IMG/VR virus record: IMGVR_UViG_3300022591_000032
Coordinates: 1-36,165 of that record
Strand: one strand, 5' to 3'
DNA length: 36,165 bases
DNA from: a virus
Shown: in pieces, positions 1-36,165 of the stretch
Layout: every line of letters begins with the position of its first letter
Numbering within the stretch: the stretch's first letter is position 1
Position numbers and translations under genes: made by a program
The notes under the pieces: model-generated
Database searches by the model: none
The model's input: only the letters and a program-made list of their open reading frames with translations
Told to the model about the DNA's origin: nothing

Positions 1-637
1 CGTAGATCAAGACGTTGATGCCATCCTTGCGGGCAGCATCGAATACTGCAAAGTCATCCTGACCCCAGATCTTACGGTGAACATAACGCTCAGCTAGCTG
101 CTTGCGTGGAACTGTTGCAAGACGCACGTTGAACACTTTGCCACCGGCTGATGTGGTAACGGCTGGCTCGTCCATTGTTTGTGTTGGAACTGGAACTACC
201 AATGGAACTGTAGAGCCAGACTGACGGCGGTTATCGATTACATATGTTTCCAATGTATCATCTCCAATTAGTATATGGTCATATAGTTCATAGAGTTTAT
301 CTAAGAACGGTGTTGTATCTGTACTTGGGTCAGCCTTGGTATGCTGGTTGCATGCCTTGGTGCCTAGTACAGGAGAATAGCCCTTCTCTGAAATTGCCTT
401 CTCATCTGCTGCCGTAACATATACACCAACAGGGGTCCGTGTCAATTTCTCGTTAGCCTCAATGATGCTATCGAATTGATCGAGTTGTGCTTCTTCCCAC
501 TTGTTGTGTGGGCCTTTGCTACCATCGGTCATTCGTGACCATATCTTGACTCCGCCATTATGTGGTGACATAAGAACTTGACGTCGCTTAGCACCCATAC
601 CTGGTTCGTAAGACTCGGTGAATACTGCTATTTCCAT
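1..637 (-). CDS. AAA-type ATPase, N-terminal part (cut by window edge)
   Basis: This reading frame starts with ATG at 637 after an AGAAAGG ribosome site and stays open to the left edge, so only about 212 N-terminal residues are present. The first 150 residues are not recognised. The last part reads QLAERYVHRKIWGQDDFAVF and ends in INVLIY. In phage MoxR/dynein-type AAA proteins that sequence directly precedes the Walker A loop, so the nucleotide-binding core should lie just outside the window. This is inference from the pre-Walker region. Such ATPases remodel protein complexes, but the phage role is unknown. It is the most downstream visible gene of the leftward operon. Confidence 0.6.
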   Translation of the reverse strand, partial: MEIAVFTESYEPGMGAKRRQVLMSPHNGGVKIWSRMTDGSKGPHNKWEEAQLDQFDSIIEANEKLTRTPVGVYVTAADEKAISEKGYSPVLGTKACNQHTKADPSTDTTPFLDKLYELYDHILIGDDTLETYVIDNRRQSGSTVPLVVPVPTQTMDEPAVTTSAGGKVFNVRLATVPRKQLAERYVHRKIWGQDDFAVFDAARKDGINVLIY

Positions 638-648
638 GTTGTACCTTT

Positions 649-909
649 CTAGTGGTTGTGACCATCATCGAGAATATTTTTCTCGAGGACTACTGCTGCT
701 TCGAACATTGCTACCTTCTGTCTAGGCCATTCAGTGATTAGCTCAAACAAGAAGCCATGCTCTTCGGCTCTTTGCATAACATATGCAATACTATCTTGCA
801 TATCTTCAATGACTGCTTCCTTCATGTCGTCAGGCATTGTCTGTAGTTCATCAATAAAGCTAGAGCTGAACTCTACCTCGTCGTTTTCATCTCCACATTC
901 GTGGCACAT
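649..909 (-). CDS. Small acidic protein with N-terminal CxxC
   Basis: This 86-residue protein starts MCHECGDEND, so it has one CxxC pair at residues 2-5 and a His-rich C-terminus (DDGHNH) that could complete a metal site. The remainder is acidic and predicted helical. The start is well supported by GAAAGGA seven bases upstream of ATG. It lies 11 bases before the AAA-type ATPase gene and is probably co-transcribed with it. I do not recognise the family and assign no function. Confidence 0.7.
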   Translation of the reverse strand: MCHECGDENDEVEFSSSFIDELQTMPDDMKEAVIEDMQDSIAYVMQRAEEHGFLFELITEWPRQKVAMFEAAVVLEKNILDDGHNH

Positions 910-1127
910 GATTGTTCCTTTCTGTTATTAGGTTGGGTTGGCTTGCCTCCGTTGCCTTACAGGGACTGAATGCACATCTCACCTTCTCTTCTCATCTCGC
1001 ATACATTAGTTACTTCGTACTACTAATGCGTGAGCCTATAAATTATTCAGCTCTTGAATCGACTGAGTATGTTTAGAGGTGGGCTTAGCCAACCCCACCT
1101 ATTTGATAGCCATATGGACTATCAAAC
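910..1127. other. Non-coding gap rich in inverted repeats
   Basis: No credible gene is visible on either strand. Three inverted repeats are. TTTGATAG (1102-1109) pairs with CTATCAAA (1119-1126) around a CCATATGG-like centre. AGGTGGG (1077-1083) pairs with CCCACCT (1094-1100). CATTAGT (1004-1010) pairs with ACTAATG (1022-1028). The first two lie directly after the stop of the upstream leftward gene but lack a T-run on that strand. They may be mRNA processing or stabilising hairpins, weak terminators or operators. Confidence 0.55.
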
Positions 1128-1625
1128 CTAGAACTTAACGTATTGTTTCTGTGATTCCCAGGTTGCCCTAGACCTAGATGCGCTTTGTCGAATGACTAAG
1201 CTGTATTTTTCAGGTGTCAATGTCTTATTAACAACAACTGAGTCATACAGAGTTTTAATCATAGAGCTAACTGAAGTAGGCTCTACACGCAATAAGATCT
1301 CTTTGAACAGCTCAACCTCATTAAGTAACAGAGCAATAGAAGCAGCATACTCACAGTACGCTACTTCCCAATTAGTTGCTACTTTTTCTGTAGCACTGAT
1401 TTGTTGCAGAAGCGTTCTAAGTACTGCTTCTTTGTCAGGGCAATCTACGATGTTACCCATTACGGTATCGCGGAATGCGATTGTTTGTGTTGAGACATCA
1501 CCAAAATTCTCTGGAATCATACCGGCCATAAGGTATATCACCGGAGTCTCCGTGTCCATTGCTTTGCTAGCAACGGTTGGCTGCCTGTTATTTGGATTGT
1601 ATCTAGCTGACAGTTTCAACGACAT
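1128..1625 (-). CDS. Hypothetical early-region protein, 165 aa
   Basis: The family is not recognised. The protein is soluble and mostly helical in its second half, with no membrane segment or metal motif. The ATG at 1625 sits nine bases after an AGGA and overlaps the end of the upstream gene by 23 bases, so translation is likely coupled. Its coding sequence contains one copy of the repeated CAACACAAACA motif (minus strand, 1482-1492), read here as STQT. It ends just before a pair of hairpins. Confidence 0.7.
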   Translation of the reverse strand: MSLKLSARYNPNNRQPTVASKAMDTETPVIYLMAGMIPENFGDVSTQTIAFRDTVMGNIVDCPDKEAVLRTLLQQISATEKVATNWEVAYCEYAASIALLLNEVELFKEILLRVEPTSVSSMIKTLYDSVVVNKTLTPEKYSLVIRQSASRSRATWESQKQYVKF

Positions 1626-2328
1626 CTGCCATCATCCTTTCTATTGTTGATTGAGTTGATGTTGTTTGTACGATCTTCCCATCACGTAAGCGAAGTGATT
1701 GACCACTCCATAGCGTACGAAACGGCTTACTACCATAATCGCGCTTTTTAGTGCCATTACAGTAATAACATGTTTGCCCACGTTTTACAGTGTGCCCCAT
1801 TTCATTTCCATGTTCACACGGAATATAATGCCACGTCCTAAACCAAGAAACTTTAGGTTGAGGAGCATCTGGATGAGTAGAGCATTTTTCACCGTCGTAA
1901 TCAAAACAAGTGTCTGGGCTGCACCATGAATCGATAAGACCTGTCTGTGAACAAGTGCGACAGCCCTGAATCTTTGGTGGGGTTAAAGGGGCGTCGAATT
2001 CTTGTAGATAGAATTGCCAGTTACGCTGAAGCACTACAATGCCTGCATAACGATTAATAGTTAGACGAACAGATTGGCTACGCAATGGGTTCCGCCCACC
2101 ACCCCAATGGGTAGTTTGAATGGGGCCTTGAATAGATGTCGTGCCGTCTTTGTAATAGGTTACGAAAGAAGAAGTGTGACCGGAATACTTCCAACCAATA
2201 TGGATTGGACTACTTGCATCCCACTTGTTATCTCTCCAGATGCGAAGATTTCTATCGTAAAGTGGGCGCTCATACTTCTTGCGACCTCCTTTAAGAAAGT
2301 CATCTGCCCAACTCCAATCATGAGCCAT
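1603..2328 (-). CDS. Cysteine-rich hypothetical protein, 241 aa
   Basis: The N-terminal half is rich in Trp and Tyr (for example MAHDWSWADDFLKGG) and looks like a compact beta-rich domain. The C-terminal half has clustered cysteines: CRTC near residue 145, further Cys around 157-172, a CEHG near 193 and CYYC near 210. That suggests two zinc sites. The start overlaps the upstream stop as TAATG. I do not recognise the family. Zinc-dependent nucleic-acid or protein binding is possible but unproven. Confidence 0.7.
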   Translation of the reverse strand: MAHDWSWADDFLKGGRKKYERPLYDRNLRIWRDNKWDASSPIHIGWKYSGHTSSFVTYYKDGTTSIQGPIQTTHWGGGRNPLRSQSVRLTINRYAGIVVLQRNWQFYLQEFDAPLTPPKIQGCRTCSQTGLIDSWCSPDTCFDYDGEKCSTHPDAPQPKVSWFRTWHYIPCEHGNEMGHTVKRGQTCYYCNGTKKRDYGSKPFRTLWSGQSLRLRDGKIVQTTSTQSTIERMMADVVETVS

Positions 2329-2636
2329 TAATCAACCTCCTCATAAAATAATGATAGCTTGTTTGCCTGTTGTAAGTCAAACATGCGCTCACGCATAGCT
2401 TCAACATCTCTAGCAGGCTCATCCTCCTCATAAAAGGATAGGCTGATAGGGTATGCATAGGCATCTTTCTCAGGTGACTTAGTCAAGATATTTAAGGCTA
2501 AGCCAAGACCATCAATGATGCCAGAGCTATACGAACGCATTACTTGACTATCATTGAATTGATTATCTTGATGTTCTTCGAACATCAGTTGGTTTATCTG
2601 CTGCACTACACGCTTGGTTCTAATGAACGGCCGCAT
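2328..2636 (-). CDS. Hypothetical protein, 102 aa
   Basis: This small, acidic, mainly helical protein has no recognisable motif. The ATG at 2636 follows a GGAGG six bases upstream, and a strong hairpin with a T-run lies just ahead of it. The gene may therefore be transcribed from its own promoter or by read-through. It is coupled to the next gene by a TAATG overlap. Function unknown. Confidence 0.65.
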   Translation of the reverse strand: MRPFIRTKRVVQQINQLMFEEHQDNQFNDSQVMRSYSSGIIDGLGLALNILTKSPEKDAYAYPISLSFYEEDEPARDVEAMRERMFDLQQANKLSLFYEEVD

Positions 2637-2651
2637 GTTGCCTCCTTATAT

Positions 2652-2681
2652 GAAAAGCCCCCGCCATTGCTGACGGGGGCT
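2652..2681 (-). terminator. Rho-independent terminator, minus strand
   Basis: On the minus strand AGCCCCCG pairs with CGGGGGCT around a 10-base loop and is followed by TTTTC. It lies between the stop of the 88-residue gene and the next leftward gene, so it can end or attenuate early transcription. Confidence 0.8.
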
Positions 2682-2698
2682 GGTTTGTTTGTGTTGGG

Positions 2699-2965
2699 TT
2701 ACGGTACTTCGATATCTAACTGGTCAATCAAAGTATCCATAGCCATGTTGCAATCGGCTACAAAGTATGCATACGATGCAACGTTGTGGTCAACGATAGG
2801 CCTAATCTCTAGGCCTGCAATTGCCAGTGCGTCACGAATCTCACCGGGGTCAACCTCTGACCCACCAACCTCAATCTCTTCAGCTAGTCGGTTGGTGTAT
2901 TCGATTTGATTTTCAATACGTTGTTTCATCTCAACGTACTTAGGATCGAGTGCTGTTGTGGACAT
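2699..2965 (-). CDS. Hypothetical protein, 88 aa
   Basis: The protein begins MSTTALDPKYVEM and has a helical N-terminal half (MKQRIENQIEYTNRLAEEIE) typical of a short coiled coil. A compact C-terminal region follows. I chose the ATG at 2965 over a longer upstream frame because GGAG lies six bases before it and the extension is low-complexity Ser/Thr. It ends 18 bases before the terminator hairpin. Family not recognised. Confidence 0.65.
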   Translation of the reverse strand: MSTTALDPKYVEMKQRIENQIEYTNRLAEEIEVGGSEVDPGEIRDALAIAGLEIRPIVDHNVASYAYFVADCNMAMDTLIDQLDIEVP

Positions 2966-2975
2966 TGTCGCTCCT

Positions 2976-3422
2976 CTACTTGATGTACTTGAAGAGGTTG
3001 TTCTTGATTGAGACTTTAATCTCATCTTCTTCAGCTGTCTTGAATGCAGCAATATTAGCCTCTAACTCATCGATAGGGCTATTATTGGTGCGGTAGTCTT
3101 GAAGATCCCATGTGGGACGAGAGACCTGAGTTGGATAGTCACCAATTGCATTAATCAACAGTTCATTCGCATCAAGAGTGAAGCGAACAACCGGTGTGTT
3201 GTAATGTCTGTTGACATAGACTGAGGTCTCATCATCAATGATTGAGGCCGCATTCTTTTTAAGCCAAGCACGGGCTTTCTTTTCCCATGCTTTTTGCTTA
3301 CCGTTGAGAGACTTGTTTTCCTTCTCCCAATCGGCTATCTCTTTCTTCATTTCACTGACACGAGTTTCCAGTTTCTTTACGATAACTGAACGCTTGAACG
3401 TCAGGGATGTTGTTGTAGCCAT
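2976..3422 (-). CDS. Coiled-coil hypothetical protein, 148 aa
   Basis: Residues 10-60 form a Lys/Glu-rich coiled coil (KKLETRVSEMKKEIADWEKE). The rest is a mixed alpha/beta region with a second helical stretch near the C-terminus. The ATG follows GGAGG by seven bases. The gene sits between other unknown leftward genes with short spacers. The overall pattern suggests a small DNA- or protein-binding factor, but I cannot assign a function. Confidence 0.7.
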   Translation of the reverse strand: MATTTSLTFKRSVIVKKLETRVSEMKKEIADWEKENKSLNGKQKAWEKKARAWLKKNAASIIDDETSVYVNRHYNTPVVRFTLDANELLINAIGDYPTQVSRPTWDLQDYRTNNSPIDELEANIAAFKTAEEDEIKVSIKNNLFKYIK

Positions 3423-3433
3423 TGGCTACCCTC

Positions 3434-3742
3434 CTATTTACTCGGTGGTGTTACAGGGATTCCTGCAACATATTCATTCTCTTGATTATCTATAACCAAG
3501 AGTGTGTTGTTGATGTAGGCATCACCAACAGGAGTTTGGCTGATCATTGCGTAAACCAAGGCGCTCTTCAAACTCTGAAGCTCATCTTCGGTAAGGTGCA
3601 AGAGGTCTGATTTTACTAACTTATCAGCCATACCGATAGCCCGACCAGCGCACTCTAGACGAGTGGCATCTTCGGTCTGGTTATCGGAATACTGTTTTTC
3701 TTTCAAGTAGTCTAATGAATAGACTCTGAGTTGCTCAGGCAT
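3434..3742 (-). CDS. Hypothetical protein, 102 aa
   Basis: This is a mainly helical soluble protein (MPEQLRVYSLDYLKEKQYSD) with no recognised domain. Its ATG lies inside the last codons of the upstream gene (8-base overlap), which indicates translational coupling. It is followed after 11 bases by the coiled-coil gene. Function unknown. Confidence 0.65.
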   Translation of the reverse strand: MPEQLRVYSLDYLKEKQYSDNQTEDATRLECAGRAIGMADKLVKSDLLHLTEDELQSLKSALVYAMISQTPVGDAYINNTLLVIDNQENEYVAGIPVTPPSK

Positions 3743-4010
3743 TTACCTTACCTGGCAATCTGAAGACATTGTTCTCCTTATCCCAGATAAGGCCTGTCTT
3801 CCAATGAGGGATTGATTCGTGCATATAACGACCGCCTTTAGCCTTCCAAGCCTCACGCTTTTCATGACTGTTGGCTGTGCGACCATTTACATGGGTGAAG
3901 TTTGTCTTCTCCATCTGTGCTGGTCCAGGATTCTTTTTGAATGCTTTGCCATTGGGACGATTGTCCCCGCTACGTGCTTTAACTACAGGTGCTGCTTTAC
4001 CTTTTGCCAT
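3735..4010 (-). CDS. Small basic hypothetical protein, 91 aa
   Basis: The N-terminal third is strongly basic and probably unstructured (MAKGKAAPVVKARSGDNRPN). The C-terminal part has aromatic and charged residues (HWKTGLIWDKENNVFRLPGK). The ATG follows AAAGGGG. Nucleic-acid binding is plausible from composition only. It overlaps the next gene by eight bases. Confidence 0.65.
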   Translation of the reverse strand: MAKGKAAPVVKARSGDNRPNGKAFKKNPGPAQMEKTNFTHVNGRTANSHEKREAWKAKGGRYMHESIPHWKTGLIWDKENNVFRLPGKVNA

Positions 4011-4032
4011 TTGATTGGCCCCTTTCGGTGGG

Positions 4033-4182
4033 TTAGTTAGTCTCTACACGGTCGTGTAGAGTGTCGATGCCTTCATCCCAAATCATCAATGCTTCTTTAC
4101 GACTGAGGCCGTGGAATAACTGAGCCTCTACTAGAAACAGATGCTTGGTAATGAAGGTGTCGGTGATTGTTTGTGTTGGCAT
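4033..4182 (-). CDS. Very small protein, 49 aa (MPTQTITDTF...)
   Basis: The ATG at 4182 follows AGAAAGGAAAGCA, the same start signal used by several neighbours, so I accept this short frame. The product begins MPTQTITDTFITKHLFLVEA and is helical. The PTQT codons are one copy of the repeated CAACACAAACA motif. The 3' end contains an 8-bp hairpin (4042-4049 with 4054-4061). No family is recognised. Confidence 0.6.
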   Translation of the reverse strand: MPTQTITDTFITKHLFLVEAQLFHGLSRKEALMIWDEGIDTLHDRVETN

Positions 4183-4202
4183 TGCTTTCCTTTCTATTAT
4201 GA

Positions 4203-4493
4203 GAGTAGGCGCCCCAATGTCGATGAATACTCTCTGACCGCTTACCTTACGGCAGCCGGTACGCTCCCCATACTTATTAGAGGTATTCCTCTGTACGTTT
4301 TGGTTGTTGGCGGTTCGGGATTTCTTCTAGTGACGGTAGCGCCTACTCAATGAGCAGTTTTAATTGTCGTACTCAGGACATTTGGTGTAGGCGAAAATCG
4401 ATAGGTTTTCCCACCCGAAGGGTCCCGCCTATTCGAGAGTGCCATACCAATATTGGTGGGGTATGTTTTACCTTAGGTCTTACCCCAAAGACC
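4203..4493 (-). ncRNA. Candidate structured RNA, about 290 nt
   Basis: There is no convincing gene between 4183 and 4501, but several inverted repeats stack up. A perfect 10-bp closing pair joins 4203-4212 (GAGTAGGCGC) to 4339-4348 and encloses a hairpin at 4279-4292. TAGGCG (4388-4393) pairs with 4426-4431 around an inner ACCC/GGGT hairpin (4413-4423). CATACC (4443-4448) pairs with 4460-4465, and GGTCTT (4476-4481) with 4488-4493. The minus strand is assumed from the surrounding operon. It could be a stand-alone RNA or a long structured leader of the 49-residue gene. I could not match it to a known RNA family. Confidence 0.45.
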
Positions 4494-4501
4494 AAACGAG
4501 A

Positions 4502-4708
4502 TTACAGGATAGTCTGCCAGGCAATGAGCTGAATGTTACGCTCTTGCTCTGTCATAGTTACCGGAGTCTCTCGTGTTGATTCGTAGCAACCTTCCCAAGT
4601 CTCGTGGAAATACATTGTGCCACCACGGGCACTAATGTCTAACTTGGATTGGTGTGGTTGGACACGCCTACCACAATTGCCACAGTAATGCACGGCGGAT
4701 TTCGCCAT
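4502..4708 (-). CDS. Small zinc-ribbon-like protein, 68 aa
   Basis: The product opens MAKSAVHYCGNCGRRVQPHQ, with a clear CxxC knuckle at residues 9-12. A possible second ligand pair lies further on (HETWEGC, residues 35-41), consistent with a small treble-clef or ribbon fold. The ATG follows GGAGG by seven bases. It is the gene just before the hairpin-rich gap. Zinc binding is inferred; the role is unknown. Confidence 0.7.
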   Translation of the reverse strand: MAKSAVHYCGNCGRRVQPHQSKLDISARGGTMYFHETWEGCYESTRETPVTMTEQERNIQLIAWQTIL

Positions 4709-4723
4709 TGCGGTACCTCCTTC

Positions 4724-4897
4724 TTAGTAGGTACATCCCACTTGCGTGGGAATATTAATACAGATGGGGATTGCTACGCAACCCCCATGCTGTCGTTTAT
4801 ATGGGCTCAAAGAGGGAATTGGCGAGCCAGTCTGTTCCACAGCCCACGAAGTCTGCGGGAAACAATAAAGGTACTCAGAACCAATGACATAGCACAT
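4724..4897 (-). CDS. Hypothetical small protein, 57 aa
   Basis: The ATG at 4897 follows GAGGAAAGGCA, matching the start pattern of neighbouring genes, and the frame ends just before the ribosome site of the next gene. The product (MCYVIGSEYLYCFPQTSWAV...) is rich in Cys, Pro and aromatics. A longer frame overlapping this stretch lacks a ribosome site and has unlikely composition. Family not recognised; moderate confidence that it is translated. Confidence 0.45.
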   Translation of the reverse strand: MCYVIGSEYLYCFPQTSWAVEQTGSPIPSLSPYKRQHGGCVAIPICINIPTQVGCTY

Positions 4898-5014
4898 TGC
4901 CTTTCCTCACTGCTCAATTCAACAACTCGATGTGCCTTCATTGGTTGTCTATACAACCAGCACCCACTCAGTACAAGACGGGGTGAGCACTGACGGTATA
5001 GGCGCGGGGAATGT

Positions 5015-5269
5015 TTATGTTGGGCTGTTGCCATTCTTCTTAACGCATTCAGGATTAGCACCGAAGTCACATAATACGTGACCCATAATGTCTATGTATA
5101 TAGACGCATTCATAGCCAAATCTTCTGGGTGATGCAAAGACTTATTACCTAATGAACCCCAGTTCTTATATAGATATTCTTTGAGTCCTGGCATAAGTAT
5201 GGTGATGAACTCATCAACTGTCATGTAGCCTGCCTTGCGTAGGCTTGCATCTGTTATTTCTTTAGCCAT
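5015..5269 (-). CDS. Hypothetical protein, 84 aa
   Basis: The product (MAKEITDASLRKAGYMTVDE...) is helical and neutral with no known motif. Two in-frame ATGs exist. I prefer the one at 5269 because AGGAGG lies nine bases before it but touches the ATG at 5278. The last codons read CCAACATAA, a one-base variant of the repeated CCAACACAA motif in which the change creates the stop codon. Function unknown. Confidence 0.65.
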   Translation of the reverse strand: MAKEITDASLRKAGYMTVDEFITILMPGLKEYLYKNWGSLGNKSLHHPEDLAMNASIYIDIMGHVLCDFGANPECVKKNGNSPT

Positions 5270-5270
5270 C

Positions 5271-5543
5271 TTAATCATCCTCCTCTGTGATTAGTTCTTC
5301 ACCTGGTACAAAAATAATGCGGGGAATTTGACCCACATCTTTAATAGATTCTGCCCATACTTTTGTTATCTGTAGGATACGTTCATCAGTTGGGTAGAGG
5401 TCTTGCAGCAACTGCTTCCATGTATAAGTCCATGAACCGTCAGAGCCACAGATGTTCCAGCCATAAGGCCCTCGTTGCCAAGCACAGGCAAAGCCATCTA
5501 GTAATACTGAGCCAATAGGCGGTTCTTTCATTTTCTTAACCAT
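5271..5543 (-). CDS. Hypothetical protein, 90 aa
   Basis: This is a compact protein with aromatic-rich N-terminal beta strands (FACAWQRGPYGWNICGSDGS) and an acidic C-terminal tail (EELITEEDD). It starts in a TAATG overlap with the upstream gene, with GGGAG five bases before the ATG. A GTG two codons upstream is possible. Family not recognised. Confidence 0.65.
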   Translation of the reverse strand: MVKKMKEPPIGSVLLDGFACAWQRGPYGWNICGSDGSWTYTWKQLLQDLYPTDERILQITKVWAESIKDVGQIPRIIFVPGEELITEEDD

Positions 5544-5797
5544 TACCACTCCCTATGATTGTAGGTGTTTAGGGCATCTTGAAGGTTGTCAAAATAATCT
5601 CCACGAGAGCAGGCTCCGGTGGCGTGTGTGTATGTCCATACAACAAATGGGTGTATAGGGCTATTGGGTGCTAGGCACAGTACCACATCGGTGTATTCGT
5701 CGGCTTGTTTGTGTTGGAGCACTGTGGCACCGGCAGATGTACCGTTACCCTCTATAACAATGCCGGGCTTGATAGTACTGATATCTTTTGGTCTCAC
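5543..5797 (-). CDS. Hypothetical protein, 84 aa, GTG start
   Basis: The start is GTG, overlapping the upstream stop as GTGA. The sequence MRPKDISTIKPGIVIEGNGT reads as a small beta-rich fold. It contains a CAACACAAACA copy in a different reading frame from the other genes (LQHKQ here rather than PTQT). That shows the conservation acts on DNA or RNA, not protein. Function unknown. Confidence 0.65.
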   Translation of the reverse strand: MRPKDISTIKPGIVIEGNGTSAGATVLQHKQADEYTDVVLCLAPNSPIHPFVVWTYTHATGACSRGDYFDNLQDALNTYNHREW

Positions 5798-5934
5798 TTA
5801 TTTACCTCCGTTAGCACCTTGTTGATGAGTTTGAGCATGTGTACATCTATTTGTACTTGGGCAAGTGATAGTTGTTGTTGATTTACTGAGTTTTCTAAAG
5901 CCTCAATACGGTCCTGCATTTCCTTGTTAGTCAC
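5794..5934 (-). CDS. Mini coiled-coil protein, 46 aa
   Basis: The start is GTG, and the frame overlaps both neighbours by a few bases. After MTNKEMQDRIEALENSVNQQ the whole protein is one amphipathic helix with heptad-spaced Leu, Ile and Val, so it probably dimerises. The tight start and stop overlaps on both sides support real translation despite its size. Function unknown. Confidence 0.55.
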   Translation of the reverse strand: MTNKEMQDRIEALENSVNQQQLSLAQVQIDVHMLKLINKVLTEVNK

Positions 5935-6070
5935 GGTTTATCTCCTTTTTCCATAGGTTACGCATGCGCTTAGACCAACGCTTCTTGTTGGGTAAGGAAC
6001 CCGCTGCATTGGAGCGACGCAATTGCTGTACTCGCTTGATCCTGTCCTTGTTGGGTGAGTTGCGGAACAT
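5927..6070 (-). CDS. Very basic mini protein, 47 aa
   Basis: MFRNSPNKDRIKRVQQLRRS and the following residues are rich in Arg and Lys, suggesting nucleic-acid binding. A GGAGG six bases before the ATG supports the start. A CCAACACAAACA motif lies about 14 bases upstream. The gene overlaps the 3' end of a 76-residue frame by 101 bases in another reading frame; both have good ribosome sites. It is coupled to the next gene through an overlapping GTG start. Confidence 0.55.
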   Translation of the reverse strand: MFRNSPNKDRIKRVQQLRRSNAAGSLPNKKRWSKRMRNLWKKEINRD

Positions 6071-6200
6071 GGGCGCCTCCGTGTGTTTGTGTTGGTTGAG
6101 CCATCACCGCTTTGATGAGGGCAAGACATAGCATGTGCTTATCATGCAATGTGATAGTGCCGGTCTTACTTATCTTGGCTGACACCTGTATAGTGTGCAT
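5970..6200 (-). CDS. Hypothetical protein, 76 aa
   Basis: The ATG at 6200 follows AGAAAGGAAGGCA, the strong start signal shared by several leftward genes. The first 35 residues (MHTIQVSAKISKTGTITLHD) look like an ordinary folded protein. The C-terminal half is Gln/Thr-rich and overlaps the basic 47-residue gene in another frame. It follows a terminator hairpin, so it may open a new transcription unit. Function unknown. Confidence 0.55.
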   Translation of the reverse strand: MHTIQVSAKISKTGTITLHDKHMLCLALIKAVMAQPTQTHGGAHVPQLTQQGQDQASTAIASLQCSGFLTQQEALV

Positions 6201-6221
6201 TGCCTTCCTTTCTTGTGAGGG

Positions 6222-6264
6222 AAATAGAAAGGGCGGGGAGAGCCCCTCAACTCTCAACCCGCCC
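6222..6264 (-). terminator. Rho-independent terminator, minus strand
   Basis: On the minus strand GGGCGGG (6264-6258) pairs with CCCGCCC (6237-6231), with an inner GAGAG/CTCTC pair, followed by TTTCTATTT. A second perfect hairpin (GTCTGTA with TACAGAC, 6269-6286) lies just upstream. It should separate the WhiB-like unit from the downstream leftward genes. Confidence 0.8.
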
Positions 6265-6293
6265 TGTTGTCTGTATAGATACAGACTGCTCAA

Positions 6294-6410
6294 TTAATCC
6301 TTAATGTGCCAATCCCAAGTCTCGTGCTCTTGGTCAATCTTGTACTGCATATCTATGATTTTATAGACAAAGGTCACAAGTACGATTGTCATTACAAGTA
6401 CAAATAACAT
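6294..6410 (-). CDS. Single-pass membrane mini protein, 38 aa
   Basis: The product starts MLFVLVMTIVLVTFVYKI, one hydrophobic segment of about 17 residues, followed by a charged tail (QYKIDQEHETWDWHIKD). It begins in a TAATG overlap with the WhiB-like gene, so the two are translated together. It could act at the inner membrane, for example in superinfection control or lysis timing. That is speculation. Confidence 0.6.
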   Translation of the reverse strand: MLFVLVMTIVLVTFVYKIIDMQYKIDQEHETWDWHIKD

Positions 6411-6670
6411 TAGGCTGCCTCCTTCCTTGTGAACAAGGTAAGAGGTAGGGGAGATACATAGCCTGTGCCGTCACGCCACTCACCAGCCCAAATTCCGTAA
6501 AGTCCGGGGGTTGCTTGGGCGTATTCCTTACAGGCAGAGAGCAGGGAACAGGTATTACAGATAGCCTTAGCCTCTGCTAATGCTTTCTTGGAGCGTGTGT
6601 CTTTGTCGGGGAAGAATACATCGGGATCAACTTGGGCACATACTTGTGTACCATCATACGGATAAGACAT
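6410..6670 (-). CDS. WhiB-like iron-sulfur transcription factor
   Basis: The 86-residue protein has the WhiB signature. Cysteines at residues 11, 38, 41 and 47 form the C-x26-C-x2-C-x5-C cluster that holds a [4Fe-4S] centre, and a G-I-W-A-G-E turn follows at 59-64. WhiB proteins are confined to actinobacteria and their phages and act with the primary sigma factor at promoters. Here it probably redirects host transcription early in infection. The ATG follows GAAAGGA. It heads a two-gene unit with the small membrane protein and lies downstream of a 500-base hairpin-rich region. Confidence 0.9.
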   Translation of the reverse strand: MSYPYDGTQVCAQVDPDVFFPDKDTRSKKALAEAKAICNTCSLLSACKEYAQATPGLYGIWAGEWRDGTGYVSPLPLTLFTRKEAA

Positions 6671-6962
6671 AGCATTCCTTTCATAGAGGGGTGATTTCTG
6701 CGAAAAACGGCGGGGAAACTAAGATACTCTCACATAAGATAGAGAGTGAGAGAGACATAGGGCATAGATTGATTACACAGACTTACTCATACTCTTGGCT
6801 GCAGCCTCAATGACGCGTAACCTATGTCTCTTCCACTAACTACCTGATAATAGACCGGTAGGGTAGTCCCATAGAAACTACCTGATAGCAGAGCCACCCC
6901 ATAGTCCCTGACCTGGTCTCACTCTCAATGATGGGAGTTATGTGACGACAGTAGCCTGAAAG

Positions 6963-6996
6963 GGCTCCCAACTCCCAATGATGAGAGTTAGGAGCC
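6963..6996. terminator. Strong bidirectional hairpin
   Basis: GGCTCC (6963-6968) pairs with GGAGCC (6991-6996), with an inner AACTC/GAGTT stem. It is flanked by AAAGG before and CCTTTC after, so either strand gives a hairpin with a short T-stretch. It may end the leftward transcript of the 178-residue gene, or it may be part of a larger RNA fold. Confidence 0.4.
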
Positions 6997-7123
6997 TTTC
7001 GTGTAGCAGGACACCGAATATGGATAGGCTACTTCTCTCTGGGGCGGTGTAACACTTCCATACACCTGTGTATTTGGACATAATGTCCCCTAGGTTGAGT
7101 CTAGACTCCCCGATAGCCCGTAT

Positions 7124-7150
7124 CTATGAACATAGTAACTATGCTCATAG
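7124..7150. promoter_or_regulatory. Near-perfect 27-bp palindrome, operator candidate
   Basis: CTATGAACATAGT (7124-7136) and ACTATGCTCATAG (7138-7150) are inverted copies with one mismatch around a single central A. The size and symmetry suit a dimeric repressor site. A perfect 12-bp palindrome lies 16 bases to the left. No protein is assigned. Confidence 0.4.
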
Positions 7151-7195
7151 CAGGAGAGCCGGAGTATCCCCCGACTCCCCCACTACTAGCATAGG

Positions 7196-7732
7196 CTAGG
7201 CAGCGATAGTTGCCTTCTCTGCGTTAGCCCGTGCCTCCTTGAGGAGAAGTTGAATAGATTCCAACTCCTTCTCTAGGAGGGCAACTGCTTCATTGGCAGG
7301 AGTACCTGCCTTGACGAAGGCTTCACGAGCCTTCGTCATAGAAGCGATAGCGAAAGCGTGAGCCTTGCCGTTCGCACGGCGTGTGGCTACGGCTTCATCA
7401 GCGGCAGCATCTACCTGCTGCTTCAACGCATTAAGGGCGGGGAGAACATCTCCACCCATAGCGATAACAGCGGCACACTCCTCAGGCTTCTTATAGAAGG
7501 TCTGAGTGAGGTCAGCCCACTTAGATGGCTCTATCTTCAGAGCACCTGAGAGATAACCACCGAACACGCGAGATGCGTTGAGAGCAGAGCGATACTTACC
7601 GCCTGTGTATACAGCACTCAAGTTAGGGTGCTTGTCGAAGAACTTAATGAACTCAGTAATGGAGTTCTTAGTATCCTCTGTGTGGTTGATAATTTGCTTG
7701 ACCACATCAAGCGTAAGTGTCTTTGTAGACAT
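7196..7732 (-). CDS. Hypothetical protein, first gene of the leftward arm, 178 aa
   Basis: The product is helical and Ala-rich (MSTKTLTLDVVKQIINHTED...), ending in a long Glu/Lys/Ala helix typical of a coiled coil. No motif is recognised. It is the gene closest to the divergent centre and is read from a leader with a predicted three-way junction and a hairpin. It has non-coding structure on both sides, which suggests a separately regulated, perhaps highly expressed, early gene. The start follows AAGGAG. Confidence 0.75.
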   Translation of the reverse strand: MSTKTLTLDVVKQIINHTEDTKNSITEFIKFFDKHPNLSAVYTGGKYRSALNASRVFGGYLSGALKIEPSKWADLTQTFYKKPEECAAVIAMGGDVLPALNALKQQVDAAADEAVATRRANGKAHAFAIASMTKAREAFVKAGTPANEAVALLEKELESIQLLLKEARANAEKATIAA

Positions 7733-7746
7733 ATTACTCCTTACTA

Positions 7747-7765
7747 CCGATACAGATAGTATCGG
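7747..7765 (-). promoter_or_regulatory. Leader hairpin before the 178-residue gene
   Basis: CCGATAC (7747-7753) pairs perfectly with GTATCGG (7759-7765) around a 5-base loop, 15 bases upstream of the ATG. It sits just before the ribosome site and could control translation. Confidence 0.45.
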
Positions 7766-7773
7766 GGGTACTA

Positions 7774-7827
7774 CCCGTGCCCTAGTGTGCTATGACGCAC
7801 TACACCTAGAAGTGCTAGGGCGACGGG
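7774..7827 (-). ncRNA. Candidate three-way-junction RNA in the leftward leader
   Basis: A 12-bp closing stem forms from 7774-7785 (CCCGTGCCCTAG) and 7815-7827, with one bulged G at 7822. Inside are two short hairpins: GTGC/GCAC (7787-7800) and CAC/GTG (7803-7814). The fold resembles a small riboswitch or a tRNA-like element in the 5' leader of the first leftward gene. No ligand or family is recognised; the fold is by eye. Confidence 0.45.
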
Positions 7828-8196
7828 CTATACACAGAGAGGTTCGCCTATCCTATTAGGGCGATACTCACCACTATGTGGTTTTCTCTCCCTTCTCCTT
7901 CGGGCTGTCCGTAACTTTAGTCTAATTTTCGCTTTTACCCTCCCCCACCCTTAAATCCCTTTAATCCCTTTTGTCCAGCAGAGCGCACGAAGGGTTGGGA
8001 CTCTATGATGGTAGACAGTGGCCTACCGTCTATGTCCGATTTATCATGGTTTGTCCTATTCTGATCATAATTTGGTGAAAAATGGGCGGGAAATTGGGTA
8101 ACTCTCATCATAGTTATGAAATTTCTAGGAGAGAAAAGGTACATTTATAACTTTTTGTTAGGTTTTTAATAAATTTACTGCGATACAGTGGCTAAA
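7828..8196. other. Divergent intergenic region
   Basis: No convincing gene is seen. Features include TCGCC/GGCGA (about 7844-7864), an ACCAC-TAT-GTGGT hairpin followed by TTTTCT near 7871-7886, a C-rich stretch near 7930-7950, and a stretch at 8074-8106 resembling 6700-6732. The right end is A+T-rich (8110-8196). It should contain the leftward and rightward early promoters and could hold an origin. Confidence 0.45.
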
Positions 8197-8210
8197 TGTG
8201 GTAGAATATT
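8197..8210 (+). promoter_or_regulatory. Extended -10 promoter box, copy 1
   Basis: TGTGGTAGAATATT contains TGG-TAGAAT, which fits the extended -10 consensus TGnTAnnnT. No good -35 is seen 17 bases upstream. It lies about 60 bases before the Hsp20 start. The same 14 bases recur at 8787. Confidence 0.55.
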
Positions 8211-8211
8211 T

Positions 8212-8270
8212 AATAGAGCGCTCAAATAGAGGCTCTATTTAGCTAATTTATCGTCTAAGGAGATAAAATT
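8212..8270 (+). promoter_or_regulatory. Structured 5' leader of the Hsp20 gene
   Basis: AAATAGAG and CTCTATTT form an inverted repeat at about 8224-8240, and an upstream AATAGAG offers an alternative partner. Nearer the gene, TTTATC (8247-8252) can pair with GATAAA (8262-8267), covering the 3' half of the AAGGAGA ribosome site. The weak A/U stem over a Shine-Dalgarno is what an RNA thermometer looks like, and the gene encodes a heat-shock protein. This is inference. Confidence 0.35.
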
Positions 8271-8783
8271 ATGACAATTATGCCACATACAGGCGGGTAT
8301 CCTAAGGGAGATCCTCATAAGGGTCGATATAACGAGCCTTGGGCACCTAAACAACCTACTCATATGCCTGAAGTAACGATCACTACACTCTTTCCGCAGT
8401 TCAATCGCTGGGCAATTGGGTTCGATCCATTACTAGATACCTTCAAACAGGTCGCTGCAGGTAGCAAATCTGGCGGGTATCCTCCATACAACATCTATAA
8501 AGATAAGGACACATACGTCCTAGAACTGGCTGTAGCTGGTTTTGGTAAGGAAGATATCACTATCAGTGTAAAAGAGCTCCAGTTGACCGTAGAAGGCCGT
8601 TTAGAGGCATCTAAGCCGGAGCCTATCCATAAGGGAATCGCTACCCGTGACTTCAAGCAGGACTTCGTATTAGCGGAGTATGTAGTAGTCAAGGGAGCTG
8701 AACTTAAGGATGGCTTGCTACGCATTACATTAGAGCAAGAGCTACCCGACGAATTGCAGCCAAAGATCATCAAGATCAAGTAA
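8271..8783 (+). CDS. Hsp20/IbpA-family small heat-shock protein
   Basis: Residues 1-65 form a variable N-terminal arm. The alpha-crystallin domain spans about 70-165, with the family pattern Y-x-LELAVAGFGKEDITISV followed by QLTVEGR and the late G-LLRITLEQELP strand. A C-terminal K-I-I-K-I-K tail resembles the I-x-I anchor used in oligomer assembly. Such chaperones hold unfolding proteins; cyanophages often carry them and they may aid virion assembly. The ATG follows AAGGAGA. Expression probably starts at the extended -10 box 60 bases upstream. Confidence 0.92.
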   Translation: MTIMPHTGGYPKGDPHKGRYNEPWAPKQPTHMPEVTITTLFPQFNRWAIGFDPLLDTFKQVAAGSKSGGYPPYNIYKDKDTYVLELAVAGFGKEDITISVKELQLTVEGRLEASKPEPIHKGIATRDFKQDFVLAEYVVVKGAELKDGLLRITLEQELPDELQPKIIKIK

Positions 8784-8786
8784 TTC

Positions 8787-8800
8787 TGTGGTAGAATATT
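8787..8800 (+). promoter_or_regulatory. Extended -10 promoter box, copy 2
   Basis: This is identical over 14 bases to the box before the Hsp20 gene and lies four bases after that gene's stop. It would start transcription near 8804, giving an RNA that covers the 12-bp-stem element and the tRNA. Confidence 0.55.
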
Positions 8801-8803
8801 AAT

Positions 8804-8931
8804 TAGAGGGCCTTATGGGTCCCACCCGCTCCAGTAAGATACCGCCTGTTTTGGTCCTAAGTTTATGTGTAGATACATACGCCTCTAGGGCTTTCTGTAA
8901 AGAGACTAGCATTGGGTCTTACTGGAGCATT
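8804..8931 (+). ncRNA. Candidate structured RNA between promoter box and tRNA
   Basis: GCTCCAGTAAGA (8828-8839) pairs perfectly over 12 bp with 8917-8928, enclosing 77 bases. Inside are TATGT/ACATA (8864-8879), CTAG/CTAG (8885-8909) and CTTT/AAAG (8891-8902). The closing stem is followed by ATTTT. No gene fits here. The predicted start just after a promoter box and the adjacent tRNA suggest a phage small RNA, or a processed leader of the tRNA transcript. The family is not recognised. Confidence 0.5.
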
Positions 8932-8935
8932 TTAA

Positions 8936-9007
8936 TGGTCGTTAGCTCATTGGTAGAGCGCCCTACTCATAATCGGGAGGCGCCTGGTTCGATTCCAGGA
9001 TGACCAA
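8936..9007 (+). tRNA. tRNA with CAT anticodon (Met or lysidine-type Ile)
   Basis: A full cloverleaf can be drawn. The acceptor is TGGTCGT/ATGACCA with discriminator A9007. The D stem is GCTC/GAGC. The anticodon arm has loop CTCATAA with one T-C mismatch in the stem, the variable loop has five bases, and the T arm is CCTGG-TTCGATT-CCAGG. The 3' CCA is not encoded. The U1-A72 pair argues against a standard initiator tRNA. Elongator Met or Ile2 cannot be separated by eye. Confidence 0.92.
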
Positions 9008-9063
9008 CGTTGTCAAGCTCAATTCCGTATGAAAGATTGCGATTAGCTAGGCAACCCCCTTTT

Positions 9064-9213
9064 ATGGAGGCAAGAAAGAAGAGAAGAATGAATGATGAAG
9101 AGGCCAGGAAGGCCATAGATAAAGCAAGAGGTAAAGAACGACTAGAAGAGTCGATCCAGCATACTATCAAGATTGCTGAAGAAGAGGCTTGGAAGCATCA
9201 GATCCACGATTAG
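9064..9213 (+). CDS. Small charged helical protein, 49 aa
   Basis: The frame reads MEARKKRRMNDEEARKAIDK and continues as a highly charged helix. The ribosome site is poor for every start. ATG at 9088 (41 residues) and a TTG at 9010 are alternatives. The frame sits between the tRNA and a zinc-ribbon membrane protein gene. No family recognised; only fair confidence that it is expressed. Confidence 0.45.
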   Translation: MEARKKRRMNDEEARKAIDKARGKERLEESIQHTIKIAEEEAWKHQIHD

Positions 9214-9248
9214 GTAACTACACCGATCCCCGCGCGAAAGAGGGCAAT

Positions 9249-9434
9249 ATGTACGTTTTAGGTATTTTGACAGGTATGTTAGGTGCATGGTTCTGGTTGG
9301 CCTTTGCATCCCCACATGCAAGACAAGAGAACAATGATCCTAATAGTGTGGAGGTACAGTGCCACTTCTGTGGACGCATGTATCGCACAATTCGTACCAA
9401 TCTCCGTGTAACTAATAGATGTGGAAACTGCTAA
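9249..9434 (+). CDS. Membrane-anchored zinc-ribbon mini protein, 61 aa
   Basis: MYVLGILTGMLGAWFWLAFA is a single membrane segment. The rest carries CHFC at about residues 39-42 and CGNC at the very end, a typical zinc ribbon. I chose the ATG at 9249 because AAGAGGG lies seven bases upstream and the protein then begins with the membrane helix. It overlaps the next gene as TAATG. It probably faces the cytoplasm with its ribbon; function unknown. Confidence 0.65.
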   Translation: MYVLGILTGMLGAWFWLAFASPHARQENNDPNSVEVQCHFCGRMYRTIRTNLRVTNRCGNC

Positions 9435-9604
9435 TGCCAAAATACGATTATAAGTGTGAAAACTGTAACTCTCAAGTTGAGGTAGAGCGCTCTATGCATG
9501 AGGAGTCACAACCTATGTGTACCGGGTGTAACTCAACCATGTCCCGCGTTTGGCAGGCTACGCCTGCACATTTTAAAGGTGGCGGCTGGGCTGGCAAGGA
9601 GTAG
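9434..9604 (+). CDS. FmdB-family zinc-ribbon protein
   Basis: This 56-residue protein matches the FmdB/CxxC regulatory family. It starts MPKYDYKCENC, has a second pair in CTGC near residue 34, and ends AHFKGGGWAGKE, where family members typically read FKGGGFY. The family is common in bacteria and phages. It was named for a formamidase operon regulator, but its biochemical role is not settled. The start overlaps the upstream stop, so the two zinc-ribbon genes are coupled. Confidence 0.85.
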   Translation: MPKYDYKCENCNSQVEVERSMHEESQPMCTGCNSTMSRVWQATPAHFKGGGWAGKE

Positions 9605-9613
9605 TATTAAGCC

Positions 9614-10186
9614 ATGAGTAAACGCAGACGTGGTTTAGGTAGAGGATTGACTCAGATCAATGCTCAGAACACCTCTAATAGCCCAACCTCAAGATCAAAC
9701 GACCCTTTTGGAATTAAATCCTTAATTCCTAATGAAGAGCAGTTGGCTGCACGAGAATCGGACCCTACAGGCTACGAGATGGCTTTAGCGGCTAGTAGAA
9801 GCCGTATCGATGGTTTAGAGTCCCTAACACCCGATGAAGCTGCGTTACAGCGTAGATTATCCCGATTTGGTACAGATCCTGACTTTGGTCCTGGTTATGA
9901 GGTTGTTAACCCCGCTAAGACTAGTGGTCATGGAGATGCCCGCGCTCAAAAGATCGGGTATAACCGCGCCCTTCAATATTTGGCTATTTTGATGCGTGAT
10001 GGTAAGATGGTTGGGTATCCAGGAGTTGACCCAGATACTTGGGCAGCCTATCAAAGCTACAGCTCCACCCACAGCTATATCAATATAGAACTAGCTGCCT
10101 GGGCAGGGGCATGGGATGACCTTGGAAAGCATGGGACTCCCCCACAGACCAATGAGCAATTATTTGAGCAGGGAACTCAAGACTAG
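9614..10186 (+). CDS. KTSC-domain-like protein with ParB-like N-terminal tag
   Basis: The first dozen residues, MSKRRRGLGRGL, look like the opening of ParB proteins, but no ParB nuclease or HTH domain follows. Residues 15-100 are low-complexity and polar. Residues 105-165 fit the KTSC domain pattern (KIGYNRALQYLAILMRDGK, then YPGVDPDTW and a Ser-rich strand ending INIEL). KTSC occurs at the end of lysyl-tRNA synthetases and as small phage proteins, with a proposed RNA-binding role. Domain call moderate; ParB relation probably superficial. Confidence 0.65.
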   Translation: MSKRRRGLGRGLTQINAQNTSNSPTSRSNDPFGIKSLIPNEEQLAARESDPTGYEMALAASRSRIDGLESLTPDEAALQRRLSRFGTDPDFGPGYEVVNPAKTSGHGDARAQKIGYNRALQYLAILMRDGKMVGYPGVDPDTWAAYQSYSSTHSYINIELAAWAGAWDDLGKHGTPPQTNEQLFEQGTQD

Positions 10187-10197
10187 TCTGGTATCCT

Positions 10198-10207
10198 TAG
10201 GTACCTA
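10198..10207. promoter_or_regulatory. TAGGTACCTA palindrome
   Basis: A perfect 10-bp palindrome followed by CTACCGAG lies just upstream of the Ntn-hydrolase gene. The same palindrome, extended to 12 bp, and the same CTACCGAG string recur at 17946-17980. It may be a binding site for a phage regulator. Confidence 0.3.
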
Positions 10208-10221
10208 CCGAGAGGGTTCCA

Positions 10222-10788
10222 ATGACTACGCTTGCTGCAATACAAGGTGACGGCTGGGCCGTCTTAGGTTGTGATAGCCGCGCTTCTGATGAGGGCGGGC
10301 GTTATATGGATCTTGCTACACATAAGATCGTAGAAAACAATGGAGCGCTTATTGCTGTCTCCGGAGCATCCCGCGGTGGAAACATCGCACAGTTTGGGTG
10401 GAAAGCTCCAAAACCTCGCGCTAATGAAGATCTAGATGTTTTTATGACTACTAAGTTCATTCCTTCCCTACGTAAAGCTTTTCAAGATGCTGGGTATGAA
10501 GGTAAGGATGATGGTTCTGCTGCTGGGCATGACTCAAGCCTTATTGTGGCTATACGCGGCGTAATCTATCCGATCTTTGAAGATTACTCTTGGGATCGTG
10601 AAGCTCGCAATGTTTACTATTCTGGTAGTGGTGGGGACATCGCGCTAGGTGCTTTAGAGATTTTAAACTACCAGAAGCTCAAATCTCCCGAAGCAGCAGA
10701 GAAAGCTGTATATAAAGCCATAGAAGCGGCCATAAAGCACGACATTTACTCCGGCGGAGAGATTCATACATACGTACAAGAAGCCTAA
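10222..10788 (+). CDS. Proteasome/HslV-like Ntn hydrolase
   Basis: After removal of Met the chain begins TTLAAIQGDGWAVLGCDSRA, which aligns residue for residue with the start of HslV and proteasome beta subunits. Thr1 would be the nucleophile, Asp17 sits in GCDSR, and Lys34 (HK-I) takes the place of Lys33. A later SGSGGDIALGALE matches the conserved G-S-G region. Length (187 mature residues) is in the family range. No propeptide is present. No HslU-type ATPase is seen nearby. With no other head protease in view, it may mature the capsid or degrade host proteins. Confidence 0.85.
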   Translation: MTTLAAIQGDGWAVLGCDSRASDEGGRYMDLATHKIVENNGALIAVSGASRGGNIAQFGWKAPKPRANEDLDVFMTTKFIPSLRKAFQDAGYEGKDDGSAAGHDSSLIVAIRGVIYPIFEDYSWDREARNVYYSGSGGDIALGALEILNYQKLKSPEAAEKAVYKAIEAAIKHDIYSGGEIHTYVQEA

Positions 10789-10855
10789 CTTATGTCATCA
10801 TTGTCCCTGTTCGACCTTCGAACACTCACATTGATCAAGTGAAGGAAATAAATTC

Positions 10856-12172
10856 ATGGCAAATGCACGCGATGGAGGATCGTCAGTATCAGTTGCAATC
10901 TCAGGCATCACAGCCTCAGCTGGAACTGTAACTTACGCAACCTCAAGCACAACCGGCCTATTTGCAGGCCAAACAATTACAGTATCAGGAGCGACTGCTT
11001 CCGGATATAACGGAACATTTACAATTGCTGCTGTTTCAGCAAACACCAATTTCACAGTAACTAGCGCAGCTACAGGCTCAACCTCAACAGCTACAGGAGT
11101 TGGTTACACAGGAAATCCACGCATCGACATGGCATGGGGTAGCTTCCCAATCCAACCAGATGATGACCGTCAAGTTTCACCATCTCAGACTGTAACAGTC
11201 AGCGGAGCAGGAAACGTTGCTTGGACTAACTACGGAACTCTTGCTTCTGCTAAGTTGGCTCAATCAAACATTTCTTCAACTCTTAACCAGCTTACTGGCG
11301 TAACAGTTCCAGATAACCACGTACGTGCTGCACAGAACTGGGATTCATACCCAGCATCACCTACTCAAACCGGTATCCCAACATCTTCTACAGTTACAAC
11401 TGTCCCAGCTCTTCTTGGAACAACTTTCAAGTATGCAGTAGATAAGTTGCACGATGCAGGATTTGACCTCGGAAGCCTTACTTACACCACAACTGGTGCT
11501 ACACCTAGCGATATCCGTGTATCTGTAACAGGTGCATCTAACTCCGCTGGAACAATCACCTACACAGCTGCAAATAACTTCGTAGCTGGTCAGATTGTAA
11601 GCGTTGTTGGTCTTGGCGCAACTGCTACACCTACACTTACAGGCGCTACCGTTTCAGGTACAGGAACATCTACAACTGTAACATTCAACACTTCAAATAC
11701 CACAGGTATCGTAGTTGGATCGATTGTTACAATCGCAGGTGCTACTGGCGCAACTGTCGGTACTCTTAACGGTACATGGTACGTAAGTGCTGTTGTTGCT
11801 AACACCAGCTTCACCGCTGCTGTAGCTGCCCCAGCATCTATCACAGCCGCTTCTCCAGTATTCACAAGCGCTACTGTTTCAGTAGTTTCTGGATTCAACC
11901 TTGCAAACCAAGTTGTTCTTGCTACAAGCTTGAGCTCATCTCAGTTCTTGGTTACCCCAACAATCTCTGCAAGCACAACTCTCCCATCTGCAGCTCTTAC
12001 AACTCAGACAGGTACAGCTTCAGTTCTTGCTAACGTTGGAACCATCAAGACTCAGTCACTATCTGCTGGTTCATCTTCAACTCAAGGAGCATCAGTGGAT
12101 CTATCGATCTACCGCTTCCAAGATGGAACAAACCCAGGAATTGTCGTTCCTGGTGGATATGTAGCTGGATAA
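10856..12172 (+). CDS. Beta-module virion-type protein with a PASTA-like segment
   Basis: The 438-residue protein is Thr/Ser/Ala/Val-rich. Residues about 20-75 form a module (FAGQTITVSGATASGYNGTF) of the kind annotated in phages as E1-FCCH-like. Related strands recur near 245-265 and 285-325. Between them, about 185-210, VPALLGTTFKYAVDKLHDAG reads like half of a PASTA cell-wall-binding domain. Codons are those of the capsid gene (AAC, TAC, TTC), suggesting strong late expression. The gene is followed at once by a strong terminator. It could be a decoration or tail protein that touches the host wall; inferred. Confidence 0.65.
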   Translation: MANARDGGSSVSVAISGITASAGTVTYATSSTTGLFAGQTITVSGATASGYNGTFTIAAVSANTNFTVTSAATGSTSTATGVGYTGNPRIDMAWGSFPIQPDDDRQVSPSQTVTVSGAGNVAWTNYGTLASAKLAQSNISSTLNQLTGVTVPDNHVRAAQNWDSYPASPTQTGIPTSSTVTTVPALLGTTFKYAVDKLHDAGFDLGSLTYTTTGATPSDIRVSVTGASNSAGTITYTAANNFVAGQIVSVVGLGATATPTLTGATVSGTGTSTTVTFNTSNTTGIVVGSIVTIAGATGATVGTLNGTWYVSAVVANTSFTAAVAAPASITAASPVFTSATVSVVSGFNLANQVVLATSLSSSQFLVTPTISASTTLPSAALTTQTGTASVLANVGTIKTQSLSAGSSSTQGASVDLSIYRFQDGTNPGIVVPGGYVAG

Positions 12173-12186
12173 CCTACCTCGTAAAG

Positions 12187-12214
12187 AGCCGGGAGTTAAC
12201 GCTCCCGGCTTTTT
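12187..12214 (+). terminator. Rho-independent terminator, plus strand
   Basis: AGCCGGGAG (12187-12195) pairs perfectly with CTCCCGGCT (12202-12210) around a 6-base loop, followed by TTTT. It ends the transcript of the beta-module protein gene. Confidence 0.92.
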
Positions 12215-12236
12215 GCTTTAGTGAGAGAATACTCTT

Positions 12237-12482
12237 ATGCATCCTAAGAAACATCAGCACAAGTACCCTATGCGAGACGTCGCAACCGCAGGACGTCTTG
12301 AAGGCACCCTACTACCTGCAGCTACAAGCTGGTATAATTCTATGTGGGGTGTTGGAGATGGAGCACTAAGCACCTACACAGGTGTCGATATGGATGCCCC
12401 TACTGGTCAGGAGAATGAAAGTGTCGAGTCTAGCGAACCCGCCTCAGCCACTTCTACAGGAGCAGCAGCGGGTCCAGTGTGA
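12237..12482 (+). CDS. Hypothetical protein, 81 aa
   Basis: The product (MHPKKHQHKYPMRDVATAGR...) has a His/Lys-rich start, a Trp-containing middle and a Ser/Ala-rich tail. No family is recognised. It follows the terminator, so it must use a promoter between 12215 and 12236 or read-through. Its 3' part overlaps the next gene by 62 bases in another frame. A TGGTATAAT string inside it could start transcription for the genes downstream. Confidence 0.55.
   Translation: MHPKKHQHKYPMRDVATAGRLEGTLLPAATSWYNSMWGVGDGALSTYTGVDMDAPTGQENESVESSEPASATSTGAAAGPV
12330..12338 (+). promoter_or_regulatory. Possible intragenic extended -10 promoter
   Basis: TGGTATAAT is a perfect extended -10 sequence inside the 81-residue gene, placed to serve the following zinc-protein gene and cluster. 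No clear -35 is present, and it may be chance within coding sequence. Confidence 0.25.
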
Positions 12483-12627
12483 CGGCTGCTCAGCCAGGGC
12501 TTCTACAGTAGTTTCGCTCCCATACGGGGATTTATCTTTTTGTAACCATCACTATAATAAACACGCTCATGTCCTTACAGAACAAGGCGGAGTTGCTAGA
12601 CTTCTGGGTATATCAGAGGAAGATTAG
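12421..12627 (+). CDS. DUF7455-like small zinc protein
   Basis: The pattern CDGCSARASTVVSLPYG then LSFCNHHYNKHAHVL matches small actinobacterial and actinophage proteins of the DUF7455 type, with a C-x2-C and an F-C-x-HH zinc site. I chose GTG at 12421 because AGGAG lies seven bases upstream; the ATG at 12415 is too close to it. It overlaps the upstream gene out of frame. The family has no settled function, but its presence supports an actinobacterial host. Confidence 0.75.
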   Translation: MSSLANPPQPLLQEQQRVQCDGCSARASTVVSLPYGDLSFCNHHYNKHAHVLTEQGGVARLLGISEED

Positions 12628-12634
12628 GATTAAC

Positions 12635-13327
12635 ATGCCAAATAACCCATACTTCAGTAACGTAGTAAAGCCAAACTCCGGAGGCGGCCGTAGTGGTGGC
12701 GGATTCGTAGGGAAGATCATTGGCGGACTTGCTCAAGAACACAGAGCTAAAATGCAGCATGAATATGCTGCTGATCTGATTAAGCAAAGAGCTGTTGGAG
12801 AAATTGTCTCAAAGATGGCAACATCCTCTATCGCATCTGAATCTGAAAAAACAGATATGGAAAATCGTAGAGAACATTACAAAACTTTAACTGATGATAT
12901 TCACTCACACCTCACACCGGAAGAACGCAAAGCTGCGGGTATTGGAAATATTGATCCATTCCTAGTAGGTGGAAAAGACTTCCAGCAACTTGGTCAGTCT
13001 CGTGTTGGCCGCATCAAGCCGGGTGAAAACCCTGCTGGTGGCGGCAAAGGTAACGCTAATCCAAATGACGCTATGGATACAAGTCGTTCTAATGATGACT
13101 CTTCATTTACAGACACGTACGATGACGAAAATACTCCACCTAAACCACAGCCTAGCCCAACACCGGATACATTTACAGACCAAACTCCTCCACAGGCTGC
13201 TGCAGCTAAAAAGACACCTCGTAAGAGAAGCGCTGCAAAACCTAAAGCGGATACTTCTACATCTAAGGCTCTGTCTTCAAAGAGCGTTACTCAAAATATT
13301 GCTGATTCAAATAAGGAGGACAACTAA
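12635..13327 (+). CDS. Hypothetical protein with disordered basic tail, 230 aa
   Basis: The product begins MPNNPYFSNVVKPNSGGGRS and has a helical middle (about 30-110). From about residue 125 it is low-complexity Asp/Ser, then Pro/Thr, then Lys/Ala-rich, ending in a basic stretch (KKTPRKRSAAKPKADTS). I took the ATG at 12635 after TTAGGA rather than an upstream in-frame start. It is joined to the large 976-residue gene by TAATG. Placement with virion-type genes suggests a structural or injected protein, but no homology is recognised. Confidence 0.65.
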   Translation: MPNNPYFSNVVKPNSGGGRSGGGFVGKIIGGLAQEHRAKMQHEYAADLIKQRAVGEIVSKMATSSIASESEKTDMENRREHYKTLTDDIHSHLTPEERKAAGIGNIDPFLVGGKDFQQLGQSRVGRIKPGENPAGGGKGNANPNDAMDTSRSNDDSSFTDTYDDENTPPKPQPSPTPDTFTDQTPPQAAAAKKTPRKRSAAKPKADTSTSKALSSKSVTQNIADSNKEDN

Positions 13328-16257
13328 TGTCAGAGCGCGGTAAAAAGGTAAATAAGAACAATCCTGCCGTACGTCAAGCACGTGGGGCTAAAAAGCGTGC
13401 CGCAAAGCAAGAACGCGTTGAAAATATTGTAGAAGCTACGCAAGGTCTGCCTGCTCGTGAATCTGCTGCTCCTAATTTAGATTTCCCTGAAACACAGTTA
13501 GTTGGCGGTTCTGCGGGTGAGTCTACCTCTATTCCTACTTGGACGCCTCCTTTAGAGACTGCTGAAATGTCTGATGAAAAGAAGGCTGAAGTTCGTGAAA
13601 CTCTTAAAGCAGATGTAGGCAAGTCTGAAAAAGGCAAGGCTCGACGTAGACAAGAGAAGTCTCAAACTAAAGCTGACGAAGCAATCATTGCTGAAGCAAA
13701 TCGTGAAAAGACCCCAGCAGAGCAAGAAACATACGATGCTAATGCCGCTGGAGTATCTGTAGGAAGTTTACGTGCTGTACGTCAAGGACGAGCAAGCTTT
13801 GTAGATCAAAAGCCAAAAGAGAAAAAGAATCTTGTACCTTTAGATGTTCCAGCTGCTGAAGCTGATCAACCACGTAATCTAGCAAATCCTACTGGAGCAG
13901 GTAACTTTATCCCTCTAGGTGAAGCTGCACGCGGTAATCGTGCTCAACCAGTTAGTGCAGCTACTGAAGAAAATACTGTTGACCGTATTAAGTCAGGTAT
14001 GGGTGTTTCAGGCCTTCAAGAAGGTACAAGCACTGAAATAATTAACCACCCAATTCATGGAGAGATGGAAGTATCTGCAGATGTTGCACGTGCACATCGC
14101 CTATATGACCTCGATTGGAACAGAGATCCTGCTCGAGCTAACCGCTTAGCCGGTGTTGGACGAGATGATTATGCAAGTCCTTATCAACATAAGGGCGGAC
14201 ATTATGAGCGTCTAGGTCGCCTTCAAGCTGCGGGAGAAAATCCAGATGATATTTCAACCTATGCTCGTAAAATGGGCAAGACTATGTACGATGTTGTAGA
14301 AGGTCGTCATGCACTTTTGCAGGATAAGATCGACTCTACACGCATGGTCAACTACGGTATGCAGCATTTGCATCCAGAAGATACCTTTACTCACCCAGAA
14401 ACAGGGGAAGCCCATCCAATAAGTGAGTGGTCTACTAAACACAACATGCCTCTTACTCCAGAAGGTCATCCTGATCTTTCTGCTACAAAAGGCACGAACA
14501 CATCTATCTATAAAGATCAAAACGGAAATCTTCAGACAACAGTCCCTACACACCTCGGTTGGTGGAAAACACCTACTGATGGAAAGTCAGGACGTGAAAA
14601 TCTAGGAGAACGCCCAGGTAACTGGAGCTTTAGAACTAGTGTTCCTGCATTAGATGCTGCCCCAAGCACACCTCCAGTATCTGCATATGACTTCACATTG
14701 CAGCAGACTCGAGAAGCTATCCCACTAGGATCTAAGCAAAGTCGTGCAGAGATTTCACAAGCTGCTCGTGCAATGGCTGCTATTCATGCAGCAAGTGCGG
14801 GGGTATCTACTCCGGGCAGAATTTCTACATCACAGATTACAGACCCAGGTACTGGTTTAGCACTTCCTGAACCAGTTGAAAAAACTACTGGTGCTCGTCC
14901 TACATATATAAAGACCGGTAATCCCGCTGATCCAAAAGTCTATACTCGTAGCGAGCTAGGTGAAGGAATCAACCACCTTGTTTCTAAGCAATTAGCTGCA
15001 TCTGTAGGTGGCGGACCAGAATCTTCTACCGGAGAGATTACAAGAAGCGGAGATGTAGCCACTACTGGCGATACCGCTCCTACTCAAGGTCGTTCAAGAA
15101 GCTTTGTACCTGCACCAATCGTGTCTAATAAAACAGATGCGGCATCCGCATTTCAACCATCAGAGGCAGTTGTTTCTGGAACAGGAGAAGAAAACAAGGC
15201 GTTGTCTGATAAGTTAACTGGTCAAGCAGATGAACTTGATTCAGCTAAGCTAACTACTGCTGCTATGGGAACTGCTCCACAGGAGAAAGCGCTAGAAGCG
15301 CCTTCATTCCACGTAGATGAGTCTGGCAACCCTATTCCACAAGCACCTAAGGTAGGTCGTTCAGGACAGCGTCGTACGTTTGTTAGTGGACGTACTACAA
15401 ACGCTCCTCGTGGAGCACGTCAAGCATCTATTATTTCATCCTTTATTCCGGTACATAATCCTCCTGTAGGCGCTGAAGGCCCAGTAGTTAGTTCAGGTGT
15501 CAGCGCTAAACCTGCTCGTAGGCACAAGAGAACTGGAGAAGTTCTCGAACCTGAGCGTAAAGCAATTCCAGGATTGACTGGAAGCAGCACTCCGCTAGGA
15601 GGTCGGGCACAATCTGTACAACTTGAACTCCCAGAAATTGGACAAGCTGTTGCTGGAGGACAAAAGCGTTTACTTAAGCGAGGAAACCCAGCTGCTGGTA
15701 CATCAAATGTTTACGGCATAGATCCTAATACTTCAACTATGGCTAATGATTCCTACAGAAAACAAGCTGAGGCGGAACTTGCTGAAGGTAGAGAAAAAGA
15801 ATCTGCTCCTACAATGACTGCTAGTGCTGCAAGTAAGTTCAGCAGAATTAACCTAGAGGACAACCCAAAGCAGGCTCCTGCTCAACCTATGTTGGATTTT
15901 GGACAACCAGAACGCGAAGAGGAGCAAAAGCAGCTTGCTGCTGGAAAGATCACTCATCGTAGCGGCGAACAATGGGGCTTCCTAGATAAGCGTTGGCTAG
16001 GCAATGTAGGTACGGAAAATACCTCAGAAGAACTAGAACAAGATCTAGCTGCTGATAGGCGTTCAAAGTCTTCTGAAAAACCTCGTAACCCAGTAGCTGC
16101 GCCAGCAGGACTTCCTAAGGCTGGTCCTAAATCTGCTCCGGTTGATACTACTGGTGCGGTCCCAGCTGCTCAGCGTATTCTTGGTGAAATGCATGGAAGC
16201 AAGCAGATCCAAGATGCTTTGACTAAACTTCGCGGTGCTCAATCTACTGAGGAGTAA
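13327..16257 (+). CDS. Giant low-complexity protein, 976 aa
   Basis: No catalytic motif, membrane segment or signal peptide is visible. The N-terminal 200 residues are Lys/Glu/Ala-rich and start with a basic stretch (RQARGAKKRAAKQERV). Residues about 235-430 look the most folded, with conserved-looking aromatic and His residues (for example HRLYDLDWNRDPARANR). The remainder is Ser/Thr/Pro/Gly-rich and probably disordered. A GGAGG precedes the ATG. It may be an injected or internal head protein. A low-complexity scaffold is another possibility. Function unknown. Confidence 0.7.
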   Translation: MSERGKKVNKNNPAVRQARGAKKRAAKQERVENIVEATQGLPARESAAPNLDFPETQLVGGSAGESTSIPTWTPPLETAEMSDEKKAEVRETLKADVGKSEKGKARRRQEKSQTKADEAIIAEANREKTPAEQETYDANAAGVSVGSLRAVRQGRASFVDQKPKEKKNLVPLDVPAAEADQPRNLANPTGAGNFIPLGEAARGNRAQPVSAATEENTVDRIKSGMGVSGLQEGTSTEIINHPIHGEMEVSADVARAHRLYDLDWNRDPARANRLAGVGRDDYASPYQHKGGHYERLGRLQAAGENPDDISTYARKMGKTMYDVVEGRHALLQDKIDSTRMVNYGMQHLHPEDTFTHPETGEAHPISEWSTKHNMPLTPEGHPDLSATKGTNTSIYKDQNGNLQTTVPTHLGWWKTPTDGKSGRENLGERPGNWSFRTSVPALDAAPSTPPVSAYDFTLQQTREAIPLGSKQSRAEISQAARAMAAIHAASAGVSTPGRISTSQITDPGTGLALPEPVEKTTGARPTYIKTGNPADPKVYTRSELGEGINHLVSKQLAASVGGGPESSTGEITRSGDVATTGDTAPTQGRSRSFVPAPIVSNKTDAASAFQPSEAVVSGTGEENKALSDKLTGQADELDSAKLTTAAMGTAPQEKALEAPSFHVDESGNPIPQAPKVGRSGQRRTFVSGRTTNAPRGARQASIISSFIPVHNPPVGAEGPVVSSGVSAKPARRHKRTGEVLEPERKAIPGLTGSSTPLGGRAQSVQLELPEIGQAVAGGQKRLLKRGNPAAGTSNVYGIDPNTSTMANDSYRKQAEAELAEGREKESAPTMTASAASKFSRINLEDNPKQAPAQPMLDFGQPEREEEQKQLAAGKITHRSGEQWGFLDKRWLGNVGTENTSEELEQDLAADRRSKSSEKPRNPVAAPAGLPKAGPKSAPVDTTGAVPAAQRILGEMHGSKQIQDALTKLRGAQSTEE

Positions 16258-16259
16258 AA

Positions 16260-16436
16260 ATGTCTCTTAATGATATTTTTAAATCTCATTACCCTAAAGG
16301 CAATAAAATGCCTAAGAACTTGCGCCACAATGCGCGAGAAGCTGCGGAGTACCTAACAGGTATTCCTTACGAGGAAGATCCTGACGCAATTAAGTTTGTA
16401 GGAAATGCCGGACGATCATCAGGAACGAATAACTAA
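16260..16436 (+). CDS. Hypothetical small protein, 58 aa
   Basis: This is a short frame placed three bases after the giant gene, with GGAG in that gene's last codons and a TAATG link to the next gene. The product (MSLNDIFKSHYPKGNKMPKN...) is mixed and soluble. The tight packing supports real translation. Family not recognised. Confidence 0.65.
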   Translation: MSLNDIFKSHYPKGNKMPKNLRHNAREAAEYLTGIPYEEDPDAIKFVGNAGRSSGTNN

Positions 16437-16729
16437 TGGCACGTAAAAAGAAGGCTGCATCAGCAGAAGACCAAAAGGCGCAGGGATTACGCATCCTCGC
16501 CTCTGAATCTCCTTTTGTATGGAACCAATATCGTTATGGCCATGATTGGGATTGCCCTAAATGCGGTGAAAGAGTCTTTCACTCTAATAATAAAGGGCGC
16601 CTAAGACTCTCACAATTTGCTGCAGAAAACGATATTAAAGGAATTGGCAATAAGGCTCAGCTACACTTAGCTAGTGGATGCCAATCTACAGAGGACAAGC
16701 TACCAGAAAGAAAAGATTTGGATAACTAA
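16436..16729 (+). CDS. C2HC-type zinc protein, 97 aa
   Basis: CPKCGERVFH near residue 40 and HLASGC near residue 80 give a C-x2-C...H-x4-C set that could bind zinc. The N-terminus is basic (MARKKKAASAEDQ). It sits in a chain of TAATG-coupled small genes. Likely a small nucleic-acid-binding protein, from composition only. Confidence 0.65.
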   Translation: MARKKKAASAEDQKAQGLRILASESPFVWNQYRYGHDWDCPKCGERVFHSNNKGRLRLSQFAAENDIKGIGNKAQLHLASGCQSTEDKLPERKDLDN

Positions 16730-17004
16730 TGACGACTAAGAAAAAAGAACACCATAAGTCTGCTGCTTGGACACGCAAAGAGGGGCAAAACCCTAATGGC
16801 GGTCTAAATGCTAAAGGACGTGCCTCTGCTAAGAAGGAAGGCCATGATCTTAAGGCTCCTAGCAAAGATCATGATAATAAGCGTCATAAGTCTTTCTGCG
16901 CTCGTATGAAGGGTATGAAGAAGCACAACACTTCTTCTAAGACCGCTAACGATCCAAATAGCCGCATTAACAAGTCTCTACGTGCATGGGACTGTGATTG
17001 CTAA
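16729..17004 (+). CDS. DUF6321-like basic protein
   Basis: The product reads KSAAWTRKEGQNPNGGLNAK and then GRASAKKEG, K-APSKD, RHKSFCARMKGM and RAW near the end. That matches the DUF6321 pattern found in many phage and bacterial small proteins. It is very basic and rich in His and Lys. Its first seven codons (MTTKKKE) are almost the same as those of the next gene. DUF6321 proteins have no established role; DNA binding or virion packing is plausible. Confidence 0.75.
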   Translation: MTTKKKEHHKSAAWTRKEGQNPNGGLNAKGRASAKKEGHDLKAPSKDHDNKRHKSFCARMKGMKKHNTSSKTANDPNSRINKSLRAWDCDC

Positions 17005-17297
17005 TGACTACTAAGAAAAAAGAAGTAGCAGGAGGAAAAGAATACAAGGGTTCTGCAGCCAATGGTGGCCGCAAGATCATTGTTGAGCATTATAAGGATT
17101 CAAATGGTAAATGGCACACCACGTCCAAAAATGCTGCTCGTGCGAAGTACGAAAAGAAGCATGGGAAATTACCTCGTGGTACGGATGTTGACCATAAAGA
17201 TAACAACCACGATAACGATTCATCAGGAAATCTACGTCCTCTAAAGCATGGTAAGAATACCGCTAAGGAGAACAAGCGCAGAGCGGGAAAGAAATGA
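17004..17297 (+). CDS. Small HNH-like endonuclease
   Basis: The core reads KLPRGTDVDHKDNNHDNDSS followed by GNLRPL. This fits the HNH_3-type metal motif (DH, then N, then H/N in a beta-beta-alpha fold). The protein is 97 residues and basic. HNH enzymes of this size can be homing nucleases or help terminase in packaging; its location one gene cluster before the terminase suits the latter. It opens with MTTKKKE like its neighbour and is coupled to it by TAATG. Confidence 0.75.
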   Translation: MTTKKKEVAGGKEYKGSAANGGRKIIVEHYKDSNGKWHTTSKNAARAKYEKKHGKLPRGTDVDHKDNNHDNDSSGNLRPLKHGKNTAKENKRRAGKK

Positions 17298-17389
17298 CAG
17301 AGATCTGCTTAGTAACCGCACCCTTTACGATGACTCCTAAAGGATACGGCTACTATAAGGATGCTTCAGGTAAGCTTATTAAACTATAA
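17294..17389 (+). CDS. Tiny protein, 31 aa
   Basis: The ATG overlaps the HNH gene stop as ATGA. The product MTEICLVTAPFTMTPKGYGY... ends 11 bases inside the 3' end of the converging lysin gene. The chained overlaps of this operon make translation plausible, though the ribosome site is weak (GGGA). No homology recognised. Confidence 0.4.
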   Translation: MTEICLVTAPFTMTPKGYGYYKDASGKLIKL

Positions 17390-17897
17390 GCTTAGGGCAG
17401 AGCTTTATCCACATCTGTACAAGCCTGTGGTCCCTCTGTCCAGGATCTGCATGCCAAGGCGTCCAGTTCTTACCTCCAGAACTCATTCTGTAGGCGATCT
17501 GAGCGTTTGTAATAGGATCCTTAAGGTCATTGGCTGACTTAAGCCCAAACTCCTTCACACGGCCCTTTAAAGTCCCGTAAAGGTTAACCTGGAACATGCC
17601 ATAAGAATTATCTCCGGTACGGGGATTATAGTTATGGGCAAGAGGGTTGCCATGAGTTTCCTTCATAGCTACAGCCCAAGCCACCTTAAGCGAATGACCT
17701 TTAAACCCTACAAACTGTAGAAGCTGGTAGAGCTGCTTAGGGGTTAATTTTTGAGCAAGCCTGTACTGCCCTAGAGGAGTTAGGCATTGTTTAACTACTG
17801 GGGCTGCTGCCCTTGCCGGGAAAGTTAAGATATTCCCTAATGTTAGTAGGATTACTAGTCCAAAAACTACAAAATTTCTTTTACCATTTAAAAGCAC
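17379..17897 (-). CDS. Secreted lytic transglycosylase (SLT-type lysin)
   Basis: Residues 1-31 are a signal peptide: Lys/Arg start, hydrophobic VVFGLVILLTLGNIL, then ARA-AA. The catalytic domain shows the SLT/lysozyme-like pattern: Glu80 in AMKETHGNP, then NPRTGDNSYGMFQVN and later AYRMSSGG. It should cleave peptidoglycan between MurNAc and GlcNAc after Sec export. GTG start with AGGAG five bases upstream. It is the only leftward gene in this rightward region, so it must have its own promoter in the adjacent intergenic space. Virion-linked entry or final lysis are both possible. Confidence 0.85.
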   Translation of the reverse strand: MLLNGKRNFVVFGLVILLTLGNILTFPARAAAPVVKQCLTPLGQYRLAQKLTPKQLYQLLQFVGFKGHSLKVAWAVAMKETHGNPLAHNYNPRTGDNSYGMFQVNLYGTLKGRVKEFGLKSANDLKDPITNAQIAYRMSSGGKNWTPWHADPGQRDHRLVQMWIKLCPKLIV

Positions 17898-18115
17898 ACT
17901 ATCTCCTAGGCTAGAGAGCCAACCCGAACTATTTACCTACTGTCACTAGGTACCTAGCAGCCTGGTCTCTTTCTACCGAGGCAGTTGTAACTCTTTTGTT
18001 TCGTTGTTAGTGTTAGAGGTTTTTACCCCTCTATACAATATAGTACCAGTAAATACAGGGGTCAAGCAACCTAGAAGTGTGAGATACTAGTATCTTACCT
18101 TGGAGAGGCAAAATA
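17898..18115. promoter_or_regulatory. Divergent promoter region between lysin and packaging operons
   Basis: No gene is visible. It holds the palindromes CTAGGTACCTAG (17946-17957) and AGATACTAGTATCT (18082-18095), a TATACAATATAG stretch near 18032-18043, and an ACCCCT/AGGGGT inverted repeat around it. The rightward packaging operon and the leftward lysin gene must both start here. Exact promoters cannot be fixed by eye. Confidence 0.5.
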
Positions 18116-18385
18116 ATGAGAGTTCAGCGAATTATTACAAAACAGGGTCATCCGGTACCTAAAACAGCAGGTCACGCTAAAGGACCATTCCCACCGGAGC
18201 TATTTCAGCGTCCAGAAGTAATCTATGACTATGTTCCTGCTGATGAGACTACTCCAGGGGCAACTGCTCAAAATAACTATAGAGAGCCTAGAGCTTTTAA
18301 ATGTAAGTTCTGTAATGAAGTAATGTATGAGCATAAAACGATGGATCACGCATGTGAGGGTATGGTAGATGGCACAGACGCATGA
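18116..18385 (+). CDS. Zinc-finger-like protein, 89 aa
   Basis: The C-terminal region FKCKFCNEVMYEHKTMDHAC has a C-x2-C pair and a His/His/Cys group consistent with one zinc finger. The N-terminal half is Pro-rich. A GAGAGG lies upstream of the ATG. It is the first gene of the terminase operon and overlaps the next gene by 17 bases. Possible DNA-recognition partner of the terminase, unproven. Confidence 0.65.
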   Translation: MRVQRIITKQGHPVPKTAGHAKGPFPPELFQRPEVIYDYVPADETTPGATAQNNYREPRAFKCKFCNEVMYEHKTMDHACEGMVDGTDA

Positions 18386-18662
18386 TATTGGTAAATTTTA
18401 TTGGCATACGCTAGTTTATCCAATAAAACCTAAGGTAATATTTGATAGAGCAGAGACTCAGCAAATTGAAGAACCTTACCTTGGAGGCAAAGGTTGGGCA
18501 ATAAGACTTCCCCTAACTAGGCTTGCAATAGTGGTAGGGATCTATAAAAATAAATATAGCGAGAGCGTTGCCCTTACTAGAGCTATAAACGGTAGAGGAA
18601 TAGAAGAAAGCTTGTTTGATTGGGACACTGTAAGATACGGAGCAGAAGATGAAGATATTTAA
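18369..18662 (+). CDS. Hypothetical protein, 97 aa
   Basis: The product (MAQTHDIGKFYWHTLVYPIK...) is beta-rich with no known motif and ends in an acidic tail (YGAEDEDI). It overlaps both neighbours by 14-17 bases, as expected in a tight packaging operon. Function unknown. Confidence 0.6.
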   Translation: MAQTHDIGKFYWHTLVYPIKPKVIFDRAETQQIEEPYLGGKGWAIRLPLTRLAIVVGIYKNKYSESVALTRAINGRGIEESLFDWDTVRYGAEDEDI

Positions 18663-18882
18663 GAGCAAAAGCACAAGAGAACTAACCCGAGTACAACGTA
18701 GAGTTAAGTCTCTACCTACAGCCGAGCTACTTGCTTGGACAGACCAAATCATGTACTCAGTCGGCAGAAATCTTTCTGCATGGCAAAAGGGTCAAAACAA
18801 AGCTCTTCTAGAGGAAGCAAGATTAGGCGCAGAGTCTTTACATGCCATCTTAGACACATTGAGTGAAAGAACATCTCTATGA
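18649..18882 (+). CDS. Small helical protein before terminase, 77 aa
   Basis: The product is basic at its start (MKIFKSKSTRELTRVQRRVK) and all-helical. Similar small helical proteins often precede the terminase in actinophages. It could be a small terminase subunit, but it lacks a clear HTH and is short for one. GGAG lies five bases before the ATG, and it overlaps the terminase start by four bases. Confidence 0.65.
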   Translation: MKIFKSKSTRELTRVQRRVKSLPTAELLAWTDQIMYSVGRNLSAWQKGQNKALLEEARLGAESLHAILDTLSERTSL

Positions 18883-21215
18883 GCGATTTAGACGAGGAGT
18901 TTGACTCCGAATATGAAGGCCAGTATGGTCTTGAAGAAGAGTCTGATCTTCCTCCTGAACCTGTAGAAGAGCTCGATGAGCTCTCCAAGGAATTTGTACG
19001 TGCCCTTGTAGATAAAATCATGCAGTTTATGGAAATGCTTGTTGGCCACGAGCTCCACAACTATCAAAAGCCTTTGGCACGCCGTGTTATTGAGTCGGTA
19101 ATTATTAATGATGGTGAAGAAATAACGGCTCTAGCTTCTCGTCAGTCCGGTAAGTCAGAAACCATTGCTAATACAGTAGCAACTCTTATGGTAATTCTCC
19201 CCCGTCTTGCTGCAATCTACCCAGATCTTTTAGGTAAGTTTGGGGATGGCATCTGGGTGGGAATGTTCGCACCGGTTCAAAACCAGGTAGAAACCCTATA
19301 TGGCCGCACAGTATCCCGTTTAACCTCAGAACGTGCTATGGAGATCTTTGGAGACCCTGAGATCGACGATGTGCCTACCAAAACCCCAGGTGTTGTAAGA
19401 AACCTTAAGCTTAAGAAATCAGGATCGACCCTGATGATGATGACAGCTAACCCAAGAGCTAAGATCGAATCTAAGTCGTTTCACTTAATTATTATTGATG
19501 AGTGTCAAGAAGCTGATGACTTCGTAGTATCTAAGTCTATTGCGCCTATGGGTGCGTACTACAATGCTACTATCGTAAAAACTGGAACGCCTACAACTCA
19601 CAAGAACGGGTTCTACCGTTCTATTCAGTTAAACAAACGCAGACAAAACGGAGCAAGAGCTAAGCAGAACCATTTCCAGTGGGACTGGAAAGATGTGTCA
19701 AAAGTTCAACCTAACTATGAAAAGTTCATTAGAAAAGAAATGCTTCGTATTGGAGAAGATTCAGATGAGTTCCAACTTTCGTATAACTGTCTTGTTCCTG
19801 AAACAAAAGTATTAACTGCTGATCTTAGATACGTAGAACTAGGTTCTATAAAGGTAGGTGATTCTCTTGTCGGATTTGATGAAGAATCCACTACTAAAGG
19901 TGCACACCGTAAAATACAAAAAACCTTAGTTACTAAGGTGGATAGAATTATTAGGCCTGTTTATCGTATTCAACTATCAGATGGGACTAAGGTAGACTCT
20001 TCTGATGGACATTTATGGCTAGTTTCTACTGCTGGTCGCAGAACTATATGGAAACGTACAGATGAACTGGTAGATACTGACCGTATTTTTAAAATATTCG
20101 ATACATGGGAATATGAAGAAAGCTACAGAACCGGCTATCTTGCAGCAGCATTTGATGGAGAAGGGCACTTTTCCAAACAAAGAATGTTAGGTTTTTCTCA
20201 AAGAGATAATATTATGCTTAAGAAGGTTAAGCAATATCTAGATGAGTTGGGATTCAAGTACTGGGAAAGGTATGAAACGGGAACTAATAACGACGTAACT
20301 GTTTTACATATAACTGGTGGTCGCGCACAAATGTCTAAGTTCTTGGGGCAGATACGTCCCGAGCGTTTGCTTAGTAAAGTTGATCTAAATGAATTTGGAT
20401 CAATAGGTAGACATGATTTTACTGGACAAGACTTTGAGCACCCTCTAGTGTTAAAGACGGAATACCTAGGAGAATTAGAGGTAATAGCGCTTGAAACTAC
20501 CACGAAAACATTTATCGCAGAAGGATTGGCCTCTCATAACTGTAAGTGGCTCCTCGAAAGAGGAATGTTCGTCACATCCTCAATCATGGATGACCTTGGA
20601 GATACATCTCAAGAAATCGTTAAGAGCTACTTTAAATCGCCGGTTGTCGTGGGTGTTGATCCTGCCCGTAAGATGGACTCGACGGTTGTCACGGTGGTTT
20701 GGGTAGACTGGGATCGTCCAGACGAGTACGGCTACTATGACCATAGAGTTCTAAATTGGCTTGAAATTCAAGGCGATGACTGGGAAGAACAGTACTTCCA
20801 GATCCAGCAGTTCCTATCTAACTATGACGTGCTTGCTATCGGAGTAGACGCTAACGGAGTAGGTGACGCGGTGGCTCAGCGCCTCAAGGTGCTTATGCCT
20901 AGAGCTGACGTCATGTCTGTTACCTCTAGCCCAACAGAGCAATCTCGTCGCTGGAAACATATGCAGGCCCTTATTCAGCGACAGATGGTCTCCTGGCCGG
21001 CTCACGCTAAGACCCGCAGACTTCGTATTTGGAAGAAGTTTTACCAACAAATGACAGATGCTGAGGTTCAGTATAAAGGACCTAACTTCTTGGTAGCTGC
21101 TCCAGATGAAGCCCATGCCCACGACGATTTTGTGGACTCATTGGCCCTAGCTTGCTCTCTAACCCAAGAAATGGTGATGCCTACTATCGAAGTAAGCGCC
21201 AGTCCTTTCTTTTAA
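18879..21215 (+). CDS. terL: Terminase large subunit interrupted by an intein
   Basis: The ATPase domain shows Walker A (SRQSGKSE, residues 87-94), Walker B (LIIIDE, 203-208) and a coupling motif (KTGTPTTHKN, 234-243). The nuclease domain shows GVDPARKMDST, then GVDANGVGD and a late AHDDFVDSLALA, which supply the acidic metal ligands. Residues 304-554 are an intein inserted between SYN and CKWLLERG, at the join of ATPase and nuclease domains. Spliced length is 527 residues, normal for TerL. It drives DNA into the procapsid through the portal encoded downstream. Confidence 0.95.
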   Translation: MSDLDEEFDSEYEGQYGLEEESDLPPEPVEELDELSKEFVRALVDKIMQFMEMLVGHELHNYQKPLARRVIESVIINDGEEITALASRQSGKSETIANTVATLMVILPRLAAIYPDLLGKFGDGIWVGMFAPVQNQVETLYGRTVSRLTSERAMEIFGDPEIDDVPTKTPGVVRNLKLKKSGSTLMMMTANPRAKIESKSFHLIIIDECQEADDFVVSKSIAPMGAYYNATIVKTGTPTTHKNGFYRSIQLNKRRQNGARAKQNHFQWDWKDVSKVQPNYEKFIRKEMLRIGEDSDEFQLSYNCLVPETKVLTADLRYVELGSIKVGDSLVGFDEESTTKGAHRKIQKTLVTKVDRIIRPVYRIQLSDGTKVDSSDGHLWLVSTAGRRTIWKRTDELVDTDRIFKIFDTWEYEESYRTGYLAAAFDGEGHFSKQRMLGFSQRDNIMLKKVKQYLDELGFKYWERYETGTNNDVTVLHITGGRAQMSKFLGQIRPERLLSKVDLNEFGSIGRHDFTGQDFEHPLVLKTEYLGELEVIALETTTKTFIAEGLASHNCKWLLERGMFVTSSIMDDLGDTSQEIVKSYFKSPVVVGVDPARKMDSTVVTVVWVDWDRPDEYGYYDHRVLNWLEIQGDDWEEQYFQIQQFLSNYDVLAIGVDANGVGDAVAQRLKVLMPRADVMSVTSSPTEQSRRWKHMQALIQRQMVSWPAHAKTRRLRIWKKFYQQMTDAEVQYKGPNFLVAAPDEAHAHDDFVDSLALACSLTQEMVMPTIEVSASPFF
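19788..20540 (+). mobile_element. Intein with LAGLIDADG homing endonuclease
   Basis: The 251-residue insert begins CLVPETKVLT and ends AEGLASHN followed by Cys, the expected splice junctions (Cys1, terminal His-Asn, Cys+1). Block B shows SSDGHLWLV. A LAGLIDADG-like helix (TGYLAAAFDGEGHF) near intein residue 120 and the stretch after it suggest a compact single- or two-motif endonuclease. Its length is small for a full two-motif enzyme. It should excise itself from the terminase precursor and may home into intein-free alleles. Confidence 0.93.
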
Positions 21216-21293
21216 TTTAGTATGACAAAACCCTCAGTACAAGCGAGAATTAACCCTGAGGACCTCAATCCCAACCCTATAGGAGAATAAACA

Positions 21294-21701
21294 ATGGCAA
21301 TGGAAAATATTGCACCTACCCCTCAGTTCCCTGAGCGCGTAGGAACAAGCTATGAGCGCAAGTTCAGCCCAGCAGCACCTGGTCTTCGTGGACCACTTCG
21401 TTTCGAAGAAGGCGTTGCAACAGACACAGACGTTCCTAATGATTTCCAACTTGGCTTGGATCAAGGTTATGACACACCAGCTGGTCGTCCTAACCACAAC
21501 ATGAACGTTATGGAAAAGTATCCTGAAGAGACCATGAAGGAGCGTGCCCACGTTGGTTCAGCTGCTTGGGTCGAAGCCCCAACTTACCTTAGCGAGTTCG
21601 CTCAAGGTAACTTTGGTGACCACTCTACTGTTGTCATCGAAGAAGAGATTCGTAGCGGTGGACGTTATGGCCGCATGAATCCTGCATCGGTACAGGATTA
21701 A
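21294..21701 (+). CDS. Hypothetical probable virion protein, 135 aa
   Basis: The product (MAMENIAPTPQFPERVGTSY...) is acidic with Pro/Gly-rich loops and capsid-like codon use (AAC, TTC, CGT), which suggests high expression. GGAG precedes the ATG. It sits between terminase and portal, where minor capsid or head accessory proteins are common. Family not recognised. Confidence 0.6.
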   Translation: MAMENIAPTPQFPERVGTSYERKFSPAAPGLRGPLRFEEGVATDTDVPNDFQLGLDQGYDTPAGRPNHNMNVMEKYPEETMKERAHVGSAAWVEAPTYLSEFAQGNFGDHSTVVIEEEIRSGGRYGRMNPASVQD

Positions 21702-21720
21702 TTAAGGTATACTAATGTTG

Positions 21721-21742
21721 TCCCCGGTCGCAAGGCCGGGGA
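21721..21742 (+). terminator. G+C-rich hairpin before the 93-residue gene
   Basis: TCCCCGG pairs with CCGGGGA around an 8-base loop, but ATTAC follows instead of a T-run. It is more likely an mRNA-stabilising or attenuating hairpin than a full terminator. A GGTATACT string 15 bases upstream could be a -10 box. Confidence 0.4.
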
Positions 21743-21759
21743 TTACATGAGGGAGAATA

Positions 21760-22041
21760 ATGGTTAACACAGTACCAACAAACCCAAAGCTTCTTGAAGC
21801 TATTGAAAGTGCTGCTAAAGCTAAGTATCCTAAGCGTAGAGGAAAAGGAACAACTCCTCAAGCAAATAAATTAATTAGCCAGCAATATGCTGCAGCAGGT
21901 GAAGGATATACAGACGATATCCGTAAGGTAGATCCAAAGAAACGCGATCTTAAAGCAGAAGCTAAGAAGCGTGAAGCAGCAAAAGAAGCTAGACTTAAGA
22001 AAAAAGCTAAAGATACAAATACTTTGTATATTAAAAAATGA
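21760..22041 (+). CDS. Lys-rich hypothetical protein, 93 aa
   Basis: The product is helical and strongly basic (KKRDLKAEAKKREAAKEARL near the C-terminus). GGGAG lies four bases before the ATG. It lies immediately before the portal and may be a small head or DNA-binding protein. No family is recognised with confidence. Confidence 0.6.
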   Translation: MVNTVPTNPKLLEAIESAAKAKYPKRRGKGTTPQANKLISQQYAAAGEGYTDDIRKVDPKKRDLKAEAKKREAAKEARLKKKAKDTNTLYIKK

Positions 22042-22049
22042 GGGCAACT

Positions 22050-22070
22050 ATGATTGGAATTAATCGATGA
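22050..22070 (+). promoter_or_regulatory. Six-codon leader overlapping the portal start
   Basis: GAGGG precedes an ATG whose frame reads MIGINR and stops in TGA, overlapping the portal ATG as ATGA. The portal itself has a weak ribosome site, so ribosomes ending the leader could re-start on it. Confidence 0.35.
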
Positions 22071-23791
22071 GTGGTGGTATTGATTTTAGTCCTCCGTCGT
22101 ATAGAGCGGCGTCGAGTGACTTAACTATCTCAATTTCTCCACTAGGTCTTGTAGAACTAGCGGATGAAGAATTTGAAGTTCACGGCCCACGTTTAAACCG
22201 TTACTCACTTAACTGGGCAATGTATCTAGGGCACCACTGGTCATATCGCCGTGAGATGGGCGAATCGCAGATGGTATATAACTACTATCGCGCATTTACA
22301 GATTTTATTATTAACTTTACATTTGGACGCGGAGTTTCATTCCGTAGCCCTCTAGCTACAGAGGCAATCGTCCCAGATATCCTAAAGCGTGTTTGGGAGA
22401 TCGACAACAACAAGCACGGTGTCCTATGGGAAATGGGACAGCAAGGCGGCGTATCAGGAGACGTATTTGTCAAGGTAGCTTACGAAGAGGGTTATGAAGA
22501 CTCAGTAGGAGCAATGCACCCTGGTCGTGTTCGCATCCTTCCTCTAAACTCATCTTTCTGTTTCCCAGAGTTCCACCCACACGATCGTTCACGCTTGATT
22601 CGTTTCAAGCTCAAGTACCGCTTCTGGGGTACATCTGTAGAGGGCACACGTCAGGTTTACACCTATACTGAAATCCTTACTGATGACCGCATTGAGGAGT
22701 ACATCAATGATGAACTTATTGACTCCCGCCCTAATCCTATCGGGGTTGTGCCTATTATTCACATCCCCAATGTCCTCGTCTCGGGTTCTCCTTGGGGGCT
22801 TTCTGATTGCCATGACGTTATTACGCTAAACCGCGCCTATAACGAGACTGCTACAGATATCGCTGACATTGTTAACTACCACGCCGCACCAGTTACGGTT
22901 ATTACCGGAGCTAAAGCATCCGCCCTTGAGAAGGGCCCTAAAAAGGTCTGGGGAGGCCTTCCAAAGGACGCACAGGTATTTAACCTAGAAGGTGGCGGAC
23001 AAGGCCTCATGGGGGCTCTGGAGTACCTTAAAATGCTTAAGACGGGCATGCATGAGATGATCGGTGTACCAGAGACCGCACTTGGTCAGGTACAGCCTAT
23101 TTCTAACACCTCTGGCGTTGCTCTTTCTATCCAGTACCAACCATTGATGAATAGGTACCAGCAAAAGCTTGTACAATATGGTGAGGGACTACGCCGTATC
23201 AATGAACTTGTACTTCGTACCTTGGCCTTTAAAGAGCCTGAGATGTTCACATACAACCCAGTATTTAATGGTCCTATCAAGGAAAACCAGCTCACACAGC
23301 TAGATTTGAACAATCCTCTAACCTACGAGACCATTGTTCACTTCGCACAACCTCTTCCACTGGATAAGCTCATCGTCCTCAATGAAATCCAGCAGAAGAT
23401 GAATATGAATCTTGAAAGCCGTGAAGGTGCTCTACGTCAGCTTGGCGAAGAGTTCCCAGCAGAAAAGCTCGAAGAAATTCGTGCAGAGCTTATCAAGGAT
23501 GCTAAGGCTGATGGAGCTATCAACCTTATCAAGCAACAGATTAACTCAGCTATCACCTCTTTAACCGGAATGATGCCAGATGGCACCATGCCTCCTGGAG
23601 CAGAACCTGGTGATGGAACAGGCCCTGGACCTCTAGGACAACCTGGAGTTATCACCCCATTTGAAGAACAGACTCTTGCTCAGATGCAGTCAGAGTTGGT
23701 CACGGAAGCCTATGGTACTAAGATGCCACAGTGGCGTGCGGCCGACAAAGACGGCGGAGCAATGGATGATTTCAAGGGGCAAACAAACTAG
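22067..23791 (+). CDS. Portal protein
   Basis: This 574-residue protein has the portal pattern. The N-terminal wing carries NYYRAFTDFIINFTFGRG. The middle has VPIIHIPN. The stem region carries LKTGMHEMIGVPETALGQ followed by NTSGVALSIQYQPLM, a signature of SPP1/phi29-like portals. The C-terminus is a Pro/Gly-rich tail then an acidic end. Twelve copies would form the ring at one capsid vertex and dock the terminase. It lies between terminase and scaffold, the standard order. Confidence 0.92.
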   Translation: MSGGIDFSPPSYRAASSDLTISISPLGLVELADEEFEVHGPRLNRYSLNWAMYLGHHWSYRREMGESQMVYNYYRAFTDFIINFTFGRGVSFRSPLATEAIVPDILKRVWEIDNNKHGVLWEMGQQGGVSGDVFVKVAYEEGYEDSVGAMHPGRVRILPLNSSFCFPEFHPHDRSRLIRFKLKYRFWGTSVEGTRQVYTYTEILTDDRIEEYINDELIDSRPNPIGVVPIIHIPNVLVSGSPWGLSDCHDVITLNRAYNETATDIADIVNYHAAPVTVITGAKASALEKGPKKVWGGLPKDAQVFNLEGGGQGLMGALEYLKMLKTGMHEMIGVPETALGQVQPISNTSGVALSIQYQPLMNRYQQKLVQYGEGLRRINELVLRTLAFKEPEMFTYNPVFNGPIKENQLTQLDLNNPLTYETIVHFAQPLPLDKLIVLNEIQQKMNMNLESREGALRQLGEEFPAEKLEEIRAELIKDAKADGAINLIKQQINSAITSLTGMMPDGTMPPGAEPGDGTGPGPLGQPGVITPFEEQTLAQMQSELVTEAYGTKMPQWRAADKDGGAMDDFKGQTN

Positions 23792-23795
23792 CTTT

Positions 23796-23829
23796 TAGCA
23801 TGACTACAGAACAAATGTTTGTCATGCTA
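23796..23829 (+). terminator. Hairpin after the portal gene
   Basis: TAGCATGAC pairs perfectly with GTCATGCTA over 9 bp, four bases after the portal stop, followed by TATATACC. It may adjust the ratio of portal to scaffold and capsid mRNA. Confidence 0.5.
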
Positions 23830-23900
23830 TATACCAAACAAACCCGCAGGTCATCGTGGCACTAAATCGGACAACGACCTCTTAACCTAAAGGAACAACT

Positions 23901-24674
23901 ATGTCAGAACAAGCATCTCCAGTTGTAACGGATGCAGTGGCTCAAGCAGCTTTCAATATGGAAGCTCAAGGAACCCCCGCCCCTACAGCAAGCACTACAG
24001 TGGCCTCGTCTCAGTTCGTAGAACAAAAGACATACACTGAAGATGATATCAAGCGAGTACGTGAGCAAGAAAAAAACAAGCTCTACGACACAATTGAATC
24101 TCTAAAAGGAGAAGTATCAACTCTAGCTAAAGATCGTGAAGAGCGTCTAGCAGAAGCAGAGCGTCTACGCAAAGAAGCGGAAGAAGAAGCTCGTAAGAAA
24201 GCTGAAGCAGAGATGGGCACACGTGAGCTACTCGATCTCAAAGAGAAAGAATGGCAGAAGCAGCTAGAAGAGATTCGTAACGAAAACGCACGCAATCTCG
24301 CGTTAGTAGAACGTGAACGTCAATACGCTGCTATTACAGAGTATCGCAATCGTCGCGTACAGGAAGAACAGGATAATATTATCCCTGAGCTTGTAGATCT
24401 AATCTCAGGAAATACTCCTGAAGAGATTGAAAACAGTATTACTGGACTTAGAGATCGATCCTCTAAGATTCTAGATTCGGCACAGAGTGCTTTAAGTTCA
24501 GCCCGTCGTGAGATGGTCGGAACAAAGCCTACTTTGCCTCCAACCATGGAAAACAATTCGGACCAACAACAGTTTACAGCGGAGCAAATTGCCGCAATGT
24601 CGGTTACTGAATACGCAAAAGTTCGCGATCGTCTCGGAATGGGACGTGGGTCGGACAAAGGAATCTTTGGTTAA
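23901..24674 (+). CDS. Capsid scaffolding protein
   Basis: The 257-residue product has a disordered start, a long coiled coil from about 45 to 150 (ERLAEAERLRKEAEEEARKK) and a short folded C-terminus with EYAKVRDRLGMGRG, typical of scaffolds that bind capsid shells. It lies directly before the major capsid gene. AGGA lies upstream of the ATG. It should guide procapsid assembly and then leave or be cut; a protease candidate is encoded far upstream at 10222. Confidence 0.85.
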   Translation: MSEQASPVVTDAVAQAAFNMEAQGTPAPTASTTVASSQFVEQKTYTEDDIKRVREQEKNKLYDTIESLKGEVSTLAKDREERLAEAERLRKEAEEEARKKAEAEMGTRELLDLKEKEWQKQLEEIRNENARNLALVERERQYAAITEYRNRRVQEEQDNIIPELVDLISGNTPEEIENSITGLRDRSSKILDSAQSALSSARREMVGTKPTLPPTMENNSDQQQFTAEQIAAMSVTEYAKVRDRLGMGRGSDKGIFG

Positions 24675-24723
24675 AAACTAAATAACTACCCCCCAACATA
24701 TATGAACAAGGAGTAACACCGAC

Positions 24724-25818
24724 ATGGCATCAGCCGTAACAGGTACCGGCAATCTCGCCGCTGCCCCAACAGCGTATTCTGGCGCTAACAGCCAGCTTAC
24801 ACAAGCAATTCAGACCATCTGGTCTAAGGAAATCCTATTCCAATCAATGCCTATCTTGCGTTTTGAACAATTCGCAGTTAAGAAGACAGAACTTGGCGTA
24901 GCTCCTGGTCTCCAGATCAACTTCATGCGTTATAACAACCTCGGAAACGCTTCAGCTCTTGTTGAAGGCGTCCGTATGTCAACAAACGCATTGACAGCTC
25001 AACAGTTCTCAATCACTGTTGCAGAGCATGGATTCGCAATCGCAGTATCTGAGCTTCTACTTAACGCTTCCTTCGATGACGTAATGGCTTCAGCTTCACG
25101 TCTTCTTGGTCGCAACATGGCTCTCTACCTTGATGGCCAGGCTCGTGACACACTTATGGCTGCTTCATCTGTTATCTACGGTGAAGATCGTTCAGGTCTC
25201 TACTCTTCAGCTGCTAACGCTGCAGGTAACAACCTCTACGCATACGGCACAAACGGTACATCACGTGCTTCTATGACAGGTAACAACTTCCTCTCAACAC
25301 GTACCGTTAAGGACGCAGTTGAGACCCTTGCAACACGTAACATTCCTCGCCTCGGTGAGACCTACGTTGCATTCGTCCACCCTCACCAGAGCCGTCGCCT
25401 TCGCGATAACTCAGAGTTCATTGAAGTCACCAAGTACGCAGCTCCAGGTAACTTCATGCTCGGTGAAATCGGTCGCTTGTACGACACAGTCTTCATTGAG
25501 ACAACCCAGATCGACAAGGTAACAAACGGTGCAGGTACCGGTTATACAACTGATACAACTGTAGACCCAGCATCTATCGTTTACCCAACTGGTGGGGGTT
25601 ACACAACTCCTGTTCGTAAGACAGGTAATGGTAACGCAGACCGTTACTCAGCTATCTTCATTGGAGATAACGCATTCGGTCACGCTATCTCACTTCCAGT
25701 TGAACTCCGCGATGGCGGTATTCTTGACTTCGGTCGTGAGCACGCACTCGCTTGGTACGCAATCTACGGCCTCGGTCTTATCACCGATCAGTCTGTAGTT
25801 ATCGCAGAAACCAACTAA
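24724..25818 (+). CDS. Major capsid protein, N4-gp56 family
   Basis: The 364-residue HK97-fold protein shows N4-gp56-like features: an N-terminal QAIQTIWSKEILFQSMPILR, a central region with GFAIAVSELLLNASFDDVMA, then TYVAFVHPHQSRRLRDN and a closing AWYAIYGLGLITDQS. Codon use is the most biased in the window, as expected for the most abundant protein. AGGAG lies upstream of the ATG. A hairpin follows the stop. It forms the shell around scaffold and portal. Confidence 0.93.
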   Translation: MASAVTGTGNLAAAPTAYSGANSQLTQAIQTIWSKEILFQSMPILRFEQFAVKKTELGVAPGLQINFMRYNNLGNASALVEGVRMSTNALTAQQFSITVAEHGFAIAVSELLLNASFDDVMASASRLLGRNMALYLDGQARDTLMAASSVIYGEDRSGLYSSAANAAGNNLYAYGTNGTSRASMTGNNFLSTRTVKDAVETLATRNIPRLGETYVAFVHPHQSRRLRDNSEFIEVTKYAAPGNFMLGEIGRLYDTVFIETTQIDKVTNGAGTGYTTDTTVDPASIVYPTGGGYTTPVRKTGNGNADRYSAIFIGDNAFGHAISLPVELRDGGILDFGREHALAWYAIYGLGLITDQSVVIAETN

Positions 25819-25826
25819 TTTAACCC

Positions 25827-25853
25827 GGGGGAGGCAGTAGCCCTGTCTCCCCC
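25827..25853 (+). terminator. Hairpin after the capsid gene
   Basis: GGGGGAG pairs with CTCCCCC, with an inner CAG/CTG pair. No T-run follows (ACCCC), so it may protect the capsid mRNA 3' end or partly stop transcription. Confidence 0.5.
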
Positions 25854-25883
25854 ACCCCAACAACTATAAGGAGAACACTAATC

Positions 25884-26252
25884 GTGTCAAAAGCAAAAGT
25901 ATCTGACGTTACAGGACGTCAACGTGAAGAGCAACTCAAGGCAGTGGCTGAGCAGCAAGCTGCTCGTGCCAATGAAATTTCAATGGCTACTCGTACACAA
26001 GAGTATAAGGATGAGGTCGAAGTCACCGATGTGACTCATAACCCATCAGCCCCAACAATTATTGATGAAGTTGAAAGCGTGGGAGTATCCCTAGCTGACG
26101 ACTCGGTCGTAGTACGCATTGCGGAAGATATCGACCAGATGGTGTTTGGTGCAGGTAACTTTTACTCATTTAAAGCTGGAAAGAAGTACAAGGTTTCAAA
26201 AGCCCTTTCTATTCATCTTGAAGAAAAAGGTTACTTGTCTAGCCGTTTGTAA
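25884..26252 (+). CDS. Probable head protein, 122 aa
   Basis: GTG start with GGAG upstream. The C-terminal half (VVVRIAEDIDQMVFGAGNFY, then FKAGKKYKVSK) is a small beta-rich domain often found as a short gene right after the capsid gene. The N-terminal half is charged and helical. It may be a head decoration or completion protein, inferred from place. It closes the head transcript. Confidence 0.65.
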   Translation: MSKAKVSDVTGRQREEQLKAVAEQQAARANEISMATRTQEYKDEVEVTDVTHNPSAPTIIDEVESVGVSLADDSVVVRIAEDIDQMVFGAGNFYSFKAGKKYKVSKALSIHLEEKGYLSSRL

Positions 26253-26278
26253 GAGGAATTAATATCCTCTATAGTCCG

Positions 26279-26322
26279 CTCAACTCCGACAACCGCCCTC
26301 CTGTCGGAGTTGAGCCTTTTTT
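26279..26322 (+). terminator. Strong rho-independent terminator, end of head operon
   Basis: CTCAACTCCGAC (26279-26290) pairs perfectly with GTCGGAGTTGAG (26303-26314) around a 12-base loop and is followed by CC and six T. It divides the head operon from the neck and tail-fibre operon. Confidence 0.95.
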
Positions 26323-26380
26323 AACCTGACTAATCAAGGGTTTTATTAGATGATTAGCACATAGCCTTTATGGAGGATCT

Positions 26381-27481
26381 GTGGCCACATTAGCATCACT
26401 GTCTAACGTATTACGCGCCGAACTTGGCGATACCGCACGTTCTTTCGTCGATACGTTTACCGGCGACGGAATCACCACCCGCTACCAGCTTAACCAAGCT
26501 CCTGTACAAGGCGCAACTTTGGTTATCAAGGTGACCGCAGGCTCTACAACTACAGATGTCTCTAGTACTACTATCGTAGAAGAGGGCACAGGGGTTATAA
26601 CCCTGGCAGTGGCCCCGGCCAATAATTCAATCGTCACAGTGGTTGGAACTGCTTTTAGGTACTTCACAGATTCAGAGATCTGCTACTACATCAACACGGC
26701 ATTTGCAGAGCATGCCAGAACCTCTACTGACAGCAACGGAAGCCTCGTTACTATGAGCACGCTTCCAGTGGTCGAGGAATACCCACTAGTTATCTTGGCC
26801 TCTACTTTGGCACTTTATGCCCTAGCTACTGACGCCTCATTTGATATCGATATTATTTCTCCTGATGGCGTATCTATCCCACGTTCAGAGCGTTATCGCC
26901 AACTCTCAGAGATCATTCAACAACGTAAAGAACAATACCGTGAACTATGCGTATTGTTAAATATTGGCCTACACCGTATTGAGACATTTACTCTACGTCG
27001 TATCAGCCGCCTAACAAATCGCTATGTCCCTATCTATCGCCCACAAGAAGTGGACGATGGTTCTATCCCGCAGCGAGTACTGCTTTCTATGCCTACTTAT
27101 GGAGACGTTACTCCGGCAACTACAGCTCAGGTAAAAGACCTTACTCTTTATGCTGGAGACGACTTTACAGAGATTGTTCAATTCTCATTTGATATCTCAG
27201 CCTACACGCCTCTATCTCAAATTCGTCTCTACCCTTCTGTTCCAGGAAGTATGGTAGGACCTGTAATTATTGCATCGTTTACATTTACAAAGTCTGCATC
27301 AACAGTTGGGGGAATTGTAGACATCCTTACTATGAAACTACCTGGATCCGCCACTACAAGCTTCCCTAACGTTTCTTACTACGATCTACAGCTAACTGCA
27401 GCTGATGGTTCTGTTAAGACATACCTATACGGAAAAGTGTTTACGCACGCACAGGTTAGCAATCCGCTAGGACCCTTCTAA
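26381..27481 (+). CDS. Neck/adaptor protein fused to a BppU-like fibre domain
   Basis: GTG start after GGAGG. Residues about 1-180 resemble head-tail connector proteins (FTDSEICYYINTAFAEHART, then LALYALATDASFDID). Residues about 245-366 resemble the N-terminal domain of BppU-like baseplate proteins (LTLYAGDDFTEIVQFSFDIS ... YYDLQLT ... YGKVFTHAQV). The fusion would tie the head-tail neck to a fibre attachment domain. It is followed by the collagen-like fibre gene with a TAATG overlap. Confidence 0.65.
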   Translation: MATLASLSNVLRAELGDTARSFVDTFTGDGITTRYQLNQAPVQGATLVIKVTAGSTTTDVSSTTIVEEGTGVITLAVAPANNSIVTVVGTAFRYFTDSEICYYINTAFAEHARTSTDSNGSLVTMSTLPVVEEYPLVILASTLALYALATDASFDIDIISPDGVSIPRSERYRQLSEIIQQRKEQYRELCVLLNIGLHRIETFTLRRISRLTNRYVPIYRPQEVDDGSIPQRVLLSMPTYGDVTPATTAQVKDLTLYAGDDFTEIVQFSFDISAYTPLSQIRLYPSVPGSMVGPVIIASFTFTKSASTVGGIVDILTMKLPGSATTSFPNVSYYDLQLTAADGSVKTYLYGKVFTHAQVSNPLGPF

Positions 27482-28572
27482 TGCCGATCATATATTCTTC
27501 TCATCCAACCGGATGTGATTGCTCATCTTGCACGTCTTCAGTGCAACAGGTAATCAGTGTAATTGACTCATCTTTAGATACCGTCTCTATAGGATACCAA
27601 GGACCAATAGGTGTTCAGGGAATTCAAGGCTTACAAGGCGGTTCTGGTTACCAGGGACATGATGGTATTCAAGGTCTTCAGGGACCTGCTGGCTCTATGC
27701 AAGGTGTTCAAGGCCTACAAGGTCTGCAAGGCCAAAGTATTCAGGGTACTGCTGGAACTCAAGGTATACAGGGCGTACAAGGCACTCAAGGCTTACAAGG
27801 TGTACAAGGCGTACAAGGCCACTATGGAAACCAAGGCCTTCAAGGAACATCCGTTCAAGGGTTGCAAGGTACTCAAGGTTTACAAGGCCTTCAAGGAACC
27901 CAAGGCTTACAAGGTACGTCTATCCAAGGTATCCAAGGTTTGCAAGGAAACCAAGGTCTTCAGGGGCTACAAGGTCTTCAAGGTTTCCAAGGTCTTACTG
28001 GAACTGGTTTGCAGGGCTTGCAAGGACCTGCCGGTTCTATTCAGGGAACTCAAGGCCTACAGGGTAACCAAGGTTTACAAGGTACCTCTATTCAAGGACT
28101 TCAAGGCCCTGCTGGATCTATTCAAGGTACACAAGGAGTTCAAGGGCTTCAAGGTAATCAGGGATTAACCGGATCTGGAATCCAAGGATTACAAGGAACA
28201 TCTGGATCTGGAACACAAGGTATTCAGGGTACACAAGGTATTCAAGGAATATCAATCCAAGGTTTACAAGGATCTATCGGTGACGGAACCCAAGGTCTTC
28301 AAGGTATTACAGGACTGCAAGGTGCGGCAGGACAATCTATTCAAGGAACTGCTGGAATTGGTTTACAAGGTATTCAAGGACCTGCAGGAACAGGCAGTGG
28401 CGGAAGTGGTTCTCAAGGGGTCCAAGGTGTTCAAGGATTACTTGGCCTACAAGGAGTACAGGGACCTTCAGGTACTGGTACAGGGGGAACTTCACTTGCC
28501 GACTTAGATGGCGGCGCTCCAGACTCTAACTACGGCGGTATAACCGCCATCGATGCAGGAACGGTGGTATAG
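27481..28572 (+). CDS. Collagen-like fibre protein with G-X-Q repeats
   Basis: After a short N-terminal region with CDCSSC, residues from about 38 to 340 are nearly unbroken Gly-X-Y triplets. X is mostly Leu, Ile, Val or Thr and Y is almost always Gln (for example GLQGIQGTQ). A few GPAGS interruptions break the pattern. Pro is rare, unlike animal collagen. Such proteins form trimeric phage tail fibres. The C-terminus has a small non-repeat end. The DNA is a degenerate array of CAAGGN-type 9-mers, a likely hotspot for length change. Confidence 0.88.
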   Translation: MPIIYSSHPTGCDCSSCTSSVQQVISVIDSSLDTVSIGYQGPIGVQGIQGLQGGSGYQGHDGIQGLQGPAGSMQGVQGLQGLQGQSIQGTAGTQGIQGVQGTQGLQGVQGVQGHYGNQGLQGTSVQGLQGTQGLQGLQGTQGLQGTSIQGIQGLQGNQGLQGLQGLQGFQGLTGTGLQGLQGPAGSIQGTQGLQGNQGLQGTSIQGLQGPAGSIQGTQGVQGLQGNQGLTGSGIQGLQGTSGSGTQGIQGTQGIQGISIQGLQGSIGDGTQGLQGITGLQGAAGQSIQGTAGIGLQGIQGPAGTGSGGSGSQGVQGVQGLLGLQGVQGPSGTGTGGTSLADLDGGAPDSNYGGITAIDAGTVV

Positions 28573-28579
28573 TAAAACC

Positions 28580-29728
28580 ATGGCCATTCAAATCCAATAC
28601 CGTAGGGGAACTGCGTCTCAGTGGACTTCAGTTAACCCTACCCTTGCTGATGGCGAACCAGGGTATGAGACAGATACTGGCAAGTTTAAAGTAGGTACTG
28701 GAACTGCTGCATGGAATAGTCTTCCTTATTCTTCAGGTATCCAAGGTAATCAAGGCGTACAAGGAATTCAAGGCCTTCAGGGAGTTCAAGGTTTACAAGG
28801 CACACAGGGCCTAAAAGGTAATCAAGGCGTACAAGGACCTCTACCTTCCGGCCTTACTCCAGCAGGAGTTTTGTTTGGCAATGCCTCTGGTCAAACCGCA
28901 ACTACTGCAGCTGGAACTGCAGGCCAACTTCTTATGTCCTACGGAGATATCTCCAATGGGGGACCTGAATGGGTGTCATTCCAGCTTAAAGAACAAGCAG
29001 TTGTAGCTACAACTACGTATTTGACAGGAACTTATTCCTCTAATACTATTACTTTGTCTTCTTCTGGAACTATGCGCATTGATGGGTATACCCCAGTAGT
29101 TGGTGATCGTATTCTTGTTAAAGATCAACTCAACTGGACTACACCGGATTACACAGCCAACGGTATGTATATTGTTACTGCTGATGGATCATCTGGCTCA
29201 GCGGTATTAGTAAGAGATAACGACGTGGATACCATGACAAAGATTGCTGCCATGATTGTTCCAGTCTCTGGTGGTGCAACAAATGGCGGAACTATTTGGG
29301 CTTCCTCTAACCGCACATTAGATACTCTTGGCGTAACCCCAATCACATTTAATACAGTCTCCAACTCTCGTCAACCTCAATTAGAGCAGACACTGTATTT
29401 TGATAGTTTTGAAAAGTACTTTGATGATAAAGAAACTCGCTTCCAGCTTCTCTATCAAGGATCTCCGTACCCAGTAACAAACCCATTTAGATTAACTGTT
29501 ACTATCAACGGCGCTACTCAGGCTATGTACTACCCTGACTACGTATACCAATCTGTCTTTACTCCAGATTTTTGTTTTATTGATAGTGATGGATATCTAG
29601 TATTTCCTGAACCGGTACCGGCGGGATCTATGTGTACCGTGTACTTAGCAGCAGGACCAGATATTCCAACAGTTACTTCATATTATCCATTTGATGCAAT
29701 GGATATCTTAGTAGGAGCAGGTGCGTAA
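28580..29728 (+). CDS. Tail-fibre protein with short collagen-like segment
   Basis: I chose ATG at 28580, giving MAIQIQYRRGTASQWTSVNP and then LADGEPGYETDTGKFKVGTG, a well-known phage fibre N-terminal domain (hyaluronidase/tail-fibre type). About 15 G-X-Q triplets follow at about 55-85. Residues about 130-260 form a beta module (starting near PEWVSFQLKEQ) that recurs in the next gene. The C-terminal part is unique and probably the receptor tip. TAATG couples it to its paralogue. Confidence 0.8.
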   Translation: MAIQIQYRRGTASQWTSVNPTLADGEPGYETDTGKFKVGTGTAAWNSLPYSSGIQGNQGVQGIQGLQGVQGLQGTQGLKGNQGVQGPLPSGLTPAGVLFGNASGQTATTAAGTAGQLLMSYGDISNGGPEWVSFQLKEQAVVATTTYLTGTYSSNTITLSSSGTMRIDGYTPVVGDRILVKDQLNWTTPDYTANGMYIVTADGSSGSAVLVRDNDVDTMTKIAAMIVPVSGGATNGGTIWASSNRTLDTLGVTPITFNTVSNSRQPQLEQTLYFDSFEKYFDDKETRFQLLYQGSPYPVTNPFRLTVTINGATQAMYYPDYVYQSVFTPDFCFIDSDGYLVFPEPVPAGSMCTVYLAAGPDIPTVTSYYPFDAMDILVGAGA

Positions 29729-31104
29729 TGGGAATTCATAAGCCACAGTGGCCGTATACAGATACTTTTGATGTACAAAATCTTTCTGTAGAGTCCACTT
29801 TTTCCTCTGACGGAACATCTAAGTTTAATGGGCCTATCCAATTAGAGGGTAATCCAGGAGTTGCTGGTCAACTTGCTATGAGCTATGGGCCATCGGCTGC
29901 GCCTGAGTGGGTTAGCTTCCAGCTAAAGGAACAAGTATCTGCAGCTACAACAGGAACAAATATAGCTGGAACATACGCATCAAATACCTTAACTCTTACT
30001 GCTACAGGTATCCAATATATTGACGGGTACCTTCTTCAGTTAGGTGACCGAGTTCTTCTTAAGGACCAAACAGATAAAACCCAAAACGGTATCTATATAG
30101 TTTCTGTAGCCGGAACTATTGCTGTTCAGACGGTTCTTACTCGTGATAATGACGCCGACACAGCTGCAAAGCTGGCAGTGGCCATTGTTCCTGTAGATCA
30201 AGGGATTATTAATGGCGGAACAGTTTGGATCTCTACCGTTAAAGCCACAGACATTCTTGGAACTACATCTATAGTGTTTAACCAAAATACAGATAACAAC
30301 ACTGTAGGCAACCTTACTAGAAAACCTTTGAGACCAACCACTACATCTCATGTTATTCAAAACAGCCTAGCTAATCGTACTATTTGGCGTCACTATCCCT
30401 CAGCCATTAACGCCACCACTGTTGTTTCTGAAGGATTTGGAACCGTTACCGCTTACGGAACCGCCACAGCTGCTACTTGGGCAACTACCAATCTATATAC
30501 ACGTACACGTAAGCTAACTTACCCATCAGCAGCAACCGCAGGAGCTGCTGCAGGTTACCGTACAGCTACTGCTTCTTTTACTGTAGGTACCGGCTCCGCT
30601 TTAACTGGTGGAGGATTTTATTACTCAGTTCGTTTCGGAATCGCTTCCGCTACTGAAACTACCTTTGTTGCTGCTGCACGTACTTTTGTAGGGCTTTCCT
30701 CTAATACTGCAGGCTTTACAAACGCGGAACCCTCTACTTTTACTAACTGTATTGGGGTAGGACAAGGCGCCGCAGATACCTCTTGGAAGATATTCTGGGG
30801 GGGCTCTGCTGCCCAAACACCTATTGATTTGGGATCCACTAACTTCCCATATGTTACCGCTAGCCGTGACAACCTATATGAGCTTACCCTTTACAGCCCA
30901 TCTACCAGCAACACGGTAATTTACTACACGTTTACAAACCTAACCACCGGGGCTACAACTTCAGGTACTCTTTCAGGCAACGCAGGCGTAGCCCTACCTG
31001 CGGCTACTACTGGCCTTACCCACCATTCTTGGAGAAACAACAACGCTACTGCCTCAGCAGTGGATATAGACCATGCAGGCCTGTATGTAGAGACGGAAGC
31101 ATAA
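29728..31104 (+). CDS. Tail-fibre paralogue with shared beta module
   Basis: Residues about 60-190 repeat the module of the preceding gene (PEWVSFQLKEQ, IDGY, GDR-LLKDQ, NGIYIV, RDNDADT, IVPV, NGGTVW, LGTTSI-F). The remaining C-terminal 260 residues are Thr/Ala-rich, beta-type and probably carry the host-binding end. Gene duplication followed by tip divergence is the simplest explanation. It is linked by TAATG on both sides. Confidence 0.78.
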   Translation: MGIHKPQWPYTDTFDVQNLSVESTFSSDGTSKFNGPIQLEGNPGVAGQLAMSYGPSAAPEWVSFQLKEQVSAATTGTNIAGTYASNTLTLTATGIQYIDGYLLQLGDRVLLKDQTDKTQNGIYIVSVAGTIAVQTVLTRDNDADTAAKLAVAIVPVDQGIINGGTVWISTVKATDILGTTSIVFNQNTDNNTVGNLTRKPLRPTTTSHVIQNSLANRTIWRHYPSAINATTVVSEGFGTVTAYGTATAATWATTNLYTRTRKLTYPSAATAGAAAGYRTATASFTVGTGSALTGGGFYYSVRFGIASATETTFVAAARTFVGLSSNTAGFTNAEPSTFTNCIGVGQGAADTSWKIFWGGSAAQTPIDLGSTNFPYVTASRDNLYELTLYSPSTSNTVIYYTFTNLTTGATTSGTLSGNAGVALPAATTGLTHHSWRNNNATASAVDIDHAGLYVETEA

Positions 31105-31265
31105 TGTATACTATTATTTTAGACGAATCGTTAGTAATTAGGGATAGCGACCAGAAGGTGGTAGCTCCTTGCCAAAGCGACCAGGACCCGGATTTCCTGG
31201 ACTATATATCCTGGGTGAATGCCGGAAATACCCCAACAATTTACAATACAAGGCCTACAGCCTAG
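31104..31265 (+). CDS. Small tail-associated protein, 53 aa
   Basis: The product (MYTIILDESLVIRDSDQKVV...) ends DFLDYISWVNAGNTPTIYNT. That resembles the W-x-x-x-GNTP ending of small phage proteins encoded next to tail fibres. It could help fibre assembly. Start by TAATG with the fibre paralogue. Confidence 0.65.
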   Translation: MYTIILDESLVIRDSDQKVVAPCQSDQDPDFLDYISWVNAGNTPTIYNTRPTA

Positions 31266-31312
31266 AAAATACGCTATACTATCTACACAATACTCAGAGG
31301 AGACCTTAGCCC

Positions 31313-34300
31313 ATGGCAAGAAAAATTATGAAGGAAACGTGGTATACGTTTGACCCAGTAAACCGCATCATTACCTTCCCGCACTATGTACCACAAGAGC
31401 ACCTCATCCTTATAACGGACATCACTGCCAATAAGGTACTCTATAACTTCTCTGACCCTTCGTTAGGTTATACAAACTACAGCTCAGTAGTTAACTCTGA
31501 CGGTACCGAGACAACCTCTATTACCCTTAAGTACAACACCTCAGGACTTTCATCAGGAGATGAAATCCAGGTAACTATCGATGAGTACGTCGAATCATTT
31601 CAACCTTCAGAAGAATATCAAGATGGCGTCGGTAAGCTAAAGACCTCAACTCCTCAGGCACTTATCGATACTGACTTTGAATATGGTGCTCAGCAGTCTA
31701 AGTGGGAATCAGTCTCTACAATTAATAACCGCCCAACTTCATGGGGCTTCCCATATGCGGCTCTAAACGTTTCAGGTATCACAGCACCTTCTTCACTTAC
31801 TGCTGCAGGTAGCCGTACAATTACAGTATCTGTAACAACTCTTACAGCTACAGCTACATCTGTAACAGGTAACTCAACTACATCACAGGCTACCTTTACA
31901 ACTAGCGCAGCTCACGGATTCTCTGTAGGACAGTATGTAACTGTTGCTGCTACATCTCCTACAACCTACAACGTAACTGCTGTACCTATCATTGCAGTAC
32001 CTACATCAACAAGCTTTGTAATTAACACCACTACTTTCCCAACTGCTCCTACAGCTCTTACTACAGGTACAGTTACAGCCGGTGTAGTTCCTCCAGTTGG
32101 AACACCTATTAACGTAATCGACCCTCTTTCTCTCTCTGCTTCTGGTCGATACACTGTTGAAGCACGTACAGCTGAAAACACATTCACTTACACAGCTAAG
32201 ACACCTATCGATTCTACATGGTCTGGTGCTTCTCTTCTAGATACGAACAAGACCCTCATTATCCCAGAAGTCTTCTACTCAAACTCTACTATTGGCGCAG
32301 CCCCAACAGTAACCTATGTATCTAACGCAGCAGGTTCTGCTGTAACAGTTACCACGACTGTTCCTCACGGACTTTCTATCGGTAATGAAATTATTGTTAA
32401 CGGTACTTCAGGAATCACTTCTGGTGTTGCCCCTACAGCTTATGGCCTTAACGGTAACTATGCTGTGGCATCTATCACAGGCCCAACAAGCTTTATCTAC
32501 TACACCCCATCAACTCTTACAGGAACAGTGGCTTCTACAGCAACCACTACTGGAACAGCAGCTTCTGGCTCTGTTGGAGCTATCGGTTCTAACATTCTCT
32601 CTGTAACAGCTACTAACGCTATCCTTGCTACTATTACAGTAGGTATGACAGTAACTGGTGTTGGTATCCCATCAGGTTCAGTTGTCACCGCAGTATCTCT
32701 AGCATCTGCTGCAACAACTGCCATGATTACTTTGTCTGCACCGCTTACTGCCGCAGTAACCGCTACAACCTACACATTCAACGCAGCTATCTATATGCGT
32801 CCACAGGGTCAGGTTGCTCACCGCGCATTTGATGGTGGAGTTATCTTCCAGACTAACGCAGGATCTAACAACCAGTCTTTGGTTCGTCAGACTCGCCGTT
32901 ACTTCCGTTACCAATCAGGTAAGGCAATCTCAATGTCTTCAGGTACTATCTTGAAGCCTACATTGAACATTGATAACCTTACTGCTACAGGTACAGCTAT
33001 TGGTTCTACAGTAGTTGTAACCACTAAGGAAAAGCATAACTTCCAACCTGGCTATCAGATCACAATCTACGGCGCAACAGATACCGGATACAACGGAACC
33101 TTTACAGTAGCTAACGTAATTAGCACAACAAAGTTTACCTATGTAAACACCGCACTTCTTAACGCTACAACTGCAACAGGAACACCATACGTATCAACCA
33201 CAGCTTGGTACGGAGCACAGACTCGTCTCGGTATCTTTGATAACCAGAACGGTGCTTACTGGGAGTTTGATGGTCAGAACGTATACGCAGTACGTCGTGC
33301 ATCTGTTTACCAGGTTGCTGGACGTGTCTCTGTAACCCAGGGTTCATCTACTGTTACAGGTAGCACCCAGTATCCAACAATCTTTAACAAGCAGCTTGTT
33401 CCAGGTGACTGGATTGTTATTCGCGGTCAGTCTTACCGTGTTCAGGATATCGCTTCAGATACCTCTTTGACAATCTCTCCTGCATATCGTGGAGTAACAG
33501 CTAACCAGGTAATTGTTTCAAAGACAGTCAACACTCGTATTCCTCAGGCTAAGTTCAATATTGATCAGCTTGATGGTCACGGCCCAACAGGCTACAACCT
33601 AGACCTATCCAAGATGCAGATGTTCTTTGTTGACTTCTCTTGGTACGGTGCAGGATCGATCCGCTGGGGTCTTCGTACCAACCGTGGAAACATTGCTTGG
33701 GTACACCGTCTGCCAAATAACAACAATAGTGCTACAGCCTATATGCGCTCTGGTAACTTGCCTGGCCGCTATGAGTCTGCAACATACCCAACTGCAACTT
33801 ATACAGCAGTTACTATCAACCCAACAGATACTTCTATCACAGTAGCTGACAGCTCAACCTTCCCATCTTCTGGATCTATCATTGTAAGAAATGGTTCGTC
33901 ATACGAGCTCATGAACTACACAGGTAACCCAGTAAACAATGGCGTCTACTCCAATACCCTTACAGGCCTTACCCGTGGACAAGGCGGAGCAAGCACAGCC
34001 ACTATTACTACTCCAAACCTAGGAGCAACAGGAACTGTAGGTTCTATCTCCGGTTCTGGTCCTTGGACAGCAACAATTACTGGACTAACCAGCACTGCCG
34101 GTGCGTACCCAGGAGCTACCCTTACTGCAACAGCTGGTACAGGTACAATTGGTGGCGGTTCAAATACCTATGTTGTTCAGTCTACTACTAGCACATCTGT
34201 TACTTATGTTGCTACTGGTGGTACAACCCCTACCGCAGGTTCAGTAACTAACGTACTAGTAAGCTCAAATACTGTTACTGTAAGCTCTGCTGCAGGTATC

Positions 34301-35398
34301 CAGGTAGGACAACGTGTAATTAACCCATCAGTACCTGATGGAACATTTGTCTCGGCTATCTCAGGAACTACACTTACACTCTCACAGTCAACCTTGCTTC
34401 CTCAGAGCGCTGTAGCTACAATCTTCCCAGCTGTTGGTACAGCAGGAACTGTTAATACAACGACTACTTCAGGAAACACTTACACCTATTCAGCTACAGC
34501 TCCTACAGCTGTAGAGCTAGCGTTCCCAAGCTATGGTCCTGGACTATCCCACTGGGGTACATCTATTATCATGGATGGTCGCTTTGATGATGATAAGTCG
34601 CTCCTCTTCACTTATGGACAGACTACTGCAACAGCTATTGCGCCTCTAGGCGGAACCACAGCTACGTTGAACTCAACAGCGTCAAATACACTGACCCTAT
34701 CAACTGCTAACTCAAACATTGTTCCAGGTATGTTGGTTACAGGTACAGGTATTCCTGATGGAACATATGTAACTGCCGTAAACTCAACTACCTCTATCAC
34801 TGTTTCAAACAGCGGTACTGCCCTTAGTTTAACTAACGTTAACGCTACATTTACAGGCGCATCATCTAAGGCGCTTATGTCAATTCGTATCGCCCCATCT
34901 GTTGATACAGGTATCACAGCTCCAATAGGAGGACGTGAGCTACTTAACCGTATGCAGCTCATCCTTAAGGCGCTAGATATCTCACTACTTAACAGCGCTG
35001 GAACCGGTAACGTGCTTGTGCAGGCATTCTTGAATGCTACACCAAACGCTAACCCAGGCGCATCATTGACACTTACGAACACCGCTTGGACTAACGCAGT
35101 TAGCAACAAGGTTTTGACTCCAAACTCAAGCTTGGCTCAGATCGCTGACTATGCTGGTGGAAACGTTGGAGTAACTGGTGGTGAAGTAACCGGCGGATTC
35201 TTTACTAACTCAACTGGTTCGATCGACTTCTCTAACGTCCGTGATCTAGGTAACTCAATCCTTGGTGGTGGAGGAACTTACAACAACAGCGGTGTTTACC
35301 CAGACGGCCCCGATACTCTAACAATCGTTGTTACAAACCTTGCAACAACTCCGGTATCAGTTCTTGGCCGACTATCCTGGTCTGAAGCTCAGGCCTAA
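31313..35398 (+). CDS. Large modular tail protein, 1361 aa
   Basis: The start MARKIMKETWYTFDPVNRII resembles a phage baseplate/fibre attachment domain. Inside are several beta modules: FCCH-like at about 190-245, 343-400 and 566-612; GIPDGTYVTAV-type modules at about 426-478, 986-1028 and 1126-1164; and a GDWIVIRGQSYRVQDI module at about 670-726. Between them lie less repetitive stretches (about 500-540 and 740-830). Codon use is capsid-like. GGAG precedes the ATG. It is probably a central tail or receptor-binding protein. It converges with the methyltransferase gene, overlapping by four bases. Confidence 0.75.
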   Translation: MARKIMKETWYTFDPVNRIITFPHYVPQEHLILITDITANKVLYNFSDPSLGYTNYSSVVNSDGTETTSITLKYNTSGLSSGDEIQVTIDEYVESFQPSEEYQDGVGKLKTSTPQALIDTDFEYGAQQSKWESVSTINNRPTSWGFPYAALNVSGITAPSSLTAAGSRTITVSVTTLTATATSVTGNSTTSQATFTTSAAHGFSVGQYVTVAATSPTTYNVTAVPIIAVPTSTSFVINTTTFPTAPTALTTGTVTAGVVPPVGTPINVIDPLSLSASGRYTVEARTAENTFTYTAKTPIDSTWSGASLLDTNKTLIIPEVFYSNSTIGAAPTVTYVSNAAGSAVTVTTTVPHGLSIGNEIIVNGTSGITSGVAPTAYGLNGNYAVASITGPTSFIYYTPSTLTGTVASTATTTGTAASGSVGAIGSNILSVTATNAILATITVGMTVTGVGIPSGSVVTAVSLASAATTAMITLSAPLTAAVTATTYTFNAAIYMRPQGQVAHRAFDGGVIFQTNAGSNNQSLVRQTRRYFRYQSGKAISMSSGTILKPTLNIDNLTATGTAIGSTVVVTTKEKHNFQPGYQITIYGATDTGYNGTFTVANVISTTKFTYVNTALLNATTATGTPYVSTTAWYGAQTRLGIFDNQNGAYWEFDGQNVYAVRRASVYQVAGRVSVTQGSSTVTGSTQYPTIFNKQLVPGDWIVIRGQSYRVQDIASDTSLTISPAYRGVTANQVIVSKTVNTRIPQAKFNIDQLDGHGPTGYNLDLSKMQMFFVDFSWYGAGSIRWGLRTNRGNIAWVHRLPNNNNSATAYMRSGNLPGRYESATYPTATYTAVTINPTDTSITVADSSTFPSSGSIIVRNGSSYELMNYTGNPVNNGVYSNTLTGLTRGQGGASTATITTPNLGATGTVGSISGSGPWTATITGLTSTAGAYPGATLTATAGTGTIGGGSNTYVVQSTTSTSVTYVATGGTTPTAGSVTNVLVSSNTVTVSSAAGIQVGQRVINPSVPDGTFVSAISGTTLTLSQSTLLPQSAVATIFPAVGTAGTVNTTTTSGNTYTYSATAPTAVELAFPSYGPGLSHWGTSIIMDGRFDDDKSLLFTYGQTTATAIAPLGGTTATLNSTASNTLTLSTANSNIVPGMLVTGTGIPDGTYVTAVNSTTSITVSNSGTALSLTNVNATFTGASSKALMSIRIAPSVDTGITAPIGGRELLNRMQLILKALDISLLNSAGTGNVLVQAFLNATPNANPGASLTLTNTAWTNAVSNKVLTPNSSLAQIADYAGGNVGVTGGEVTGGFFTNSTGSIDFSNVRDLGNSILGGGGTYNNSGVYPDGPDTLTIVVTNLATTPVSVLGRLSWSEAQA

Positions 35399-36165
35399 TT
35401 AAGCCAACTAATAGCCTCTACTCCCCAGAGCTCCTTGTCCATAAAAGTGACAAGTTGCTGGGAGTAGGGGTTATTTTTTAATTCCTCTATATACTTAGAG
35501 TGATAGCTCATCTTACAAAGAAAAAGCTTATTATATCCAATAGCAAAAGGTACAAGTGTTGGATGTGTGCGAAGGTACTCAGTTACTCCTCCAATAACAC
35601 CCAGCCAATGAGGGTGAAGAATATCATCCATAATAACGATTCCGGCGTCAGTAACTAAGCGCTCTGCAATCTTCATGTCGTTAATGACATGGGCCATAGT
35701 ATGGCCGCCATCAATAGAGAAGTACTTAATAGATCCTTCAGGAATCTTGCTGAAGATCTCAGCCTGTGAGCGTCCAGTAGTTGAATCTCCTCGTATAATA
35801 GTTACCTTATCTCCACCAAACGGATCATAGTTAGAAATGTTTTGGGCAAATAGCTCTTGACTACTTCCATACCCACTGCGGTCAATATTTAGATCTTGAT
35901 CATCAAAGATATCGATACCATAGGAGTCTGCAGCTTCCGGCAATAAGCTTCGTAGCTGCAAGAAGAATTTACCCCTAAAAGTACCGATCTCACAAACTCC
36001 ACCGGTACCGTTCCATGAGATATCTTTTATACTCTCTAAGAATGCTGGGAGTGTTTTTTTAACCCACCCCTCTACTTTAGTAAAACCATTACGTTGATAC
36101 TTTTGAAATGGGGTTGGCGTTATTGGGGCAGCATTACCTACCGGAAACCCTAGCTTTTCAAGATT
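35395..36165 (-). CDS. Class I SAM-dependent methyltransferase (cut by window edge)
   Basis: The frame is open to the right edge, with at least 256 residues. Motif I is VCEIGTFRGKF, followed by SYGIDIFDDQD and then FSIDGGHTMAHVINDM and GIVIMDDILHP. This is the layout of the Methyltransf_24/TylF-like family, which often methylates sugars or small molecules. An apparent start inside the window would cut off motif I, so the true start lies beyond the edge. Next to tail genes it could modify fibre glycans, virion proteins or the cell surface; inferred. Confidence 0.82.
   Translation of the reverse strand, partial: NLEKLGFPVGNAAPITPTPFQKYQRNGFTKVEGWVKKTLPAFLESIKDISWNGTGGVCEIGTFRGKFFLQLRSLLPEAADSYGIDIFDDQDLNIDRSGYGSSQELFAQNISNYDPFGGDKVTIIRGDSTTGRSQAEIFSKIPEGSIKYFSIDGGHTMAHVINDMKIAERLVTDAGIVIMDDILHPHWLGVIGGVTEYLRTHPTLVPFAIGYNKLFLCKMSYHSKYIEELKNNPYSQQLVTFMDKELWGVEAISWLN

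Follow-up and report, generated by a model that had tools for sequence, protein, structure and literature searches.

An 11-nt motif repeated along the early arm

Along the early arm of the window (the whole 36,165-nt stretch of viral DNA analysed here) an 11-mer, TGTTTGTGTTG, recurs in six exact copies. All six are on the plus strand; in the transcribed, minus-strand form the motif reads YCAACAYAAACA(A)nCCC. The copies, a variant and the neighboring hairpins are listed by position.

176-186, minus strand: motif copy, CAACACAAACA in the sense direction, within the MoxR/CobS-like ATPase ORF 2-637, encoding PTQT in a variable linker
1482-1492, minus strand: motif copy within ORF 1128-1625, encoding STQT
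2653-2681, minus strand: intrinsic-terminator-like hairpin AGCCCCCGTCAGCAATGGCGGGGGCTTTT, beginning 4 nt past the copy at 2686, folding energy -22.9 kcal/mol
2686-2696, minus strand: intergenic motif copy, 2 nt past a stop codon (TAAcc-motif)
4168-4178, minus strand: motif copy directly after the ATG (M-PTQT) in ORF 4033-4182
5012-5022, minus strand: C-to-T variant CAACATAAACA, which gives ORF 5015-5278 its TAA stop codon
5706-5716, minus strand: motif copy within ORF 5543-5797, encoding QHKQ
6084-6094, minus strand: motif copy within ORF 5970-6293, encoding PTQT, also in the neighborhood of ORF 5938-6129
25827-25853, plus strand: hairpin GGGGGAG...CTCCCCC between the MCP gene (24724-25818) and ORF 25884-26252
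25855-25864, plus strand: degenerate (decayed) motif CCCCAACAAC, immediately 3' of the preceding hairpin

Only 0.04 copies (sd 0.20) are expected in the window, and none of 100 dinucleotide shuffles contained six or more. Markov simulations of the left arm, at orders up to 4, never gave more than one copy, and TGTTTGTGTTG has the highest count of any 11-mer in the window, with no other equaling it. A sequence-only reading of this DNA had placed the six copies where we find them, had noted an extra G after five (the trailing G of TGTTTGTGTTGG, at five of the six) and had seen none in the right arm, where we also find no exact copy and only the degenerate CCCCAACAAC. The one-base variant it described does exist, but at 5012-5022 rather than 5013-5023. 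The count with up to two mismatches that it proposed is at background level in the window (17 found against 13.3 expected), so only exact and near-exact copies can be counted.

Several of these places recur in related phages. The copy at 176 lies at the same position of the MoxR-like ATPase gene in relatives, nt 451 (~450), and the copy at 2686 has an orthologous TAAc-motif site in G035, G020, G044 and G037. The hairpin at 2653-2681 is common to G035 and G020 and is weaker in other relatives. At the place after the MCP gene where the window has its decayed motif, relatives G039 and G026 carry a hairpin and an exact motif.

The motif belongs to a BRock-like phage family

The window represents only part of a ~100-kb phage, its terminase relatives in IMG/VR including contigs of 93-105 kb. 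Among cultured phages, Streptomyces phage BRock and its kin are closest, with terminase identity of 48-49% (70% of the protein) and capsid protein identity of ~70%, and many core genes are common to BRock and every motif-bearing group examined. BRock is described as a virulent myovirus without lysogeny genes (PMC7453282). No match to a tyrosine or serine integrase (PF00589, PF00239) was found in 17 large relatives, whose contigs may be incomplete. The hosts are probably freshwater actinobacteria, judging from the WhiB gene, the low GC content and relatives taken as freshwater contigs. WhiB was the sole Pfam match among ten early-arm ORFs; as a lead it gave no relatives, and scans of genome contigs with the terminase and with the RNR gave none either. 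In the literature the motif strings occur, among the matches listed, only in seemingly unrelated papers, and we found nothing on BRock repeats.

Two sets of relatives were used. The first consists of 46 IMG/VR records selected by terminase, many of them short, and was chosen independently of the motif; the exact word is present in 21 of them. The second was selected by the motif itself and served mainly for anatomy, although it partly enters the 155-copy orientation tally below. Genes were called with a simple home-made caller that misses small genes. Two proteins are conserved family-wide, BRock included: a MerR-like HTH protein, whose Pfam match is weak and falls below cut-off, and a SpoVS-family protein. 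Nothing connects either to the motif. The early operon of BRock contains a faint repeat, GCAACACCA, with four copies there and none elsewhere, which we do not claim as an equivalent.

Copies are evenly spaced and follow transcription

In the larger relatives, 6-12 copies lie on one strand and are followed by a single copy on the opposite strand. The array sits in a single operon opposing the rest of the genome, with its copies on the sense strand of that operon and intervals of ~1.1 kb (mostly ~0.7-1.8 kb). The spacing has a mean CV of 0.29 compared to 0.84 for random placement (0 of 10,000 simulations), and single arrays of 9-12 sites give P values from <0.00005 to 0.0026, although the arrays are not fully independent because several phages share orthologous sites in the same positions. 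For the seven sites of the window itself, the even-spacing test gives P = 0.026.

Across all genomes except G067/G069, which are described below, 148 of 155 distinct-context copies are sense and 7 are antisense. The sense copies comprise 72 in intergenic regions, 63 in ORFs and 13 at convergent junctions, each at its own operon's 3' end, and none of the 155 lies in a divergent intergenic (promoter) region. The early-arm concentration noticed from the window alone is shared with the relatives, where copies follow the direction of transcription.

We aligned 63 array sites, chosen as CAACA[CT]AAACA, which gave YCAACAYAAACA-A-n-C-C-C, or YCAACAYAAACAAnCCC as a consensus degenerate at two pyrimidine positions, with several downstream bases avoiding T. 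No other conserved columns occur in the 40 nt before or the 50 nt after these sites; no column exceeds 0.2 bits from -40 to -2, nor on the 3' side between the end of the motif's extension and 50 nt downstream. Across 77 kb of sense strand from the arrays, all seven single-base variants are C to T at position 6, none of the remaining 32 substitutions occurs, and the opposite strand has no such variant. At some sites, among them 5012 in the window, an overlapping ORF owes its TAA stop codon to this change.

The sequence-only reading had argued that nucleic acid rather than protein is conserved, from copies in two frames (P/S-TQT at 176, 1482, 4168 and 6084; QHKQ at 5706) and the intergenic copy at 2686. 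The relatives strengthen this argument: in-gene copies use all three frames (43, 17 and 3 in frames 1, 2 and 0), and the word is kept beyond coding constraint. Within the MoxR-like ATPase linker, for example, flanking residues diverge while CCA/TCA-ACA-CAA-ACA is unchanged. Intergenic copies often lie exactly 1 nt past a stop codon (16 cases). A PTQT protein motif is ruled out by the three frames and the intergenic copies. The 11-mer is the core of a family-wide cis element at the level of nucleic acid, conserved across the presumably virulent, BRock-like phage family.

Copies at hairpins and terminators

The opposite-strand copy is located between the array operon and a converging RNR operon, just past the last stop codon of the latter, and in all seven phages examined closely it is immediately 5' of a shared terminator hairpin; it is therefore sense for its own operon. 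A hairpin of -12 kcal/mol or lower follows 92% of the 13 convergent sites, compared to 8% of controls. Of the other 72 intergenic sites in sense orientation, 21% have such a hairpin against the same 8%, with a non-significant rank test of energies, and hairpins upstream of sites are found at 25% versus 12% (P = 0.0007).

Outside the arrays (670 kb) there are 16 sense and no antisense copies, while 330 words of the same composition average 0.61 sense and 0.13 antisense there, and the motif ranks first among them. Together with the shuffles and the ranking of 11-mers, this ranking rules out chance or composition. Many of the intergenic stray copies adjoin hairpins. They stand directly before terminators in G037, G025, G034, G064 and G085 (3-15 nt ahead in G034, G037, G064 and G085), directly after 5' UTR hairpins in G039, G026, G064, G092 and G059, and in hairpin loops in G059. 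Array sites show no extra unpairedness (0.78 unpaired versus 0.76 for a randomly planted motif, P = 0.12), and a G-U wobble test revealed no preference for the sense strand, which is the more stable in just 7 of 20 flanking hairpins. The sequence-only reading did not include the regular spacing, the flipped terminator copy at the convergent junction, the adjacency to hairpins and terminators, or the status of the window as a fragment.

Diverged and reversed forms

The relative G010 (65% GC) is without the 11-mer. In its equivalent operon a diverged counterpart, CAACCCAAAAG, ranks first among dispersed words; it is on one strand only and has three copies in hairpin loops. A pattern for this word, CCAACCCAAAAGCC, appears from the matches listed to hit mostly by chance. 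G067/G069 contain the same 11-mer with the same flanking preferences, yet 13 of 16 copies are antisense to genes. The element there is ~70 nt long, intergenic and composite, promoter- or leader-like, with a G-rich hairpin (C-rich in sense), and TGTTTGTGTTG is upstream of a conserved leader before each gene. These reversed copies are the main contrary evidence, and we could not reconcile them with a pure sense-RNA model. They form the main argument for recognition of DNA, or else for the same reader being put to a second use. A phage-borne antisense RNA pairing with the motif was rejected, as the main family has next to no copies of the complement in sense orientation.

A putative co-transcriptional signal

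Orientation on both sides of the convergent junction, letter conservation, spacing and terminator adjacency point to a signal that is read as the polymerase passes. Our leading, though tentative, reading is a co-transcriptional signal on the sense strand that would act on elongation or termination by means of a putative reader. A sequence-specific factor of the phage or host would read the motif along the direction of transcription, its most likely substrate being nascent RNA or else the non-template strand left exposed by the transcribing polymerase. Given repeats at ~1.1 kb, this factor may act repeatedly on elongating RNA polymerase, whether through pausing, termination or release, or the prevention of these, and lone copies against terminators or hairpins elsewhere would tune 3' ends and operon boundaries. 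We infer both the co-transcriptional reading and the action on elongation from these patterns. For the sign of the effect we lean toward stopping or terminating, because the converging operon has one copy right at its end. The null results for unpairedness and for hairpin strand limit the case for reading in RNA, and hence we commit only to a putative co-transcriptional sense-strand signal. A more specific proposal, which we consider doubtful, is periodic control, in which the entire operon would carry evenly spaced exact signals, both inside and between genes, and the factor would be loaded onto RNA polymerase, or stop it, roughly once per kilobase; the word would also mark operon ends at terminators.

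A point against the co-transcriptional signal is that a directional road-block bound to DNA would leave much the same traces. In that case, a phage protein on an asymmetric double-stranded site would halt polymerase arriving from one side and silence the operon, and the mode of action may be like that of the stoperators to which the sequence-only reading had compared the motif. We rank this explanation second and regard it as unlikely. It fits a motif that is asymmetric, follows transcription and lies near stop and start codons, like the L5 stoperators (PMC9283540), and the family-wide presence of the weakly matched MerR-like HTH protein would also fit. The likeness to mycobacteriophage L5 and Cluster A stoperators, also short, transcription-oriented, often intergenic repeats of actinobacterial phages, holds for asymmetry and orientation, and does not extend to membership. 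Here, the word is 11-12 bp of unrelated sequence, evenly spaced, concentrated in one operon and adjacent to hairpins or terminators. L5 has operators in promoter regions, whereas divergent regions here have no copies and 63 copies are in ORFs, many of them deep within. Some copies are even located in hairpin loops. Stoperators also belong to temperate, integrating phages, while the 17 large relatives (as far as their possibly incomplete contigs extend) yielded no integrase match and BRock is described as virulent (PMC7453282).

The other explanations are less probable still. An RNA processing or decay signal, with an endoribonuclease cutting, or a protein protecting, an unstructured A/C-rich word for early mRNA shut-off or cistron separation, would agree with the sense orientation, the unpaired A/C-rich core, the sites just 3' of hairpins and ahead of ribosome-binding sites, and the coverage of early mRNA every ~1 kb. 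We consider it improbable, as no phage nuclease is tied to the motif, a cut at the flipped copy would remove the protective terminator hairpin, even spacing would not be needed, and the G067/G069 copies are reversed. These same reversed copies, ahead of the leader upstream of each gene, are what would favor reading the motif as a promoter or a site bound by a regulator, with transcripts perhaps running antisense to the early operon. This seems quite improbable: in the main family neither the 40 nt upstream nor the 50 nt downstream contain a conserved second box of the kind that a sigma70-type promoter, with two boxes at fixed distance, would demand, transcription from the flipped copy would run into a terminator or antisense to the end of the RNR gene, and late stray copies in 5' UTRs point in the non-firing direction. 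Least probable, and hardly credible to us, is a site for recombination, replication or DNA handling (a module boundary, or a Chi-like or uptake-like word). The motif is asymmetric and dispersed with one T/G-rich strand, and alignments end within 15 nt of a site in 4.3% versus 2.2% of cases, but a conserved word within diverged sequence yields such an excess by itself. Copies also occupy fixed places in conserved genes, are concentrated in one operon, and track transcription in their orientation where operons converge.

Comparison with other directional elements

Nut, put and boxA antitermination sites (lambda, HK022, rrn) are directional, work at the level of the transcript, act on elongating polymerase and are sometimes beside a hairpin. 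The sequence here is different, with many evenly spaced copies instead of one or two per operon; in place of lambda's boxA and boxB hairpin at constant distance, hairpins accompany only some one in five to one in four intergenic sense sites, with varying sides and distances. Ops-type sites are asymmetric words of ~12 nt in the non-template strand, read by polymerase-riding NusG paralogs such as RfaH; the sequence here is different, and there are many copies per operon. The Start-Associated Sequences of Cluster K (SAS/ESAS), also suggested from the sequence alone, are likewise short asymmetric repeats mostly in one orientation, with an extended form adjoining an inverted repeat. SAS (GGGATAGGAGCCC) sit directly ahead of start codons and have been connected with the initiation of translation (PMC3203893). 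This suggestion fails, since copies of our motif have no tie to start codons; many are in ORFs, before terminators or 3' of the last gene, and YCAACAYAAACAAnCCC is neither the GGGATAGGAGCCC consensus nor equipped with its ribosome-pairing Shine-Dalgarno core.

Significance

To our knowledge, only a few groups of isolated actinophages are known to have directional repeats of the stoperator or SAS kind. The motif described here is the mark of a phage family, mostly uncultured and common among freshwater-type metagenome contigs, and the exact word can be used to flag family members in metagenomes. Because its exact letters are kept in three coding frames while the flanks diverge, something reads it, and a 12-nt bait provides a concrete handle to fish out the factor. 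The even spacing is an unusual constraint, and hints at transcription control along long phage operons.

Genes and other features around the motif

Window positions 2-637 encode a MoxR/CobS-like ATPase, followed in related phages by a vWA (CobT-like) protein gene that would lie past the window's left edge; both identities were assigned from the sequences by eye. Each gene carries an intragenic copy of the 11-mer motif at a fixed position. Two other genes belong to the family-wide core and occur in the cultured Streptomyces phage BRock as well. The product of one falls in the SpoVS family (Pfam E = 1e-25), and that of the other is a weakly matching MerR-like HTH protein.

Coordinates in related contig G020 (L139)
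49986-50264, SpoVS-family gene
57441-57953, MerR-like HTH gene

At the head of the window's leftward operon are two long, apparently non-coding stretches, 7735-8270 and 6675-7195, in which inverted repeats are numerous by eye and Rfam gave no matches. The late arm has a second repeated word, in the forms CAAGGTTTACAAGG, CAAGGCTTACAAGG and CAAGGCGTACAAGG, with 3-4 copies each.

8936-9007 of the window, tRNA gene (Rfam, 56.4 bits)

Variant copies and a leader-like element in relatives

Among the few departures from the motif's sense orientation is ctttgccCAACACAAACAaggcatt, an antisense intergenic copy conserved between the related contigs G092 (L417, 4790) and G091 (L436, 9515). The relative G010 (L149, L154) carries a diverged word, CAACCCAAAAG, in sense within an operon spanning 103-105 kb and 0-14 kb, and three of its copies lie at the centre of hairpin loops (2164, 4098 and 7336).

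In the subclade contigs G067 (L384, 10554-16098) and G069 (L385), a structured, leader-like element recurs 13 times between genes of the early operon. It comprises, in order, TGTTTGTGTTG, a short stem around a CCACCCTCCC loop (8 copies), a GGGA(G) stretch and AGAGAGAG. The stem arms vary yet mostly stay complementary.

Stem arm pairs of the element
GGCAC/GTGCC
AGAC/GTCT
GAAC/GTTC
AGTC/GACT
GACA/TGTC

The GGGA(G) stretch could pair with the CCACCCTCCC loop, and the element is possibly a new regulatory RNA.
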